Assembly: GCF_002355595.1 (NCBI RefSeq)
Contig: NZ_AP017422.1
Location: 2,790,001 to 2,854,000 of the forward strand
Length of the DNA: 64,000 nucleotides
Direction: 5' to 3'
Origin: Filimonas lacunae
GTDB lineage: Bacteria > Bacteroidota > Bacteroidia > Chitinophagales > Chitinophagaceae
Shown here: one piece after another, positions 1-64,000 of the stretch
How the letters are laid out: each line of letters begins with the position of its first letter
How positions within the stretch are numbered: the stretch's first letter is position 1
Made by a program: the position numbers and the translations under genes
The notes under the pieces: model-generated
Database searches by the model: none
Told to the model about the DNA's origin: nothing
What the model saw: the letters and a program-made list of their open reading frames with translations, nothing else

Positions 1-879
1 GCGGCCGTCCGATACCTGTTTGCTGTTATCCAGCGGACTGGCGGGGTGCAGCTTGTTCCAGGCATAGTTTTTATCATAGCTGGTCACTTGCTCACCTACC
101 GAACTGGTGAGGGTAAGTCCTTTGTTTTTTTTCAGCACGATATTAATAACACCAGCTATAGCATCTGAGCCATATTGCGCCGATGCGCCGTCGCGCAGCA
201 CTTCTATGCGGTCAATAGCACTGGCGGGGATGGAGTTTAAATCGGTGCCGGTAGTGCCTTTGTTTACCGTGCCGTTTACATTTACCAGTGACGATTGATG
301 ATAACGTTTGCCATTCACCAGCACCAGCACCTGGTCGGGGCCCAGGCCACGCAACTGGGCCGGGTCAATATGATCCGTGCCATCACCCAGGGCCTGTCTT
401 ACCGAGTTAAAAGAAGGCGCCAGCAGGTTCAGCAACTGGGTAACATCCAGCTGACCTACCTGGTTGGCTATTTGCTTTAAAGGAATCACATCTACAGGTA
501 CGGGACTTTCGGTAGCACTGCGTCGCGGGTTGCGTGAACCTACCACCACCACTTCCTGCATAGTTTCTTTTTGTGGCAAAAAGAGAGTTTGTGTTAACGT
601 GCCGCCGTCTATAATGGTAATAAACACGGTGGCTGTCTGGTGGCCTACATAGCTAACGGTGATGCTATGCGCACCAGCTGGCAGTAGCAGTGCAAAATCG
701 CCATTGATATCTGTTTGTATGGTTATCTTCCCGTTAGACACTGTGGCTCCGGCCAGCGGGCCTTCACTGCCCACTACATGTCCTTTCAGGTAACCACTGT
801 TTTGCGCCAGAAGCGGCAATAGTAATAAGAGGAAAACGGGTGTCAGCAACCCGCGAAGGAGTAAGTGTGTCTTCTTCAT
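1..879 (-). CDS. TonB-dependent receptor, N-terminal part (cut by window edge)
   Basis: Partial gene; only the first 293 codons are visible. It starts MKKTHLLLRG with a signal peptide ending near LLAQ. A carboxypeptidase-regulatory-like domain follows (about residues 28-105, GYLKGHVVG...ITVSYVGH). Then comes a TonB plug domain with VVVGSRNPRRSA, QLRGLGPDQVLVLVNGKR and the hallmark GASAQYGSDAIAGVINIVLK. The protein is an outer-membrane transporter for an unknown ligand. An alternative in-frame start lies five codons upstream (894). The gene sits downstream of a strong terminator, so it likely has its own promoter in 880-1070. The family is clear; the substrate cannot be read. Confidence 0.93.
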   Translation of the reverse strand, partial: MKKTHLLLRGLLTPVFLLLLLPLLAQNSGYLKGHVVGSEGPLAGATVSNGKITIQTDINGDFALLLPAGAHSITVSYVGHQTATVFITIIDGGTLTQTLFLPQKETMQEVVVVGSRNPRRSATESPVPVDVIPLKQIANQVGQLDVTQLLNLLAPSFNSVRQALGDGTDHIDPAQLRGLGPDQVLVLVNGKRYHQSSLVNVNGTVNKGTTGTDLNSIPASAIDRIEVLRDGASAQYGSDAIAGVINIVLKKNKGLTLTSSVGEQVTSYDKNYAWNKLHPASPLDNSKQVSDGR

Positions 880-1074
880 AATAGTAGTTTGCATACTTTC
901 ATTCCAATGGCAATGCCTGTAGCAGTAACAGACATACTATCAATATGTTCATTATCAAACCACAATAGACCCCAACCTGTTGCAGTATGTAGTAAAACAC
1001 AGGTGTGCACTTCTGGCAAAAACTGTTTATTCCGTAAAAATGAGGTGGGGGAGGTTAGCTTGTATCATGGATAC

Positions 1075-1110
1075 AAAAAAGCCGCTTCCTACAGGTAGAA
1101 AGCGGCTTTT
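1075..1110 (-). terminator. Intrinsic terminator of the heptose/glycosyltransferase operon
   Basis: Long perfect stem: AAAAGCCGCTT pairs with AAGCGGCTTTT around a short loop, with T-runs on both sides. It lies 37 bp after the stop of the last operon gene (1147) and before the TonB receptor start at 879, so it separates two minus-strand units. Confidence 0.85.
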
Positions 1111-1146
1111 ACTTTATTCTAAAGTATTATTGATGCTAAAACGGCA

Positions 1147-2223
1147 CTAATACTCCTGGCCCTGCTGTGGATTGGCCCGCTGCTTTTGCTCTAATTTTTT
1201 ATTGGGAGCAGCTGGCTTTTTAGGAGCTGGTTTGGCTTTTTCAGCCGCTTCCTGCTTGTTGCGCTCCATGTTTTTAATAGATTGGTCGTCGAGCATTTTT
1301 TCGTCGCTTTTGCCACTCACATCATCTTTCAGTGGGCTGGGCATAGGGGCCTGACCGTCCTGCAGTTTAAAGTTGAACAGCTTTTCTACGTATTCCCATC
1401 TGCCGTTATTCCATTTAAAACCTTCATAATCACCATCCGGTACCAGCGAGCTTCGTCTGTCCGGGTGGCCGGTTGTGCTTACCAGGTGCTCAAAAACGAT
1501 CATGTCCATTTCGGCGTCGTAGTTCATACGGGCACGGGAGTCTTTCTTAAACTCCAGGAAAAAACGGTAAGCAGGCTGCGGGGGCTTGATGTCATCGTTC
1601 TTATAAGCAAAGAAAGGACCACCAAAACGGGGCTTGCCATCTTCGCCAAACGTAAGCACATCAATCCATTTTTTAGTAGTGGTGGCGTTGTTGTCGTCCA
1701 GCCCTATTAAAGTATAATATTTATGGTTGTTGAACGTTTTCATCACCATTTTATAATAGATAGCACCAATCCAGTTGAAGTTACTGCGTACACTATCCCA
1801 GGGCTCTTCGGCGTAATCGCTCATGTCAATCAGTGGAAACAGCTTTAACGATCCGTCTGGCGTGTTCATTTGGATACACCCGCGCTGACGGTGAAAAGCA
1901 TCGTCACGTTCAAACTGCCAGGTAAAAATGCGAAAAGTACTGTCTGGCGCATAAATGCGGGAGATGTTATCCACCGAATCAAAAGGGTAGTAGAACGAGT
2001 TGGGTACTTTTAATGCCTGCACCAGGTTGCGGATAAACAGGCTATCGGCCTGAAAACGATGGGTGGCGTATTTGGCAAACACCATCAGCTTACCCAGTTT
2101 TTGTAAAGAATCTTCGGCTATTTTAAGTTGTTGGGTATGGGCAGGCGTAATTACCTGGGCCTCGCTTTGCATCGGTCCGGATAGTAATACTATTGCCAGT
2201 AACAAGGAGAAAAATTGCTTCAT
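1147..2223 (-). CDS. Secreted protein of unknown function
   Basis: 358 residues. A clear Sec signal peptide (MKQFFSLLLAIVLLSG, cleavage near SEAQ) indicates export. The body is aromatic- and charge-rich (YYPFDSVDNISRIY, FNWIGAIYYKMV) with no motif I can name. The last 60 residues are low complexity, rich in Lys, Ala, Pro and Gln (KAKPAPKKPAAPNKK), possibly a flexible tail. It is the last gene of the minus-strand operon, 62 bp behind the HAD phosphatase, and is followed by the terminator at 1075-1110. I do not recognise the family; a link to envelope glycan assembly is suggested only by position. Confidence 0.8.
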   Translation of the reverse strand: MKQFFSLLLAIVLLSGPMQSEAQVITPAHTQQLKIAEDSLQKLGKLMVFAKYATHRFQADSLFIRNLVQALKVPNSFYYPFDSVDNISRIYAPDSTFRIFTWQFERDDAFHRQRGCIQMNTPDGSLKLFPLIDMSDYAEEPWDSVRSNFNWIGAIYYKMVMKTFNNHKYYTLIGLDDNNATTTKKWIDVLTFGEDGKPRFGGPFFAYKNDDIKPPQPAYRFFLEFKKDSRARMNYDAEMDMIVFEHLVSTTGHPDRRSSLVPDGDYEGFKWNNGRWEYVEKLFNFKLQDGQAPMPSPLKDDVSGKSDEKMLDDQSIKNMERNKQEAAEKAKPAPKKPAAPNKKLEQKQRANPQQGQEY

Positions 2224-2285
2224 ATCGTACCTGAATTACATAGTTAAACGAAAACAGCTGCCGGGCTGGTGTGTCAGCCCTTTTT

Positions 2286-2840
2286 TTAGGCTTTTGTTAA
2301 GGCCTGTAAATGGGCCGCATATTCGGCCAGGCTGTTAAAGCGTTGTTCTATTAACGGGTGAGGAAAAGGTGTTTCGGGGTTGGTAGTAGCTAAAAACACG
2401 CTATGAGCTATACCGGCATTATGCGCAAACTCCATATCGCTTAATTTATTACCTACCATTATGCTTTTGGTAAAATCAATATCCGGGAAATCGGCTTTGG
2501 CCTGAAAAGCCATACCGGGGTTAGGTTTGCGGTTGTAGGCATCCTGGTCCAGGTCGGGGGCAAAGTATATTTTATCAATACGGCCACCTAGCTTTTTCAT
2601 TTCGCCCAGCATATGGTCGTGAATTTCGGTAAGATGGTCTACCGTCATCAGGCCTTTGCCAATACCTTTCTGGTTGGTAACCATTACAATAGTGCCAAAC
2701 AGCTGGTTAAACACAGGCATGGCTTCCAGCACGCCTTCATAAAAGCCAAATTCGCCTACGTGTAAAATATAATCCGCTTTCTTCTCCAGGTTAATCACGC
2801 CATCCCTGTCTAAAAATAAAGTCCAGCTTTTATCCATCAT
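2286..2840 (-). CDS. gmhB: HAD-IIIA family phosphatase, GmhB-like (heptose 1,7-bisphosphate 7-phosphatase)
   Basis: 184 residues, normal for the family. HAD motif I is LFLDRDGVIN with the nucleophile and acid/base Asp pair. VTNQKGIGKG corresponds to motif II, the Lys of NRKPNPGM to motif III, and VGNKLSDMEFA to motif IV. It would remove the 7-phosphate of D-glycero-D-manno-heptose 1,7-bisphosphate. The cysteine zinc-binding loop of typical E. coli GmhB is absent, so substrate assignment rests partly on the neighbours gmhA and the nucleotidyltransferase. It lies 21 bp downstream of the latter. Start at 2840 or the next codon (2837). Confidence 0.82.
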   Translation of the reverse strand: MMDKSWTLFLDRDGVINLEKKADYILHVGEFGFYEGVLEAMPVFNQLFGTIVMVTNQKGIGKGLMTVDHLTEIHDHMLGEMKKLGGRIDKIYFAPDLDQDAYNRKPNPGMAFQAKADFPDIDFTKSIMVGNKLSDMEFAHNAGIAHSVFLATTNPETPFPHPLIEQRFNSLAEYAAHLQALTKA

Positions 2841-2861
2841 GGTATTGTGGTTGTAAACAAA

Positions 2862-3560
2862 TTAAACACCTGCCAGTTCTGTTTGCACGCGCTCATAATC
2901 TTCCGGAATGCCAATGTCTATAAAGTAAGCATCCTGCACCAGGCCGCACATAACGCGCTGTTGGTATAAGGCTTCGAGGTAATCTTTTTCAAACGAAAAT
3001 TTTTGTGGAAGAGCTTCCTGCACAAAGGCAGGTATGTTCAGTGCAAACATGCCGGCATTAATAAAACCCTGTTCGTAATACTGCTTTTCTTTAAAGCTGG
3101 TGATACGGCCCTGCACATCAGTTTCTACCACACCAAAGCGATCGAACTGTTGCATAGGCTTTAACAGCAGGGTACAGGCTGCCTGTTGCTGCTGGTGAAA
3201 CTGACTTAGCTGTGCCACGTTACCTTTAAACAACGTGTCGCCATTGGTCACCAGCACCGTATTGCTTTTTACCAGCCGGCACGCATGCTTAATAGCACCA
3301 CCGGTGCCTAACGGCTCGTCTTCGGTGCTGATGCTGTAATTGCCTTGTGGCAAGGCCTGTTGTAAAAAGCTGAGAAAGTAATCGTGCTTATAGCCCAGGG
3401 CAAACACAAAGTGCTCAATACCCTGTTGTTGCAGGCTGGTAATTACGTATTGTAAAAACGGCTTACCGTTAACAGGGGCCATACATTTGGGCAGTTCCGG
3501 AACGGCGCTGCGCAGGCGTGTGCCTAAGCCACCTGCTAACACTATTGCTTCTGTAATCAT
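2862..3560 (-). CDS. hddC: Nucleotidyltransferase, HddC-like (heptose-1-phosphate guanylyltransferase)
   Basis: 232 residues from MITEAIVLAGG. The nucleotide-binding signature LAGGLGTRLR, the PKCMAPVNGKPFL motif and the metal-binding VTNGDT are all present, as is a typical acceptor region (FINAGMFALN, FIDIGIPEDYE). The family transfers NMP to sugar 1-phosphates. Beside GmhA and GmhB, the likely product is GDP-D-glycero-alpha-D-manno-heptose. The start at 3560 is chosen because its ATG shares one base with the gmhA stop (TAATG), suggesting translational coupling; a longer reading to 3593 would overlap gmhA. Mannose-1-phosphate specificity cannot be excluded. Confidence 0.85.
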   Translation of the reverse strand: MITEAIVLAGGLGTRLRSAVPELPKCMAPVNGKPFLQYVITSLQQQGIEHFVFALGYKHDYFLSFLQQALPQGNYSISTEDEPLGTGGAIKHACRLVKSNTVLVTNGDTLFKGNVAQLSQFHQQQQAACTLLLKPMQQFDRFGVVETDVQGRITSFKEKQYYEQGFINAGMFALNIPAFVQEALPQKFSFEKDYLEALYQQRVMCGLVQDAYFIDIGIPEDYERVQTELAGV

Positions 3561-4138
3561 TATGGGAAAAGGTTGGCTTCTACCAGCTGACAAATAATAT
3601 GACCTATCAGGATATGACTTTCCTGTATACGTGGCGTATCGGTAGAGGGTACATTGAATAAGTAATCGCTCAGCTCTTTCATAGCGCCACCAGTTGCGCC
3701 GGTAAAGCCTACGGTAATCACTCCCTGATTACGGGCAGCTTCCATGGCTTTAATAATGTTGGTGCTGTTGCCCGAAGTGCTAAAGCCTACCAGTACGTCG
3801 CCATTGTTGGCGGTGCCTTCTACCAGGCGGGCATATATTACATCATAGCTGTAATCGTTGGCTACAGCGGTTAAATAAGAAGTGTTGCAATGCAAAGCTT
3901 CGGCAGGCAAAGCTTTCCTGTTTTTATAAAAACGGCCTGAGAATTCAGCCGCCAGGTGTTGCGCATCGGCTGCGCTGCCACCGTTACCGCAAAAAAGCAC
4001 TTTACCACCCAGCTGAAAGCATTTGGTGATAGCCTCTACGCAGGTAATGATGGTTTGATGAACGGTTTCATCGGTAAGTAGTTGTTGTTTTACAGCAATA
4101 GAAGCCTGTATAAGACCGGAGATCTGGTTATTTGTCAT
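3560..4138 (-). CDS. gmhA: Sedoheptulose-7-phosphate isomerase (SIS domain)
   Basis: 192 residues, the usual GmhA length. The SIS-domain signature LFCGNGGSAADAQHLAAEF is near residues 48-66. It is followed by the substrate-binding stretch LVGFSTSGNSTNI and a C-terminal ESHILIGHIIC helix, both diagnostic of GmhA. It converts sedoheptulose 7-phosphate to D-glycero-D-manno-heptose 7-phosphate in the cytosol, the first step of ADP- or GDP-heptose synthesis. Its stop overlaps the start of hddC. The heptose 7-phosphate kinase (HddA) needed between GmhA and GmhB is not in this cluster. Confidence 0.93.
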   Translation of the reverse strand: MTNNQISGLIQASIAVKQQLLTDETVHQTIITCVEAITKCFQLGGKVLFCGNGGSAADAQHLAAEFSGRFYKNRKALPAEALHCNTSYLTAVANDYSYDVIYARLVEGTANNGDVLVGFSTSGNSTNIIKAMEAARNQGVITVGFTGATGGAMKELSDYLFNVPSTDTPRIQESHILIGHIICQLVEANLFP

Positions 4139-4160
4139 GCTGCAAATGTAGCAAACCAGA

Positions 4161-5315
4161 TTACAAATTGCGGATAGTATCGGTTAATACTTTCCAGCTA
4201 TACTTCTTCTTTTCCTCCCGTAAATAAGGTAGAAAATGCTGTTCGCCAATGAGGTATAACTGAATAATATGTTCGGCTATAGACTCTGGCGTTGGTTCTG
4301 CTACCAGGCCCACTTCTCCATTAGGCACCAGTTCGGGCAATCCCCCTACGTTAGTTACCAGCATGGGTTTTTCAAAGTGATAGGCCAGGGGGGTAACGCC
4401 ACTTTGTGTGGCATTTCGGTAGGGCTGTATTACAAAATCAGCCGCGCTGAGATAGTACTTCACCTCACTATCGGGAATGAAATCGGTGCGTAATTCCAGC
4501 ATAGCGCCTAAGTTGGCTTCTGCAATCAGCTGCTGATAAGGGGCGGCATCTTCAAAAAACTCACCAGCTACCATTAGTTTCATCTCTGAGGGCACAAAAC
4601 GTTCGCCACTTTTTGTGGTAAGCGGCTGGTACTTATCCTTAATAATCGCCATCGCCTGTAGCAACAGGTCCAGGCCTTTATAACGGCGTATAAAACCAAA
4701 GAATAAAATCAGCGGCATTTGTGTATCCAAACCCAGGCGTTTGCGTGCTGCGGTTTTATCCAGTGCAGTTCCAAAGTTATCATACAATGGATGCACCACC
4801 TGTTGGGCTGGCTTTTGCGAAAACTGGCGCAGGTCTTTCATTACCTTTTCACTCATGGTAACAAAAGCATCTATCGGCTTCACAAAATAGCGGGTAAAAG
4901 GTGTGTCGCCCGGTCTTTTTTCATGGGGTATTATATTATCTGCAATACATACCACTTTTGTGTGTTTGTTCTTTTTTACCTGGCGTAAAATAGTACCCAA
5001 ACATGGTCCCATTAAAGGCAGCCAGTAACGCACCACAATAATATCCGGTTGAAGCTTACGCAGTTCACGCCCTACTTTTAACCAGTTTAAAGGGTTAACT
5101 GAATTAATGCAAACCTTAATGTTCACATCGGTGGGAGCAGGTTCTGATGAATACTGCGTGGTGCCCGGATACATAAATTCCGGGTACTGTAAACTAAAAG
5201 TATAGATAGTGGTATCGTACCCATCTGCCATAAACTGGCGGGCCAGTCTTTCATTAAAACTAGCCAAACCGCCGCGTAAGGGATGGGCAGGGCCTATAAT
5301 CACTGCTTTTTGCAT
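4161..5315 (-). CDS. Glycosyltransferase family 4 (GT-B fold)
   Basis: 384 residues. The N-terminal Rossmann half begins VIIGPAHPLRGGLASFNERLA, the acceptor side of GT4 enzymes. The C-terminal half contains LILFFGFIRRYKGLDLLLQA and QPYRNATQSGVTPLAYHFEKP, then the GGLPELV nucleotide-sugar binding segment. It would add a sugar from an NDP donor to an envelope or extracellular glycan. Its ATG overlaps the stop of the upstream GT2 gene by one base (TAATG), so the two are probably translated together. The heptose genes downstream make GDP-heptose a plausible donor, but this is inference. Confidence 0.9.
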   Translation of the reverse strand: MQKAVIIGPAHPLRGGLASFNERLARQFMADGYDTTIYTFSLQYPEFMYPGTTQYSSEPAPTDVNIKVCINSVNPLNWLKVGRELRKLQPDIIVVRYWLPLMGPCLGTILRQVKKNKHTKVVCIADNIIPHEKRPGDTPFTRYFVKPIDAFVTMSEKVMKDLRQFSQKPAQQVVHPLYDNFGTALDKTAARKRLGLDTQMPLILFFGFIRRYKGLDLLLQAMAIIKDKYQPLTTKSGERFVPSEMKLMVAGEFFEDAAPYQQLIAEANLGAMLELRTDFIPDSEVKYYLSAADFVIQPYRNATQSGVTPLAYHFEKPMLVTNVGGLPELVPNGEVGLVAEPTPESIAEHIIQLYLIGEQHFLPYLREEKKKYSWKVLTDTIRNL

Positions 5316-6259
5316 TAAACGCCTATCTTTTTCTCTATCAGGTAAGTATTTCTTTCAGAAGAGTTGCGGCTTACCAGCTCGGCTATAAAGCCTGCCAGAA
5401 ACAGCTGCAATCCCATTATCATTGTAGTCATAGCCAGGTAAAAGGCCGGACGGTTGGTTAACGAAAAATTATCGGCATAATGCAGCTTAGCCACACACAG
5501 GTATCCACAGCTGATTAAACCTATTAAAAAGAACAACGTACCATACAATCCAAAAAAGTGCATCGGTCTTTTGCCAAACTTGCTGATGAAAGTAATGGTG
5601 GCCAGATCTAAAAAGCCATTGATAAATCTTTCCCAGCCAAACTTAGTAGTGCCGTATTTACGGGGGCGGTGTTCTACCACTTTTTCCCCAATCTTCCGGA
5701 AACCAGCCCATTTGGCCAGCACAGGAATATAACGGTGCATTTCACCATATACCTCTATACATTTAATTACCTTTTTACGGTAAGCTTTCAAGCCACAGTT
5801 GAAATCGTTCAGTTGAATGCCCGAACTCTTACGTGCTGCGGCATTAAACAGTTTGGAAGGCAGGTTTTTGGTAAAAGTATTGTCGTAACGTTTCTTTTTC
5901 CAACCGCTTACCAGGTCGTACTTATCTTCTATAATCATGCGACGCAGTTCAGGAATTTCGTCAGGCGAATCCTGTAAGTCGGCATCCATGGTAATTACCA
6001 CGTCGCCCTGCGATGCTTTAAAACCTTCGTTTAAGGCCGCCGCCTTGCCATAGTTGCGCTGGAAGCGAATACCTTTTACGTAACTGTTTTCGGCACTCAG
6101 TTTTTCAATCACCTCCCAGCTGGTATCGGTGCTACCATCGTCTATCATTATAATTTCAAAGCTCCATCCATTGTTGTTGATAACACGTGCAATCCATTCA
6201 GAAAGCTCGGGAAGGGATTCTTCCTCGTTAAACAGTGGTATGATAATCGATAAATCCAT
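5315..6259 (-). CDS. Membrane-anchored glycosyltransferase family 2 (DPM1/ArnC type)
   Basis: 314 residues. The GT-A domain starts LSIIIPLFNEEESLPEL. It carries the donor-site motif MIDDGSTDTSW and the metal-binding MDADLQD, followed by GLKAYRKKVI. Two C-terminal membrane helices (about residues 230-255 and 265-290) match polyprenyl-phosphate glycosyltransferases, which load a sugar onto a lipid carrier at the inner membrane. It directly abuts the DUF4199 gene (no gap) and overlaps the GT4 gene by one base. The exact sugar is unknown. Confidence 0.9.
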   Translation of the reverse strand: MDLSIIIPLFNEEESLPELSEWIARVINNNGWSFEIIMIDDGSTDTSWEVIEKLSAENSYVKGIRFQRNYGKAAALNEGFKASQGDVVITMDADLQDSPDEIPELRRMIIEDKYDLVSGWKKKRYDNTFTKNLPSKLFNAAARKSSGIQLNDFNCGLKAYRKKVIKCIEVYGEMHRYIPVLAKWAGFRKIGEKVVEHRPRKYGTTKFGWERFINGFLDLATITFISKFGKRPMHFFGLYGTLFFLIGLISCGYLCVAKLHYADNFSLTNRPAFYLAMTTMIMGLQLFLAGFIAELVSRNSSERNTYLIEKKIGV

Positions 6260-6832
6260 TTAGAAAGGTTGCTTGTTTTCTTTTTTGATGATCACAGCTA
6301 TTACAGCAGATTCGGCAAAAGCCCATATCAGCCCCAGGCCATATCCCAGGAATACGGTTTTCAAACCTGTTTCTGTTTTGCTTTTTTCCGCGTTTTCCAT
6401 TGCTTTGTCAATATCCTCTTCACTGGCTTTATACTGCTCCATAAAGTGACGAACTTTGTCCAGTCCCTTCTGAAAGCTTTTCTCTGTAAGGTCTTTGTCT
6501 ACAAAGTTGTATAAAACATAAGTGGCCAGGGCAATCAGCAGGCCGGATATCACATAACTGATAAATGCAAACTTTAAACCTTCCTGGAAGGTAATATAAC
6601 CTCCCAGTCTCTTACGCAGTGCAAAGCCCGCAAACAACAGTATGGCAAAAATGTAAGGCACCCAGGTACCTACAAATAAGAATTGCACAAAGATGTCTAT
6701 GCCGGCTGCCCAGGTACCGTATAAGATAATGATAGCTAAAAGGCCGGTGATAATGCCAAATTTGATTCCCTCTTTCTGAATGAGGACGGGTTGTTTCACC
6801 ACGTCAGGCTGCGTAAGAATATCAGGTTGCAT
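6260..6832 (-). CDS. DUF4199 family membrane protein
   Basis: 190 residues with about four membrane helices: FGIITGLLAIIILYG, YIFAILLFAGFAL, FAFISYVISGLLIAL and the C-terminal LGLIWAFAESAVIAVII. A charged amphipathic stretch lies before the last one. The pattern, including GYITFQEGLKFAF in the second loop, is that of DUF4199, a Bacteroidota family without known activity. It lies between the dihydroorotase-like gene (1 bp gap) and the GT2 gene (0 bp gap). I recall this gene order from other Bacteroidota (memory, unchecked), which would point to a shared, undefined role. Confidence 0.85.
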   Translation of the reverse strand: MQPDILTQPDVVKQPVLIQKEGIKFGIITGLLAIIILYGTWAAGIDIFVQFLFVGTWVPYIFAILLFAGFALRKRLGGYITFQEGLKFAFISYVISGLLIALATYVLYNFVDKDLTEKSFQKGLDKVRHFMEQYKASEEDIDKAMENAEKSKTETGLKTVFLGYGLGLIWAFAESAVIAVIIKKENKQPF

Positions 6833-6833
6833 G

Positions 6834-8105
6834 TTAGTTAAGATGTGCTTTTCCTTTATGAATAATACCGGTTACTTTTCCTTTCAGGGTTTTATCCAGG
6901 AAAGGACTGTTGGCCGATTTGCTTTGATTGTTTTTGGTGGTAAGCACTGTAGTGGCTTCCGGCTCAAACAAGGTGAAAGAAGCCGTGGCGCCAGGTGTTA
7001 CACTACCGGTAGGTGTTGCAAAAATGGCGGCTGCGTTGGTGCCAAATAAGACAGCTACCTGTGCAGGCGTTAATTCCGGCAGGGCGGTTTGCACTGCGGC
7101 ATAAGCCGTTTGCAGAGAAATCATCCCGGCTTTGGCATATTCAAACTCACAGGTTTTATTGTCCCAGTTCTGCGGCAGGTGGTGCGATGCTAGACAGTCT
7201 ACCACACCTTCCAGCACTGCCTGGCGCAAAGCCATCATATCGCTGCGTAAACGCAGGGGAGGTGTTACCTTTAAATTGGTATCGTAAGTGCTCAGGTCTT
7301 CATCACAAAACACCAGGTGATAAGGGGTAACGCTACAGGTTACCTGTAAGCCGGCAGCCTTCGCTTCTTTTATCAGCGCAATGCCTTTGGCGGTGCTAAC
7401 ACCGGTAATATGCAATTTGCTGCCGGTGTATTTTACCAGTTCAATATCGCGCATAATCACCAGTTCCTCACCAATGGCAGGTATACCGGGCAGGCCCATG
7501 CGGGTGCTTACAATGCCTTCGTGCATTAAGCCGTATTTGCTGATGCTGTCATCCACCGGCACCTGAATCAATACCCCGTCAAACGCTTTTACATATAATA
7601 AGGCTTTCAGCAGCAGGCCGGGGCTTTGCACCGGGTGCAACCCATCGGTAAAAGCTACGGCACCGCTATTGTACATGTCGTACATTTCGCCCAGTTCTTT
7701 TCCTTCTGCATTTTTGGTGATAGTGCCCAGCGGGCGTATGGTAACCGGCAGGGTAGTGGTACCCTGGGTAATATATTGTACCTGTGTTTTATTGCTTACT
7801 ACCGGCTGCGTATTGGGCAGGGTAAACACCTGCGTGTAACCACCGGCTGCTGCTGTTGCGGCACCCGATTCCAGGGTTTCGCGATGTTCCAGCCCCGGAT
7901 CGCAAAAATGCGAGAACGCATCCACCCATCCCGGCGATACCACCAGTCCTGGTTTTTCAATAATAGTAACGCTATTGTCAATGCCGGAAGTAATGGACTT
8001 ATCAATGGTAACTACCACACCATTTTCAATCAGAATATCCTGTGTTGTTCCGTTAAAGGAAGAGCCTGGATCTGCTACAAATGCCTGCCTGAGTAAAATC
8101 TTCAT
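6834..8105 (-). CDS. Dihydroorotase-like amidohydrolase, probably catalytically inactive
   Basis: 423 residues, full length for class I dihydroorotase, with the overall landmarks in order (GLPGIPAIGEE, LHITGVSTAKG, VTPYHLVFCDE, NLKVTPPLR). Most metal ligands are lost. The HxH motif reads DAFSHF (first His is Phe64). The His of the usual HxED segment is Pro183. The HVST His is Gly235. The Asp of the usual TDHAPH is His308 in SHHLPQ. Only the Asp of AFTDG is kept. It is therefore more like the non-catalytic PyrC-prime proteins that scaffold aspartate transcarbamoylase in other bacteria. It is first in the glycosyltransferase operon. Annotating it as active PyrC would be unsafe. Confidence 0.85.
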   Translation of the reverse strand: MKILLRQAFVADPGSSFNGTTQDILIENGVVVTIDKSITSGIDNSVTIIEKPGLVVSPGWVDAFSHFCDPGLEHRETLESGAATAAAGGYTQVFTLPNTQPVVSNKTQVQYITQGTTTLPVTIRPLGTITKNAEGKELGEMYDMYNSGAVAFTDGLHPVQSPGLLLKALLYVKAFDGVLIQVPVDDSISKYGLMHEGIVSTRMGLPGIPAIGEELVIMRDIELVKYTGSKLHITGVSTAKGIALIKEAKAAGLQVTCSVTPYHLVFCDEDLSTYDTNLKVTPPLRLRSDMMALRQAVLEGVVDCLASHHLPQNWDNKTCEFEYAKAGMISLQTAYAAVQTALPELTPAQVAVLFGTNAAAIFATPTGSVTPGATASFTLFEPEATTVLTTKNNQSKSANSPFLDKTLKGKVTGIIHKGKAHLN

Positions 8106-8150
8106 GAGATTTTGAAAATTTTTTGCAATATATGCCGATTAATTCAATCC

Positions 8151-8193
8151 CTGCCCATAACCTTGCCACCGGCAGGTAAATAGCTATGGGCAC
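8151..8193 (-). terminator. Stem-loop after the MBL hydrolase gene (possible terminator)
   Basis: TGCCCATA (8152-8159) pairs with TATGGGCA (8185-8192), and a smaller CCTTGCC/GGCAGG stem sits inside. It lies just downstream of the MBL gene stop (8202) and upstream of the dihydroorotase-like start (8105). There is no good T-run, so it may be a weak terminator or a leader structure. Confidence 0.4.
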
Positions 8194-8201
8194 AGGTAAA
8201 T

Positions 8202-9080
8202 TTAACTATTTAACGGAGAACCATTTAGAATATTGAAATGCGTTTGACCAGGCAATAGCCGGTAAACAGGAATGCGCACCTGGTAATGCCTGCACAAACG
8301 CCGGATGGCATCGTCGATATGTTCAGCGGAATAGCGCGACGAAAAATGCCCCAGCACCAGCTTTTCTACCCGGATATTGGCTACCATTTCCAGCACCTCA
8401 TTCAGTGTACTGTGTTTATGCTTATGGGTGTTTACCTTGTGCGGCTCATCGCCGTCAATAAAAGTAGCTTCATGTATCAGAATGGCAGCATTGTTCCAGC
8501 GGTCCCAGTCTTCCACAGGTGTGTCGCCCGAGTAATGTACCAGGGGCGTTCTTATTTCTGTGGTCAGGGTTTCTTTACCCAGGGTTTCCATCAGCTTTTT
8601 TATTTCCTGCCCGGGTAAATGGATGTACTCCGGCTTTAGTTTCTGTTTCAATTGAAACACCTGGTAACTCAGGCTTTTAATAGTACCCGGTGTTGCAGGC
8701 ACATGGCCATTAATTACCGGTACTACCACAATGTCGTCTTTAATAGGTATCTCTGCCGGCACAGTTAGTGGCTGCCACACTGTTCCCGCAACATGCGGAT
8801 CAAACTTTTGAGCAAAACTATCCAGCGCCGGAAAAGAAGCGCAGTTTTTGGGATAATATACCACCGGATATCCCGGCCGTGCATTCAGCTGGTTTAGCTG
8901 TACCAGGCCGGTTAAATGGTCCCTGTCGGCATGAGAAACAAATACGTGGTTGATTTTCCGGCTTTTTTGCAGTAAAGCAGCCGATACGCCGTCACCGGCA
9001 TCAAACAATAAACCCAGTTCTTCCACAAAATACCAGGTAGCAAAAAGGGCGGTTGAATAGCCCGAAATAGTCAGTTGCAT
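8202..9080 (-). CDS. MBL-fold metallo-hydrolase, tRNase Z-like
   Basis: 292 residues. The architecture is that of the RNase Z group of metallo-beta-lactamase proteins: LLFDAGDGVSAALL near the N-terminus, metal motif SHADRDHLTGL (His50-His55), VHYSGDTP, HEATF, the HSTLNEV motif and the final GHFSSRY. The metal motif is HADRDH rather than HxHGDH, so the second canonical His is Asp. This could alter metal use or substrate. It lies 3 bp downstream of the methyltransferase gene and is co-transcribed with it. tRNA 3' processing is possible but unproven. Confidence 0.82.
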   Translation of the reverse strand: MQLTISGYSTALFATWYFVEELGLLFDAGDGVSAALLQKSRKINHVFVSHADRDHLTGLVQLNQLNARPGYPVVYYPKNCASFPALDSFAQKFDPHVAGTVWQPLTVPAEIPIKDDIVVVPVINGHVPATPGTIKSLSYQVFQLKQKLKPEYIHLPGQEIKKLMETLGKETLTTEIRTPLVHYSGDTPVEDWDRWNNAAILIHEATFIDGDEPHKVNTHKHKHSTLNEVLEMVANIRVEKLVLGHFSSRYSAEHIDDAIRRLCRHYQVRIPVYRLLPGQTHFNILNGSPLNS

Positions 9081-9083
9081 TAA

Positions 9084-9713
9084 TTATTCTCCTTTCTGCA
9101 ACAACAGCGTCAGAATACGCGGGATATCTGCCCTGTTGTTGTCGTCAAAATATTCATCTATAGCCACAATATGCAGCCCGTTGGCTTGCGCGGCCCTGGT
9201 AAAATCACTTACATGGTGTGTGTAACAATCCACTACCTGTAACCCTTCGGCAGTGTCAAAGCGGGCTTTGCTGCCGGAGTATTGTTTAAAAGGATGCAAT
9301 TCGCCTATAAACACATACCCGCCGGGGTGCAGGCTGGCAGCGGCTTTTTGCAACACTGGTTCCAGGTGTTCAATATGTTCCAGCACCAGGCTAAAGGTAA
9401 CCAGTTCATACATCCTTTCCCGGAAAGTCCAGGGCCCGGTAATATCTGCCTGTTGAAAACTTACCCTGAAATCCCTTACTTTTTCCCGGGCTTTCGCCAG
9501 CATGGCTTCTGAAAAATCCACCGCCGTAACGCATTCCGCTTTCTCCGCAAACCATACCGTGTTTTTACCGGTACCGCAGCCTACTTCCAGGCAACTGCTA
9601 AAGCGTATGCCGGAAAGAACAGACCGCATGGCTTTGGCTTCCAGGTCACGTGTTTTATTTTCGTTGGTATCGTATTGTACGGCCCATTGGTTGTAAGCTT
9701 GTTGAATGCTCAT
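9084..9713 (-). CDS. Class I SAM-dependent methyltransferase
   Basis: 209 residues. SAM-binding motif I is CLEVGCGTGKNT, followed by the acidic VTAVDFS loop, motif QQADIT and the LVLEHIEHLEPVL region typical of UbiE/Methyltransf_11-type enzymes. The later GGYVFIGELHPF fits motif post-III. The N-terminus (QQAYNQWAVQYDTNENKTRD) resembles small-molecule methyltransferases. The substrate is unknown. The gene is first of a two-gene unit with the MBL hydrolase. Confidence 0.88.
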   Translation of the reverse strand: MSIQQAYNQWAVQYDTNENKTRDLEAKAMRSVLSGIRFSSCLEVGCGTGKNTVWFAEKAECVTAVDFSEAMLAKAREKVRDFRVSFQQADITGPWTFRERMYELVTFSLVLEHIEHLEPVLQKAAASLHPGGYVFIGELHPFKQYSGSKARFDTAEGLQVVDCYTHHVSDFTRAAQANGLHIVAIDEYFDDNNRADIPRILTLLLQKGE

Positions 9714-9838
9714 ACTGCTTTATGTTTTAGGGGAAACCAATATTATTACATTATTTATAATTTACAAGGGGATTATCAGGCAAATAATTATTTTGCACAC
9801 GTATTGTATATAAAATATTTAACCCTTCCCGTTTAGCG

Positions 9839-12013
9839 ATGAAATACCGGCTGTTTATCCTTCTGATTGTATTTTGTAAGTACTCATTTATAACAGCCCG
9901 TGCACAGTGCAGTAATGGCACTACGTCACCATCCGCCAGTATTACAGGCGGTCCCTGTACAGGCATCCCTATTACTTTTACCGGCAGCACTACACCCAAC
10001 AGTCTGCAATGGTATAACGGCAGCAGCCTGGTAAATACTGTTGCAGCTACCACTACTTCTGCCACAGTTGCCGGGGGCAATGGTGCGGGATCGGCTTTAA
10101 ACCAGTTGAACTATCCATGCAGGATATGGGTGGACGCAGCAGGTACTTTATATGTGCCGGATAAAGATAATTACAGAATTGTAAAATGGTTGCAGGGAGC
10201 CGTAACCGGAAGCGTGGTGATGTCGGGATATTATGCAAATTTAAATGGAGGGGCTAACTGTGTTATGTTGGATAAACAAGGTAACCTCTTTGCCATTAAC
10301 CAGATTGTAGGAGCTGTGTTGCGTTTGCCGGCAGGTGGTAACCCTGATACAGATGTAGAAACACTGTCGGCTTCGTATGCGCTGTGGAGTCCTACCGATT
10401 TGTATGTGGATGATAATGGTGATTTATATGTATCGGATCAGGATAAGAATGCCGTGTTCAAATTTTCTAAGTCCAGCGGTTATTCTGCTTTTGCTTATGT
10501 GGTTGTGGCAGGTAACAACGGGTCGGGAAGTGCTAATAACCAGTTTGGCAGACCTACTGGTATTTATGTGGATGCAGATGGGAATGTATATGTATGCGAT
10601 ACCGACAACAGCCGGGTAATGAAATGGGCGCCAGGCGCAGTTACAGGAGTGGTTGTGGCAGGAAGCAATAGCGGCTCTGGTTCAGATGCTACCCGCCTGT
10701 ATAACCCGCTGGATGTGTTTGTAGATTGCGGAGGAAATATGTTTATAGCAGACTATAACAATAACCGTATTCAAAAATGGGCTAAAGGGGCTACAAGTGG
10801 CGTTACAGTAGCAGGCGGAAATGGCAGAGGCAGTGCCAGTAACCAGTTAAATGGCCCAATAGGTGTATTTGTAGACACTACGGGGGCCATTTATGTATCG
10901 GAAGTTGGGAATAACAGGGTTCAGAAATTTACCTCCACTATCAACAATACTTTTACCCCTTCTACACCAGGTAAGTATGTAGCCGTTGCTGCTTATAATA
11001 CAGGTTCACTTACCACCGACACGCTGGAAATAAAAGCACCCGGAACTGTAGCGGTATCTGTTGCGGCTGATACAACGGTTGTGTGTGCGTCGGGGGGATT
11101 TGTCAGCTACCAGGCGCAGGCCATCAACGGGGGGAGTTCGCCGGTATACCAGTGGAGCAAGAACGGGATGGTGTTATCTGCCACTACTGCTGTTTATGCC
11201 GATAACAATGCGCTGCCAGGTGATAAGGTATTTTGTACGCTTACTTCCAACGAAGTTTGTGTGGCGGCAGCTACTGTTAACAGTAATGTTATTGCAGTAA
11301 CTGCTTATCCTGTGGTAAACCTGGAACTAGGCCCTGATATATCCATTTGTCCCGGTACAACAACTACCTTGTCAGCTGCTACCAGCTATCCTTTTTACGA
11401 ATGGCAGAACGGATCTGGCTTACCGCAGCAAACAGTAACGGATTCCGGTAAATATTATCTCACTGTAAAAGACATTTGCAACCGCGCTTTCTCCGATACA
11501 GTACGCGTAAGCTTATATGCTGTGGCTTCACAGGTGTTACCCGACGATACTACAATCTGTAGTTATGACCGTATTACACTTACTTCTATCATTCCACTGA
11601 ACTCCCGTGTATGGCAAACCAACAGCACAGCTGCCAGTATAGATGTATCGGCTGGTGTTTACTGGCTTACCGGTAAAGACATGCATAATTGTACTGTAAA
11701 GGACACCATATGGGTGTATGGTGAAAAATGCCTGGATCATGGAATGTACATGCCTACTGCGTTTACACCTGATCATGATGGAAAGAATGATGTGTTTCGC
11801 CCGGTGTTTTCCGGTAAGGTAAGTCAATACCGGTTTTCTGTATACAACAGGTATGGACAGCAGGTATTTACTTCCACGCAATTAAACCAGGGTTGGGATG
11901 GCACTTTCAAAGGCAGCTACAGTGATATGAATGTATATGTATGGGTGTGCCAATACCAGTTAGATGGCGGTCCGCTACAGGTAGAAAAAGGTACGGTTAC
12001 GCTGCTTCGCTAG
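9839..12013 (+). CDS. Secreted NHL-repeat protein with T9SS type B sorting domain
   Basis: 724 residues. Signal peptide (MKYRLFILLIVFCKY, cleavage near ARA), then a short Ig-like segment. Next come about six NHL beta-propeller repeats (residues 80-370), each with a variant of GGNGxGSxxNQLNxPxGxxVD and a YVxDxxNxRVxKW strand. PKD/Ig-like stretches with paired Cys fill 380-620. The C-terminal 80 residues (MPTAFTPDHDGKNDVF...YNRYGQQVF...GWDG) are a CHU_C/type B sorting signal, so the protein is exported by type IX secretion and displayed or released. Its 3' end overlaps the convergent symporter gene by 17 bp. Confidence 0.93.
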   Translation: MKYRLFILLIVFCKYSFITARAQCSNGTTSPSASITGGPCTGIPITFTGSTTPNSLQWYNGSSLVNTVAATTTSATVAGGNGAGSALNQLNYPCRIWVDAAGTLYVPDKDNYRIVKWLQGAVTGSVVMSGYYANLNGGANCVMLDKQGNLFAINQIVGAVLRLPAGGNPDTDVETLSASYALWSPTDLYVDDNGDLYVSDQDKNAVFKFSKSSGYSAFAYVVVAGNNGSGSANNQFGRPTGIYVDADGNVYVCDTDNSRVMKWAPGAVTGVVVAGSNSGSGSDATRLYNPLDVFVDCGGNMFIADYNNNRIQKWAKGATSGVTVAGGNGRGSASNQLNGPIGVFVDTTGAIYVSEVGNNRVQKFTSTINNTFTPSTPGKYVAVAAYNTGSLTTDTLEIKAPGTVAVSVAADTTVVCASGGFVSYQAQAINGGSSPVYQWSKNGMVLSATTAVYADNNALPGDKVFCTLTSNEVCVAAATVNSNVIAVTAYPVVNLELGPDISICPGTTTTLSAATSYPFYEWQNGSGLPQQTVTDSGKYYLTVKDICNRAFSDTVRVSLYAVASQVLPDDTTICSYDRITLTSIIPLNSRVWQTNSTAASIDVSAGVYWLTGKDMHNCTVKDTIWVYGEKCLDHGMYMPTAFTPDHDGKNDVFRPVFSGKVSQYRFSVYNRYGQQVFTSTQLNQGWDGTFKGSYSDMNVYVWVCQYQLDGGPLQVEKGTVTLLR

Positions 12014-13232
12014 TTTTTGTTTTCATAAACTTAGCTACCAGCATTGCGCTTACTGTATCGCCCGTTACATTGAGCAGGGTGGCGCCAGGATCTACCAGGG
12101 TGCCTATAATCATTACTGCGGGTAATGCTTCGGGCGGGAAATGGTACACCGACATTACCAGCAACTCGCCAATATAGCCGCCGTTGGGAATGCCACCTTC
12201 AACCATGCTTACTACTACAGATATACCCAGCGCCAGTGTAATAGTGTCTATACCGGTAAGTGGCTTATTAAACATAGCAAATACCACGGCAATTTTTATC
12301 ATACTGGAAATGGCGCTGCCTTCTTTATGCAGGGTAGCGCCTAAAGGCACCACAATGTTGCGCACCGGGGCGGGTATTTGCATCCCGGCGGCGGCATCGA
12401 GGTTGGCGGGAATGGTAGCTACACTGCTGCAGGTGCCTACCGCGGTAACAGAAGGCAACAGGTTGTTTTTCCAATACAGGCGTACGCTGTTTTTACCACC
12501 GGCTATATAGGCATATAAGGTGAAGAAGAGGAGATAATACAATACCACCAGCACGTAAAACAAACCCAGCGACCGGGCATAGGTGGTAAACAGTTCAGGC
12601 CCTACCGTGCTTATCTGGTAAGCAAAATAAGCGCCCAGCCCGATAGGAGCCAGTTTCATTACAAACAGCAACAACTGCTTCATTACTTCGTTACCTGATA
12701 CCAGAAACTGGCGGAAAGCCTTGCCGCTATCACCAGCCCGCAGGGCGGCAAAACCGGTGAGCAGTGAAAAGATAATCAAAGGCAACATGCTTTTGCGGGA
12801 AAGCAATTCGTAAAAATCACTTACGGTTACCAGTTGTGTAAGCTGTGTGCCGATATCGGGATGTGTGTTCAGGTCGGGTAGGTTATTGGCTGCCTGTCCC
12901 ATTTCCTGGTGTACGGGATATATATACACGCCCAGCAGGGTAAACACGGCTGCCACCAGCGCGGTGCCCATAAATACCAGCATCATTATTACAAACAGTT
13001 TCCCCAGCTTCTGGCTGGTATCTACCCCGGCTACTGCCGACCCTATGGCAAAAAACACCAGGGGAATCACTGCCATAAACAACAGGTTAATGAAGATGTC
13101 GCCCAGTGGTTTTAATACCGCAACCACCTTTGTGCCTAAGGTCAACCCCAGCACACTGCCGGTAATAATACCGGCCAGCAGCCAGATAATGCTGCTGTAA
13201 TTTTTGTAGAACGATCCGGAAGTTTCTGTCAT
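11997..13232 (-). CDS. Dicarboxylate/amino acid:cation symporter (DAACS family)
   Basis: 411 residues with about eight membrane helices and two re-entrant loops. The family signatures are degenerate but recognisable: TCSSVATIPANLDAA replaces the serine-rich SSSSAATLP loop, LGATLHKEGSAI replaces the NMDG region, and GIPNGGYIGELLVMS and TLVDPGATLLNVTGD form the last helices. It would import glutamate, aspartate or C4-dicarboxylates with Na+ or H+. The changed substrate-binding residues leave specificity open. The stop lies 17 bp inside the convergent NHL gene. Confidence 0.88.
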   Translation of the reverse strand: MTETSGSFYKNYSSIIWLLAGIITGSVLGLTLGTKVVAVLKPLGDIFINLLFMAVIPLVFFAIGSAVAGVDTSQKLGKLFVIMMLVFMGTALVAAVFTLLGVYIYPVHQEMGQAANNLPDLNTHPDIGTQLTQLVTVSDFYELLSRKSMLPLIIFSLLTGFAALRAGDSGKAFRQFLVSGNEVMKQLLLFVMKLAPIGLGAYFAYQISTVGPELFTTYARSLGLFYVLVVLYYLLFFTLYAYIAGGKNSVRLYWKNNLLPSVTAVGTCSSVATIPANLDAAAGMQIPAPVRNIVVPLGATLHKEGSAISSMIKIAVVFAMFNKPLTGIDTITLALGISVVVSMVEGGIPNGGYIGELLVMSVYHFPPEALPAVMIIGTLVDPGATLLNVTGDTVSAMLVAKFMKTKTSEAA

Positions 13233-13239
13233 AGCAGGG

Positions 13240-13779
13240 TTATTGTTGACTTAAAAAGCGTAGCCGGCTTATTTCAAACCAGTAATGTGCTTCATTTTCA
13301 TACATGAACGACTCTACATATTTTAACCCGGCCTTTAGTAGCACACTGCGCGAAGCGCTATTGTCAATAGCTGTCATTCCATATAACATAGGTAGCTGCA
13401 TCTGGTGAAAAGCATAATGCACACAGGCGGTGGCTGCCTCGCTGGCATAACCATTGCCCCAGTAACTGCGTATGAGCCGGTAACCCAGGTCGTAAAAATC
13501 GCTATGGCGGTTAATGGTGTCTTTTACCAGCTTTAAACCGCACCAGCCAATAAACTGTCCGCTGGCTTTTTCCACCATAGCCCAGCGTCCAATGCCATTG
13601 CTTACATATTGCGCGCGAATAAAATCAATTACCTCCCGGCACTGCTGCACACTGGTTACGGGTTTATTACCCAGGTAACGGTGTACCTCGGCATCCGAGT
13701 CCAGTAAAAACATGCCCTCCGCATCTTCCGGTATAATTTCCCGTAACAACAACCTTGGTGTTTCAATAAAAATTTGCAT
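13240..13779 (-). CDS. GNAT acetyltransferase, RimJ/RimL type
   Basis: 179 residues. It begins with the LETPRLLLREI-type strand (here IETPRLLLREIIPED) characteristic of RimJ/RimL-like acetyltransferases. FIGWCGLKLV and YDLGYRLIRSYWGNGYASEAA follow, the latter being the acetyl-CoA-binding motif A, then NSASRSVLLKAGLKYV. It transfers acetyl from acetyl-CoA to an amine, possibly a protein N-terminus or small molecule. It lies 7 bp upstream of the symporter gene and is probably co-transcribed. Confidence 0.9.
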   Translation of the reverse strand: MQIFIETPRLLLREIIPEDAEGMFLLDSDAEVHRYLGNKPVTSVQQCREVIDFIRAQYVSNGIGRWAMVEKASGQFIGWCGLKLVKDTINRHSDFYDLGYRLIRSYWGNGYASEAATACVHYAFHQMQLPMLYGMTAIDNSASRSVLLKAGLKYVESFMYENEAHYWFEISRLRFLSQQ

Positions 13780-13856
13780 AAGACCTGCCTGTTATATAAC
13801 AAATACTACCCATTCAAATATAATACATAAAAAAGGGTAAAGTATTAGCTTTGGAT

Positions 13857-14405
13857 ATGATTTATACTACCGTAACAACCCACCAGGAACTGGAACAGAT
13901 TCATGCGCTGAACAAAGCCAATGTAAAACAGAACTTTACTGCCGACCAGATGCAGCAGAATGGTTTTTTAACCTGGCTGTACTCCCTGGAGTTATTGCAG
14001 CAATTACATCAGCTGGCGCCCTCTGTAATTGCCAAAGATGGGGATGTGGTGGCAGGGTATGCCCTGGTTACTCCGCGGGAAGCCGCTGCTTTTCATGCCG
14101 ATTTGCAACTGATGATTTCCCATACGGATGATATGGTGTATAATGGCAAACCTTTGAAAGCATACGACTATTATATTATGGGGGGCATTTGTGTACATGC
14201 CGATTATCGTGGGCAGGGACTGGTCAACGGCCTGTACCTACATCATAAAACCGTTTACAGCCCGCGTTATTTTCCCCTGGTTACTGAAATTTCCACCAGT
14301 AACACCCGCTCGCAGGCAGCACATGAAAAAGTGGGCTTTCGCACCATTCACACCTATAACGATGGGGTAGATGACTGGAATGTAGTAGTTTGGGATTGGG
14401 CGTAA
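13857..14405 (+). CDS. GNAT family acetyltransferase
   Basis: 182 residues from the ATG at 13857; a TTG two codons upstream (13851) is less likely. The acetyl-CoA site is YYIMGGICVHADYRGQGLVNGLY, with RGQGLV as the Q/RxxGxG/A pyrophosphate loop. STSNTRSQAAHEKVGFRTIHTY completes the GNAT core. Substrate unknown. It is divergent from the RimJ-like gene and monocistronic. Confidence 0.88.
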   Translation: MIYTTVTTHQELEQIHALNKANVKQNFTADQMQQNGFLTWLYSLELLQQLHQLAPSVIAKDGDVVAGYALVTPREAAAFHADLQLMISHTDDMVYNGKPLKAYDYYIMGGICVHADYRGQGLVNGLYLHHKTVYSPRYFPLVTEISTSNTRSQAAHEKVGFRTIHTYNDGVDDWNVVVWDWA

Positions 14406-14495
14406 AATTCCGTAATTTGATAGCGTAATTACCTAATTCGTAAACCATTACAAAGCAGGTAATGATATTTTCGCAGCCAAAATAATCTACCCTGC

Positions 14496-15086
14496 TTGAA
14501 CACGGATTACCCATATAGTGAAGAAAAGTTGCTGCAACAGGTAGCGCAAAGCGATGCCCGTGCGTTTGAGCAGCTGTTTCATCTCTATAAACAGCGTGTT
14601 TACCAGGTAGCGCTGCAAATGGTAAAGCTGGCCCAGCCGGCAGAAGAAGTAGTGCAGGAGGTGTTTATCAGCCTGTGGCACCACAGGCAGGAGCTGGGCG
14701 GGATTCAATCTGTTACTGCCTATCTTTTCCGTATCACCCGTAACAAAGCCATAGATCAGTTACGCAAACAAACGGCCGATGCCCGTATGAAACAGGCTAT
14801 GTGGCTGGAAATAAGCGAAAAGGAAATGGTGTTTCCCGAGCCGCCTGCTGCCGAATTACAGCAGTTGATTAACGAAGTAATAGATACCCTGCCGCCCAAG
14901 CGCAAAGAAATATTCCTGCTCAGCCGCAATCACGATCTTACCTACAAGGAAATAGCAGATAAAACCAACACCTCTATCAACACGGTAAAAACGCATTTAC
15001 TACTGGCGGTGCGTGAAATTAAAGCCTACCTGGGTCGTCATAACTATACCTGTCCCATTCTCATAGCCATTACCCTGGCCGCCTGA
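14496..15086 (+). CDS. ECF RNA polymerase sigma factor, FecI-like
   Basis: 196 residues. Region 2 spans about 25-95 (QLFHLYKQRVYQVAL, AEEVVQEVFISLW, YLFRITRNKAIDQLRK). Region 4 spans 125-180 (LPPKRKEIFLLSRNHDLTYKEIADKTNTSINTVKTHL). The start must be the TTG at 14496, because no ATG occurs in this frame before conserved region 2. Followed by a FecR gene and an STN-containing TonB receptor, it should be released by outer-membrane signalling and drive that operon. Confidence 0.92.
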   Translation: MNTDYPYSEEKLLQQVAQSDARAFEQLFHLYKQRVYQVALQMVKLAQPAEEVVQEVFISLWHHRQELGGIQSVTAYLFRITRNKAIDQLRKQTADARMKQAMWLEISEKEMVFPEPPAAELQQLINEVIDTLPPKRKEIFLLSRNHDLTYKEIADKTNTSINTVKTHLLLAVREIKAYLGRHNYTCPILIAITLAA

Positions 15087-15160
15087 AAAAATATTTTATA
15101 AAGGCTTCACCCTTCCTTTTCTTTCATCCGTCATTTATATAACCATTACACAAAACAGGT

Positions 15161-16168
15161 ATGCAAACGCACATTTCTCATCCACAGGCAGCTGAATTAT
15201 GGCAGAAATATCTGCAGAATTCCTGTACACAGGAAGAGATGGATGTATTGTTTGCTTACATACAAAACCACCCGGCCTTTCCGGAAGAGGAGACGGTGGC
15301 AGAAGAAGCTTTATGGCAAACCTGGCAGCAGCCGGATGTACCTGACAGGCCACAGCCGCAATGGGATCATGTATATGCCACCATTAGCAGCGCCACGCAA
15401 CCTGCACCGGTAAAGCGTGTGCTATGGCGTTACAGTGCAGCAGCAGCGGCGGTAACGTTGATGGCTTTTACCGGCTGGTGGGCATGGCAGCAAAGTACTA
15501 AACGTGTTCAGGCACCGCTGGGGCATGCACCTGCTGTTATCAGCAAACCGTTGCCGCAGGATACCACGTATTTACCCGATGGCACCCGGGTGATTATTAA
15601 AAACAGCGCCACCACCTTATCCACGCGTTATACAACTAACGCCCGGATAGTAACCCTTAACGGGGAAGCCTGGTTTGATGTAAAACCTATGGCAGATGCG
15701 CCTTTTATAGTGAAAACAGGAGCCGTGACCATACAGGCATTGGGTACCGCTTTTCTTGTTTCGGCCCTGCCCGATAAAGAAGTAACGGTAAAAGTTACCA
15801 ATGGTAAAGTGCAGGTAATGAATAACCGTACCGTAGTGGGTATATTAAATGCTGCCGAAGCACTGGTGGTGAACAGCCACCATGCACCGGTAACGATAGA
15901 GCGTAATATTGATACGGCTGCTGTAATTGCGCCGCCACAGGAAATTGAATGGCGATGGAACAACAGCACATTGGAAGAGGTAATAGCCTGGTTAAACCAG
16001 CATTACCAGGTAACCATCACCCTGCAGGGCACACAACTGCAACACACTTTGTTTACAGCCAGCTTTACCAACCCGGTTACGCTGGACGATATATTACTGG
16101 TTTTACAAAAACTCTATAATGTAAAGGTTACTCCCACTGGGGCTAACACTTATACACTTACCTACTGA
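15161..16168 (+). CDS. FecR family anti-sigma factor
   Basis: 335 residues. A cytoplasmic N-terminal part (about 1-85) is followed by one membrane helix (YSAAAAAVTLMAFTGWWAW, about 91-109). The periplasmic FecR domain starts DTTYLPDGTRVIIK and contains LNGEAWFDVK and FIVKTGAVTIQALGTAF. The C-terminus (LEEVIAWLNQHYQVTI...ILLVLQKLYNVK) matches DUF4974. It would hold the sigma factor until the STN domain of the downstream receptor signals ligand binding. Gap of 74 bp to the sigma gene. Confidence 0.93.
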   Translation: MQTHISHPQAAELWQKYLQNSCTQEEMDVLFAYIQNHPAFPEEETVAEEALWQTWQQPDVPDRPQPQWDHVYATISSATQPAPVKRVLWRYSAAAAAVTLMAFTGWWAWQQSTKRVQAPLGHAPAVISKPLPQDTTYLPDGTRVIIKNSATTLSTRYTTNARIVTLNGEAWFDVKPMADAPFIVKTGAVTIQALGTAFLVSALPDKEVTVKVTNGKVQVMNNRTVVGILNAAEALVVNSHHAPVTIERNIDTAAVIAPPQEIEWRWNNSTLEEVIAWLNQHYQVTITLQGTQLQHTLFTASFTNPVTLDDILLVLQKLYNVKVTPTGANTYTLTY

Positions 16169-16210
16169 AATTACGCCGGACGTAAACTATAACCCCCAAA
16201 GAGAAATAGT

Positions 16211-19200
16211 ATGACAACTGCTATTAAAAAGCTGGTGCTTCTATGGGCATTCGTATGCCTGTATGTGATAACGATGGCGCAACACGCCGGGCCCGCTATT
16301 GTGTTGGAACTGAAAAATGAATCGCTGGAAACAGCTTTTAAACGGATAGAACAGCAGTGTGGTTTTCGTTTTGCCTATCGCAAAGAAACTGTGGCGGCTT
16401 ATCAGCATATTACCCTGCCCAAAGCCACACGCAGCCTGGCCGAAACATTAGACGCCATTAAGGCGGCTACACAGTTGCAATGGGAAATGGTAAAGAATAC
16501 CATTGTAATTACCCCTGCCACGCCTAAAGCGCCGGTGAATGCTACACCTCTAGCAGAACGCGATGCCTGGGTGATGCGGGTGATTACCGGTGTGGTAAAA
16601 GATGGTCGTGGCAAGCCTATTGCCTTTGCCAACGTAGTCAACCCCGAAACACAAACAGGCGTTTCTACCAACAGCCTGGGCGGTTTCCGGCTGGAGCTGT
16701 TATTACCATCTGCTACCAACACGGCTACTATTGTAGTAAGTTATGTAGATAAGCAGGAAGAAAAACAGGAAGTGAAGTTACAGGCGTCCCCTGCGTTTGC
16801 CAATGTGGTGATGCAGGATTTGAATTTAAGCCTGAAAGAAGTACAGGTAACAGGTATGCGGGAAGCTTCTGCTGCATCTAACTCTTCTGTGGTATTTGGC
16901 AGGCAGGCTATTGAGCAGACGCAGCCTACTTCTATAGCCGATGTGCTGCAGTATTTGCCAGGGCAAACTATTATGGCCCCTGACATGCAAAATGCCCGGA
17001 GCATTAACCTGCGCAGCAACTTTATAGAAAACAGGCTTTCGGGCAGCCAAAGCTTTATTAATAATGCAGCATTAGGTACCTCTATTATTATGGATGGATC
17101 GCCCATATCCAATAACGCCAATATGCAAATGCTGAACCTGGGTAAGTATAATATTACGGGAGCGTTGCTGAACGGCACCATTAAAACAGGTACTACCAAT
17201 GATACCTATGTGGCTGATTATGCAGGCACAGGGCTTGACCTGCGTCAGATACCGGCAGGCAATATTGAAAGTATTGAAGTGGTAAGTGGAGTGGCTTCTG
17301 CGCGTTATGGCGACCTTACTGACGGGGCTGTTATTGTTAACAGGCAGGCAGGTGCCACTCCTTTTAGTGTTAGCAGTTCTTTCCGGGAAGGCATGAGCCA
17401 GTTTCAGCTGCAAAAAGGTTTTAACCTGAGTAAACGAATGGGGTCGCTGAACGTGAGCGCTGATTATAACTATTCCAACAACGATCCGCGCGATAATACC
17501 AAAAGTTATAACAGGATTAATACCGGGCTGATATGGACCAGTTATGTAGATAAACATCGCAGGTGGAAACAAACGCTTTCGTTTAATTACACCAAAAGCC
17601 TGGATAAAACCAAAGTAGATCCGGATGATAAGAATTATAGTCGTTCCCGTTTTAACTATAGCAGTATAGCTATCGGTGGCCGTGGCGATATACGGTTCAA
17701 CAGTAAATACAGTAAAAACCTTACCTATAGTTTCCGCTATAGCCAGGCCAATCAAACCAGCTTAAGAGAGCAGTTTGTAAACACGGCCTCCGTGCTGTAT
17801 GTGAACAATGCCACTACTTCGGGTGTGCATGAAGGGGAGGTGGTGCCTGCCTATAACTACATTTATAAACAGGAAATACTGGGTAAGCCTGTCAGCTTTT
17901 TTGGTACGGTAGAAAATAATCTTACTGCCCGTACCGGTAAGGTTTTACATCAGTTGATGGTGGGTGTTTCCGCTTTTTACGATGCTAATAAAGGGGATGG
18001 CTGGCAATACGATTATCGTAAACCTCCCATATCTTCTGCAGCGGGGTTAGGCGGGTTTAAAACCGATCGTCCTTACACTTACCGCGAAACGGTACCTGCC
18101 AGCTTTAACTGGAGTGCTTTTGTGGAAGACCGTATTAATACCAGCCGTTTAAAAATTCCCCTGGATTTGCGTGCAGGTTTGCGTTACGACAGGCAAAACT
18201 CTTTTAACCTGTTAAGCCCGCGTATAAGCGCCAACTATACGCTGAGTCGTCGCTTTACTTTAAATGCAGCTTATGGTATTGCCACAAAAGCGCCTGCATT
18301 ATCTTTTATCAATCCCGGGCCTACTTACTTTGATTACCCACTTATTAAAGCGTTTAATAGTATCAATGGCGATAACAGCTTATACCTGGCTTATACCGAT
18401 GTGGTATACCAGCGTAACATGCAGCTGAAGCCAGCCAGTACCAATAATTATGAAGTGGGAGCTACCTATAAAACCAAAATGGTAGATGTATCTGTGTCTA
18501 TGTTTGTGAAAAAACAGCACAACGGCTTTACCAGTCAAACCACACCACGTCCTACAGTAGTGCCCGTATATGATACCCTGCCACGGGCTAACATGTCTGA
18601 TAAATGGAGCTATTACGATACCGGAAGAGATACTGTGTATCAGGGCTTTTATGCCAAGCCGGTAAATGGGCTTGCTTCTACTACCAAAGGCATAGAAGTA
18701 ATGATCAATACCCGTAAAATCAAAGCTATACAAACCTCTTTCTTTTTTGCTACATCGTACTACAGGGGCACTTATAACGATGCTACCATGGATGTGATTA
18801 TGCCCGCCAATAATAACGTAACCAAAACAGCCTTGTATGGTGTGTACAATAATGATATAGCTACGGGCGAAGTGTTGAAAAGTACTTTACAAACCACGCA
18901 TCACTTTCCGGCGCTGGGTTTTATCCTCAATTTCACTTCCGAATTTTTCTGGTTGAAGAAAAGTTGGACTAATTCCGGTGATAATATGAACCCGGTGGGT
19001 TATTACGATAAAAACCTGGAATACCACACTATTGACCCTAAAGAAGTAGCAGGTGATGCCTATTCACACCTGATTAAAGTAAGGTCGGCCACTAACGAAA
19101 AGAAGTCCCCTTTCTATACCAACTTTCATATGCGTTTAAGTAAGGAAATAGGTGCATTGCGCATTTCATTTAATGCCTACAATGTGTTCAATATCCGGCC

Positions 19201-19294
19201 GGAATGGACAGATAATTCTGTTACCAACAGCCCAACCGTAACTCAATTAAACGAAGCGCCTTCGTATGGTGCTGAACTCACTTTTAAATTTTAA
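16211..19294 (+). CDS. TonB-dependent outer-membrane receptor with STN signalling domain
   Basis: 1027 residues. Signal peptide to about residue 24; STN domain about 30-95 (LELKNESLETAFKRIEQQCGF...ITLPKATRSLAETL), which contacts FecR. Carboxypeptidase-like domain 120-205 (VITGVVKDGRGKPIAFANV). Plug domain 215-375 (QPTSIADVLQYLPGQ, IESIEVVSGVASARYGDLTDGAVIVN). The rest is a 22-strand-type barrel ending LTFKF. It binds an unknown ligand and imports it with TonB energy. It lies 42 bp after fecR and 3 bp before the lipoprotein gene. Confidence 0.95.
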   Translation: MTTAIKKLVLLWAFVCLYVITMAQHAGPAIVLELKNESLETAFKRIEQQCGFRFAYRKETVAAYQHITLPKATRSLAETLDAIKAATQLQWEMVKNTIVITPATPKAPVNATPLAERDAWVMRVITGVVKDGRGKPIAFANVVNPETQTGVSTNSLGGFRLELLLPSATNTATIVVSYVDKQEEKQEVKLQASPAFANVVMQDLNLSLKEVQVTGMREASAASNSSVVFGRQAIEQTQPTSIADVLQYLPGQTIMAPDMQNARSINLRSNFIENRLSGSQSFINNAALGTSIIMDGSPISNNANMQMLNLGKYNITGALLNGTIKTGTTNDTYVADYAGTGLDLRQIPAGNIESIEVVSGVASARYGDLTDGAVIVNRQAGATPFSVSSSFREGMSQFQLQKGFNLSKRMGSLNVSADYNYSNNDPRDNTKSYNRINTGLIWTSYVDKHRRWKQTLSFNYTKSLDKTKVDPDDKNYSRSRFNYSSIAIGGRGDIRFNSKYSKNLTYSFRYSQANQTSLREQFVNTASVLYVNNATTSGVHEGEVVPAYNYIYKQEILGKPVSFFGTVENNLTARTGKVLHQLMVGVSAFYDANKGDGWQYDYRKPPISSAAGLGGFKTDRPYTYRETVPASFNWSAFVEDRINTSRLKIPLDLRAGLRYDRQNSFNLLSPRISANYTLSRRFTLNAAYGIATKAPALSFINPGPTYFDYPLIKAFNSINGDNSLYLAYTDVVYQRNMQLKPASTNNYEVGATYKTKMVDVSVSMFVKKQHNGFTSQTTPRPTVVPVYDTLPRANMSDKWSYYDTGRDTVYQGFYAKPVNGLASTTKGIEVMINTRKIKAIQTSFFFATSYYRGTYNDATMDVIMPANNNVTKTALYGVYNNDIATGEVLKSTLQTTHHFPALGFILNFTSEFFWLKKSWTNSGDNMNPVGYYDKNLEYHTIDPKEVAGDAYSHLIKVRSATNEKKSPFYTNFHMRLSKEIGALRISFNAYNVFNIRPEWTDNSVTNSPTVTQLNEAPSYGAELTFKF

Positions 19295-19297
19295 GCA

Positions 19298-20671
19298 ATG
19301 CCGGCAATAACTATAAAGTCATATATTCTGTTTAGTGCTGTTTGCCTGGCGGTGGCAGCAGGTGTATCCTGTAAAAAGGATATGAACAACTGGAACCCGG
19401 ATATCGTGCAGGAGGGGTTAACGGTTACCATCAGTTATGCTGATACCAGTTACAACAGCAGTTTACCTAAAAATAACTTTCCGGTGATCATTACCAGTGA
19501 ACGTTCTTCTGTAAGTGACACCTTATACACAGATGTAAATGGCTTAGTACATTTTACCCCGGTGGAAAGAGGGAAGTACATTGTAACCACTTACCGCAAA
19601 TTCAGCGATGAAGAAATGCTGGCTTATACCGGCATTGCCAAAATAAGCGCCTTTAACGGTAGCGCCAGCAGCGTGGCTGTAGGGGAAGGAGGGGCTTCGG
19701 TGGAATTATCACTGATAGCAGGCGACTTTGGATCATTGGTGTTTAAGCAGTTGTATTACGCCGGCAGTGGCTCGCAGGGGGCGTTGCAAAGAGATCAGTT
19801 TGTAGAGATCTATAATAACTCTGCTGATACTATTTATGCAGATAGTTTATACTTTGGCACAGTGCAGGGTATTAACAGTACCTACGATGATTTAAATCCT
19901 GCCACCACCACCTACATCACATCCGATACCAGGCAGTACAACTGGTCTAAATCGCTGGTGCCAGCCGGAATGCCGGCTCATCCGTCAGACGCCAATACTT
20001 CGTACCTGTATGCAGGCAACCTGTTTCGTATACCGGGTAATGGCACTACTTATCCTATCGCGCCTGGTAATAGTATTATAATAGCTGCTTCTGCCTTAAA
20101 TCATAAAGCGCCTTATACGGCCGCCAATGGCAGTGGGGTAACTGTAGTAAATCCCGATTTAACGGTAGATTTAAGCGGAGCCGATTTTGAAGTATATCTC
20201 CGGGGTGTTATTACTACACCTTCTCCTACAGATGTAGACAATCCTGCGCCTAACCTGGTGATGATTAAAGTAACAGGAACAGAGTTAACCCTAAGCTTAC
20301 AGCGTAACGGTTTCTTTATTTTCAAAACCACAGAAGATGTTGCTGCATGGCCTTCTTACCCGTCGCCCAACGTAAGTAATGTAACTGCCAGCACTGCACT
20401 TTTTAAAAGAGTACCTAAAAAGTACATTATTGATGCAGTAGAAACCCAATATACTACCAACACAACCATCACTTCCAGCGACCTGGTACCTGCTAAACTA
20501 AGCAGTGAACTGGATGCAGGCTACGGTTATTGTATTGGCTCCAATAACTCACAGGTATTAATGCGCAAAACAGATAGCACTACAGTGGATGGCAGGCGCA
20601 TACTGGTGGATACCAATAATTCATCCAACGATTTTGAAAGACGTACACGCGCGGTGCCCCGTGGTTTTTAA
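19298..20671 (+). CDS. DUF4876 family lipoprotein
   Basis: 457 residues. Lipoprotein signal (AVCLAVAAGVSC, Cys near residue 25). An Ig-like N-terminal region (LTVTISYADTSY, TDVNGLVHFTPVERGKYIV) is followed by a lamin-tail-like body (FVEIYNNSADTIYADSLYFG) and the YPIAPGNSIIIAASALNH and DLTVDLSGADFEVY segments typical of DUF4876. It probably sits on the cell surface or periplasmic outer membrane as the partner of the receptor, capturing its ligand. The gene starts 3 bp after the receptor stop. Confidence 0.82.
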   Translation: MPAITIKSYILFSAVCLAVAAGVSCKKDMNNWNPDIVQEGLTVTISYADTSYNSSLPKNNFPVIITSERSSVSDTLYTDVNGLVHFTPVERGKYIVTTYRKFSDEEMLAYTGIAKISAFNGSASSVAVGEGGASVELSLIAGDFGSLVFKQLYYAGSGSQGALQRDQFVEIYNNSADTIYADSLYFGTVQGINSTYDDLNPATTTYITSDTRQYNWSKSLVPAGMPAHPSDANTSYLYAGNLFRIPGNGTTYPIAPGNSIIIAASALNHKAPYTAANGSGVTVVNPDLTVDLSGADFEVYLRGVITTPSPTDVDNPAPNLVMIKVTGTELTLSLQRNGFFIFKTTEDVAAWPSYPSPNVSNVTASTALFKRVPKKYIIDAVETQYTTNTTITSSDLVPAKLSSELDAGYGYCIGSNNSQVLMRKTDSTTVDGRRILVDTNNSSNDFERRTRAVPRGF

Positions 20672-20690
20672 TCATTTTATCTGATTTATT

Positions 20691-22235
20691 ATGCAAAAGT
20701 TTGGTTTACTGTTTTATATATTTTCTTTTACCATGGCCACTACTGCCAGGGCGCAGCACGACAGCCTGGAACAGCATTCTGTTTTGTCTTTGCAACAACA
20801 GCAGTTATACCAATGGTATAAGCAACAGTCTGCAGCATTATTGGTCAATCCTATACAGCACTATACCACGGTAGGCCTGAGCTGGCAGCAGGAAACAGGG
20901 GAGTACCGCAGGGTTCAACAGGCTGAAAAAGTACGTTCTGCTTCTTTTGCAGCAGAAGGCCTGCAAAAGGTGAAGAATATTTGGGTACAAGGCACTTTTA
21001 GTTACCAGCGTAGATGGGAAGATCGTATTCGTTATAACATGCGCCGGGATATTAATGATCTGTCGCCCTACTACTATTTTGCGCCCCGCACAGGCAATAT
21101 GAATTACGAGATATATCACCTGGATGGCCAGGTGGCGGCTCCTGTATTACACCATAAATGGGTAGTGGGAGGAGGGGTAAGTTATGATGCCAGCACCAAC
21201 AGCCGCACTATTGATCCACGACCGGTTGGCAGGTATTTTAACTTGGATGGCAAAGCAAGTGTGAGTTATTATATTACCCCTAAACAGTTTATCTCTATAG
21301 AGCCGCGTTTTGGTTATAGCAGGGAAATGGTATCCTATTTCAATAAAAATACCGATTCCGCCAGCACTGCCGCTTACCAGGTATACCGTGCCGAAGGACT
21401 GGTGGAAGTGTCCAGCAGTTCTGAAACAAAAAGTGAAATGCAGCAATGGCGCTATTTTCATGGTATCAATGCCGGGTATTACCTGAATACCATTGCCGCC
21501 GGCTACTGGTGGGCACGTTATCAATACCTGCAAACCAATGAAAAAACGTTTTATCGTAACTACAATCCATTGGTAATGGCTCTATACAGTACCATGCATT
21601 ATTACCAGAACCAAGTGGCAGCTGGCTGGTACAAAACTTTCCGCAGGGTTACTACCAGTGCATCGTGGAGCACACAGGTGATAAAAGCTTCTGATTTCAA
21701 TACCTACCTGGATGGCAGCAATTTTACGTTGTATAACATACAGCACACCGCCACCGCCATGTTAAGCCTGAATAGTAACAACAGGCCGGTGCATGAGTGG
21801 GGGCTTAGCTGGCAAAGCAGGCAGCAGCAGCAAAAAGATGGTAACCACACCGCCAAAGCCGATTATAAAAGAAACCTGTATGCATTACAATACCGCTGGA
21901 ATATATATGGTAAGAAAAACATAGTACAGGTAACGGCCAATGGAGGTTTGAGTGTGAACAATAATAGCAGTTTACAGTTATCCACCGCCAGCAAAGAAAA
22001 CCTGTTTGTAAAAGCCGTAGTATATCCCGATGCGCAATATGCCAGCACCAGCAACTGGCAGGGAGGGTTGAAGCTGGCTTATATTCAAAACGCTACTGCT
22101 ACGCTAAGATGGGCTATAGAAGGGGGGATGCAATACCAGCGCAGTTACCAGCAGGATCTGTTCTATACCACCAGTGGCTTTACACCCGGTAAAGACCGTG
22201 TGGCCTGGACAGCGGGGCTACGTTTTTTCCTATAA
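20691..22235 (+). CDS. Outer-membrane beta-barrel protein, DUF6850-like
   Basis: 514 residues. Signal peptide (FGLLFYIFSFTMATTARAQ). The rest is alternating amphipathic strands with many aromatic residues (YYYFAPRTGNMNYEIYHLDGQV, GYYLNTIAAGYWWARYQYL), ending in GLRFFL with a terminal aromatic residue, as in outer-membrane barrels. It resembles DUF6850 proteins that accompany DUF4876 lipoproteins; this family name is from memory. It is 19 bp after the lipoprotein gene and likely part of the same uptake system. Confidence 0.75.
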   Translation: MQKFGLLFYIFSFTMATTARAQHDSLEQHSVLSLQQQQLYQWYKQQSAALLVNPIQHYTTVGLSWQQETGEYRRVQQAEKVRSASFAAEGLQKVKNIWVQGTFSYQRRWEDRIRYNMRRDINDLSPYYYFAPRTGNMNYEIYHLDGQVAAPVLHHKWVVGGGVSYDASTNSRTIDPRPVGRYFNLDGKASVSYYITPKQFISIEPRFGYSREMVSYFNKNTDSASTAAYQVYRAEGLVEVSSSSETKSEMQQWRYFHGINAGYYLNTIAAGYWWARYQYLQTNEKTFYRNYNPLVMALYSTMHYYQNQVAAGWYKTFRRVTTSASWSTQVIKASDFNTYLDGSNFTLYNIQHTATAMLSLNSNNRPVHEWGLSWQSRQQQQKDGNHTAKADYKRNLYALQYRWNIYGKKNIVQVTANGGLSVNNNSSLQLSTASKENLFVKAVVYPDAQYASTSNWQGGLKLAYIQNATATLRWAIEGGMQYQRSYQQDLFYTTSGFTPGKDRVAWTAGLRFFL

Positions 22236-22259
22236 CCCTTTATTTAAAATTGATAGTTG

Positions 22260-23384
22260 ATGATACGTGTTATTTCTTTTTTACTGATAGTTATTATTGG
22301 TTTTAGCATTTTTTCCTTTAAACCCACTAAAACATATTTTTCCTTTGAAGACAGTTTACGCCTGCTATACAGCAGGCCGGCTGCTCAATGGCCAATACCC
22401 AATGTAGATGCCGGAGTGCCCTGGCGCGAGCTGGGGCAGTTGCCGGTTCCGCCGGCACAATACAACGATACTTTACGTCCCATAGCAGAGCTTGGGAAAT
22501 TGTTGTTTTTTGACGGCAGGTTAAGTGTCAGCAACCAGATAGCCTGTGCCAGCTGCCATGTGCCTGAATTGAACTGGACAGATGGACGGGCCCAGGCAGT
22601 GGGGCATAACCGCACCCTTAATAAACGCAACACACCCACTATTGAAAACGTATGGGCACAAAACCAGTTGTTTTGGGATGGGCGTGCCCACACGCTGGAA
22701 GAACAGATTACCGGGCCCATCACCAGCCATACCGAAATGAACCAGGATATGACGTTACTGCCCGGAAAGCTACAGACCGTAAAAGGATATGTGTCCTTGT
22801 TTAAAACGGCGTATGGCGATACGGCTATTACCAGTGAGCGTATTGTACATGCGCTGGCGGTGTTTCAACGTACGGTAACCAGCACTCGCAGCCGGTTTGA
22901 CCGGTTTCTGGCAGGCAGCAGTGAGGCCCTGAGCGACCAGGAGTTGCGCGGCTTGCATTTGTACCGTACCAAGGCCAATTGTATGAACTGTCATTACGGG
23001 CCTTTGTTTACAGATAACGATTTTCACAATATCGGGTTGAGTTATATGAACCGCCCGTTTGAAGATCTGGGCCGGTATAACATCACCCAAAACACGGCGG
23101 ATCTGGGGAAATTCAAAACTCCATCGTTGCGTAATGTGATGCGCACCCGTCCCTGGATGCACCATGGCTTGTTTGATGATATGGAAGGCCTGATTGCCTT
23201 TTACAACAACGCCAACCCGCAGGGCGTGCGTAAAGACAGTGTGCGCAACCTGCCGGTACCGGTGCCGGATGCGCATTTGCATAAATTACAGCTTTCCAAA
23301 ACCGAAATGAAGGATATAGCAGCCTTTATGGAAGCTATTACAGCGGCGCCCAACGTTATCAGAGAACCCAAACTGCCTGAATAA
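22260..23384 (+). CDS. Di-heme cytochrome c peroxidase / MauG family
   Basis: 374 residues from the ATG at 22260 (a TTG sits one codon upstream). An N-terminal hydrophobic segment exports it to the periplasm. Two heme c attachment motifs are visible, CASCH (about 96-100) and CMNCH (about 241-245), with the family landmarks LGKLLFFDGRLS, QLFWDGRAHTLEEQ and LGKFKTPSLRNV. It would reduce peroxide or oxidise a partner using electrons from small cytochromes. As last gene of the sigma/receptor operon it may modify the imported ligand or its metal. Confidence 0.9.
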   Translation: MIRVISFLLIVIIGFSIFSFKPTKTYFSFEDSLRLLYSRPAAQWPIPNVDAGVPWRELGQLPVPPAQYNDTLRPIAELGKLLFFDGRLSVSNQIACASCHVPELNWTDGRAQAVGHNRTLNKRNTPTIENVWAQNQLFWDGRAHTLEEQITGPITSHTEMNQDMTLLPGKLQTVKGYVSLFKTAYGDTAITSERIVHALAVFQRTVTSTRSRFDRFLAGSSEALSDQELRGLHLYRTKANCMNCHYGPLFTDNDFHNIGLSYMNRPFEDLGRYNITQNTADLGKFKTPSLRNVMRTRPWMHHGLFDDMEGLIAFYNNANPQGVRKDSVRNLPVPVPDAHLHKLQLSKTEMKDIAAFMEAITAAPNVIREPKLPE

Positions 23385-23432
23385 CAGGGAGATTTTGCTT
23401 CTCTAACCAGATTTTAATGTCACAACGCTTTC

Positions 23433-23455
23433 AAATAGGGGTAATACCCCTATTT
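23433..23455 (+). terminator. Hairpin terminator after the receptor/peroxidase operon
   Basis: Perfect 9-bp stem: AAATAGGGG pairs with CCCCTATTT around TAATA, followed by TCG. It lies 49 bp downstream of the peroxidase stop and 60 bp before the histidine kinase start. Bidirectional or attenuator use is possible. Confidence 0.6.
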
Positions 23456-23515
23456 TCGTAATAACATGTTTTCATTGTTGTCTGCTCCCCCGGATAATCT
23501 TAAAAACAGATTGAA

Positions 23516-24922
23516 ATGACGGATGTTGAGTCCATTATAGGGAAGCCCATTACAAGTCCATTAGAAGAAGAAGGTAAGCAGCGTTGGCACATTGTGCGCC
23601 TGATATGCGGCTTCACCAGTGTATTGGTGGTATTATACGGATTGCTGTTTTTTATGGTAAGCCGTGAGCTGCTGATACTGGTGCCTGCCTTTATATTTTG
23701 CGTTATGTTCCTGGGAGTGATGCGCCTTACTGCGCGGGAAAACTACAGGCTTACCGGCTTTTTGCTGCAACTGGTGTTTTGCAGTGTGATGATCTACTAC
23801 GGCATTGTGCTGGGTAATACGGCACAGGTGCAATACCTGAGTATTTTTATGATCAGCATATCGGCCCTGTTGTTCAGGCCCGATGATAAGCGTTTTATTT
23901 ATGCCAGTGCCCTGCTGCCGGTTATTTGCCTGGGCATGCTGGAACTGAACTATAACCTGGGTTGGTTTCCGAGTGTTGTATTTACGTATCGCCAGGACCA
24001 GGTGTTTCGCTGGCTGATTTTGTTTGTAGTAATCCTGCTGAACTTTTTGCTGTTAAGTCTGCACCAGACCAAGCTGGTGGGGCTGCTGCGTAAATCGCGC
24101 GAGCTGTATTTTCAATTGAACATTACCAATCAGCAGTTACGTTTGCAGGCCGAGCAGTTAGAACACCAGGTGCTGTTACGTACCGAAGAGCTGAACCGCC
24201 TGGTACAACAACTACAGGGAGCCAACCGTCTTAAAACGGCCTTCCTGCAGGAAAATAACCACGAAGTAAGAAATCCCGTCAACAGTATATTGGGTTTTAC
24301 CGACCGTTTAATCCGGCATAAACGCAAGCCTTTCATCAGCGAACAGGAAGAACTGGAATTGCTGGAATGTATTTACAGCAGCAGCCAGCACCTGCGCAAT
24401 ATTGTAAGCAATGTGCTGGACTATTCCCGTTTGGAAGCCGGCAAAGACATACGGCTGAGCTACGAAACCTTTCCCTGTAAAGAGTGGCTGGAGCAATCTG
24501 TATTTGTATACGAGGTAATGGCCCGGGAGCGCAAGGTGAAAATACACCGCCGCATTGACGATTCTTTACCCGACCTTATTACCACGGATAAAACCCGGTT
24601 AACACAAATTTTGTTTAACCTGGTGGGCAATGCCATGAAGTTTACCCCACGTCATAAAAACATATACATCCATTGCTGGCAGGAAGAAGGATGGTTTATG
24701 ATTAAAATACGCGACGAAGGGGTGGGGATAGCCGCGAAAAACCTGGAATCGATCTTTAACGATTACGAAACCAACGATTATGCCGGTGGTGTTGGGCTGG
24801 GATTGGGTATTGTAAAAAAGCTTACCCAATTGTTAAACGGCCAGGTGGAAGTAAGTAGTGTGGAAGGAGAGGGTAGCATGTTTAAAATAAGCATTCCCAT
24901 GAACCAGCGGGCTCCGGAATAA
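23516..24922 (+). CDS. Membrane sensor histidine kinase
   Basis: 468 residues. About six membrane helices in residues 28-185 form the sensor, with no recognisable extracytoplasmic domain. A coiled coil (about 195-240, NQQLRLQAEQLEHQVLLRTEELNRL) leads to the HisKA motif ENNHEVRNPVNSILGF with phospho-acceptor His249. HATPase_c follows: QILFNLVGNAMKF (N box), RDEGVGIAAKN (G1) and GVGLGLGIVKKL (G2). No response regulator is adjacent, so it is an orphan kinase or partners elsewhere. The MASE-like sensor could detect a membrane or redox cue. Confidence 0.9.
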   Translation: MTDVESIIGKPITSPLEEEGKQRWHIVRLICGFTSVLVVLYGLLFFMVSRELLILVPAFIFCVMFLGVMRLTARENYRLTGFLLQLVFCSVMIYYGIVLGNTAQVQYLSIFMISISALLFRPDDKRFIYASALLPVICLGMLELNYNLGWFPSVVFTYRQDQVFRWLILFVVILLNFLLLSLHQTKLVGLLRKSRELYFQLNITNQQLRLQAEQLEHQVLLRTEELNRLVQQLQGANRLKTAFLQENNHEVRNPVNSILGFTDRLIRHKRKPFISEQEELELLECIYSSSQHLRNIVSNVLDYSRLEAGKDIRLSYETFPCKEWLEQSVFVYEVMARERKVKIHRRIDDSLPDLITTDKTRLTQILFNLVGNAMKFTPRHKNIYIHCWQEEGWFMIKIRDEGVGIAAKNLESIFNDYETNDYAGGVGLGLGIVKKLTQLLNGQVEVSSVEGEGSMFKISIPMNQRAPE

Positions 24923-24995
24923 GCCGGTTGGCATAGTCTGTTGTTTGCCCCCCTGTTAGCTGCCGATATTAATGCCGCTATTTCAGATTTTCCCC

Positions 24996-25003
24996 TACAT
25001 TTG
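24996..25003 (+). promoter_or_regulatory. Candidate -7 promoter box of marR-hutHU
   Basis: TACATTTG matches the Bacteroidota housekeeping -7 consensus TAnnTTTG. Its last three bases overlap the palindrome at 25001-25030, so an occupied operator would block the promoter. I could not place a convincing -33 TTTG box at the right distance. Confidence 0.45.
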
Positions 25004-25030
25004 AATTGTATAAGCGCTTATATAATTCAA
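25001..25030 (+). promoter_or_regulatory. 30-bp palindrome, probable MarR operator
   Basis: Left arm TTGAATTGTATAAGC and right arm GCTTATATAATTCAA are reverse complements at 14 of 15 positions with no spacer, centred on AAGCGCTT. The palindrome ends on the first base of the MarR ATG and overlaps the -7 box. This is the expected geometry for autorepression by a MarR dimer and for control of the downstream hut genes. Confidence 0.75.
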
Positions 25031-25509
25031 TGAATTTATATCAATCATTAGGGTTCCTGGTTTTTGGCAGCCGCCTGAAACGCCTGAGCGACACGTTCCT
25101 CAGCGATGTCAACCGTATTTACAAAGCCCATGATATTGCTTTTGACGCCGCCTGGTTTCCGGTGTTTTACATTCTTTCGCAGGAAGATGCTGTTACCATC
25201 AGCTCTATTGCCACACAGCTGGAAGTAACCCACAGTGCTGCCAGCCAGCTCGTTAGCAACTTACAGGAAAAAGGACTGGTAAAAGCCGGTACCAACGCCG
25301 AAGACGCCCGCAAAAAAGTAGTGAGCTTTACGCCCAAAGGCAAAAAAATACTGGACCAGGTGCTGCCGGTGTGGACTGCTTTGCAAACAGCTATGGAACA
25401 GCTGGTGGCAGAGGGGCCTAACAGTGCCCATATGTTACAGGCCATCAGTGAAATGGAAGCGGGTTTGGCCCGCGAGCCTTTACTATCCCGCATCGAAAAC
25501 AATTTATAA
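25030..25509 (+). CDS. MarR family transcriptional regulator, probable hut regulator
   Basis: 159 residues from the ATG at 25030; the TTG at 25006 lies inside the palindromic operator and is unlikely. Winged helix about residues 48-105: ISSIATQLEVTHSAASQLVSNLQEKGLVKAG is the recognition helix region and DARKKVVSFTPKGKKIL the wing. It probably represses its own operon until a histidine-pathway metabolite such as urocanate binds. hutH follows after 22 bp. Confidence 0.85.
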   Translation: MNLYQSLGFLVFGSRLKRLSDTFLSDVNRIYKAHDIAFDAAWFPVFYILSQEDAVTISSIATQLEVTHSAASQLVSNLQEKGLVKAGTNAEDARKKVVSFTPKGKKILDQVLPVWTALQTAMEQLVAEGPNSAHMLQAISEMEAGLAREPLLSRIENNL

Positions 25510-25531
25510 TTCTTTAATACCCCCTTATAAC

Positions 25532-27091
25532 ATGAACACATTTGAATACGGAGCAGAATCCCTTACAGTAAGCAAAGTGCTGGCCATTGCAGCCGGAACT
25601 TTACAGGGTGTGCTCAGTGATGCCAGCCGCAGTAAAATAAAAACCAGCGAAGCGCATGTGCAGCAGATTGTAGACGAAAACATTACTGTATATGGTATTA
25701 ACACCGGCTTTGGCATATTGGCCAACACCAGCATCAGTGCAGAAGATACGCTTACGTTACAGTACAAAATACTGCAAAGCCATAGCGTAGGCGTAGGCAA
25801 TCCTATACCCGCCGAGGTGGCTAAAATAATGCTGATTACCAAGGTGCAGGCGTTAGCCCAGGGCTTTTCGGGAGCACAGCTTACCACCCTGGAACGCCTG
25901 ATATGGCATATTGATAATGATGTAATACCGGTAGTGCCGGAAAAAGGAAGCGTAGGTGCATCGGGCGATCTGGCGCCGCTGGCTCATTTATGCCTGCCCC
26001 TTATTGGATTGGGCGAAGTGATCTGGCAGGGGAAAACCTATGCTACACGGGATGTATTGCAACAGTTTCAGCTGCAACCTATACAGCTGGGGCCTAAAGA
26101 AGGGCTGGCGCTGATTAACGGCACCCAGTTTATATTATCGTTTGCGGTAAAAGCAGTGCAGCGTATGCACTATTGCCTGGAAGCTGCGGATATTATAGGT
26201 GCTATGAGCCTGGAGGCTTTAACGGGTACCAAATCGCCTTTTGATGAAAGGCTGCATCAGCTGCGCCCCTTTACCGGTAACCAGCTGGTAGCACAAAGGC
26301 TGCGTACTATACTGGATGATAGCGACATTATGCAAAGCCATATAGATTGTGGCCGTGTGCAGGATCCTTATTCCTTACGTTGCATGCCGCAGGTGCATGG
26401 CGCCAGCCGCACCGCATGGCTGCATCTGAAACAGCTTACCCAGGTAGAGCTGAATGCGGTAACAGATAACCCTATTATCTTCTCGGCCAACGATACTATC
26501 AGCGGGGGCAACTTCCACGGTCAGCCGCTGGCGTTGCCTTTAGACTATTGCTGTTTTGCCGCAGCCGAAGCGGGTAATATCAGCGACCGTCGCAGTTACC
26601 TGTTGCTGGAAGGCAAATGGGGCCTGCCTGTATTGCTGATGAACAACGTGGGGCTGAACAGTGGCTTTATGATTCCGCAGTATACTACCGCCGCCCTGGT
26701 AACAGAAAACAAAACTTTATGTTTCCCCGCCAGCGCCGATAGCATACCAACCTCGCTGGGGCAGGAAGACCATGTGAGTATGGGCAGCATCAGTGGCCGT
26801 AAGTTGAACACCGTACTGGATAACCTGGAATATATACTGGCTATTGAATTAATGAGCGCCTGCCAGGCCATTGAATTCCGCCGTCCGTTAAAAAGCAGTG
26901 CCATACTGGAAGCGGCCCACAGCTATGTGCGCAGCTTTGTATCGTTTGCCGAGGAAGACCGCATATTCGCTGTGGACATCAATAAAATCCGCGGTATGAT
27001 CAGCGATTTCTCCTTAGTGCAACATGTGGATGGCTGGGCAAAACAGCAAGGCATTGCACTGAATGGCAACTATCCCGAATTTCAATTATAA
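25532..27091 (+). CDS. hutH: Histidine ammonia-lyase
   Basis: 519 residues, normal for HAL. The MIO prosthetic-group motif is [14 protein letters not shown] with Ala143-Ser144-Gly145, which cyclise. The active-site segment YGINTGFG is near residue 54. [14 protein letters not shown] and the QEDHVSMG motif also match HAL rather than phenylalanine ammonia-lyase. It deaminates L-histidine to urocanate in the cytosol. The start is at 25532, 22 bp after the MarR gene; an upstream extension in frame would overlap that gene. Confidence 0.96.
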
Positions 27092-27111
27092 ATGACCACA
27101 ACCAAACAATT

Positions 27112-28779
27112 ATGAGCAATACTGTCACCTACAAAAACTACGATGTAGAAAAATATAAAACGCCTACCGGCAGCCATCTTACCTGTAAAGGCTGGGTACA
27201 GGAAGCGGCTTTGCGTATGCTGCTGAATAACCTGAACCCTGAAGTGGCTGAACGTCCGGACGATTTGATCGTATACGGCGGCCGTGGTAAAGCAGCCCGC
27301 AATTTTGAAGCGCTGGATAACATTATTGCCAGTCTTAAAAAACTGGAAAGTAATCAAACCCTGCTTATCCAAAGTGGTAAGCCCGTGGGCATATTACAAA
27401 CCCATACGGATGCGCCACGTGTGTTGCTCAGCAACTCGCAACTGGTTCCTAACTGGGCTAACTGGCAACATTTTGACGAACTGGAGCGCAAGGGGCTGAT
27501 GATGTACGGACAAATGACCGCGGGCTCGTGGATTTACATCGGCTCGCAAGGCATTGTGCAAGGCACTTACGAAACCTTTGCCGCAGTAGCCCGTAAACAT
27601 TTTAACGGTACCCTCAAAGGCACCCTGAGTGTAACCGCCGGTTTAGGTGGTATGGGCGGTGCTCAACCTTTGTCGGTTACGATGAATGAAGGGGTATGCC
27701 TGGTGGCGGAAGTAGAAGAGTGGCGGATTGATAAGCGTTTGGAAACCAAATACCTGGATGTCAAATACACCAATATAGATGAAGCCATAGATGCAGCAGT
27801 AGCGGCGAAGGCCGCTGGCAAAGCGTTAAGCATAGGAGTGTTGTGTAATGCTGTGCACCTGTTGCAGCGCCTGATAGAGCGCAATATTGCCATAGATACC
27901 CTTACCGATCAAACCAGCGCGCACGATCCGCTGATAGGTTATATACCGCATACACTTACCAACCAGCAGGCCAATGAACTGCGCACAAAGGATAAAGAAC
28001 AATACCTGGCGCTGGCTTATGATAGCATGAAGCTGCATGTAGAGCTGATGCTGGCGTTGCAGGCCAAAGGTGCTGTCACGTTTGATTACGGCAACAACCT
28101 GCGTGCCCGTGCTAAAGAGCATGGTTTGCAGAACGCCTTCGATTTTCCGGGCTTTGTTCCGGCCTATATACGCCCGTTGTTCTGCGAAGGAAAAGGGCCT
28201 TTCCGCTGGGCAGCGCTCAGTGGCGACCCGGCTGATATTGCCGTAACGGATGAGCTGATTGCCAACCTGTTTCCCGAAAATGAGAGCCTGCAACGCTGGT
28301 TAAAACTGGCCAAAGAGCGTATTGCCTTCCAGGGATTACCTGCCCGCATTTGCTGGCTGGGACAGGGTGAACGTGAAAAAGCCGGGCTGGCTTTTAACGA
28401 ACTGGTACGCACCGGCAAGGTAAAAGCCCCGATTGTAATAGGACGCGACCATCTTGATACCGGCTCTGTAGCTTCACCCAACCGCGAAACAGAAGCCATG
28501 CAGGATGGCAGTGATGCGGTAGCCGACTGGCCTATACTCAACGCCCTGGTAAACACAGCCGGTGGTGCCAGCTGGGTAAGTTTACACCACGGTGGTGGCG
28601 TAGGCATGGGCTATAGTATACATGCAGGCATGGTAATAGTGGCTGATGGTACGGAGGAAGCGGCAGCACGTTTGTCAAGAGTATTACGTAACGATCCCGG
28701 GATGGGGGTAATACGTCATGCGGATGCGGGGTATGATGTTGCTATTGACACAGCTAAAAAGCATAACCTTACTTTGTAG
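27112..28779 (+). CDS. hutU: Urocanate hydratase
   Basis: 555 residues, full length. NAD-binding features include [29 protein letters not shown] and [10 protein letters not shown]. The C-terminal signature [22 protein letters not shown] is diagnostic. It converts urocanate to 4-imidazolone-5-propanoate, the second step of histidine degradation. It lies 20 bp after hutH. hutI and the final hydrolase are not in the window, so the pathway must be completed elsewhere. Confidence 0.97.
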
Positions 28780-28800
28780 AACCTATACAATAAAGCATTA

Positions 28801-28842
28801 AAAAAGGTCGTGTTCTGAATTGTATAGAACACGACCTTTTTT
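28801..28842 (+). terminator. Bidirectional intrinsic terminator after hutU
   Basis: 16-bp stem: AAAAAGGTCGTGTTCT pairs with AGAACACGACCTTTTT around a 9-nt loop. It has T-runs in both directions and lies between convergent hutU and the small secreted-protein gene. Confidence 0.9.
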
Positions 28843-28856
28843 AATGTGTTTATAGC

Positions 28857-29390
28857 CTAGTTCTCCGATTGTTCGCCCTGTTGTATCCAGATGTATCCCT
28901 GGTCATTCCAATAAATAATGCCGCCTGCTGCTACAGCGTCATCTTCGACTCTTTCCACCAATATGCCGGGCCGGTACAATTTCACTTCACGGCTACCTAT
29001 TTTGTCACCGCTTTCTTTTTCAAGCAGAGATTCTGTAGCCTTCTTTTTAGTGTATAGTTTCCAGCGGCTGGCCCATTTAAAATCATCATCGCCCTCACCA
29101 AATGCTGAGCCTGCTCCAAAAACAAAAGTGTCGAACGTGTTGCCATGTATCAGCAGAATGCCTTTTTTCTGGCTGCTTCTTTCTATTACCAGCACGGCAA
29201 CATCTGGTATACTATCACCATTGAAATCGCTTACTATATAAGCCGGTACCAGGAAACTGGCTGGGCCATACTTTTTATCCAGCCCTTTACTTTTAAATAC
29301 TTCCGGAAACCAGGAAGGCATAGTACGGGTTTGGCTCTTTACCTCTGCCAATAATAATATGCAGCAAGTGAACAGTAAAATTTGTTTCAT
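28857..29390 (-). CDS. Secreted protein of unknown function with VCBS-like strand
   Basis: 177 residues. Signal peptide MKQILLFTCCILLLAEVKSQ. The segment VSDFNGDSIPDVAVLVIE resembles a calcium-binding FG-GAP/VCBS repeat (DxNxDxxxD), followed by a small beta-rich domain (GILLIHGNTFDTFVFGAG). The C-terminus (AAGGIIYWNDQGYIWIQQGE) looks like another strand pair. It is likely periplasmic. No enzyme motif is visible. Confidence 0.7.
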   Translation of the reverse strand: MKQILLFTCCILLLAEVKSQTRTMPSWFPEVFKSKGLDKKYGPASFLVPAYIVSDFNGDSIPDVAVLVIERSSQKKGILLIHGNTFDTFVFGAGSAFGEGDDDFKWASRWKLYTKKKATESLLEKESGDKIGSREVKLYRPGILVERVEDDAVAAGGIIYWNDQGYIWIQQGEQSEN

Positions 29391-29446
29391 CAGTAAGCCC
29401 GGACAGGGTTGTTTGAGACATAAATATACGGGCTTACTGTGTATGA

Positions 29447-29710
29447 TCAGTATTCGGTAAATACCTCATCCTTATAACACCACAACCACCTTTCGCCCGG
29501 CTCGCCTGAAGCAATTACCGGGTGACCTGTGGCGTGAAAATGCTGGGTCATGTGTTTGTTGGGCGAATCGTCGCAGCACAGGGTAACGCCGCAGGTCTGG
29601 CATACACGAAGGTGTACCCAGCGGCTGTTGGTTTTGGCGCATTCTTCGCACACATGTGTATGGGAAAGCGTAACATTGTCTATATCTATTAAATGTTCAC
29701 AAAGGCTCAT
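29447..29710 (-). CDS. UBP-type zinc finger protein
   Basis: 87 residues, essentially one zinc finger of the ubiquitin-protease (ZnF-UBP) type. The metal residues are arranged as CEH, CEEC, CQTCGVTLCC and a His-rich stretch (NKHMTQHFHATGHPV), ending EPGERWLWCYKDEVF. In eukaryotes this fold binds the free C-terminus of ubiquitin; its bacterial role is not established. It is 7 bp downstream of the receiver/reductase fusion and is third in that operon, so it may bind the tail of a partner protein or act as a redox or zinc sensor. Confidence 0.88.
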   Translation of the reverse strand: MSLCEHLIDIDNVTLSHTHVCEECAKTNSRWVHLRVCQTCGVTLCCDDSPNKHMTQHFHATGHPVIASGEPGERWLWCYKDEVFTEY

Positions 29711-29717
29711 AACAGGT

Positions 29718-31382
29718 TTATTTTACTTCTGCCAAATATTTATGTACAAAACTGATAGCCATGGAGCCTTCGCCCACAGCTGCAGCCACGCGGTTCATAG
29801 CGGTGGCGCGCACATCTCCCGCGGCAAAGATGCCGGGACAGCTGGTTTCCAGTAAATAGGGATCTCTTTCTTCCTTCCAGATGCTGGTAAACTGCGCATA
29901 GTTTTTTAGCTCACGGCCGGTTTCAATAAAGCCCTTTTCATCTTTGATTATATTCAGTTCCAGCCAGTCGGTAAAAGGCTTGGCCCCGATGAAAATATAT
30001 AATGCGGCGGCTTGTTCGGTGGTGGAAGCGCCGGTTTTTATATTATGAATAACCAGTTGCTCCAGGCGGTCGCTGCCTTTGGCTTCTGTTACTTCAGTGA
30101 AGGGTCTGACGGTGATGTTGGGAGTGCCCTGTATCTGTTCAATCAGGTAGGCCGACATGGTGGATGTAAGATCTTCCCGGCGTATTAATATGTTCACTTC
30201 TTTGGCAAAGCGCGACAGGTACATCGCTGCCTGGCCGGCGGAATTGCCGCCGCCTACCACGTATACATGTTTGTCGGTACAGGCGGTAGCTTCTGTCATA
30301 GCAGCACCATAATACACACCTGCACCGGTAAAATCAGCACAACCTTTGGTGTCCAGTGTGCGGTAATCAACCCCGGTGGTAATGATCACGCTACGGGTAT
30401 TCACCGAGGTTCCATCTTCCAGCAATATCTGGTTATAGCCATTTTGCCGTTGAATGGATTGTACACTTTGCGGGGTAATAAACTCCGTGCCCAGGCGGGT
30501 AGCCTGTGCAATGGCCCGGCGGGTAAGTTCTGCACCGCTTAATCCCGAAGGAAAGCCCAGGTAGTTTTCTATACGTGAACTGGTGCCGGCTTGTCCGCCA
30601 GGTGCTTTCCGTTCTATCAGCAATGTTTTTAATCCTTCTGATGAGCCATACACGCCTGCCGCCAAACCAGCCGGACCTGCGCCAATGATCACCACATCAT
30701 ACATATCATGCTGCACGCGTGGGTTTAAGCCTACTTTACCGGCCAGTTCCAGGATGGAAGGGTTGGTCAAAAAGGTGCCGTCTTCCAGGAATACTACGGG
30801 AAGGTGATTATTATCGATATTGTTGAGCGTTAATAAATGACAGGCCGGTTCTGTGTTGCGCACATCCATCCACTGGTAGGGGATCAAGTTGCCGGCCAGG
30901 AATTCCTTAATAGCGTGTGAGCGCTGCGAAAACTGGTAACCTATCACCTTTATCCCTTTAAACTCTACTTTGTAGTTCTGCTGCCAGTCGCCCAGCAGAT
31001 CGTCCAGCACGGGGTAAAGCTTTTCCTCAGGTGGGTCCCAGGGCTTTACCAGGTAATAATCCAGCTGTATGGTATTAATGGCTTTAATAGCGGCATCTGT
31101 GTCAGAGTAAGCGGTCAGCAGCACGCGTTTGGCGTCCGGATAAAACTGCATGGCCTTTTCCAGGAAAGCAATACCATCCAGCTCGGGCATCCGTTGGTCG
31201 GATATAAACATGGCAACAGTTTCGCTTTTGTTCTTTAACTCCAGCAAGCTGTCCAATGCTTCCTTTACCAGGGTGGTGCCAATGATACGGTACTGTTCGC
31301 GGTACCTGGTTTTTAAATCACGCACAATAGCCCGCAGCACCTGCGGATCGTCATCAACACATAGGATAATGGGTAAATTCAT
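29718..31382 (-). CDS. Fused response regulator / glutaredoxin-like / thioredoxin-reductase-like flavoprotein
   Basis: 554 residues in three parts. Residues 1-130 are a receiver: acidic VDDDP, phospho-acceptor Asp62 in FISDQRMP, LLTAYSD and LVKPWD. About 145-225 looks like a glutaredoxin fold (IKVIGYQFSQRSHAIKEFL, LPVVFLEDG) in which the CxxC is replaced by SQRSH. About 235-554 is a pyridine nucleotide-disulfide reductase: FAD site VVIIGAGPAGLAAGVYG, NADPH site VYVVGGGNSAGQAA, C-terminal PGIFAAGDVRA. The redox CxxC of thioredoxin reductase is replaced by VYYGAA. It likely moves electrons to a non-disulfide acceptor under phosphorylation control. It sits 20 bp after the kinase gene. Confidence 0.9.
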   Translation of the reverse strand: MNLPIILCVDDDPQVLRAIVRDLKTRYREQYRIIGTTLVKEALDSLLELKNKSETVAMFISDQRMPELDGIAFLEKAMQFYPDAKRVLLTAYSDTDAAIKAINTIQLDYYLVKPWDPPEEKLYPVLDDLLGDWQQNYKVEFKGIKVIGYQFSQRSHAIKEFLAGNLIPYQWMDVRNTEPACHLLTLNNIDNNHLPVVFLEDGTFLTNPSILELAGKVGLNPRVQHDMYDVVIIGAGPAGLAAGVYGSSEGLKTLLIERKAPGGQAGTSSRIENYLGFPSGLSGAELTRRAIAQATRLGTEFITPQSVQSIQRQNGYNQILLEDGTSVNTRSVIITTGVDYRTLDTKGCADFTGAGVYYGAAMTEATACTDKHVYVVGGGNSAGQAAMYLSRFAKEVNILIRREDLTSTMSAYLIEQIQGTPNITVRPFTEVTEAKGSDRLEQLVIHNIKTGASTTEQAAALYIFIGAKPFTDWLELNIIKDEKGFIETGRELKNYAQFTSIWKEERDPYLLETSCPGIFAAGDVRATAMNRVAAAVGEGSMAISFVHKYLAEVK

Positions 31383-31402
31383 CTGTAGCCCTCTTTATAA
31401 GT

Positions 31403-32800
31403 TTATATGATAACAGGCAGTAGCACGGTAAAAGTAGTGTGTTGTGGCACAGATGTTACTTTTACAAGGCCTTTATGCTGTTTCACAATGTTGTTTACAA
31501 TATCCAGTCCCAGGCCGGTGCCTTTGCCAATGTCTTTGGTGGTGAAAAACGGTTCAAATAACCGGTCCATAACATCCGCAGGTATGCCGGGCCCATTATC
31601 GGTAATGGTTACTTTGGCATAACCCTCTTCCAAACCTGTAGTTATTTCCAGCACACCTTTACCGTTGGCTTCCATAGCGTCCAGGGCATTGTCAATCAGG
31701 TTGGTCCATACCTGGTTTACTTCACTTACCACCACCGGAATCAGGGGCAGTTGGGCATCAAAGTTTTTTATCAGCTGCACATTACCCTGCCGTAGTTTAT
31801 AACCCAATATCACCAGGGTATTGTCAATGCCTTCGTGCAGATTGGTGAACTGCCGCGCAGTACCCTGATCCATATGCGTAAAGGTTTTCACCGAGCCTAC
31901 CAGCTGGGCAATGCGGCGGGAAGCTTCTTCAATATCGGCCACCAGCTTTTCGGTTACCAGGTTTTTATGCAACCAGTTAAAAATGGCCGAACGGTAATGT
32001 TCCGGGATATCAGAAGCAAGCGCATCCAGGCTTTGTACGGTAAAGTCGAAATCGGCAAAACATTCTGCCAGGGCCATGCTGTTGTGAATGTTGTGTGCGT
32101 CCAGCCAGTCGGTTAATTCATCTTCCCGGCTGCTTTTTTGCAATAGTGATAAAGGGGCGGATGGTGTCTGTTGTAAGATGGCCAGCAGTTTTTCTTTTAC
32201 CAGCGCTACCTCGGCAGGCTGCATGCACATAGAGGCGATTTCTTCAAAGCCGGATGGCAACAGTTGCAGGTGTTTTTTTAGCGAAGAAGCACCCCTTACT
32301 ACCGCGGCAGCGGGGTTGTTTAATTCATGGGCCAGCCCGGCGCTAAGCTTTCCTAAAGCCACCATTTTTTCATTCTGCCGCAGAAAGGAAGTAAAGTCCC
32401 GCACACGTGAAGTCATTACATGCACCAGCGCTTCTGTCAGTTCAAAATGGCGGCTTAATTCCTGTATGTTGCCAACAGGAAAGCACAGGTACCGTACAGG
32501 GGTAATGGCTAGTCCGTTCAGGTTGGCAATTTTACCACGTGAGTAAGGCAGATAGCCGCTGATGGTGTTGGCTTCTAAAATGGCCAGCTCTGTTACCTGG
32601 TTCACCTGTTGGTTATATAACCTTACGCGGCCTTCCAGTATAATATTTGTGCCCTTATGCGCAACGCCCTGTTTCACCAGGAAATCGCCGGCAGCCAGCT
32701 CCAGTATATCGCTGTTGTCAATAAGCCATTGCAACTGCACGGCAGGTACATCCTGCAAAGCCTCTATCGATTGCAGCCATTGGACAGTTACAGTGGACAT
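31403..32800 (-). CDS. Soluble histidine kinase with cyclic-nucleotide-binding-type sensor
   Basis: 465 residues and no membrane helix. Residues 10-115 form a CRP-like effector domain ([30 protein letters not shown]). HisKA carries [19 protein letters not shown] with His158. A long helical insertion follows, then HATPase_c: [45 protein letters not shown]. The kinase is the first gene of a three-gene operon and most likely phosphorylates Asp62 of the next protein. The CRP-like pocket lacks an obvious cAMP-binding RxS, so the ligand may differ. Confidence 0.9.
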
Positions 32801-33030
32801 GTGATAAGGTGTTAGATATTAAAGGTAAGCGATAATTATAAGCAAAATATGCTAGCCTTATCCCTGCAGGTTACTATATGTATAACAAATGGCAGTATTG
32901 GTACAGTTATCGTAAATAACCGTGCTGTAGTAATGGTATAGCTGCTTCTACTTTGATAGGGTCGAGAAAGGAAAACGGTTTAAACAGCAGGCAAAACAGG
33001 GGCGCGCCAATTTAATATTAATGTATATAT
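32801..33030. other. Intergenic region upstream of the kinase operon
   Basis: 230 bp between two minus-strand genes. It contains AT-rich stretches that could hold the kinase promoter, but I found no convincing consensus boxes, terminator or repeat. Confidence 0.5.
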
Positions 33031-33501
33031 TTAAACAGTAAGCATTTTACCTACTTCGCGAAAGGATTGAAATTTCATATGCGTTATCATGCGCGACTGA
33101 AACCATTTGTCCAGGGTGTTAAAGTATGCTTTGATATCCTCGTATTCGTATACTGTTTGGAATTCATAGCGCAGCATTTCCAGTTCTTTTTTGCGGATAA
33201 TACCCATTTGGTAAAGCTGGCTGATATAGGAAAGCAGGCCCAATAACTTATCCAGTTTCTGTTCATCTTCCGAACAATGAAACGATTTTAACGAGTAGCG
33301 GAATTTGCCATATTCAATTTTATAATAGATTTCCTGCATATCGGCATCCTGGTAAAACTTGTTACACAGTTGTAACATCAGGTCGACCCGTTTTTGCTTA
33401 TTGGAAATATATAATTGACGAAATGCAGCTAAGATACCCGTACTGGCTACAGCCAGTAGAATAAGGTTAAAAATGTCTGAGGTGTTTGTATGTATACTCA
33501 A
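33031..33501 (-). CDS. Small membrane protein of unknown function (DUF4760-like)
   Basis: 156 residues. One N-terminal membrane helix (IFNLILLAVASTGILAAF) is followed by a long helical cytoplasmic part (QKRVDLMLQLCNKFYQDADMQEIYYKI...LLSYISQLYQMGIIRKKELEML). Such proteins resemble DUF4760, often stand-alone. No catalytic motif. It is not clearly in an operon. Confidence 0.68.
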   Translation of the reverse strand: MSIHTNTSDIFNLILLAVASTGILAAFRQLYISNKQKRVDLMLQLCNKFYQDADMQEIYYKIEYGKFRYSLKSFHCSEDEQKLDKLLGLLSYISQLYQMGIIRKKELEMLRYEFQTVYEYEDIKAYFNTLDKWFQSRMITHMKFQSFREVGKMLTV

Positions 33502-33675
33502 TGTGTTGCTACTAGAGTGACGAAGATAATTGAAGCACCTAATGCAAATAATCCCTGTTTTCCGTTATTTAGTGCCGGGGGAGGGTAGCAACTGCAGATT
33601 CCTTATTTTCACAACCTGAAATGCAAAGCCGGTTGTGTAGCAGCCGGTTAACAATTACCTGAACTTGTTAGATGT

Positions 33676-34182
33676 ATGAATAAGAAATCAATAGTGCTGC
33701 TGGCATTGGCCATGCTTACTGCCTGCGAAAAAACACCCGAAAACAAAGCACAAAGCCTGATAAAGCAGGATTTAAAGGCCACCCTTCAAAGCGAGGGGTA
33801 CGAACCCGGAGCCTTTGGTAAACTGGATAGCAGTTTTATAATGCCCAATAAAGATGCGCTGGAAACCAATAATAAAGACCTGAAATATTATACGGAAAAA
33901 GTGGAGGAGTGTACTGCCCATTTGCGTGAGTTTTTACAGAATAAAATAAGCAGGGAGCAGGCGGATTATTATGAGAAGCTGTTGCCACTGTTGAAAGACA
34001 GTGCTAAACAGTGCATTGCCCGCCACAATGAATTATTACAGGATGCTACACCGCTTTTTTCGGGCTACCAGATGCAGCATGTATACAACAGCAGCAACAC
34101 CCCACACCAGGTAGTGTATTACTTTGATTCTTCCCTTACTACTATATTAAAACACAAAGAATTAAACGGCAACCAGCTCTAA
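33676..34182 (+). CDS. Predicted lipoprotein of unknown function
   Basis: 168 residues. Lipobox LALAMLTAC gives a lipidated Cys near residue 17. The mature part is mainly helical and charged (KAQSLIKQDLKATLQSEGYEPG, NKDLKYYTEKVEECTAHLREFL), with a beta-like end (HQVVYYFDSSLTTIL). I do not recognise the family. Monocistronic, with a terminator about 60 bp downstream. Confidence 0.72.
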   Translation: MNKKSIVLLALAMLTACEKTPENKAQSLIKQDLKATLQSEGYEPGAFGKLDSSFIMPNKDALETNNKDLKYYTEKVEECTAHLREFLQNKISREQADYYEKLLPLLKDSAKQCIARHNELLQDATPLFSGYQMQHVYNSSNTPHQVVYYFDSSLTTILKHKELNGNQL

Positions 34183-34243
34183 TCGCGTACTTGCAAACGC
34201 TGTTGCAGGCCATTTAAACAGTACATTATCTGACTTCCTTTTT

Positions 34244-34280
34244 AAAAGGCGCCATCTCATTTGTTCTTGAGGTGGCTTTT
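34244..34280 (+). terminator. Terminator after the lipoprotein gene
   Basis: GCCATCTCA (34251-34259) pairs with TGAGGTGGC (34268-34276) with one G-T wobble, preceded by an A-run and followed by TTTTGTTTG. Confidence 0.7.
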
Positions 34281-34842
34281 GTTTGCCAAATTATTTAGCG
34301 TAACAACGCTTTCTCCTTGCTATGAGTATAATAGGCTTTACCTGGCTTGTTGCATGTCTTAAGTATATATGAACTATGGTGGAAGCCTATAGGCGTGTCG
34401 CTATAAGGTTGCTATAACCACGCTATAAGGACGCTGTAACGTCGCTATAAAAAATGATAGAATTTCGCTGAAATTGGTGTGTCTGAAAGGGGAAATGCAG
34501 AAAATAAGAATTCAAAAACATCTATCGTGCATAGCTGCAGGCGTACAATAAAGTTAAGTATTTTAGCAAATTGACAAAAGTTATTTATCCATTTTTTGTT
34601 GTTTTTGAGAACCGGGTATATCTGCAAATTGAATGTGCAGCCAAAGATTAGAGGTTGCCCGTTTTATGGTAAGTGTACTGTATGTTGTGGCATGAGTAAA
34701 ACTTTTAAATTAAAATGCCGGTGCAGGTGGAATATTGCAATAGGCAACCATTATTTGAATTCTGTTCTTTTTTGTTTGATTCTCTTTATTACCCAGCCAG
34801 GTGAACGAGGTAGTTTTGCCAGTAAAAGCGTTTAGTGGAAAT
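34281..34842. other. Long AT-rich non-coding stretch
   Basis: About 560 bp with no credible gene. It holds the 11-bp phased repeat at 34398-34450, a distant inverted pair (ATAGGCTT at 34330 and AAGCCTAT at 34384) and a strongly AT-rich tract (34440-34620). The promoter of the acetyltransferase gene must lie in its 3' part, but I cannot place it with confidence. Confidence 0.6.
34398..34450 (+). repeat. Five-copy 11-bp tandem repeat
   Basis: GCTATAA (once GCTGTAA) occurs at 34400, 34411, 34422, 34433 and 34444, exactly every 11 bp, with variable flanking bases. The spacing is close to one DNA turn, so all copies face the same side of the helix. This would suit cooperative binding of a protein, or it may be a decaying microsatellite. 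Confidence 0.8.
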
Positions 34843-35445
34843 ATGGGAATTAATTTAATAGCGGCGGGAAACCCGGAAGATTTTAACCAGGTGGATGGCA
34901 AAGTGTTTGGATTAAAGACGGATGCATTGATCAGTTTAACGGAGCCAAAATTCAAGGCGGTAGGGGAAGCTGTAGCGAGAGCGCACCAGTTAATGGTGCC
35001 GATGAATGCAGCAGGAGATATTAATGTTGTAAGAAGTTATTTAGTAGATATTACAGGCAATGCTATTGATGAAAGTACAATTGTATTTCCTCCGTTTTAC
35101 ACCAATTTTGGCAGGTTTATTCAATTGGGAAAGAAAGTATTCATAAACCATGCATGTTCTTTCCTGGACCTGGGAGGGATTGTTATTGAAGATGAAGTGC
35201 TGATAGGGCCGAGGGTAAATATTGTAACCGAAAACCATCCTATGAACCCTGCAAACAGAAGCGCATTGATTTGTAAGCCGGTAAAAGTAAAGCGAAAGGC
35301 CTGGATTGGAGCAGGGGCCACCCTGTTGCCCGGCGTAACAATTGGAGAGAATGCAGTAGTGGCAGCCGGAGCGGTAGTTACAAGGGATGTACCGGACAAT
35401 ACCATAGTAGGCGGTGTGCCGGCAAAAGTGATGAAAAGTCTATAA
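34843..35445 (+). CDS. Sugar O-acetyltransferase, left-handed beta-helix (maltose/LacA type)
   Basis: 200 residues from the ATG at 34843; an in-frame GTG at 34801 would add 14. The hexapeptide-repeat domain holds the catalytic-site segment [34 protein letters not shown] (catalytic His in ENHP). [42 protein letters not shown] is the typical coil series of this family. It transfers acetyl from acetyl-CoA to a sugar hydroxyl, as a trimer. It is followed 46 bp later by an AraC regulator on the same strand. Confidence 0.88.
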
Positions 35446-35491
35446 TAGAAGGGTATTTCCTTAACTTCGAAAATGAACAAAATAAAGAACT

Positions 35492-36346
35492 GTGAAGCCA
35501 TCCGTAGTCCACGAAGAATATATCAGTAAAAAGCATGGCTTTAGTTTAAATTGCTCGGAAAAGACCGGTAATGTATTCACAGCCTATAGCCGGAAAGATT
35601 TTTATAAAGTATGCTTTTACCACGGAGAATGCCAGATAGATTATGCCGACAGAGGTTTCCGGCTAACCGGCAAAAACCTGTTTTTTGGTACGCCCCATAT
35701 ACCTTATGCCTGGAACGATATTCATAAAGTAAGAGGTATTTCTGTTTTGTTTACAGAAGAATTTCTGAAAACGAACAATCACTCAGAAAGTCTGCAGCAG
35801 TCACCTTTGTTCAAAATAGGCGGTACTCCTATATTTCCTTTGAATGATAAACAAGCAGAGGTTATTGTAGACATATTTGAAAAAATGCTGCGGGCAAACA
35901 GTACAGATTATATTTATATTCACGAACTAATCCGGAATTATATCAACCTGCTTATTCATGAGGCTTTGCAGATGCAGCCATCAGAGAATTATGTAAAAGT
36001 GAGCAATGGTTCTTCCAGGGTAACATCTCTTTTTCTTGAATTACTGGAAAGGCAATTTCCTATTGAATCGCAGGCAAACCCATTGAAGCTGAGAAATGCG
36101 CACGATTTTGCTTCCAGTCTTTCTATACATGTGAATCATTTAAACCGTTCTGTAAAAGAGGTTACGGGTAAGCCCACTTCTGCGCATATTACAGACAGAA
36201 TTATTACAGAAGCCAAGTCGTTATTAAAGCATACGAACTGGGGCATTGCTGAAATTGCTTATAGTCTCGGTTTTGAATATCCTACTTATTTCAATAATTA
36301 TTTTAAGCGCTATACGGATAGAACTCCTACTGCTTACAGGGATTAA
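35492..36346 (+). CDS. AraC family transcriptional regulator
   Basis: 284 residues. An in-frame TAA lies just upstream, so the GTG at 35492 is the only sensible early start. An N-terminal cupin-like sensing part (KVCFYHGECQIDYADRGFRLTGKNLFFGTPHIPYAW) is followed by a C-terminal double helix-turn-helix: DFASSLSIHVNHLNRSVKEVTGKP and WGIAEIAYSLGFEYPTYFNNYFKRYTDRTP. It probably responds to a small molecule and regulates nearby genes, perhaps the acetyltransferase before it. Confidence 0.88.
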   Translation: MKPSVVHEEYISKKHGFSLNCSEKTGNVFTAYSRKDFYKVCFYHGECQIDYADRGFRLTGKNLFFGTPHIPYAWNDIHKVRGISVLFTEEFLKTNNHSESLQQSPLFKIGGTPIFPLNDKQAEVIVDIFEKMLRANSTDYIYIHELIRNYINLLIHEALQMQPSENYVKVSNGSSRVTSLFLELLERQFPIESQANPLKLRNAHDFASSLSIHVNHLNRSVKEVTGKPTSAHITDRIITEAKSLLKHTNWGIAEIAYSLGFEYPTYFNNYFKRYTDRTPTAYRD

Positions 36347-36405
36347 TTAGCTATATTCCTGTAAAGAAAGATTTGTTGGTGAGCCGCCAGCATAGGCAAA
36401 GCGTA

Positions 36406-36425
36406 CCCCGGCCTGTAAGCCGGGG
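36406..36425 (+). terminator. Hairpin after the AraC gene
   Basis: CCCCGGC pairs with GCCGGGG around CTGTAA, followed by TTTAT. It lies 60 bp after the AraC stop and partly enters the sugar dehydrogenase remnant. Confidence 0.65.
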
Positions 36426-36571
36426 TTTATATAGGCCAAGACCGGGTAACCGGCGAAGAAAGATTGCTGAGCAGCGAAGGAAAGCGTTTCCGGGATATTA
36501 TACAAGGTGTGGATAGTGCTTTATATACGATCACCGACCAGGGAAGATTATATAAAATTGATCGTGAATAA
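36419..36571 (+). pseudogene. Remnant: C-terminal tail of a PQQ-dependent sugar dehydrogenase
   Basis: An open stretch of about 50 codons without a start ends at TAA 36569-36571. It translates to fragments YIGQDRVTGEERLLSSEGK, RFRDIIQGVDSALYTITDQG and RLYKIDRE. This matches the conserved C-terminus of soluble aldose/PQQ sugar dehydrogenases (GEERL...RIRDVRQGPDGALYLLTD). Everything upstream, including the catalytic propeller, is gone; an in-frame stop lies at 36416. It marks a deletion breakpoint. Confidence 0.65.
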
Positions 36572-36699
36572 ACCTGTAGTGGTTGATATACATTTTATCA
36601 GAATACCTGGAACAGATATGGATTCAGGTATTCTGATGAAATATATTAAAGTTAAATTGTGAGCTGGTATCGAAGTATACTTTACAACTGCCGTAATGT
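36572..36699. repeat. Intergenic inverted repeat
   Basis: A perfect 12-bp inverted repeat, TCAGAATACCTG (36598-36609) and CAGGTATTCTGA (36625-36636), with a 15-nt loop. It lies between the remnant and the MocR gene stop. It could be a bidirectional terminator, although T-runs are poor. Confidence 0.6.
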
Positions 36700-38136
36700 T
36701 TAATTTTTTTGCTTCAACACCTTAGCCACTGCTTTTAAAGCATTTTCAATTTTAAAATTCCATGCGGGACAAAAGTTTATCCTGATAAAATGATGGAAAT
36801 AGGTGGTAGTAGAAAAGATATGTCCGGGACATAACCCTATGCCTTTATTTAATACTTCTTTTTGTAAAGCAAATGCGTCTGTTGTGTGTAATAGTTCCAC
36901 CCAAATACTAATTCCTCCTTGCGGAACTGATATCTTTACACCATTGGGAAAATGCTTAGTGATAGCTTGTATGTATTTGAGCATTTGAACCTGCAATGCC
37001 AAACGCATTTTCCTTAAATGTTTTTCGTACTGCCCGCTTTCTAAATATTTGGCAATGGCAGCCTGCAGTACTCCGTTCGTAGATATATTGGAACCAAACT
37101 TTATTTTTTCCACCTCTTTATGATATTTACCGGCAGAAAGCCATCCAATACGAAAACCTGGTGCCAGTGTTTTGGAAAAGGAAGAGCAATACAACACGTT
37201 GTTATATTTATCATAAGCTTTAGCGGGATAATTACCGGGCTGGTAACATAGCTCACCCAAAGCGTCATCTTCTATCAGTGGTATATTTCTTTTTCCAAGC
37301 AATTCTACTAATCTCATTTTGTTTGCTTCCGGCATGCAGGCTCCTGATGGGTTGTTGCAGGAAGGCATGAAAATACAAGCCGCTACAGTGTTTTTATCCA
37401 ATGCCATTTGTAAATCGTCCAGGTTAAGGCCTGTTTGCGGGTCAATTTCTATTTCCAGTGCTTTAAGTCCTCTTTGCTCAAGGCTTTGTAAAATGCCGTG
37501 ATACGTGGGCGATTCCACTGCTATTACATCTCCTGATTTTGTGATGGCATCTAAACAGATATTAATAGCTTCCATACATCCGTTGGTAATTAAAATATTC
37601 GCCTGGTCTATGCTTTTCTGCCAATCAAATGTTCTTCGTGAAATTTGTTTTAATAAGCCGGGATGGCCATCTACAAGAGGGTATTGATAGTTTTCATTGC
37701 GGGTTTCGTTTAATGCTGCCGAAACGTACTTATTAAGCTTGCTAATAGGTAGCATCTCGTTCACAGGCGCCAGTATGGAAAAGTTAATGATTCCATTTTC
37801 TTTTGCGTTTTTCATCATTGCCGTAGCCATGCCGGTTACTTCCACTGACACCGGCAGAAATATCTCCTGCTTTGCTTTCGCCTGTTGCGGTGTACTCTTC
37901 GGCAGATTTACTATATAACCAGATTTAGGTTTGGAAAATATTAATCCTTTGGCTTCTAAAATAGAATATGCCTGAAATACTGTATTCAGGCTCACATTCA
38001 GCTCCTGGCTCACTTGTCTTACAGAAGGGAGCTTATCTCCCGGTTGAAGCTTTTGCAGTGAAATGCTTTCCTCTACCTTTGCCGCCACCTGCTCGTAACG
38101 AAATAACTTTCCTTCCATAGCTGCAGTTATTAGCAT
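36700..38136 (-). CDS. MocR/PdxR family regulator (GntR helix-turn-helix fused to PLP aminotransferase domain)
   Basis: 478 residues. The GntR-type winged helix occupies about 10-80 (LQPGDKLPSVRQVSQELNVSLNTVFQAYSILEAKGLI). A fold-type I aminotransferase domain follows: PLVDGHPGLLKQISRR, ITNGCMEAINICLDA, FMPSCNNPSGACMP, and the PLP Lys in SSFSKTLAPGFRIGW. The domain acts as an effector sensor rather than a catalyst in this family. A start six codons later (38118, MEGKLFRY) is equally possible. It is divergent from the alcohol dehydrogenase gene, which it probably regulates. Confidence 0.9.
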   Translation of the reverse strand: MLITAAMEGKLFRYEQVAAKVEESISLQKLQPGDKLPSVRQVSQELNVSLNTVFQAYSILEAKGLIFSKPKSGYIVNLPKSTPQQAKAKQEIFLPVSVEVTGMATAMMKNAKENGIINFSILAPVNEMLPISKLNKYVSAALNETRNENYQYPLVDGHPGLLKQISRRTFDWQKSIDQANILITNGCMEAINICLDAITKSGDVIAVESPTYHGILQSLEQRGLKALEIEIDPQTGLNLDDLQMALDKNTVAACIFMPSCNNPSGACMPEANKMRLVELLGKRNIPLIEDDALGELCYQPGNYPAKAYDKYNNVLYCSSFSKTLAPGFRIGWLSAGKYHKEVEKIKFGSNISTNGVLQAAIAKYLESGQYEKHLRKMRLALQVQMLKYIQAITKHFPNGVKISVPQGGISIWVELLHTTDAFALQKEVLNKGIGLCPGHIFSTTTYFHHFIRINFCPAWNFKIENALKAVAKVLKQKN

Positions 38137-38248
38137 ACAAAGAACCGAAAAAAAAGTTGTTACTCATCTGATCTCATTTTTTTTATAAAATCTGAATCTG
38201 TTTTACTGTTATTATCTGTCAGAGATTTGCGGTATTAAATACATAGCA

Positions 38249-39280
38249 ATGTCACAAATCGCAGGCAGCATGAAAGCATGGCGTTTACATGCATTCGGTT
38301 TAGAAAATTTAGTTCTTGAAAATGTTTCCATACCCGAACCCAAGTCCAACGAAATACTGATTAAGGTGGGCGCAGTTTCATTAAATTTTAGAGATAAGGC
38401 CATTGCAGATGGTTTTTATGAGCCTGAAAGAGTGCCTAATCCATTAATCCCTGTGTCAGATGCAGTAGGTACCATAGTTAAAGCAGGTAGCGATGTAAAA
38501 AAGTTTACAGCAGGTGATCGCGTATTATCACATCTGTATTCGCATTGGTTAGATGGGGCGCCAAGTTCTAATGAACCCGATTTTTGCCTGGGAACCCCTT
38601 TCCAGGGTGGCCTGGCGGAATATATGATACTGGAAGCGGAATCAGCAGTGTTGGCTCCCTCTACTATTACAGACGAAGAGGCGGCCACCTTACCAATTGC
38701 TGCATTGACTGCCTGGTTTTCACTGGTTACCTATGGAGGACTGAAAGCAGGCGATACTGTTGTGTTACAGGGCACAGGCGGCGTATCCATTTTTGGTTTA
38801 CAGATAGCACATGCATTAGGTGCGAAAGTAATTGTTACAACAAGTAGCGATGATAAAGGGAAAAAGGCATTGGAATTAGGGGCAGATGCCATTATCAATT
38901 ACGTAAAAACACCGAATTGGGCAGACGAGGTATTAAGACTTACCAATGGCGTTGGAGCTGATCAGCTTTTAGAAGTGGTAGGTGGGGAAGGACTAAATGA
39001 TTCAATAGAAGCAACCAGGGTAGCAGGTAGAATATCGGTTATTGGTTTTCTTGCAGGACAAACTACTAACCTTAATCTTATGCGCGTCATCTTTAAACAA
39101 ACGCTTATACAAGGCATAGCGGTGGGGCACCTGAAAGCCTTTGAAGAAATGAACGAGGCTTTTGATAAATATAATATCAAGCCTGTAATTGATACTGTTT
39201 ATTCGTTTGAACAGGCCATTGAAGCTTATCAGCACTTGTCTAAAGGAGCATTTGGGAAGATTGTGATTAAGGTGTCTTAA
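38249..39280 (+). CDS. NAD(P)-dependent alcohol dehydrogenase / quinone oxidoreductase (zinc-free MDR)
   Basis: 343 residues. The medium-chain reductase fold has SLNFRDKAIADGFY at the substrate side, where catalytic-zinc Cys/His ligands are missing, and the nucleotide-binding Rossmann motif VVLQGTGGVSIFGLQIAHALGAKV. C-terminal EQAIEAYQHLSKGAFGKIVIKV is typical. It likely reduces an aldehyde or enone with NAD(P)H. Divergently transcribed from the MocR regulator with 112 bp between the starts, a usual regulator-target pair. Confidence 0.88.
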   Translation: MSQIAGSMKAWRLHAFGLENLVLENVSIPEPKSNEILIKVGAVSLNFRDKAIADGFYEPERVPNPLIPVSDAVGTIVKAGSDVKKFTAGDRVLSHLYSHWLDGAPSSNEPDFCLGTPFQGGLAEYMILEAESAVLAPSTITDEEAATLPIAALTAWFSLVTYGGLKAGDTVVLQGTGGVSIFGLQIAHALGAKVIVTTSSDDKGKKALELGADAIINYVKTPNWADEVLRLTNGVGADQLLEVVGGEGLNDSIEATRVAGRISVIGFLAGQTTNLNLMRVIFKQTLIQGIAVGHLKAFEEMNEAFDKYNIKPVIDTVYSFEQAIEAYQHLSKGAFGKIVIKVS

Positions 39281-39346
39281 TGTTGCACATAGCACTATTA
39301 AGTTGAATATCGCCTCTGTTTATTAATGCGCGTATTCCTAAAATGG

Positions 39347-39377
39347 ATATCCCTGGCCTATGAAGGGCCAGGGATAT
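39347..39377. terminator. Bidirectional terminator hairpin
   Basis: Perfect 12-bp stem ATATCCCTGGCC/GGCCAGGGATAT with a 7-nt loop, between the convergent dehydrogenase (stop 39280) and cupin (stop 39393) genes. Confidence 0.75.
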
Positions 39378-39392
39378 TCTTACCTTGAAATT

Positions 39393-39794
39393 TTATTTAC
39401 CGGAGTTATATTGTTCGTCTGATACCTGCTCCATCCAGTCTACTACTTTACCGTTCAGGTTTTCCTGGATAGCAATATGCGTCATGCCGGTAGTAGCTGT
39501 AGCTCCATGCCAGTGCTTTTCGTTGGCTTCAAACCAAACCACATCTCCCGGATGAATTACTTCCACCGGGCCGCCTTCGCGCTGCACCCAGCCGCAGCCT
39601 GCGGTAACAATTAATGTTTGTCCCAGCGGATGTGTATGCCATGCCGTTCTTGCGCCGGGTTCAAATGTTACGCTGGCAGCTGCTGCACGCCTGGCTTCGT
39701 TGGGATTAAACAACATATCCACCCTTACTGCTCCTGTAAACCAGTCTGCGGGGCCTTTGCCGGATGGCTGTGAGCCTACTCTTGTAATTTCCAT
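39393..39794 (-). CDS. Cupin protein, (R)-mandelonitrile-lyase-like
   Basis: 133 residues, a single cupin barrel. Metal ligands are in [17 protein letters not shown] (two His and a Gln) and [15 protein letters not shown] (His). The whole sequence, including [15 protein letters not shown] and [15 protein letters not shown], closely resembles small Mn cupins related to Granulicella hydroxynitrile lyase. That activity is known only for a few members; others are oxygenase-like or unknown. Monocistronic and convergent with the dehydrogenase. Confidence 0.85.
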
Positions 39795-39920
39795 ATGATA
39801 TCTTTAAATAGCTGCTTACTCTATTGCAATGTACCATTTCCATCGTTTGGGAATACTACCTATAGCGGAAACAGTACACAAAGCACAAAGTTCAGTACAA
39901 ATACAAGAAGGTCATTTACA

Positions 39921-39955
39921 AAATTCAAATCAATGCTTAAGAAATTCAAATCAAT
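39921..39955. repeat. 14-bp direct repeat, 21-bp period
   Basis: AAATTCAAATCAAT occurs at 39921-39934 and 39942-39955, separated by GCTTAAG. It overlaps the stop of the antiporter gene and lies about 130 bp upstream of the cupin start, so it could be an operator for the cupin gene. Confidence 0.6.
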
Positions 39956-41120
39956 TGCCTGCTATAGTGGAAGGTATGATGCCCGTCACTTTTCTTAAAA
40001 GTGTTATCCAGATACTGGATAACAATAAAGACAGCCCCATTACTGATAGTGCTGTTTTAAAAAAATCAATGTCAATGATGTTTAACTGAAATGCTACGGT
40101 GCAGGCAAGCAGGCCAAATTCGCCGGTTTGTGCCAGCAGCGCCCCTGCCTGAAAACTATCTTTCCAGGTAAAACGAAGCCATTTAAAAACGATGGCAGAC
40201 AGGAGGCTGTTAATGATCATTACCAATACCGTAACAGCAATAATGAATGAATAGTGGGCTTTTATATAGTGGATATCGAGCATTAAGCCGATAGAAACAA
40301 AGAACAGGGCTACAAAGAATATTTTAAATGGCCTGAGCGCGCTTTCCAGCCAGTTGAAAACATCGGTTCTGCTCAGATATATACCGGCAATAAAGCTGCC
40401 TATGGCGCCTGTTAAACCCATGGAGGCCGCTAGTAGTGCAAAACCCAGGCAAACAAAACCACCGGCAAAAACCTGTAGTTCATGGTCTTTTTTTATTTCT
40501 TTAAGAAAGGTGAGCTGAAACAGGTTTCTGTTTCTTACCGCACGCAGTAAAAAGAAAATCAGCACACAACCTGCTATGGCAGGCAGAAGATGGGCAAATG
40601 AAGTGTTTCCCTTTTCCATCCATTGAAAGCAGGTGAACACCGGTGCCAGCATAATATCCTGCAGCAATAATATATTTAATACTGTTTTGCCTATATCAGA
40701 TGAAAGCTCGCCATTTCTTCTTAAAAACTCACTTACTACGGCTGTGCTGTTAAAGGTGAGGATAACAGCAAGGAGTATAAAGTTGCCGGTATGCCACCCA
40801 AACCATTTAGTGATAAAGAAAGCACATAACAGGCTCAGGGCTGTTTTTATAAGCTGCGCAATGCAGGCCTTCCATAAAATGCTTTTATTGTCGGGCACTT
40901 CTATTTCAAGGCCCAGGAAAAACATCAGGAAAATAATGCCCATTTCGCCTAATGTAGAGATGTTTTCTGCAGAATGAAATATACCAGACACATAAGGACC
41001 CAGTACAATTCCGGCAAGGATATAGGCCACCAGGTAAGGCTGGTGTAACTTTTTAAGTAAAAAAATAAGTAATAAAATAGCCAGGCATAAAATGCTTACG
41101 GAGAATAGTATATTGTTCAT
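39951..41120 (-). CDS. Cation:proton antiporter, CPA2/KefB type
   Basis: 389 residues from the ATG at 41120. About twelve membrane helices. The conserved helix-5 region of CPA2 reads VILTFNSTAVVSEFLRRNG, earlier GIIFLMFFLGLEIE is characteristic, and TGAIGSFIAGIYLS and LAQTGEFGLLACTV complete the fold. It exchanges K+ or Na+ for H+. It has no TrkA-N regulatory domain, so it is the short form. Its start is 12 bp after an alternative start (41132). Confidence 0.88.
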   Translation of the reverse strand: MNNILFSVSILCLAILLLIFLLKKLHQPYLVAYILAGIVLGPYVSGIFHSAENISTLGEMGIIFLMFFLGLEIEVPDNKSILWKACIAQLIKTALSLLCAFFITKWFGWHTGNFILLAVILTFNSTAVVSEFLRRNGELSSDIGKTVLNILLLQDIMLAPVFTCFQWMEKGNTSFAHLLPAIAGCVLIFFLLRAVRNRNLFQLTFLKEIKKDHELQVFAGGFVCLGFALLAASMGLTGAIGSFIAGIYLSRTDVFNWLESALRPFKIFFVALFFVSIGLMLDIHYIKAHYSFIIAVTVLVMIINSLLSAIVFKWLRFTWKDSFQAGALLAQTGEFGLLACTVAFQLNIIDIDFFKTALSVMGLSLLLSSIWITLLRKVTGIIPSTIAGN

Positions 41121-41210
41121 AACGCAACACACTTATTTCGTCTTTCAAAAAATGAGTGAAACTGTTTTGCAGGAGGGCACATCAGAGAAAATGCCAAATG
41201 CAAAAAGGGC

Positions 41211-41242
41211 GAAAAAATGACGTAGCTGGTTGTCATTTTTTC
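41211..41242. repeat. 11-bp inverted repeat upstream of the antiporter
   Basis: GAAAAAATGAC (41211-41221) and GTCATTTTTTC (41232-41242) form a perfect stem with a 10-nt loop, 90 bp upstream of the antiporter start. Similar arms occur at 48350-48416. Confidence 0.65.
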
Positions 41243-41289
41243 ACCAGCACTTTTACAGGACGGAAAAATCGTCATGGAAATCTTTTGTG

Positions 41290-41498
41290 TTACCACCATC
41301 TACACATTACCAATGCGGGCATTTATAATAACAACGTATCTGGTGGACTGGAGCAAGTGCAAAAGATATATGCCGACTTGCTAAAGCAAAAATAAGAAAT
41401 CATTGATTCTGCTAATTCGCTGCCGACAAGCTGAAAAAGGAAACTGATGCCTATCGTGCGCTGTCATCTTCCCTGACGATTTTTACTATAAGCTGTGA
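41290..41498 (+). pseudogene. Remnant: tail of a coiled-coil protein, broken by a stop and frameshifts
   Basis: Three short open stretches in shifting frames read as one protein tail. NAGIYNNNVSGGLEQVQKIY and ADLLKQK come before an in-frame TAA. EIIDSANSL follows. After a shift comes DKLKKETDAYRALSSS, and after another shift DDFYYKL ends at TGA 41496-41498. The heptad pattern suggests a C-terminal coiled coil, perhaps of an XRE-type regulator (low confidence). Start and N-terminal domain are missing. Confidence 0.55.
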
Positions 41499-41603
41499 CA
41501 AATGTCACGCTTTGATTGTGTCATATTGCTTCGTTTCAATGTTGCTTTGTGGTTGAGCTTTGCATCATGCATTTATGGAAAATGCAACAGTAAAATAAAA
41601 CAG

Positions 41604-43031
41604 ATGACATTGCAAACAAGCAACGAAGAGCCTATCTATTACAGGGATGCCAGCGCTTTAGCCGCATTAATCCGCACTAAAGAAATATCTCCTGTAGAAG
41701 TGATGAAAGCGCATCTTAACCGCATGGAGGAGGTGAATCCCGCCATTAATGCTATTGTTACTATTAACAACAGTGCACTGGCAGCAGCGAAAGAAGCGGA
41801 GCACGCTGTAATGCGAGGGGACACATTAGGCGTACTGCACGGCGTGCCGTTTACCGTAAAGGATTCTATCGACACTGCCCATGTTTTAACCCAGCGCGGT
41901 TCGCCTATTTTTAAAGGGCGCATTCCCGACCATGATGCTACCGGCGTGGCGCGTATGAAGGCAGCTGGTGGTATTCTGCTTGCTAAAACCAATCTTCCCG
42001 AATTTTCCTATTGGATTGAAAGCGATAATCTGCTTACAGGAAAAACCAGCAATCCATGGGATGTAACCCGCACTTCGGGTGGATCAAGCGGTGGCGAATC
42101 TGCTGCTATTGCGGCGGGTATGTCGCCTATTGGGTTAGGAACAGATTTAGCCATTTCTGTACGTGGTCCTGCTGCGCAAACAGGTATTGTATCGTTAAAA
42201 GCAACACACGGACGTATTCCAATGACCGGTATCTGGCCGAGAGCTCCCCGCCGTTTCTGGCACATAGGGCCAATGGCGCGCAGCATTCGTGATCTTGCTC
42301 TTGCCTTTTCGCAATTAGCCGGTTTGGATGGGTTCGACAGCTTTTCAACGAGTGCGGCAGCCCGGCAAAATAGTATAGGAGCATTGCCTGAGCGTTCGTT
42401 GCGCATTGGCTGGATGACAGGCCCGGGTTTTGGCCCGGTGGCTGGGGAAGTAGTGGCCACTGTTAAGGCTGCGGCAGACGCGCTTAAGGGTATCGGACTT
42501 TTAGTTGAGCAGGTAAGTATTCCTGCGCTGGAACGTGATTTTGCGCTGGACGTTTTTAACCGGCTGCACGTGATGGAAATGAAACCAGCGTTTCGTGCAG
42601 CTACGGAAGGACGCTCTGTGGATGAGATGTATACAATGGCCAAAACGATGCTTTCTTTGCCCGACACGTCTGTGAAGGATTATATAGAAGCAGAGCAAGC
42701 CGCAGAACGTATCAGGGACGGTTATGCAGCGTATTTTGAAAAATATGATGCTTTAATAACACATGTACTGCCTGTTCCGGCGCAAAAACATGGTGTGGAG
42801 GAGTTTGTTATTAACGGGCAAAAAGTAGATGCGACCTATTTGCAGGGAGCCACCGTTCCACTGAACGTAACTGGTTTACCAGGTATTTCTATGCGGTTTG
42901 GTACCAGCAGAGAAGGGTTGCCGATAAATGTACAGATTGTGGGCAACTGGTTTGCCGAATCTACTATTCTGCATATTGCCACGTTGCTGGAAAGTGTTAG
43001 TACGGTGAGTGGCCTGCATCCGGCTTTGTAA
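41604..43031 (+). CDS. Amidase (amidase signature family)
   Basis: 475 residues from the ATG at 41604. The Ser-cisSer-Lys triad is visible: Lys in PFTVKDSID, cis-Ser in TSGGSSGGESAAIAAG, and the nucleophile region GLGTDLAISVRGPAA. It hydrolyses an amide to acid and ammonia; the substrate is unknown. An upstream in-frame ATG (41502) would add 34 residues with a hydrophobic, Cys-ending stretch (LWLSFASC) that could be a lipoprotein signal, but that region directly abuts the decayed remnant. I prefer the shorter form. Confidence 0.88.
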   Translation: MTLQTSNEEPIYYRDASALAALIRTKEISPVEVMKAHLNRMEEVNPAINAIVTINNSALAAAKEAEHAVMRGDTLGVLHGVPFTVKDSIDTAHVLTQRGSPIFKGRIPDHDATGVARMKAAGGILLAKTNLPEFSYWIESDNLLTGKTSNPWDVTRTSGGSSGGESAAIAAGMSPIGLGTDLAISVRGPAAQTGIVSLKATHGRIPMTGIWPRAPRRFWHIGPMARSIRDLALAFSQLAGLDGFDSFSTSAAARQNSIGALPERSLRIGWMTGPGFGPVAGEVVATVKAAADALKGIGLLVEQVSIPALERDFALDVFNRLHVMEMKPAFRAATEGRSVDEMYTMAKTMLSLPDTSVKDYIEAEQAAERIRDGYAAYFEKYDALITHVLPVPAQKHGVEEFVINGQKVDATYLQGATVPLNVTGLPGISMRFGTSREGLPINVQIVGNWFAESTILHIATLLESVSTVSGLHPAL

Positions 43032-43037
43032 TGAATA

Positions 43038-43084
43038 GCAGCAGTAAGTATGCATAGTGCACGGTGACTGTACTTACTTGCTGC
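43038..43084. terminator. Bidirectional hairpin between amidase and Crp genes
   Basis: GCAGCAGTAAGTA pairs with TACTTACTTGCTGC with one bulge around a 20-nt loop, between two convergent genes. Confidence 0.6.
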
Positions 43085-43125
43085 CTTATTAGCAAAGTGG
43101 GCAATTGTGAAGGATACAGTGCCAG

Positions 43126-43722
43126 TTACTCAGAAGAGTGATTTCGCCGTTTGGTAAAATCTTTTCTAACGCGGCTAAGGGTTTCCCGCGAAATGCCCAG
43201 GTAAGATGCTACCATATGTAAAGGCACTTTATTAAAGGTTTGGGGATAGGTTTGTTGAAATTCCAGGTAACGTTCTTCGGCCGAACTGCTGATGAGTGAG
43301 TAAATGCGTTGCAGGCTTTTTTCATACGCTCGCGCAGTAAGTTTGTCGTAGAATAGTTTAAGAGGTGGTATTGTTTCAAGTAAATTTTCCCAGTCGCTTT
43401 TTGTCCAGATAAGAACCGTGCTTGATGCCAGCGCTTCAATATTATACTGCGAAGGCGTCTTATTGTTATAACTTTCCTGGTCTGATATCCACCAACTATC
43501 AATACCAAAACGAACCGTGTGGTCAACCCCGTTTTTATCAAAACGATACAGCCGGAAACATCCGCTTGATATAAAGCACATCGATTTCCATACTTCTCCG
43601 TCGTGCAGCAGGGATTGCCATTTTCGAATGTTTTTTGTTGTACTGGCATTCAAAATAGCATCCATGTCTTCATTGGATATTTCAACAGATGCGCGTAAAT
43701 ATTTTTCGAAAATTTCAGACAT
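43126..43722 (-). CDS. Crp/Fnr family transcriptional regulator
   Basis: 198 residues from MSEIFEKYL at 43722; a longer reading adds an unlikely N-terminus overlapping the glycosidase remnant. An N-terminal cyclic-nucleotide-binding-type domain (SLLHDGEVWKSMCFISSGCFRLYRFDKNGVDHTV) joins a C-terminal helix-turn-helix (VPLHMVASYLGISRETLSRVRKDF). The pattern is common in Bacteroidota for stress or nutrient regulators. It is convergent with the amidase gene. Confidence 0.87.
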   Translation of the reverse strand: MSEIFEKYLRASVEISNEDMDAILNASTTKNIRKWQSLLHDGEVWKSMCFISSGCFRLYRFDKNGVDHTVRFGIDSWWISDQESYNNKTPSQYNIEALASSTVLIWTKSDWENLLETIPPLKLFYDKLTARAYEKSLQRIYSLISSSAEERYLEFQQTYPQTFNKVPLHMVASYLGISRETLSRVRKDFTKRRNHSSE

Positions 43723-43735
43723 ACAAAACTTAAAT

Positions 43736-43870
43736 ATACAATTCCACATCGATCTGGGCAAACTAACGGCTACTGCCAAAGTAAAGGTGTACGGCAAATA
43801 CATAGCAGGGGTATGGCCATATCCTTATCGCGTGAATGTAAAAGACGCCGTGAAGCCTGGTAAACTATAA
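43736..43870 (+). pseudogene. Remnant: C-terminal beta-sandwich of a glycoside hydrolase
   Basis: 44 codons without a start, ending at TAA 43868-43870. Fragments IQFHIDLGKLTATAKVKVYG and KYIAGVWPYPYRVNVKDAVK followed by PGKL match the conserved galactose-binding-like module of GH2/GH78/GH106-type enzymes (LDLGxVxxxAxVxVNGxxxGVxWxxPYRVDITxxxKPGxN). All catalytic parts are gone and it is squeezed between two minus-strand genes. It is convincing gene debris. Confidence 0.72.
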
Positions 43871-43876
43871 AGCTGT

Positions 43877-45784
43877 TTATTCCGGTAAAATTACCTTAAA
43901 CAAGGCACCTTCACCAGGTACGCCTTCTGCTTCAATGCTTCCGTCATGTCGTGCTGCTATACGTGCGCAAAGGGCTAGCCCAAGTCCTGTACCTTCGTAT
44001 TCTTCTCTGGATTGAAGCCGTGTATGCAATCCGAATATTTTTTGTGCATCGGCAATGCTAAAACCAATGCCATTGTCTTTTATGCAGATGGTCCAATACG
44101 CTTTATCCGGTTGCAGGTTTCGCTCACTTATTTCCTGCTTACTAAGCTGGCTGCAGGTAATGGCAATGTGCGGCGGCACACCGGGGCGTGAAAACTTTAT
44201 GGCGTTTCCGATAATGTTGTAAAAAAGCTGATAGATTAATACGGGTGCTCCATGAATAACAGGTAAGGTATCTTTTGCCTGAAGGCTGGCCTGTTTGGCT
44301 ATCAGGGCTACTTCCAGGTCTTCTTTTATTTCAGACAGGGTACTATTCAGGTCTACCGCTTCGCGTTCATGTGCTTCTGCTGACAGGGAAGAATAGCTTA
44401 AAACCCCATCAATAAAGCTGTTCATTCGCTTTAATGCACGGTCTATCTTTTGCAGATGGCTATCTATACGGCTGGTATCAGATTTACGGATGTCTGCTTG
44501 CAGCATATCTGCATAAATGCCCACTTTGCGAATAGGTTCCTTCAGGTCGTGGCTTATAGTGTGGGCAAACTGTATCAGTTCCTGGTTAGAACGTTGAAGT
44601 GCATCGTTTGCATTATTCAATTCTCTCGTTCTTTGCTGAACGCGGGTTTCCAAAGCTTCAAACGATCGTTTCTGTACGTCAATGTTATTAGCGGTTCCTA
44701 CAAAGCCATCAAAAAAGCCGTTAATAAAACGCGGCGCAGCCGTAAACAGGAACCATTCATAACTGCTGGTTTGGGGGTTCAGTAGCCTGCATTCTATATG
44801 GTAGCCTTCCTGGTTTTCGTAGGCTTTTTGTACTACTTGTGCCAGCAGATACTGATCGTCCGGATGAACGCTGTTTTGCCAGATGCGCCGGTCAATTTCT
44901 GAAAAATGATTAAAACCGAACCAGTCCAGCATGGCCGTATTAGAGTAGTCTACACGTGCCGACTTATCAGTCAGCCATATCCATAATGGTGCATTATCTG
45001 CCAGCGCTCTGAATCTCTCTTCTCCACGCTTTTGATCATCAATATCAGTAAGCGTTCCCATCCACTGCTCTATTTCTCCTTTTTCATTGCAGATAGGGGT
45101 TCCGCGCGATATAAACCAACGGTAACTGCCGTCTTTGGCGCGAAGGGGATGGATAATTTCAAAGGGCTGATTCGTTTTCCATGCTTGTTCTGAAAAGCGC
45201 GTGGCATATTCCAGGTAATCAGGATGGTGTACTTTTTGCCAGCCCCAGCCTTCCATGTCTTGAGTAGAAAGCCCGGTATATTCTGTCCACTTTTGGTTAT
45301 ACCAGTATACCCAGCCATTGGCATCGGCCATCCACGCAAGGTTTTGTATGCTGTTAGCCAGTGTACTAAATTTTAATTCACTTTCTCTGGCACTGGCTTC
45401 GGCGCCTTTCTGATCGGTGATATCTTTGGTAATGGCAATTTGCATAGATATGCCATCGGGCAGCACTAGCGGCGAGGCGTATGTTTGCAGATGCCTGAGA
45501 GTGCCTTTAGCACCGGTAACTTTATAGTTCCAGGTTCTTGTTTCTCCGGCACAAACTGCGGTATGGTGTTGCTGCCAGCTTTCTACATCATCGGTAGCTA
45601 TAAAGTCATACACCAATGATCCAATAACCAATTCTTTGCTTTCTACTTCCAGGTAGTGTAATCCGGCAGGATTAATATATTGAACATGACCCGACCCGGA
45701 AACAATTTTTATACACTCAGGAGTTAAATCCAAAATTGAAAAAACAGACAGCTTACTGATAGCATCGAGGTAATTTGTTTCCAC
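43877..45784 (-). CDS. Cytosolic multi-PAS sensor histidine kinase
   Basis: 635 residues. Three PAS/PAC units (about 10-130, 140-265, 270-390; PAC motifs VTGAKGTLRHLQTYASP, RAKDGSYRWFISRGTPI, NPQTSSYEWFLFTAAPRF). A coiled coil leads into HisKA (ISHDLKEPIRKV, phospho-acceptor His). HATPase_c has FYNIIGNAIKFSRPG, IKDNGIGFSIADA and GTGLGLALCARI. No membrane helix is seen. No response regulator is adjacent. Resembles bacteriophytochrome-type kinases lacking the chromophore domain. Confidence 0.92.
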   Translation of the reverse strand: METNYLDAISKLSVFSILDLTPECIKIVSGSGHVQYINPAGLHYLEVESKELVIGSLVYDFIATDDVESWQQHHTAVCAGETRTWNYKVTGAKGTLRHLQTYASPLVLPDGISMQIAITKDITDQKGAEASARESELKFSTLANSIQNLAWMADANGWVYWYNQKWTEYTGLSTQDMEGWGWQKVHHPDYLEYATRFSEQAWKTNQPFEIIHPLRAKDGSYRWFISRGTPICNEKGEIEQWMGTLTDIDDQKRGEERFRALADNAPLWIWLTDKSARVDYSNTAMLDWFGFNHFSEIDRRIWQNSVHPDDQYLLAQVVQKAYENQEGYHIECRLLNPQTSSYEWFLFTAAPRFINGFFDGFVGTANNIDVQKRSFEALETRVQQRTRELNNANDALQRSNQELIQFAHTISHDLKEPIRKVGIYADMLQADIRKSDTSRIDSHLQKIDRALKRMNSFIDGVLSYSSLSAEAHEREAVDLNSTLSEIKEDLEVALIAKQASLQAKDTLPVIHGAPVLIYQLFYNIIGNAIKFSRPGVPPHIAITCSQLSKQEISERNLQPDKAYWTICIKDNGIGFSIADAQKIFGLHTRLQSREEYEGTGLGLALCARIAARHDGSIEAEGVPGEGALFKVILPE

Positions 45785-46177
45785 TTTGTCGTTTTTTAAT
45801 AGCTTAATGATTCTAAAAAGAGTAAAAGCATAGAACAGCCGGACGTTTTATAGCTGCAATTGTATGAAAAAACGGCATTGAAAATTGTTCATGATTGATT
45901 GGGGTGTTAAAGCTGATAAAGATGTGAAACAGTGATAACAATCGGAGTGCCAACATTTCACTAAGCAGCAGCCTGATAACTTATCAAAATAGGGCAAAGC
46001 AAAGTTGCAAGGGGTGTAGCAAATCATAAGTATGCAGGAAGCCGTTTCAGGCAAAGTTATATTATCTGTAACAAAAGGAGCTGGGAGGGAACACCCAGCA
46101 GGCATGGTATAGGGGTAATTATTCCCCATAAAATAGAAATTGGCCTGTGAAGAGACTTTAAAGCTGAAATATTTAAT
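45785..46177. other. Intergenic region, 393 bp
   Basis: No credible gene. It holds two small stems (GCTGGG/CCCAGC at 46080-46099; GGGG-TAATTATT-CCCC near 46112-46127) that may terminate the AraC operon ending at 46178. A short plus-frame stretch looks vaguely protein-like but I could not identify it. Confidence 0.45.
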
Positions 46178-46975
46178 CTACCCGCTTATTTTCCCAAGTT
46201 CCGTAGGAGTAATAGCAAACTGTTTTTTAAAAGCAAATGAAAAATGTTGCAGCGTTTCAAAGCCCAGATCAAGATAAATGTCGCTGGGCTTTTGCTTCTT
46301 TTTAGTAATGAGAAAATAGGCCTCGTGCAGCCTTTTTTGTACCAGCCAGCGGCTGGGCGTGTCGCCGAAAGTTGCTTTAAAATCCCGTTTAAAGGCGGAT
46401 AAACTTCGGCCGGTTAAATATGCAAATCGTTCCATACTTACATTAAATGTGAAATTACGGTTCATGAATTCTTCCATATTTATCTTCTGCGGAACGCCGT
46501 AATTAAACAATAGCCCCGCCAGTTGGGGCTGAGTCTGCAGAAGTATCAACAGCAATTCTTCCCGCTTAATATCAGTAAAAGGCTCGGCGATTATGAGGCG
46601 ATGATAATGTGGCAGCAGCGATTGAATATAAACTGGCAGCAATTTATGGGTATGAATGTGAATAATGGTTTCTTTGGAATGGAATGCCACGATCTTTGGC
46701 TGGTATCTTTCCTGGAAACGTTTGAGAAAAGCTTCATCGAAAAACACAAACACTTTTTCGAGTTCATCATTCACTTTCTCCTTGTTATAACGGGCCAGGC
46801 GGTTCTTTCGGGCAATGCAACAATCGCCGCCTTTCAGTATATGGTGTTTGCTGCCGTCGTAGGCGTTCATAACGCCTTTGATAATGTACACGAAAGTGTG
46901 TTCGGAAATAAAATGTTCGGGCGAAATTTCTTTGCCCACAAAGTGCATATGAGAGGAGTTGCTTTTTTCAGACAT
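46178..46975 (-). CDS. AraC family transcriptional regulator
   Basis: 265 residues. The N-terminal sensing part (HTFVYIIKGVMNAYDGSKHHILKGGDCCIARKNRLARY) is cupin-like. The C-terminal AraC domain has MERFAYLTGRSLSAFKRDFKATFGDTPSRWL and KKQKPSDIYLDLGFETLQHFSFAFKKQFAITPTEL. It is the third gene behind an SDR and a lipoprotein on the same strand (4-bp gap to the lipoprotein), so it probably regulates this operon, binding the direct repeats near 48280-48340. Confidence 0.9.
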   Translation of the reverse strand: MSEKSNSSHMHFVGKEISPEHFISEHTFVYIIKGVMNAYDGSKHHILKGGDCCIARKNRLARYNKEKVNDELEKVFVFFDEAFLKRFQERYQPKIVAFHSKETIIHIHTHKLLPVYIQSLLPHYHRLIIAEPFTDIKREELLLILLQTQPQLAGLLFNYGVPQKINMEEFMNRNFTFNVSMERFAYLTGRSLSAFKRDFKATFGDTPSRWLVQKRLHEAYFLITKKKQKPSDIYLDLGFETLQHFSFAFKKQFAITPTELGKISG

Positions 46976-46979
46976 AGTT

Positions 46980-47372
46980 TTATGGCTCTTTTACAGTAAC
47001 AATCAATTCCTGTATAAAAATACCCCGGCCCACTTTCCGGTTTGCTGGTAAGCGAAAACTACCGGCGGTTCCAGCTTTAACAATGTTCATGTGTAGAAGT
47101 AAGGTATTGAGGTCTGTCTCGTCGTCCTTTGACCATTTTCCTGATCCGAAAGGGATGGTTATATGTCCGGGTTCCATGCGTTTATTATGAAGCGCATGGA
47201 TAAACGCAGCCAGCCTCGTTCCTTCATTGGCGCTGAAATCACTGTCAACAACTAAGGTAATTGCTTTGCCGGTTTTATTATTCAGATATATTCGTTTTGG
47301 CATGTTACAGGAGGTAAGGATCAATAGAATTATGATACAGGAAATAATGAAAAAGGATTTGAACTTAGCCAT
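46980..47372 (-). CDS. Small lipoprotein of unknown function
   Basis: 130 residues. Lipoprotein signal IISCIIILLILTSC with Cys near residue 22. The mature part is beta-rich (RIYLNNKTGKAITLVVDSDF, GSFRLPANRKVGRGIFIQELIVTV). No family recognised. Middle gene between an SDR and an AraC regulator. Confidence 0.72.
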   Translation of the reverse strand: MAKFKSFFIISCIIILLILTSCNMPKRIYLNNKTGKAITLVVDSDFSANEGTRLAAFIHALHNKRMEPGHITIPFGSGKWSKDDETDLNTLLLHMNIVKAGTAGSFRLPANRKVGRGIFIQELIVTVKEP

Positions 47373-47406
47373 AAAATAGGATGTTGAACCTTCAAGGGAT
47401 AGTTGG

Positions 47407-48183
47407 TTAATGCTGTTTATTCAGTCGCTTTTCAAGGTTTCTGTTAATCATTTTTGTAAAGAAGCCCGGTGCTATGCGGCTCATCCATTTCATCACATTG
47501 GCTAAGCCCGGCCTTATTTCATACTGATCTTTTAATATCCCTTTGATAGAAGCAGCTACCAGGTCGCTCACTTTCATCGTTCTGCCGTCATTCTCCTGTT
47601 CCACAAAGGCTGTTTGCAAAGGATTGTCGGTTTTCGGCGGCGCCACTTCAAATACTTTTACACTGGAATTTTTTAGTTGTAATCGTAATGCTTGCGAATA
47701 CACATGAACGGCAGCCTTGGTGCCACAGTATAAAGGCGAAATGGTGAAGGGGATAAAGGCTAAACCCGAAGTGATGTTTATAATGGCAGCGGATTGTTGT
47801 TGCATTAAATGTGGCAAAAACTGGTGAATCATCCGAACCGTACCGGAGAAATTTGTTTCAATTTCATCGGTTACATTTTCAATGGTTACACTGTCATCCA
47901 TCAATTTTACTGTACGCATAATACCGGCGTTGTTGATGATAATTTTCAGATGAGGAAACTGCCTGGTAACTATTTCATACATCTCTTCTATATCTTTCGG
48001 ATTATTCACATTGCTTTGAATGACATGGAGGTAGGGAAACTGCTGCCTGGTCTTCTGCAATTTTGCCATATCACGGCCAGTTATGATCACTGTTGCGCCT
48101 TGTTGCATTAATTGTTTGGCAAATTCTAAACCTATTCCGTTAGAGCCTCCTGTAATGAGGACGGTGCTGTTTTTTAATTGCAT
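47407..48183 (-). CDS. Short-chain dehydrogenase/reductase, DltE-like
   Basis: 258 residues from the ATG at 48183. Cofactor-binding GGSNGIGLEFAKQ, the NNAG motif (IIINNAGIM) and catalytic YxxxK (SPLYCGTKAA) are present. The sequence resembles DltE-type SDRs. The substrate is unknown. A longer start at 48231 lacks support because the Rossmann strand begins directly after the chosen Met. First gene of the SDR-lipoprotein-AraC operon. Confidence 0.88.
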   Translation of the reverse strand: MQLKNSTVLITGGSNGIGLEFAKQLMQQGATVIITGRDMAKLQKTRQQFPYLHVIQSNVNNPKDIEEMYEIVTRQFPHLKIIINNAGIMRTVKLMDDSVTIENVTDEIETNFSGTVRMIHQFLPHLMQQQSAAIINITSGLAFIPFTISPLYCGTKAAVHVYSQALRLQLKNSSVKVFEVAPPKTDNPLQTAFVEQENDGRTMKVSDLVAASIKGILKDQYEIRPGLANVMKWMSRIAPGFFTKMINRNLEKRLNKQH

Positions 48184-48280
48184 AATCTGATAGTTTTTCG
48201 GGGGCATCTGAATAGCAGATCCAACAGACAACCTCCCTGTTATAGTGCAAAAATCTGTAACAATGTGGCATGCTGTTTAC

Positions 48281-48337
48281 CTGAAAGGTTCAGGATTGGT
48301 TATCTGAAAAGTTCAATGAAAGGGATTCATAAGTTCA
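48281..48337 (-). promoter_or_regulatory. Three TGAAC-type direct repeats, candidate AraC site
   Basis: On the minus strand TGAACCTTTCAG and TGAACTTTTCAG lie 23 bp apart, with a third TGAACTTATGAA 22 bp further upstream, about 100 bp before the SDR start. AraC-type activators bind such repeats spaced about two helical turns. Confidence 0.5.
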
Positions 48338-48349
48338 ATACGGCCCGGT

Positions 48350-48416
48350 AAAATGACGTATTTTCAGGGAGGAATATATGGGCTGAAAAATTGACCGGGA
48401 AAAATGTCATTTTTTC
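48350..48416. repeat. Inverted-repeat region before hsp20
   Basis: AAAATGACG at 48350 and TGTCATTTTTTC at 48405-48416; the latter is the right half of a smaller palindrome, AAAAATG-T-CATTTTT. The same arms occur as a compact stem at 41211-41242. It may belong to regulation of hsp20. Confidence 0.45.
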
Positions 48417-48465
48417 TTATTTGTTTCAATTGGCATTTTGTCTGATATAGTTTTTTTAAAAAAAC

Positions 48466-48471
48466 AGGAGG
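48466..48471 (+). promoter_or_regulatory. Strong Shine-Dalgarno of hsp20
   Basis: AGGAGG lies 6 nt before the ATG at 48478. Such a consensus site is rare in Bacteroidota, where SD sequences are usually weak, and suggests high or rapid expression. Confidence 0.8.
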
Positions 48472-48477
48472 TTTTTT

Positions 48478-48948
48478 ATGACAACTACAATTGCAAAAAG
48501 ACAGAATGGTAATGTACCAGCCACTTTTGGAAATGTTGTTGATAACATCTTCCAAAACAGTTTACACCGCTTTTTTGATGACCACTTTTTTACTGTGGGT
48601 AAACCCTTGCATAACGAGGTGGTGCCGGTTAATGTACGGGAAAATAATCAAGGATATGATATTGAAGTAATAGCACCCGGCTGCCGGAAAGACGCATTTA
48701 AAGTGAATGTAAACGGCAACCTGCTTACCATTGGTTATGAACAACAGGAAGAACGAACCGAACAACAGGAAAAAAACGAATGGAGACGTACCGAATACCA
48801 ACGCCATTCTTTTACCAGAACCTTTACGCTGGATGACTCTGTAGATGTTAACGGCATACAGGCCGGTTATAAGGATGGTATTTTGCACATTCATTTACCT
48901 AAAAATGAAAAGGCAAAAGAAGTGAGCAAGACTATTGAAATTCAATAA
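48478..48948 (+). CDS. Small heat-shock protein, Hsp20/alpha-crystallin family
   Basis: 156 residues. Alpha-crystallin domain about 40-140 (VPVNVRENNQGYDIEVIAPGCRKDAFKVNVNGNLLTIGYE), with FTRTFTLDDSVDVNGIQAGYKDGILHIHLPK as its second half, followed by KTIEIQ. It is an ATP-independent holdase that binds unfolding proteins in large oligomers. Monocistronic: strong SD before it and terminator after it. Heat or stress induction is expected but no CIRCE-type element was found. Confidence 0.93.
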   Translation: MTTTIAKRQNGNVPATFGNVVDNIFQNSLHRFFDDHFFTVGKPLHNEVVPVNVRENNQGYDIEVIAPGCRKDAFKVNVNGNLLTIGYEQQEERTEQQEKNEWRRTEYQRHSFTRTFTLDDSVDVNGIQAGYKDGILHIHLPKNEKAKEVSKTIEIQ

Positions 48949-48962
48949 TCCTGTTGCTGTAC

Positions 48963-48997
48963 AAACAGGTGGAATACTGTATTCCACCTGTTTTTTT
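48963..48997 (+). terminator. Intrinsic terminator of hsp20
   Basis: 14-bp stem AAACAGGTGGAATA/TATTCCACCTGTTT around CTG, followed by a run of T, 15 bp after the stop. Confidence 0.92.
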
Positions 48998-49041
48998 ACC
49001 AAGATGGTGTATACAGTTACAAACTACAATGCCATAGACCT

Positions 49042-49332
49042 ATGGAACGTGCTTTTTATATCATTAGTAATTTAACAACGCCCGATGGGATACAAAAGCT
49101 GGGTACGTTTAACATAGGTTGCGATGCTGTGTTTGCGTATTCGTTATTCAGTAAATTGAAAGGTGAGTATAGTGCAGATGATGCTGGTTTGCTTCATATG
49201 GACCTGGTGGAGCTGCAAGATAGTTTACCTAAAAATTTAAAAATAATCCATTGTAACCTGCGCGAACTTGCCGAGAACTGCGCTACTATTACTAAGGAAG
49301 TTTTTAAGTATTACACATTTACTGAAACCTGA
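49042..49332 (+). CDS. Small protein of unknown function
   Basis: 96 residues, no signal peptide or membrane helix. It reads as a compact alpha/beta domain (RAFYIISNLTTPDGIQKLGTF, DLVELQDSLPKNLKIIHCNLREL). No motif is recognised. Normal composition, and it lies between the Hsp20 terminator and the NEW3 gene. Probably real, but function unknown. Confidence 0.6.
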   Translation: MERAFYIISNLTTPDGIQKLGTFNIGCDAVFAYSLFSKLKGEYSADDAGLLHMDLVELQDSLPKNLKIIHCNLRELAENCATITKEVFKYYTFTET

Positions 49333-49537
49333 TAGGTGAAGTAGGGTTCTTCATTTTTTTGCCGCAACAGGTTGAATACTGTTTGTTAAAAAAATCTAAA
49401 TAAGAGGATAAATTCATTTTTCATTTTTCTGTTTTGTAATAAATTAGCGCGCCATTTCAAGAAAATGTATGGCTGCCATATTCACATTAGACATCGTTTG
49501 AAGCAATTATCATATATAAATTTTAGTTGTAAGGATT

Positions 49538-50395
49538 ATGTTTACTAAATCACTCATTACCCGTTTACGCAACCCGCGTTATGTTATTGTTTTTGCGCTT
49601 ACTGCTTTATCCCTTTTTCAGTACCGCTTATTGTTTGCACAAACAGCCCCGACTTCCGGGCCATCGTCTTTTACTGCAAGGCTTATCAACATTGAAGCCG
49701 CTACCAGTGAGGTGTTCCGGTATACCACTACACTTCGCAACGGATCGGGCAAAGCGGGCATTTATGATTTACAGACAGCGTTGCCTGCCGGATGGCTGAT
49801 CACTTATCGTGTAGAGGGGAGCCAGGTAACCTCCGTAAATATGGAGGCTGGTAAATCGCAGGATATTTCCATTGAAATAAATGCACCTGCGGGAACCAAA
49901 CCAGATAAGTATAAAATTCCTGTAAAAGCTGTATCTGCAAACGAAAGCCTGTTACTTACCCTGGAAGCTGTTGTGAAAGGCACTTACAGCCTGGAGCTGA
50001 CAACGCCTACCGGGCGACTGACAGATGAAGTTACTTCGGGTAGCCGTAAAGAAATTCATTTGGTGGTAAAGAATTCCGGTTCACTTCCTTTAAAGGATAT
50101 TGAGTTCTCTTCTCAGCTTCCCACTAACTGGGAATGCACTTTTGAACCTGCTAAAGTGCAGCAACTGGATGCCGGTAAAACAGCCGATATTATTGCTAAA
50201 GTACAGGTGCCTGATAAAACCATTGCGGGCGATTATGCCGCCACTTTTACCACAAGAAATACCAATAGCAACGCTCAGGCGGTATTTCGTATGGTAGTGA
50301 ATACTTCACTGCTGTCGGGCTGGATAGGTGTGCTGGTAATATTGATAGCTGCCGGATTGGTTTATTACCTGGTGCGCAAATACGGCAGGCGCTAA
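49538..50395 (+). CDS. Secreted/membrane NEW3-domain protein of an ABC export module
   Basis: 285 residues. Signal peptide to about residue 34, then two NEW3-like immunoglobulin-type domains (GIYDLQTALPAGWLITYRVEGSQV...DISIEINAPAGTKPDKYKIPV and LKDIEFSSQLPTNWECTFEPAK...KTIAGDYAATF), and a C-terminal membrane helix (WIGVLVILIAAGLVYYLV) with a basic end. It faces the periplasm or exterior. It precedes an ABC ATPase and permease, a known arrangement; it probably assists the transporter with its substrate. Confidence 0.86.
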   Translation: MFTKSLITRLRNPRYVIVFALTALSLFQYRLLFAQTAPTSGPSSFTARLINIEAATSEVFRYTTTLRNGSGKAGIYDLQTALPAGWLITYRVEGSQVTSVNMEAGKSQDISIEINAPAGTKPDKYKIPVKAVSANESLLLTLEAVVKGTYSLELTTPTGRLTDEVTSGSRKEIHLVVKNSGSLPLKDIEFSSQLPTNWECTFEPAKVQQLDAGKTADIIAKVQVPDKTIAGDYAATFTTRNTNSNAQAVFRMVVNTSLLSGWIGVLVILIAAGLVYYLVRKYGRR

Positions 50396-50441
50396 CCGGG
50401 CTATGGTACACATTTTTGTTTCAACAGATTCAAACAAGAAG

Positions 50442-51470
50442 ATGGAACAGATGAACGATGTTATCATAGAACTGGATAGTGTTACTAAATGCTACGGTTC
50501 GCTGAAGGCAGTAGATAACCTGAGCCTGCGCATTCATAAAGGTGAGATATTTGGTTTGCTGGGCCCTAATGGTGCGGGAAAAACAACCACCATATTAATG
50601 ATGCTGGGACTTACCGAACCTACTGCAGGCCACGTGCGGGTGTGTGGCTATAATGCCACTACCCAGCCTATTGCCGTTAAAAAGAAAGTGGGTTATATGC
50701 CCGATAGTGTTGGGTTTTATGACGGCATGAGTGCTTTGGAAAACCTGGTGTATATAGGCAGGCTGAACGGTGTGCCGGAAAATGAGGTGGAAAGTCGCGC
50801 CAGGGAAGTGATGGAGCAGGTAGGTTTAGGCAACGATATGTATAAAAAAACAGCAGCTTACTCGCGCGGTATGAAGCAGCGGCTGGGATTGGCGGATGTG
50901 CTGATTAAACAACCCGATGTAATTATCCTGGACGAGCCTACGCTGGGTATAGACCCTACCGGTATCAGAGACTTTTTGCAACTGATTAAACAACTGAGCC
51001 TGCAACAGGGGCTTACGGTGTTATTGTCGTCTCACCACCTGCACCATGTGCAGCAGGTTTGTGACAGGGTAGGCATTTTTGTAAACGGAAAAATGCTGGC
51101 GGAAGGCAATATTGACACCCTGTCGGGCAACCTGTTTAACCGGGAAGGTTATACCACTACCATCACTTTGGAAGAAGTGGTAGCAGATGCTACAGTACTG
51201 GATGCTGAGTTAAAGCACCTGGACGCTGTAAAGCAGGTGCTGATAACAGACAAGCAGCTTTCTTTTACCTGCAGCAGGGATATTACACCAGCTCTTGTGC
51301 GGCGGATGGTAGAAAAAGGATATGGTATCACCGGTGTGCACAAGAAGGAGTACGGCCTGGACGATATTTATCAAAAATATTTTGAAAACAATTTAACGGG
51401 AGATACAACCGATGAGAAGTCTCGCAGTTTCTTTCAAAAATCTTTCTTTAAAAGGCATAAAAAGCAATAG
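50442..51470 (+). CDS. ABC transporter ATP-binding protein
   Basis: 342 residues from the ATG at 50442; earlier and later Met options exist (50403, 50451). Walker A GLLGPNGAGKTTT, Q-loop VGYMPDSVGFYD, signature YSRGMKQRLGLADVL, Walker B VIILDEPTLGIDP and the H-loop LLSSHHLH are all intact. It powers the permease encoded next, whose gene begins inside this one (59-bp overlap). ABC-2 type exporter in the CcmA/drug family; cargo unknown. Confidence 0.92.
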   Translation: MEQMNDVIIELDSVTKCYGSLKAVDNLSLRIHKGEIFGLLGPNGAGKTTTILMMLGLTEPTAGHVRVCGYNATTQPIAVKKKVGYMPDSVGFYDGMSALENLVYIGRLNGVPENEVESRAREVMEQVGLGNDMYKKTAAYSRGMKQRLGLADVLIKQPDVIILDEPTLGIDPTGIRDFLQLIKQLSLQQGLTVLLSSHHLHHVQQVCDRVGIFVNGKMLAEGNIDTLSGNLFNREGYTTTITLEEVVADATVLDAELKHLDAVKQVLITDKQLSFTCSRDITPALVRRMVEKGYGITGVHKKEYGLDDIYQKYFENNLTGDTTDEKSRSFFQKSFFKRHKKQ

Positions 51471-52434
51471 CAGTAACAGGCAGCAGGCATCGCCATTTCG
51501 GGTAATGGTGCATAAAGAGGTGGCCGACCATATCCGAAGCTGGCGTTTTGTTGTTTTGATTGCGTTAATTGTTCTTACGTTCATCACATCTATGTACGTA
51601 TCTCTGCGCAATATCAAACCTGCGGTAAGCCGTGCTGCCGATCCGGATCATTTGTTCCTGTATCTGAAGCTGCTTACTACAACGGATAATGCTATTCCGC
51701 CGTTTCATGTATTTCTTAGTTTTCTGGGGCCTTTGCTAGGTATAAGTGTAGGGTTTGATGCTATAAACGCGGAAAAAAACAACGGTACGCTTATCCGGTT
51801 AATGGCACAGCCTGTATATAGGGATAACCTGCTGCTGGCAAAATTTGTAAGCTCGCTTATTGTAATTACTACGCTGTTTGTTTCCCTTTCATTGTTAATG
51901 GTGGGAGGGGGACTGCTGATAACCGGTGTACGGATAGAACCGCAGGAACTGCTTAGGATAGGAGCCTTTATCCTGTTTACAATAGTGTATGTATCTTTTT
52001 GGTTAGGGCTCTCTATCCTTCTATCCGTAGCTTTTAAACAGGCAGCTACATCAGCGCTTACGGCTATTGGCATCTGGTTGTTTTTTACTGTTTTTTATCC
52101 CATTGTGGTAAATCTGGCAGTAAGATCGTTTTTACCAGATCCATCGTTCCTGTCCCGTGATGAAATTGCAGGTTACAATGAAATGATATTGAATATACTG
52201 CGAGTGGCGCCTGGGCAGTTATATGCCGATGCCACCACTACGCTGTTAATGCCTTCTGTAAGAAGCCTGGGACCACTCACCATGGAGCAAATGGCAGGAG
52301 CTATTCCTTCGCCGCTGCCTTTTAAAGAAAGCCTGTTAATAGTGTGGCCGCAGGTAAGTGGCCTGCTGGCTGCAACAGTGGTATGCTTTGCTGTTTCTTA
52401 TTACCTGTTTATGCGTCGTGAAATAAGAAGTTAG
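51412..52434 (+). CDS. ABC-2 type transporter permease
   Basis: 340 residues. Six membrane helices: FVVLIALIVLTFITSMYV, LSFLGPLLGISVGFD, KFVSSLIVITTLFVSLSLLMV, IGAFILFTIVYVSFWLGLSILL, ALTAIGIWLFFTVFYPIVV and the final LLAATVVCFAVSYYLF. The N-terminal tail is hydrophilic and basic. A GTLIRLMAQPVYR loop matches the coupling segment of NosY/ABC-2 permeases. The start at 51412 lies in the ATPase gene, giving translational coupling. Confidence 0.9.
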   Translation: MRSLAVSFKNLSLKGIKSNSSNRQQASPFRVMVHKEVADHIRSWRFVVLIALIVLTFITSMYVSLRNIKPAVSRAADPDHLFLYLKLLTTTDNAIPPFHVFLSFLGPLLGISVGFDAINAEKNNGTLIRLMAQPVYRDNLLLAKFVSSLIVITTLFVSLSLLMVGGGLLITGVRIEPQELLRIGAFILFTIVYVSFWLGLSILLSVAFKQAATSALTAIGIWLFFTVFYPIVVNLAVRSFLPDPSFLSRDEIAGYNEMILNILRVAPGQLYADATTTLLMPSVRSLGPLTMEQMAGAIPSPLPFKESLLIVWPQVSGLLAATVVCFAVSYYLFMRREIRS

Positions 52435-52460
52435 AAAACTAGATGGTATAAAACGTTAGG

Positions 52461-52487
52461 AGCGGGGGAAGTAGCCCCGCTTATTTT
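52461..52487. terminator. Terminator of the ABC operon
   Basis: AGCGGGG pairs with CCCCGCT around a 7-nt loop, followed by TATTTT; between the convergent permease and SDR genes. Confidence 0.7.
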
Positions 52488-53931
52488 AGCTGGCTTGCAT
52501 GGTGTCTGTATCTGCTGTTGCAATCTTTTTAAGCATGCCTCTGAAAATAAAGAAATGAAATGGCAGCATCATCAGCCAATACAGTCGGCCCAATAAACCA
52601 ACAGGCCTGAAAGTGGCTTCCTGCAGCACCATACCGGTATCTGATATGCTGAATTCCAGCCAGGCTTCGCCGGGCAATCTCATTTCGGCGTATAGCAATA
52701 GTCTTTTTTCAGCGCGGCTGGCATACAATACCCGCCAGAAATCAAGACTATCGCCAATGTATAATTGTGTGCTGTTTTTTCGGCCTCGTTTCAGGCCTAC
52801 GCCGCCGAAAACTTTGTCTAAAAATCCTCTGAATTCCCAAAGCCAATCGGCGTAATACCATCCGGAAGTGCCACCTATGGCAAATATTTTATTAAGTGCA
52901 TTGTCTGTATTGGTTGCCTGCATTTCTCTCCGGTCTTTAAAACAACCGTATGCAGGCGCCTGCATAGGATAGGCGTGGTAATGAAAGCGCGGTGTGGATA
53001 CCAGTGCATCTTTCCAGGTAGATAACACCATGTTCTGCTCAATTTTGTCAAATGCCATCCGTATAGCATTCCGGTAATCAATGGGGCGGATATGGAGTTG
53101 TTCTGCCAGGTTATTGGGTCTGGCCAGTGTTTCTACTTTCATGCTATCTACCAGGTTACGCGCCAGCAGATAAGAAGTAGATGTTACAAAATAAAGCCAG
53201 TAGGATGAAAGGCGCGGTGTTAAAACCGGTACGGTAAATATATATCTTTTCAGCCCGCGCTCTTCTGCATATATTTCCAGCAGGTCTTTATAGGTAAGCC
53301 TGTCAGGGCCATATAAGTCGTACGTATTACCAAAAGTGGCTTCTTTCAGCAGAACACCGGTGAGAAATTCCACTACGTTTCTGATGGCAATGGGTTGGGT
53401 GTGCGTGTTAAGCCACCTGGGAGCAATCATGACAGGTAATTTTTCTGCCAGATCGCGAATAATTTCAAAGGAAGCACTGCCTGAACCTACTACAATTCCT
53501 GCCCTTAATACGGTAACGGGGGCGCGGCCGTTTTGCAGTATCGTTTCTACCTGTTTTCGGGATTGCAGGTGTTTGGATAGCTGTGCTGCATTGGCAATGC
53601 CACCGAGGTAAATGATTTGTTGTACAGCAGTACTTTGCAGCGCTTCTGTAAAATGAGTAGCGGAGCGTTTTTCCTCTTCCGAAAAGTTGCCCTGTGTGCT
53701 CATAGAATGCACCAGGTAATAAGCCGCATCAATGTTTACAGGAACCAGGTGAGGCGGAATAGGTTGCAGCAGGTCTGCTTCTATAGCGTACAGCCGGGTA
53801 CTATTATAAATATCACTGTTAAGCCTGGATTTGTCGCGGGTAATACAATATACGGAATGCCCCTGCTCTAAAAGCACGGGCAATAGTCTGCGGCCGATAT
53901 AACCGGTAGCGCCTGTTAACAGAATGTTCAT
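52486..53931 (-). CDS. NAD(P)-binding SDR with C-terminal DUF2867 domain
   Basis: 481 residues from the ATG at 53931. The N-terminal atypical SDR has LLTGATGYIGRRLLPVLL and YYLVHSMSTQGNF, as in NmrA/complex-I-assembly-like proteins. The C-terminal half (about 330-475) is DUF2867 (FRGFLDKVFGGVGLKRGR, DSLDFWRVLYASRAEKRLLLYAEM, ATFRPVGLLGRLYW). These fusions are widespread but uncharacterised. Last gene after the VOC protein and AraC regulator on this strand. Confidence 0.87.
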   Translation of the reverse strand: MNILLTGATGYIGRRLLPVLLEQGHSVYCITRDKSRLNSDIYNSTRLYAIEADLLQPIPPHLVPVNIDAAYYLVHSMSTQGNFSEEEKRSATHFTEALQSTAVQQIIYLGGIANAAQLSKHLQSRKQVETILQNGRAPVTVLRAGIVVGSGSASFEIIRDLAEKLPVMIAPRWLNTHTQPIAIRNVVEFLTGVLLKEATFGNTYDLYGPDRLTYKDLLEIYAEERGLKRYIFTVPVLTPRLSSYWLYFVTSTSYLLARNLVDSMKVETLARPNNLAEQLHIRPIDYRNAIRMAFDKIEQNMVLSTWKDALVSTPRFHYHAYPMQAPAYGCFKDRREMQATNTDNALNKIFAIGGTSGWYYADWLWEFRGFLDKVFGGVGLKRGRKNSTQLYIGDSLDFWRVLYASRAEKRLLLYAEMRLPGEAWLEFSISDTGMVLQEATFRPVGLLGRLYWLMMLPFHFFIFRGMLKKIATADTDTMQAS

Positions 53932-53998
53932 TGTTTCTATTACAAAAGGCAACCGGTTTTGTTCATGCAGGAAGGTGAACAGCAACTTTATATATATG

Positions 53999-54427
53999 TT
54001 AATCCGGTTTGTTATTGGTGCTTTTCTCTCCTAAAGAAAACCAGTTGCCTGAGTCGTCTTTGAATAGGGCTTCATACCCATAAAATTCCTTTGTTGGTTC
54101 TTTTTTAAACTCCACACCTTTAGCCTTCAGTTCTTCATAAGTGGCCAGTAGGTTATTGCATTCAAATACACCGAAGCCGAACGTGCCATTGCGTACCAGG
54201 TTTTGCATTTGTAAGGCAGATTCTTTACTGAACATCATACCCTCCTGAATGGCCATTAATGAAATTTCCAGATCGGGCTGCTCTGGCGGGCATACCGTAA
54301 GCCAGCGCATGCCGGGCCCCATAGGGGCATCTGTATGTACTTTAAAGCCGAGTTTATTTACATAAAACTCATAGGCACTATCCTGATCCAGCACAAAGAT
54401 GCTGACATGATTTAATTTGGTGATCAT
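53999..54427 (-). CDS. VOC family (glyoxalase/bleomycin-resistance-like) protein
   Basis: 142 residues from the ATG at 54427; the upstream TTG at 54442 is less likely. The paired beta-alpha-beta-beta-beta fold begins LNHVSIFVLDQDSAYEFYVNKLGFKV, with a potential metal His and a final Glu-containing strand (FKDDSGNWFSLGE). It could be an isomerase, dioxygenase or binding protein. It follows the AraC regulator at 54 bp. Confidence 0.85.
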   Translation of the reverse strand: MITKLNHVSIFVLDQDSAYEFYVNKLGFKVHTDAPMGPGMRWLTVCPPEQPDLEISLMAIQEGMMFSKESALQMQNLVRNGTFGFGVFECNNLLATYEELKAKGVEFKKEPTKEFYGYEALFKDDSGNWFSLGEKSTNNKPD

Positions 54428-54481
54428 CGCTTTTTTTTTCAAATGTCAGCTATGCCATCAGATGGGATGTATTGAAAATTG

Positions 54482-54907
54482 CTATTTTGCCAGGTGTTGC
54501 TCTAAAAAGCAATTCGGGATAAAGGAGAGTGGTTGTTGCAGCATCCTTTTCTTTCTTTCTATACAGCGCTGCTGGTAATGGGAAGGGGCAAAGCTGGTCT
54601 GGCGTTTGAAAAGTATAGAAAACGAACTGACGCTGTCAAAGCCTACTGCAAAACAAACTTCTTTGATGGGCTGGGCTTGTTCCAGCAATAGCCGTGCTGC
54701 ATCAATTCTAACACTGATAAGGTACTGATGCGGTGTTTTGCCATAAATGGTTTTGAAAAGCCGGATAAAGTGAAACTTGGAAAACCTTGCTTCACCGGCG
54801 ATATTGTCAAGGTTCAGCATTTCCTGGAAATTATTATCTATAAATAGCTTTGCCTGTACAATTCTTCTGTAGAGGTAAACCGGCGGTATTATTTCCTTTC
54901 TTGCCAT
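54482..54907 (-). CDS. Short AraC-type regulator (DNA-binding domain only)
   Basis: 141 residues, nearly all helix-turn-helix: MLNLDNIAGEARFSKFHFIRLFKTIYGKTPHQYL and QPIKEVCFAVGFDSVSSFSILFKRQTSFAPSHYQQR. The sensing domain is absent, so activity may be set by expression or a partner. It heads an operon with the VOC protein and probably activates it. Confidence 0.86.
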   Translation of the reverse strand: MARKEIIPPVYLYRRIVQAKLFIDNNFQEMLNLDNIAGEARFSKFHFIRLFKTIYGKTPHQYLISVRIDAARLLLEQAQPIKEVCFAVGFDSVSSFSILFKRQTSFAPSHYQQRCIERKKRMLQQPLSFIPNCFLEQHLAK

Positions 54908-55038
54908 GTGGTAATTTACAAAAAAAACATTTCCTTCAATAACTGATATAAATAATCAAGGCAACGGTACAGTTTTTTAGTAGCTTTCTGGTATTTTCTC
55001 ATAAGAAAGAAGAAGGAATTGGAGGAAGACTTTATTAT

Positions 55039-55081
55039 AAGCTGCCCCCTTGTTTATACAAACACGGGAGGCAGCTTTTTC
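55039..55081 (+). terminator. Stem-loop between the SDR and AraC genes
   Basis: AAGCTGCC (55039-55046) pairs with GGCAGCTT (55070-55077), inner CCC/GGG and TGTTT/AAACA extend it, and T5 follows on the plus strand. On the minus strand it lies just downstream of the SDR stop (55107). Confidence 0.6.
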
Positions 55082-55106
55082 GTTACAGTTTGTGTTAACG
55101 AAGGGT

Positions 55107-55904
55107 TTATTTCACTACCGGAAAATTGCCTCCATCAATAATGAGGTTCGCGCCGGTGATATAAGAGGCGGCGGGCGAAACAAGAAAGTAAACGAGTTCT
55201 GCTGTTTCTTCTGGTTCTGCCATTCTTCCTATTGGTACACCACCAACCCTTTCAAAAAGTTTGCTGGTCATTTCCTCCACAGTGATATGGGCTTGTTGGG
55301 CATAATCTTCCAAAAAGGTTGTCATAGCTTCTGTTTTATTTAAACCTGGTGATACAGTTACTACTCTTACTCCTTTACTGGCGACCTCTGTAGCCAATGC
55401 TTTACTATAGGTGTTTAACGCTGATTTTGCAACACTATAAGCCATCGTAGACTCCCAGATAGGGAACTGGCCGCTGGTAGAAGATATATGAATGATCACA
55501 CCACTTTTTTGCTCCAGCATTTTAGGCAGTAAAGCCTTGTCTAAACGCACAGAAGACAGCAGGTTCACTTGCAGTGCCTGGTTCCAGTGTTCATCTGTAA
55601 GTGTGTTGAATCCGCCACCTGGGAAAGTGTTGGCCCCCATGTTATTAATCAGTATATCTATTCGTCCGAATTGCTCATGAATGGCATTAGCTACTTTATT
55701 TACTTCTTCGGCCCGGGATAGATCTGCTGCAATAAACGAGTAGGTTGCATCCGGTTCGTTCGGTTGGTTTCGGGCTGTAACAATAACAGTAGCACCTGCC
55801 TGTTCCAGTCTTTTGACAATAGCTTTACCAATTCCTTTTGTTCCGCCTGTTACCAGGGCAATTTTACCTTGTAATACCGCTTCAATTGTTTGTTTACTTT
55901 CCAT
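55107..55904 (-). CDS. SDR family oxidoreductase (FabG-like)
   Basis: 265 residues. Cofactor site VTGGTKGIGKAIVKR, NNMGAN in place of NNAG, catalytic Ser in HISSTSGQ, YSVAKSALN for YxxxK, and C-terminal SYITGANLIIDGGNF. It reduces a carbonyl with NAD(P)H; substrate unknown. Divergent from the HxlR regulator (160 bp), which carries an evident operator in the shared region, so it is its probable target. Confidence 0.9.
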   Translation of the reverse strand: MESKQTIEAVLQGKIALVTGGTKGIGKAIVKRLEQAGATVIVTARNQPNEPDATYSFIAADLSRAEEVNKVANAIHEQFGRIDILINNMGANTFPGGGFNTLTDEHWNQALQVNLLSSVRLDKALLPKMLEQKSGVIIHISSTSGQFPIWESTMAYSVAKSALNTYSKALATEVASKGVRVVTVSPGLNKTEAMTTFLEDYAQQAHITVEEMTSKLFERVGGVPIGRMAEPEETAELVYFLVSPAASYITGANLIIDGGNFPVVK

Positions 55905-56012
55905 GTTACTTACTTTTTACTGATGCTTTGTTATTTGCCAAAAAATGGATTTACATTAGTTTCGTAAAGTAACTGAAACAGTTGTTTTCCTGTATTCTCA
56001 CAACACGAATTG

Positions 56013-56063
56013 GTGGTAACGTTCAGGTAACTAAAAACCAAAAAGTGGTAACATTCATGTAAC
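56013..56063 (+). promoter_or_regulatory. Two 19-bp direct repeats, probable HxlR operator
   Basis: GTGGTAACGTTCAGGTAAC (56013-56031) and GTGGTAACATTCATGTAAC (56045-56063) differ at two positions and lie 32 bp apart. Each holds two GGTAAC-like half-sites 11 bp apart, so four half-sites face one side of the helix. The second repeat ends 2 bp before the HxlR ATG, so binding should block its translation start region and the divergent promoter. Confidence 0.75.
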
Positions 56064-56065
56064 CA

Positions 56066-56404
56066 ATGAAGAAATTTAAAGAACATACTTCCACCTGTCC
56101 AATCGTGTATACGATGACTTATATTGGCGGGAAGTGGAAACCTATTATCCTGGGCCGACTGGTAAATGGAGCGGTAAGATTTGGAAAGCTGGTGGTTCAA
56201 ATACCGGATATATCGCGTAAGATATTGACCGAACAATTGAAAGAATTAGAGGATGACGGATTGATTATCCGGCATAGTTATAACGAAAAACCACCGCGTG
56301 TTGAATATGAACTAAGCGATATGGGTAAATCGGTTATTCCCATCCTGATGGCTATGACAGAATGGGGAGCGCAAATGCACAATGCTATAGCCAAACATAA
56401 ATAA
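56066..56404 (+). CDS. HxlR family transcriptional regulator
   Basis: 112 residues, normal for the family. Conserved CPIVYTMTYIGGKWKPIILGRL with the sensor Cys near residue 11, winged helix VVQIPDISRKILTEQLKELEDDGLI, wing RVEYELSDMGKSVIPIL. It likely senses aldehydes or oxidants and represses the divergent SDR gene and itself through the repeats at 56013-56063. Confidence 0.91.
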   Translation: MKKFKEHTSTCPIVYTMTYIGGKWKPIILGRLVNGAVRFGKLVVQIPDISRKILTEQLKELEDDGLIIRHSYNEKPPRVEYELSDMGKSVIPILMAMTEWGAQMHNAIAKHK

Positions 56405-56438
56405 CCGGAGTGAGTGCTGCTAACCTTTTGGGGAAGTG

Positions 56439-56462
56439 TTACGGAAAAAATATTCGTACGGA
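56439..56462. repeat. 24-bp terminal inverted repeat, left copy
   Basis: Begins TTACGGAAAA and ends CGTACGGA. It is the exact reverse complement of 56768-56791. No target-site duplication is visible outside it. Confidence 0.9.
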
Positions 56463-56864
56463 CGGAAGCTGGGTTTGTACGGACGGAAGTTGGGTTGTGT
56501 AGAACCTAAGTGTTGCATGGTCATGCAAACAACTGGTTTGTTCAAATATATTTTCCGTAGGCACGGACAGTGGTTCTGTTTGCACGGACGGAATTTCTGT
56601 TTGGTCATACGCAATACTGGTTTGTACGAACGCAAGTTGTGTATGGCCAAACGGAACCCCTGTATGCACAGACGCTAACCTTGTATGGACGGATAGTTTT
56701 TCCGTTTGTGCAAACAGGACTTCGGTACGGCCATGCAGAGGTTCCGTTTGTACGGACGAAAAACATATCCGTACGAATATTTTTTCCGTAAGGTAAATTT
56801 TAAAGCACGTTAGCCCATATTTTACGTCCGTTCGTCCATTTTTGCTGTGGAATTGACCTGCCAT
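56439..56864 (-). CDS. Possible heptad-repeat protein across the 21-bp array
   Basis: An open frame of 141 codons from the ATG at 56864 (or 167 from 56942, which overlaps the next gene's signal peptide). The array reads as heptads on the SVQTEPL / FAQTEKL / SVHTRLA pattern, ending SVRIFFP with the stop inside the left inverted repeat. It is the only frame open across the whole array. There is no signal peptide, no RBS I trust, and short plus-strand frames also read as heptads, so a non-coding origin is equally possible. Confidence 0.25.
   Translation of the reverse strand: MAGQFHSKNGRTDVKYGLTCFKIYLTEKIFVRICFSSVQTEPLHGRTEVLFAQTEKLSVHTRLASVHTGVPFGHTQLAFVQTSIAYDQTEIPSVQTEPLSVPTENIFEQTSCLHDHATLRFYTTQLPSVQTQLPSVRIFFP
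56768..56791. repeat. 24-bp terminal inverted repeat, right copy
   Basis: Exact reverse complement of 56439-56462; begins TCCGTACG and ends TTCCGTAA. A plus-strand frame ends here with the same VRIFFP-stop seen at the other end on the minus strand. Confidence 0.9.
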
Positions 56865-56896
56865 AGGCGTAAGTTTATCCTCAAATAAACCAGGGA

Positions 56897-57469
56897 ATGC
56901 GCACCATTTTAATATACGTTGTCCTCTTCTTTTTTGTAGCACAGCCCATTTTGCTAACTGCCCAAACTAAAGCGGATAGCATTAGCCTTATTTTTCCGAA
57001 AGCGGTAATTGTAAATAAGAAAAACGAAGTATTACTGGCTTACGATGCTAATAGAAAGGCTTATGAGGTACCCAGTATAGGTACCTTACAGGGGCCGGTT
57101 TCTATTAAACAATACCTGGATAAAACGGCAGCAGAGATAGGTGTTACTTTTCAGCGGTTCAGGCTGGGAGGGATGTTCAGTTATATTTTTCCGGATAAAT
57201 ACAGAACTTTTGTGCGTCCTTACTTTGTGGTAGAGGTTACAGGGTATGTCAACGGCAAAGGAGTGGCAGATACCACCTGTAAATGGTTTCCACGTGAGCA
57301 GGCTATTCGCCTGATTCCTTATCCCGCATCGGCTTTGATTGTGCGTCAGGTGTTAACGCAGCCACAGAAAGTTTGGGCGGCCAGCTTTGAGGAATATGGA
57401 TACACCAATCCCGTAGATACTTCTAAAATCCGATTTAAACAGCTGGAAAGCTTTTATCCTATGAACTAG
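56897..57469 (+). CDS. Secreted Nudix-like protein lacking the catalytic box
   Basis: 190 residues. Signal peptide to about residue 23 (VVLFFFVAQPILLTAQ). The mature part follows the Nudix fold: AVIVNKKNEVLLAYDANRKAYEVPSIG, then a helix LDKTAAEIGVTF where the Nudix box (REVxEExGV) should be. GGMFSYIFPDKYRTFVRPYFVVEVTGYV and CKWFPREQAIRLIPY complete it. Only one Glu of the box remains, so hydrolysis is doubtful; it may bind a ligand in the periplasm. It lies just after the 21-bp array. Confidence 0.72.
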   Translation: MRTILIYVVLFFFVAQPILLTAQTKADSISLIFPKAVIVNKKNEVLLAYDANRKAYEVPSIGTLQGPVSIKQYLDKTAAEIGVTFQRFRLGGMFSYIFPDKYRTFVRPYFVVEVTGYVNGKGVADTTCKWFPREQAIRLIPYPASALIVRQVLTQPQKVWAASFEEYGYTNPVDTSKIRFKQLESFYPMN

Positions 57470-57480
57470 CAAAGGCGATG

Positions 57481-58137
57481 TTATAACAGTGCCTTTAGTG
57501 CCTGGATATATGTGTCGGGTGCCGGATGCTGTGGATTAAGCTGGTGCGCCCTTTCAAAATAGGGCAGTGCTTTCACATATTCGCCTTTTTTATAGTAACA
57601 TTCTCCTATAGAAAACTCCGCAAGCATACTTTCGGGGTTTTGTGTGAGGGAAAGCGTAAAATCTTCAATGGCTTCGTCCCATAAACCCAGATCCATTTTA
57701 CAGAAAGCACGATTGTCAATAGCCTCGTAAAAGTAGGGTAGCAGGTCTATGGCTTTGGAATAGGCGTCAATGGCCTCGTGGTGCAGCTGCTGGTTGGTGA
57801 ATTCGTAGGCAGTGCTGTAATACCGTTGAGCAATGGGGATATAGTCTTCGGGGCGAAGGGTTTCCTGCAGGTAAGTATGATAACCGATTAAATCGGCGGC
57901 TATTACAGGCTGGTGGGCCAGTAAAACCGGGTTATTGAAACCTGTGGCGCTGATGGGGGCGTGGTAACCGTAAATTTCCAGATCGTCTACCTGCTCTGCG
58001 TTGGGTAATTGTGTAACAGGCGCAAAATGCATCACATGCCAGGTGGCATATTCCTGCACCAGCAGTTTAAAAATATGGTAATTGTTGTCGATGACTGTGT
58101 AAAAGATATCGCCTTCAGTAAAGCCGGAATTGCTCAT
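57481..58137 (-). CDS. Tetratricopeptide-repeat protein
   Basis: 218 residues from the ATG at 58137; a longer reading would overlap the helicase promoter. The N-terminal half (GDIFYTVIDNNYHIFKLLVQ, WHVMHFAPV) is an unknown beta-rich domain. The C-terminal half carries about three TPRs (AIDAYSKAIDLLPYFYEAIDNRA, AIEDFTLSLTQNPESMLAEFSIG, ALPYFERAHQLNPQHPAPD). It likely mediates protein contacts. Divergent from the DEAD-box helicase gene, 80 bp apart. Confidence 0.85.
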   Translation of the reverse strand: MSNSGFTEGDIFYTVIDNNYHIFKLLVQEYATWHVMHFAPVTQLPNAEQVDDLEIYGYHAPISATGFNNPVLLAHQPVIAADLIGYHTYLQETLRPEDYIPIAQRYYSTAYEFTNQQLHHEAIDAYSKAIDLLPYFYEAIDNRAFCKMDLGLWDEAIEDFTLSLTQNPESMLAEFSIGECYYKKGEYVKALPYFERAHQLNPQHPAPDTYIQALKALL

Positions 58138-58217
58138 AATTAGGGTTGTTTTGGGTAAAGCTATTTCCTTTCCCCGGTAAAAAAGGAAATGCACCGGCAA
58201 AAAATTACCTTTGCCGC

Positions 58218-59462
58218 ATGAAGTTTGAGCAATACCACATTTCTGATGAAATTAAAGAGCGTTTGGCTGAATTAGGCTTTAAGCGTCCTACGGACATACA
58301 GTTTAAAGCCATTCCCCCCATTTTAAAAGGAGATGATGTGCTGGCTATTGCCCAAACGGGTACCGGTAAAACGGCGGCTTTTGCAATTCCTTTGTTGCAT
58401 TTACTGTACCAGAACAATATTGAACACATGCGTAAATACCAGGTGAAATGCCTGGTGATGGTGCCAACACGTGAACTGGCGGTGCAGATAGCCTCTGTGT
58501 TCCGGGATATTGGTAAAAACCTGCGTTTAAACATTGTGGGCGTATTTGGCGGGGTAGAGCAGGAGCAGCAGATTAAATTGCTGGAGAAGGGCGTGGATGT
58601 ATTAATTGCTACTCCGGGTCGTATGTTTGATTTGATTCACCAGGAAAAGATTGACTTGAGCCGTTTAAAAACATTGGTGCTGGACGAAGCCGATCATATG
58701 CTGGACCTTGGCTTTATCCGGGATATTCGCGATGTACTGCGACATATCACGCATCCGCACCAGACTTTATTCTTTTCGGCCACCATTGATGCGGATATTA
58801 AAGAGATTGCTTACTCCCTGGTTCGTAATCCTATCCGTATTCAGATATCGCCGCAAGACCCGGTTTCCAGAAATGTAAGTCATGCTGTGACCTATATTGA
58901 AATGGATGACAAACGTTTTTTCCTGGAACGCCTGGTGAAAGAATTTCCCGATAAAAAAATGCTGGTATTTGTGCGCACCAAAGTACGAGCAGAGCGTGTG
59001 GCAGCTGCTATGGAAAGGGTTGAGATTGCCACTTTAACCATGCACGGAGGTAAAGAGCAGGGCGACCGTTTGCAGGTAATGAATGAGTTTAAGAAAGGGG
59101 ATGTGAAAATGCTGATCACTACAGATGTGAATGCAAGGGGCATTGACATTCCTAATGTAGACTGGGTGGTGAACTATGATTTACCGGATGAGCCGGAAAA
59201 CTATGTGCACCGTGTTGGGCGTACCGGTCGTGGTGTACAGAAGGGGCAGGCTATTTCTTTTTGCAGCACGGAAGAAAAGCCGTTACTGAACGATATACAA
59301 AAGTACCTGGGCAAGCCTATACATGAAATGCAGATTGATAATGCAGCGTATAAGGAAACGATCAGCTTCTCTGATGAAGTGCCTAATGATAACTGGAAAC
59401 TGCTGATAGAAAAAGACAACGAAGCGGCTGCCAAAGCCAAACGTAAAAAGAAAAAGAAATAA
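58218..59462 (+). CDS. DEAD-box RNA helicase, RhlE/CsdA type
   Basis: 414 residues from the ATG at 58218. All motifs are present: Q motif with GFKRPTDIQFKAIP, AQTGTGKTAAF (I), PTREL (Ia), TPGR (Ib), DEAD (II), SAT (III), TTDVNARGIDIP (V) and HRVGRTGR (VI). A lysine-rich tail (AKAKRKKKKK) probably binds RNA. It unwinds short RNA duplexes in ribosome assembly or mRNA decay, often important in the cold. Monocistronic. Confidence 0.95.
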   Translation: MKFEQYHISDEIKERLAELGFKRPTDIQFKAIPPILKGDDVLAIAQTGTGKTAAFAIPLLHLLYQNNIEHMRKYQVKCLVMVPTRELAVQIASVFRDIGKNLRLNIVGVFGGVEQEQQIKLLEKGVDVLIATPGRMFDLIHQEKIDLSRLKTLVLDEADHMLDLGFIRDIRDVLRHITHPHQTLFFSATIDADIKEIAYSLVRNPIRIQISPQDPVSRNVSHAVTYIEMDDKRFFLERLVKEFPDKKMLVFVRTKVRAERVAAAMERVEIATLTMHGGKEQGDRLQVMNEFKKGDVKMLITTDVNARGIDIPNVDWVVNYDLPDEPENYVHRVGRTGRGVQKGQAISFCSTEEKPLLNDIQKYLGKPIHEMQIDNAAYKETISFSDEVPNDNWKLLIEKDNEAAAKAKRKKKKK

Positions 59463-59480
59463 TTATATATATATTAGAAT

Positions 59481-59502
59481 ACCCCCGGCTTATACCGGGG
59501 GT
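59481..59502. terminator. Hairpin after the helicase gene
   Basis: ACCCCCGG pairs with CCGGGGGT around CTTATA, 19 bp after the stop. It lacks a T-run on the plus strand; possibly a transcription or mRNA-stability stem between convergent genes. Confidence 0.55.
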
Positions 59503-59589
59503 AAGCAGTTGACAATAAAACATATGTCTTCCGCACCGTGCCGGTCAAGAACTCCGGACGGTTACAATTCCATTTTTACTTATTACTGA

Positions 59590-60399
59590 TTAATACAGGT
59601 AGTTCAATGCTATGATATCATAGCTGTTGAAGGTGCGGTTGCCACCGTTTGAACAGGCCAGCATCCAGGAATTGGCGTTGGCTGTTGAAGGGGTGCCTGG
59701 AATAAGAATAGCGCCTACATTGGATGCGCCTTCGTTTACTGCACTGCCGCCGCAGCTGTAAGCCCTGTTATAGTAATCGGTGTGACGGAAACCGATACAG
59801 TGACCAATTTCGTGCTGTATTACAGAACCCACATATAATACGTTGGGGTTGCTGCCATAAGCGGCTGAATTGGTGTTCATCAGGATGCTGCTGTAAGGCG
59901 CACCTGAGCTGGTTGGAAAACCAGACGAACCAAGTGTAATGTACCCACCGCTTGGACCCTGGTTAAAGCCGGTAATGGTAATAGCGGCTGTGCCAGAGGT
60001 AATGCGGGAGAAGGTAATGCTAAGGCCAAGGCGGTTATACCGGGCAATAGCTGTGTCGGTACCTGCAATAAAAGCGCTTCCCAGGTTGCTTACTTTAACA
60101 GTAATGTTCCGGGGGGCAGACACCACGTTGGTAGTTCTGTACTGTTCTGTGCCTGCTATACGTAGCAACTTTGCAGAGTTGTTGCCATTCAGCAGTTCTT
60201 CAGTAAGTACAATGTCTCCTTCTACCAGGTAACCATCATTCACTTTACGAACGCCGTCCGTTCCAAAACCCAGGTTCTTGATTTTTACCAGTGTTTCTGC
60301 ACTGATAGGTGCTGGTTCGGTGTTGATGTTAGCGTCGTGTTTTTGACAGGAAGTAGCAAATGCGCCAATAGCCAGCGCGAGGAGGAAGTGTTTTCTCAT
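59590..60399 (-). CDS. Zinc metallopeptidase lipoprotein, HEIGH (M57-like) family
   Basis: 269 residues. Lipoprotein signal LALAIGAFATSC with Cys near residue 18. The extended zinc motif IQHEIGHCIGFRHTD supplies two His, the catalytic Glu and the third ligand. The preceding SGFPTSSGAPYSSILMNT and Met-turn-like C-terminus (NSWMLACSNGG, FNSYDIIALNYLY) match dual-action HEIGH peptidases. It likely acts at the cell surface. Convergent with the helicase, divergent from the subtilase. Confidence 0.9.
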   Translation of the reverse strand: MRKHFLLALAIGAFATSCQKHDANINTEPAPISAETLVKIKNLGFGTDGVRKVNDGYLVEGDIVLTEELLNGNNSAKLLRIAGTEQYRTTNVVSAPRNITVKVSNLGSAFIAGTDTAIARYNRLGLSITFSRITSGTAAITITGFNQGPSGGYITLGSSGFPTSSGAPYSSILMNTNSAAYGSNPNVLYVGSVIQHEIGHCIGFRHTDYYNRAYSCGGSAVNEGASNVGAILIPGTPSTANANSWMLACSNGGNRTFNSYDIIALNYLY

Positions 60400-60492
60400 A
60401 TGTATGTAAATTTCATCTAAAATAAAATGTGGATGTCATAAATGCAATTAATATGTTAATTATTTATTTACTTTTAATAACAAATTTTATAA

Positions 60493-63144
60493 ATGAAAAA
60501 ATATTTGCTGCTTATACATATATTTTTTCTTTCAACCGTTGCGTTCACCCAGGAAAATAACCAGCTGAAAGAACCTATAACACCTGCACTGCATCACAGG
60601 CTTTCGCCTGCTATTACAAAATCGCTGAAAGATAGTGCTGTGGCAGAGCGTCGTATTTATACTATCACGGTATCTGATACCGCTGCATTTGAACTTTTTT
60701 TACACGAAAACAGGAACACCATACAGGTGAAAGGGTACTGGAAAGAAACGAGCCTGTATTTAATAGCTACCAGCACACGCATTTTTTACAAACATATTAT
60801 GCCTTTACCTTACCTGGTATTTGCAGATGCACGCACCACGCGGCCACATACAGAACTGGCTATAAGTGATTTTAATCATACCTATAATACGATCAATACC
60901 ACGCATGCCATGTTTCCATCCGTTACCGGAGAAGGGATCACCGTGTCTGTTAAAGAGAACTTGTTTGATACTACTGATATTGATATCCGCCATCGTATAA
61001 AGCCTACTGCAATAGCTAGTAACACTACCGCCACACATGCCAGCACTATGGCTACTTTAATAGGTGGTGCAGGTAATACCTACTATACCGGAAGGGGTGT
61101 TGCTAAAGCGGTAACCTTATCTTCCTCCAGTTTTGATGTGCTGCTGCCCGATACCAATGCATATAGCTTATATGGTATCAGCGTACAAAATCATTCTTAT
61201 GGTGTGGATATTGAAAATTATTATGGCAGTGATGCGGCTGCTTATGATGCCAGCATGATAAAAGATACAGCGCTGGTGCATGTGTTTTCTACGGGCAACA
61301 TAGGAACGGATAAAGCGGTGGGGGGCAGGTATGATGGCATACCCGGCTATTCTAACCTCACCGGCAGTTTTAAAATGGCTAAGAACATTATTACAGTGGG
61401 GGCTATCGATTCATTGTATAATGTTTCGGCATTGAGTTCGCGCGGGCCGGCTTATGATGGACGTGTAAAGCCCGAACTGGTGGCTTATGGCCAGAATGGA
61501 AGTTCGGAAGCAGCAGCCCTGGTAAGTGGTGCGGCTGTGTTGTTGCAGCATGCTTACCGGCAGCAGCATAGCAATGCTTTACCTGCCAGTGCTTTGGTGA
61601 AGGCTATGCTGGTAAACAGTGCCAGTGATGTGTTGCAGAAAGGGCCTGACTTTACTTCGGGTTATGGTGTGGCCAATGTATATAAGGCTATGCAAGCCCT
61701 GGTGAATGGTCAATGGATGCAAGGCAGTATACAGCAGGGGCAAACCGTAACCCTGCCACTTACTATACCCGGCAATAGCAGTAGTGCCAAAATTACCCTG
61801 GTATGGAATGATGTTGCTGCAACACCTAATGCGGCAACTGCACTGGTAAATGATGTAGACTTAGAATTGTATCAACCGGCAACCAACACCGTTTGGCAGC
61901 CCTGGGTGTTGAACACGGCGGCTTCTATTGATTCATTACAATTGCCCGCTGTGAGGGGCAGGGATAGCATCAATACGCTGGAACAGGTTACGCTGGATAA
62001 CCCGCCAGCCGGTAGCTGGCAAATACGTGTAAAAGGCCGTACGGTAAAAGGTATACAGCCTTTTTATATCGCTTACCAATTTGACACGGCAGAGACATTT
62101 ACCTGGCTGGCTCCCAGGCATACAGATAACTGCATACCTGCCAGCACCAATATATTAAAATGGGAATATCATGGCGCACAAACCACCGGGCAACTGGATA
62201 TCAGCTACGATAAAGGTGTGCACTGGCAGGTGCTGGAAGCACAGGTGCCGTTACAGGCACCTTACTATAAATGGTATGCTCCGGATACTTTTACAACGGC
62301 ACTGGCCCGGTTAACGATTGCAGGTACCCGGTATCTTTCCGATACGTTCTCCATTTCCTATCAACAATATCCGGCCGTAGGTTTTAACTGCACAGATTCA
62401 CTTATGTTGTACTGGCCTTCTTTGCCTGGTGCAGTAAGTTATCAACTTTACCAGTTAAAGGATAAATACCTGGAGCTGTTACAGGGGCATATCACAGATA
62501 CCAGCCTGGTAGTATATCTTCCCGATGCTGCTTATGCCTATTACGCGGTAGCCCCGGTAAATGGGGACGGGCAACCAGGGGGCATTAGTTACTCTATTAA
62601 TTACCAGCAGCAGGGGGTGGCCTGTTATTTTTATGGCTTACTGGCCGATTACCAGGGCGATAATACAGGCCTTATCACTGCACAATTAGGCAGCTTATAT
62701 AATGTAAAAGCAATTAGTATAGAAAAGCAGGTGGGAAACGGCTGGAAGGTATTAAAGAGTTATACCGTTAGCGATGATAAAATATATACCATAACGGACA
62801 GTAGCCTGGTAAGTGGCCCTAATAATTACCGAGCTACACTTACCACCACATCTGGTAGCTATATTACCAGTGAGGTGGCCAGTTTGTATTATTGGAAGGA
62901 GGACGAATACATTGTGTATCCTAACCCGGTTCGCACCGGCCAATTATTACAATTACTGTCGCAGGACCCTTTTAATAAAGTAGCAAGTCTCTATAGCATC
63001 AATGGCGCAAAAGTGTGGCAGCAAACAATTGCCAATACGCTGGAACAGCTTCCGGTGGCACATTTGCCTGCGGGCGTGTATGTGCTGGTTATTTACAACA
63101 GCGAGGGCAAAATGCTTACCACCAAAAAGATCGTTATTCAATAA
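60493..63144 (+). CDS. Subtilisin-like serine protease (S8) with T9SS type A sorting domain
   Basis: 883 residues. Signal peptide to about residue 19. Peptidase domain about 140-410: His182 in ATHASTMATLIGG, oxyanion Asn269 in STGNIG, and Ser338 in GQNGSSEAAALVSGAAVLL. The catalytic Asp position reads VSVKENLFDTTD, with Glu155 where Asp is usual; Asp159 or Asp162 could substitute. A C-terminal beta domain follows, then a type IX sorting tail (YPNPVRTGQLLQL...LPAGVYVLVIY...KKIVIQ). Exported to the surface or outside. Substrate unknown. Confidence 0.9.
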   Translation: MKKYLLLIHIFFLSTVAFTQENNQLKEPITPALHHRLSPAITKSLKDSAVAERRIYTITVSDTAAFELFLHENRNTIQVKGYWKETSLYLIATSTRIFYKHIMPLPYLVFADARTTRPHTELAISDFNHTYNTINTTHAMFPSVTGEGITVSVKENLFDTTDIDIRHRIKPTAIASNTTATHASTMATLIGGAGNTYYTGRGVAKAVTLSSSSFDVLLPDTNAYSLYGISVQNHSYGVDIENYYGSDAAAYDASMIKDTALVHVFSTGNIGTDKAVGGRYDGIPGYSNLTGSFKMAKNIITVGAIDSLYNVSALSSRGPAYDGRVKPELVAYGQNGSSEAAALVSGAAVLLQHAYRQQHSNALPASALVKAMLVNSASDVLQKGPDFTSGYGVANVYKAMQALVNGQWMQGSIQQGQTVTLPLTIPGNSSSAKITLVWNDVAATPNAATALVNDVDLELYQPATNTVWQPWVLNTAASIDSLQLPAVRGRDSINTLEQVTLDNPPAGSWQIRVKGRTVKGIQPFYIAYQFDTAETFTWLAPRHTDNCIPASTNILKWEYHGAQTTGQLDISYDKGVHWQVLEAQVPLQAPYYKWYAPDTFTTALARLTIAGTRYLSDTFSISYQQYPAVGFNCTDSLMLYWPSLPGAVSYQLYQLKDKYLELLQGHITDTSLVVYLPDAAYAYYAVAPVNGDGQPGGISYSINYQQQGVACYFYGLLADYQGDNTGLITAQLGSLYNVKAISIEKQVGNGWKVLKSYTVSDDKIYTITDSSLVSGPNNYRATLTTTSGSYITSEVASLYYWKEDEYIVYPNPVRTGQLLQLLSQDPFNKVASLYSINGAKVWQQTIANTLEQLPVAHLPAGVYVLVIYNSEGKMLTTKKIVIQ

Positions 63145-63170
63145 TAAAGGGGGAAGGGGATACCACTGCG

Positions 63171-64000
63171 CTAAAAAGGTATCCCAAGGTTTACGTACGG
63201 TATTACTTTTTTCGACTGTTCTGAATACATAGCACTTATTTCCAGTGGCCCTAACAGGAAGTTATAGCCGAAAGTAAGGGCATACCCACTTAAATAGCTG
63301 GCTTTTCCTATGCGGGAGTTGGAGGTGATAACATCGCGATAAAGCAGGTTGGCCCTGCCGGTAATAAAGATATTGGTGTACATCTGGTAGCGTAGTGCCA
63401 GTTGAAAATTGGCCACACTGCTGCTGTAGGTGGTGCCTTCATTTAAGCCGGCGAATAATATCTGGTTTCGGAATTCGGTGCTAAGGCCGCCTACATAATA
63501 AGCATTTAACGGGCCTTGTTTATCGTTAAAGTTTACACCGGCCTGCAGATACTCAATAAGGGTAACGCGTTTGGTAACCGGTACATAATGTACAAAGGTA
63601 AATGTAGCGCGGGTAAACGCGCCATAATTAAAACCCAGGGAGTCTGCTGTTACGGCTTTACCGGTGCGATAAAAGTCAACCTCTGGCGATGTACCATACA
63701 CTCCACCTACTTCCAGGTTAATTTTTACGCCTTTATGCGGGTATACACCGTTGCTTAAGGAGTTGTATTTATAGAAGGCATAGGTATTGTGTTGCTGGTT
63801 GCTGCCTTTTACTTCCAGGTTATTGGTAGATATGCCCGGTGTGTAATGGAAGGCTTCAAAACGATGTCCTACACCCAGCGACATGTTACGGGTAAAAGAA
63901 GCAGAGAAATTGGCCTCTGCCTTAAAGTACAATTGCTGGTATACACCATCTCTTTCGCTGGTGTTATTGTAGGTATTAAAACCTACCTGTTCCAGTTGCA
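63171..64000 (-). CDS. Outer-membrane beta-barrel protein, C-terminal part (patatin/BamA-like; cut by window edge)
   Basis: Partial: 276 codons are visible and the frame continues open past the window end (GVYQQLYFKAEANFSASF upstream of the first Met). Amphipathic strands and a terminal aromatic (VNLGIPF) mark an outer-membrane barrel. The pattern (LGVGHRFEAFHYTPG, YAFYKYNSLSNGVYPHKG, LSGYALTFGYNFLLGPLEISAMYS) resembles the barrel end of Bacteroidota patatin-like phospholipases or surface-antigen proteins. The N-terminal domain that would decide lies outside. Confidence 0.7.
   Translation of the reverse strand, partial: QLEQVGFNTYNNTSERDGVYQQLYFKAEANFSASFTRNMSLGVGHRFEAFHYTPGISTNNLEVKGSNQQHNTYAFYKYNSLSNGVYPHKGVKINLEVGGVYGTSPEVDFYRTGKAVTADSLGFNYGAFTRATFTFVHYVPVTKRVTLIEYLQAGVNFNDKQGPLNAYYVGGLSTEFRNQILFAGLNEGTTYSSSVANFQLALRYQMYTNIFITGRANLLYRDVITSNSRIGKASYLSGYALTFGYNFLLGPLEISAMYSEQSKKVIPYVNLGIPF

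Follow-up and report, generated by a model that had tools for sequence, protein, structure and literature searches.

Response regulators in which a receiver domain (REC) is fused to a thioredoxin reductase (TrxB) are already on record. In the portions of text available to us, this fusion figures among Mycobacterium-like architectures (PMC5847659), the class TrxB response regulators include SCO7298 of Streptomyces coelicolor with its kinase SCO7297 (PMC9739842), and a REC-thioredoxin reductase fusion is found once among thermophilic cyanobacteria (PMC9953108). Furthermore, ferredoxin/flavodoxin NADP+ reductases (FNRs) that are thioredoxin reductase (TrxR)-like and without CXXC are described in the available part of PMC10294844. 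The protein analyzed here, P0001, is encoded in the window, i.e., the whole 64,000-nucleotide stretch of DNA under study from the soil bacterium Filimonas lacunae, and it combines the three elements of the REC-TrxB class, namely, a receiver, a TrxR-like core, and an adjacent kinase gene. The gene and its sites are as follows.

29718..31382, minus strand: P0001, receiver - glutaredoxin-fold - TrxR-like flavoprotein, 554 aa (ORF, Pfam, AlphaFold model)
31008..31382, minus strand: receiver domain of P0001, residues 1-125 (Pfam Response_reg at residues 6-118, 9.3e-14; active-site conservation)
31197-31199, minus strand: putative phospho-acceptor D62 of the receiver (active-site conservation)
30723..30956, minus strand: predicted glutaredoxin-fold domain lacking the cysteine pair, residues 143-220 (models, fold comparison)
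30915..30929, minus strand: SQRSH in place of CPxC, residues 152-156 (Ser152 in 88/96 rows)
29721..30707, minus strand: TrxR-like FAD/NADPH core, residues 226-554 (Pfam, sequence and fold matches)
30660..30695, minus strand: predicted FAD dinucleotide-binding stretch VVIIGAGPAGLA (sequence motif)
30300..30317, minus strand: VYYGAA in place of CATC, residues 356-361 (aligned with own-genome TrxB)
30225..30254, minus strand: predicted NADPH-binding stretch GGGNSAGQAA (sequence motif)
29865..29918, minus strand: insertion of ~18 residues relative to own-genome TrxB, residues ~489-506, with W502 and R506 (alignment)

A misplaced reading frame was ruled out by the single intact ORF and by full-length relatives that are 79% identical. 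In Pfam, the receiver scored 52.0 bits (Response_reg, cut-off of 30.2), and Pyr_redox_2 covered residues 228-539 (2.1e-33). The latter match, together with the two dinucleotide-binding stretches listed above, is in good agreement with the first-pass annotation, which had reported FAD and NADPH motifs. Its observation that SQRSH and VYYGAA stand in place of both CxxC motifs was likewise borne out. Indeed, the cysteines of P0001 are C8, C181, C348, C368, and C515, and neither CxxC site holds any of them. The Filimonas lacunae genome encodes a separate canonical TrxB with CAVC, and P0001 is therefore not its thioredoxin reductase. The CAVC pair of this TrxB aligned onto A360/T363 of P0001 with the gap placed by MAFFT and onto G359/M362 if ungapped. 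W502 and R506 of the insertion were nearly invariant in 70 aligned rows.

Pfam gave no domain match for the middle segment of P0001 up to an E value of 10. The corresponding segment of a homologue, L030, matched Glutaredoxin above the cut-off (23.2 bits against 22.9); among the five middle segments scanned, three had a Glutaredoxin match at E <=0.1, while P0001 and L044 had none. The glutaredoxin fold, earlier a guess, emerged when structure prediction was run. In the AlphaFold model of the full protein (51 sequences; mean pLDDT 88.7, pTM 0.80), residues 144-216 display the glutaredoxin-type order of strands and helices, and the domain modelled alone (pLDDT 91.0) matched 7c12_A with a Z score of 12.4 and an rmsd of 1.4 over 73 aligned residues, as expected of a glutaredoxin fold. 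Further matches of this model were 3zit_B (Z 12.2) and NrdH (1h75, Z 11.2). Tau-class glutathione S-transferases (GSTs) also matched it, with Z scores of up to 9.8; these enzymes use Ser. We also weighed whether Ser152 acts on a thiol cofactor and set this aside, the hosts of the family presumably differing in their low-molecular thiols.

For the TrxR core of the model, the top match was 4up3_A (Z 34.9, rmsd 1.8, 304 aligned residues), and in the Foldseek list for P0001 the first entry was 4xvg (AhpF). Compared with the two forms of Lactococcus lactis TrxR, the core superimposed with a Z score of 34.3 and an rmsd of 2.2 on the flavin-reducing form (5mh4, 301 aligned residues) and with a Z score of 30.9 and an rmsd of 7.6 on the flavin-oxidizing form (5mjk_A, 300 aligned residues). 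The predicted structure resembles the flavin-reducing form more than the flavin-oxidizing one. Such a conformation would suit a protein that has no dithiol to offer the flavin; it may, however, simply be AlphaFold's choice.

We then aligned 96 sequences, P0001 and 95 homologues, of which 31 came from assembled-genome contigs, 45 from the sampled Bacteroidota genomes (45 of 296 held a P0001 homologue at E <=1e-60), and 19 from plasmids. Matches to P0001 were found by tblastn in 684 plasmid records, 14 of which carried at least 80% of the query in one place, and they include Cyanobacteriota, Deinococcota, Actinomycetota, and Pseudomonadota; 19 of these 684 records were chosen by hand for spread. 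Before counting, we left out L035, in which the gene is split; L041, which matched in the receiver alone; L122, which is the window itself; and the short loci L048-L076, which repeat L077-L121. L104 was kept despite its truncation at a contig end. Some of the 31 genome-contig loci are short contigs, on which missing neighbours may be artefacts.

Cysteine was present at position 152 in 2 of the 96 sequences and at position 155 in 4, and no sequence had it at both. Between positions 355 and 365, where P0001 reads VYYGAAMTEA, a single sequence (L134) contained a cysteine. The first-pass annotation had described the loss for P0001 alone; it is instead family-wide, and mutation or decay of one gene was ruled out because the pairs are absent across the 96 aligned sequences. 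Serine occupied position 152 in 88 rows and position 155 in 75, and the cis-proline position, P195, was invariant. With a conserved serine standing where the catalytic cysteine would be, the glutaredoxin-fold domain probably serves for docking rather than for thiol chemistry.

Other CxxC strings nevertheless occur in this family without the two catalytic pairs, in 5 of the 96 chains (L030 and L031 at 368-371; L047, L131, and L135 elsewhere). Those of L030 and L031 (CRGC and CRDC) lie two helix turns past the lost CATC site. As for single residues, C515 was kept in 30 of the 96 rows and C368 in 67, with phenylalanine instead in 17 rows; in part of the family, C368 might conceivably act as a single thiol. 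Replacement of the pairs by another cysteine was rejected on account of these 17 rows and of four chains whose aligned region holds just one cysteine, each at its own position (447 in L043, 514 in L095, 368 in L101, and 435 in the truncated L104). Together with the absence of the pairs, these four chains argue that a dithiol relay within the polypeptide is not a property of the family. In addition, the alignment shows no conserved cysteine at the start of the flavin-proximal helix, which speaks against cysteines placed next to the flavin from elsewhere in the chain. The earlier suggestion that electrons, if they leave, would go to a non-dithiol acceptor gains support from the same four homologues.

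The remainder of the protein is well conserved. In a 70-sequence alignment spanning several phyla, the FAD/NADPH residues G234, G236, G239, G377, N380, and D523, among others, were invariant or nearly so. Mean identity to P0001 over 80 receiver-type rows was 0.49 for the glutaredoxin-like domain, 0.67 for the receiver, and 0.65 for the core. From these sequence comparisons, the role of NADPH and flavin in P0001 is probably not disulfide reduction, although a conserved FAD/NADPH site does not prove turnover.

One enzyme that would fit a TrxR fold without CXXC is a ferredoxin/flavodoxin:NADP+ reductase of the TrxR-like kind (available part of PMC10294844), here under receiver control, and FNRs do appear in both the sequence and the fold match lists. 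P0001 is, however, far closer in sequence to TrxRs (best match, 2.2e-66) than to FNRs (best match, 1.3e-32), its core alignments extend to the TrxR C terminus, with no FNR-type tail apparent in them, and no ferredoxin or flavodoxin gene was noticed next to it. We consider this assignment improbable.

The gene upstream of P0001 points to how the protein might be controlled:

31403..32800, minus strand: P0002, histidine kinase with an N-terminal cNMP-like domain, 20 nt upstream of the P0001 gene (HATPase_c 1.1e-24)

The cNMP_binding score of P0002 was slightly below the Pfam cut-off (26.7 bits against 27.5). Of the 80 receiver-type loci, 65 carry a P0002-like kinase gene in the same orientation no more than 300 nt away, a figure that rises to 68 if the distance is extended to 2 kb; the other 15 have none within 300 nt. 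No such gene was found within that distance in the 15 loci whose protein lacks a receiver. The receiver residues D10, D11, D62, T90, and K113 were kept in 79 to 81 of the 82 rows with letters at these positions (D62 in 80). All six receiver-less members that were scanned had a cNMP_binding domain above the Pfam cut-off ahead of the same module; six others, judged by length, have neither a receiver nor a cNMP domain. A profile built from the kinases matched nine of nine cNMP-fused reductases, a result that any cNMP domain might give. In a tree from a quick search, with a very long outgroup branch and 19 of the 96 rows omitted as near copies, 61 of the 62 receiver-type rows formed one clade (support 81), L134 falling outside.

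Because the input domain can be swapped, receiver for cNMP domain, we take the glutaredoxin-like/TrxR-like part for the output. Read plainly, these domain arrangements suggest that cNMP-like or receiver domains serve as interchangeable inputs. The first-pass annotation had offered the opposite direction, with the flavin domain as a sensor of NADPH or the redox state for the receiver. Although a fused receiver might in principle be acted on by a flavoprotein, the receiver keeps its residues, co-occurs with an adjacent kinase, and in other members is missing or has given way to a cNMP domain, as would be expected of an input module; we regard sensing by the flavin domain as very improbable.

Directly downstream of P0001 lies a second recurrent neighbour:

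29447..29710, minus strand: P0003, UBP-type zinc-finger protein, 87 aa, 7 nt downstream of the P0001 gene (zf-UBP 2.6e-11)

With 44.0 bits against a Pfam cut-off of 22.7, P0003 is a zf-UBP protein and the sole such match in its genome; 2 of the 14 control genomes have the family. Among the 296 sampled Bacteroidota genomes, 31 had a P0003 match, and 28 of these 31 also had a reductase-like gene, where ~4.7 were expected (Fisher 3e-24, with the kinship of the genomes ignored). The other three are G042, G085, and G286, and conversely 17 of the 45 genomes with a reductase-like gene had no P0003 match. Counted by locus, 52 of the 95 had a co-oriented UBP gene no more than 2 kb from the reductase-like gene (45 of the 80 receiver-type loci and 7 of the 15 others), and the remaining 43 had no UBP gene within that distance. 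The pairing of UBP and reductase genes occurs in Bacteroidota, Actinomycetota, and Pseudomonadota and, by ORF comparison of one locus (L128), in Gemmatimonadota. P0003 is the likeliest protein partner of P0001, and the recurrent UBP zinc finger provides a concrete candidate partner for a TrxR-like family.

A cysteine-rich partner raises the question of a split TrxR, in which the UBP protein, or a thioredoxin/DsbA-like neighbour, would bring the dithiol to the flavin. On a Streptomyces plasmid (L046), TrxA (thioredoxin above the cut-off) adjoins a UBP gene and the cNMP form of the reductase, and DsbA/Thioredoxin_4-like genes were present in 13 of the 95 loci. The cysteines of P0003, however, fit the zf-UBP zinc-ligand pattern and are presumably taken up as zinc ligands, 12 of the 13 DsbA-like proteins have a single cysteine (CPYS or CPFS), and the window operon has no thioredoxin/DsbA-like neighbour. 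We give little chance to a split enzyme of this type. In flavobacterial loci such as L096 (at 2461-2985), L085, and L087, the DsbA/Thioredoxin_4-like gene lies in a run with antiporter, UBP, kinase, and reductase genes.

Turning to other neighbours, CPA2-type antiporter genes were found in 21 of the 95 loci, 17 of which come from one family of Flavobacteriia-like genomes (f23). Beside the reductase-like gene of three loci (L110 at 1267-3315, L111 at 2575-4602, and L114 at 6168-8201), the UBP domain forms the C terminus of a KefC-like CPA2 antiporter, the fusion being recognized by Pfam in L110 and by similarity in L111 and L114. In L109 (7951-10284), the last ~70 residues of a KefC-like antiporter look glutaredoxin-like by eye; Pfam found only exchanger and TrkA domains in that protein and no glutaredoxin at its C terminus, and its KefC score was below the cut-off (278.3 against 752). 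Chaperone genes form another group of neighbours. The Streptomyces plasmid carries a dnaK-grpE-dnaJ-clpB-trx-UBP cluster with ClpB above the cut-off, and in L127 a ClpK-like ATPase (below the cut-off) and Hsp20 are convergent to the reductase-like gene. In L118 (1965-4568), ClpB (above the cut-off) is immediately upstream of a receiver-less member. Neither a CPA2 antiporter nor ClpB is encoded in the window operon, the nearest PF00999 match being ~9 kb off (39996-41081). Also in the window, an ORF downstream of the P0003 gene (28857-29390, minus strand) encodes a small protein whose start resembles a signal peptide and which matches FG-GAP weakly (E 0.059); it was not a recurrent neighbour across loci. 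Two genes at 25424-28779 (plus strand) resemble, by eye, what we take to be histidine ammonia-lyase and urocanase.

These neighbours bear on whether P0001 turns over at all. It could be a pseudo-enzyme that binds FAD and NADPH without turnover and signals the NADPH/NADP+ state to partners, be it the UBP finger, an antiporter, or a chaperone, much as KTN/flavoprotein ancillary subunits act for Kef channels. The lack of a conserved catalytic cysteine, the conserved docking-type glutaredoxin fold, the fusions of UBP to KefC-like antiporters, and the 21 loci with CPA2 genes are all consistent with such a role. Few of these cases are independent, however, given the share of f23 among them, the window operon has no CPA2 gene, and the strong conservation seen at both dinucleotide sites would suit turnover, too. 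We hold this role to be doubtful.

We thus hypothesize, giving the idea an even chance, that P0001 acts in a cytoplasmic two-component system as its effector, a cysteine-free NADPH flavoprotein under the control of phosphorylation. The histidine kinase encoded next to it, P0002, with its cNMP-like domain, would phosphorylate D62 of the receiver, and phosphorylation would switch the flavoprotein between states. As the output, a TrxR-like flavoprotein without its own dithiol would bind FAD and NADPH, and its glutaredoxin fold and the zinc-finger partner P0003 would be used for docking. From the NADPH-reduced flavin, electrons could pass to a non-dithiol acceptor (a quinone, an electrophile, oxygen, or another carrier). 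Such turnover is, in our estimate, about as probable as its opposite; the alternative, in which NADPH-reduced P0001 is an NADPH-charged regulatory subunit, is doubtful. A broader picture, which we put forward as speculative and unlikely, is that of a widespread switch: a cysteine-free TrxR/glutaredoxin relic, charged with NADPH and gated by phosphorylation or a cNMP-like domain, would act through the UBP finger on KefC-like K+/H+ antiporters in some lineages or on ClpB/DnaK-type chaperones in others, so that ion balance and protein quality control would be tied to NADPH status.

The family members examined are without the residues for the reaction implied by their annotation as thioredoxin-disulfide reductase. 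Should the hypothesis prove correct, many two-component and one-component systems would have a flavoprotein as their output. The family would also offer naturally occurring TrxR folds that uncouple hydride transfer to the flavin from thiol chemistry.

How, then, does P0001 compare with the known systems? Like the described REC-TrxB proteins, it has a receiver, a pyridine-nucleotide-disulfide-oxidoreductase core, and an adjacent kinase gene. However, the available parts of these accounts mention neither missing cysteines nor a glutaredoxin-fold domain nor a UBP partner (PMC9739842, PMC5847659). In the literature, most subscription papers aside, we found no functional study of a REC-TrxB fusion, no report of its missing cysteines, and no bacterial UBP protein reported beside it; the available text of PMC8945050 does not contain "cyclic nucleotide," and that of PMC6599016 has nothing on the fusion. 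The kind is already known, then, and the cysteine-less variant with its partners looks undescribed in the literature searched.

P0001 shares with low-Mr TrxB the predicted fold and the FAD/NADPH sites (Z up to 34.9), but it is without the CxxC and has the ~18-residue insertion before the last FAD motif. Its score against TIGR01292 (low-Mr thioredoxin reductase) was 236.5 bits, below the curated whole-protein cut-off of 343.45. As in AhpF, a thioredoxin-fold domain precedes the TrxR core; unlike AhpF, P0001 has one glutaredoxin fold, no cysteine pairs, and a receiver in front, and it scored 149.7 bits against TIGR03140 (AhpF; cut-off of 502.9). The catalytic cysteine of glutaredoxins (CPxC or CxxS) is likewise absent, P0001 reading SQRS. 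Finally, proteins annotated as "cyclic nucleotide-binding domain-containing thioredoxin-disulfide reductase" have the same pair-less glutaredoxin-fold and TrxR-like module and, in some loci, a UBP neighbour. In these cNMP-type reductases, the cNMP domain replaces the receiver, and a P0002-type kinase gene was found in none of their nine loci.
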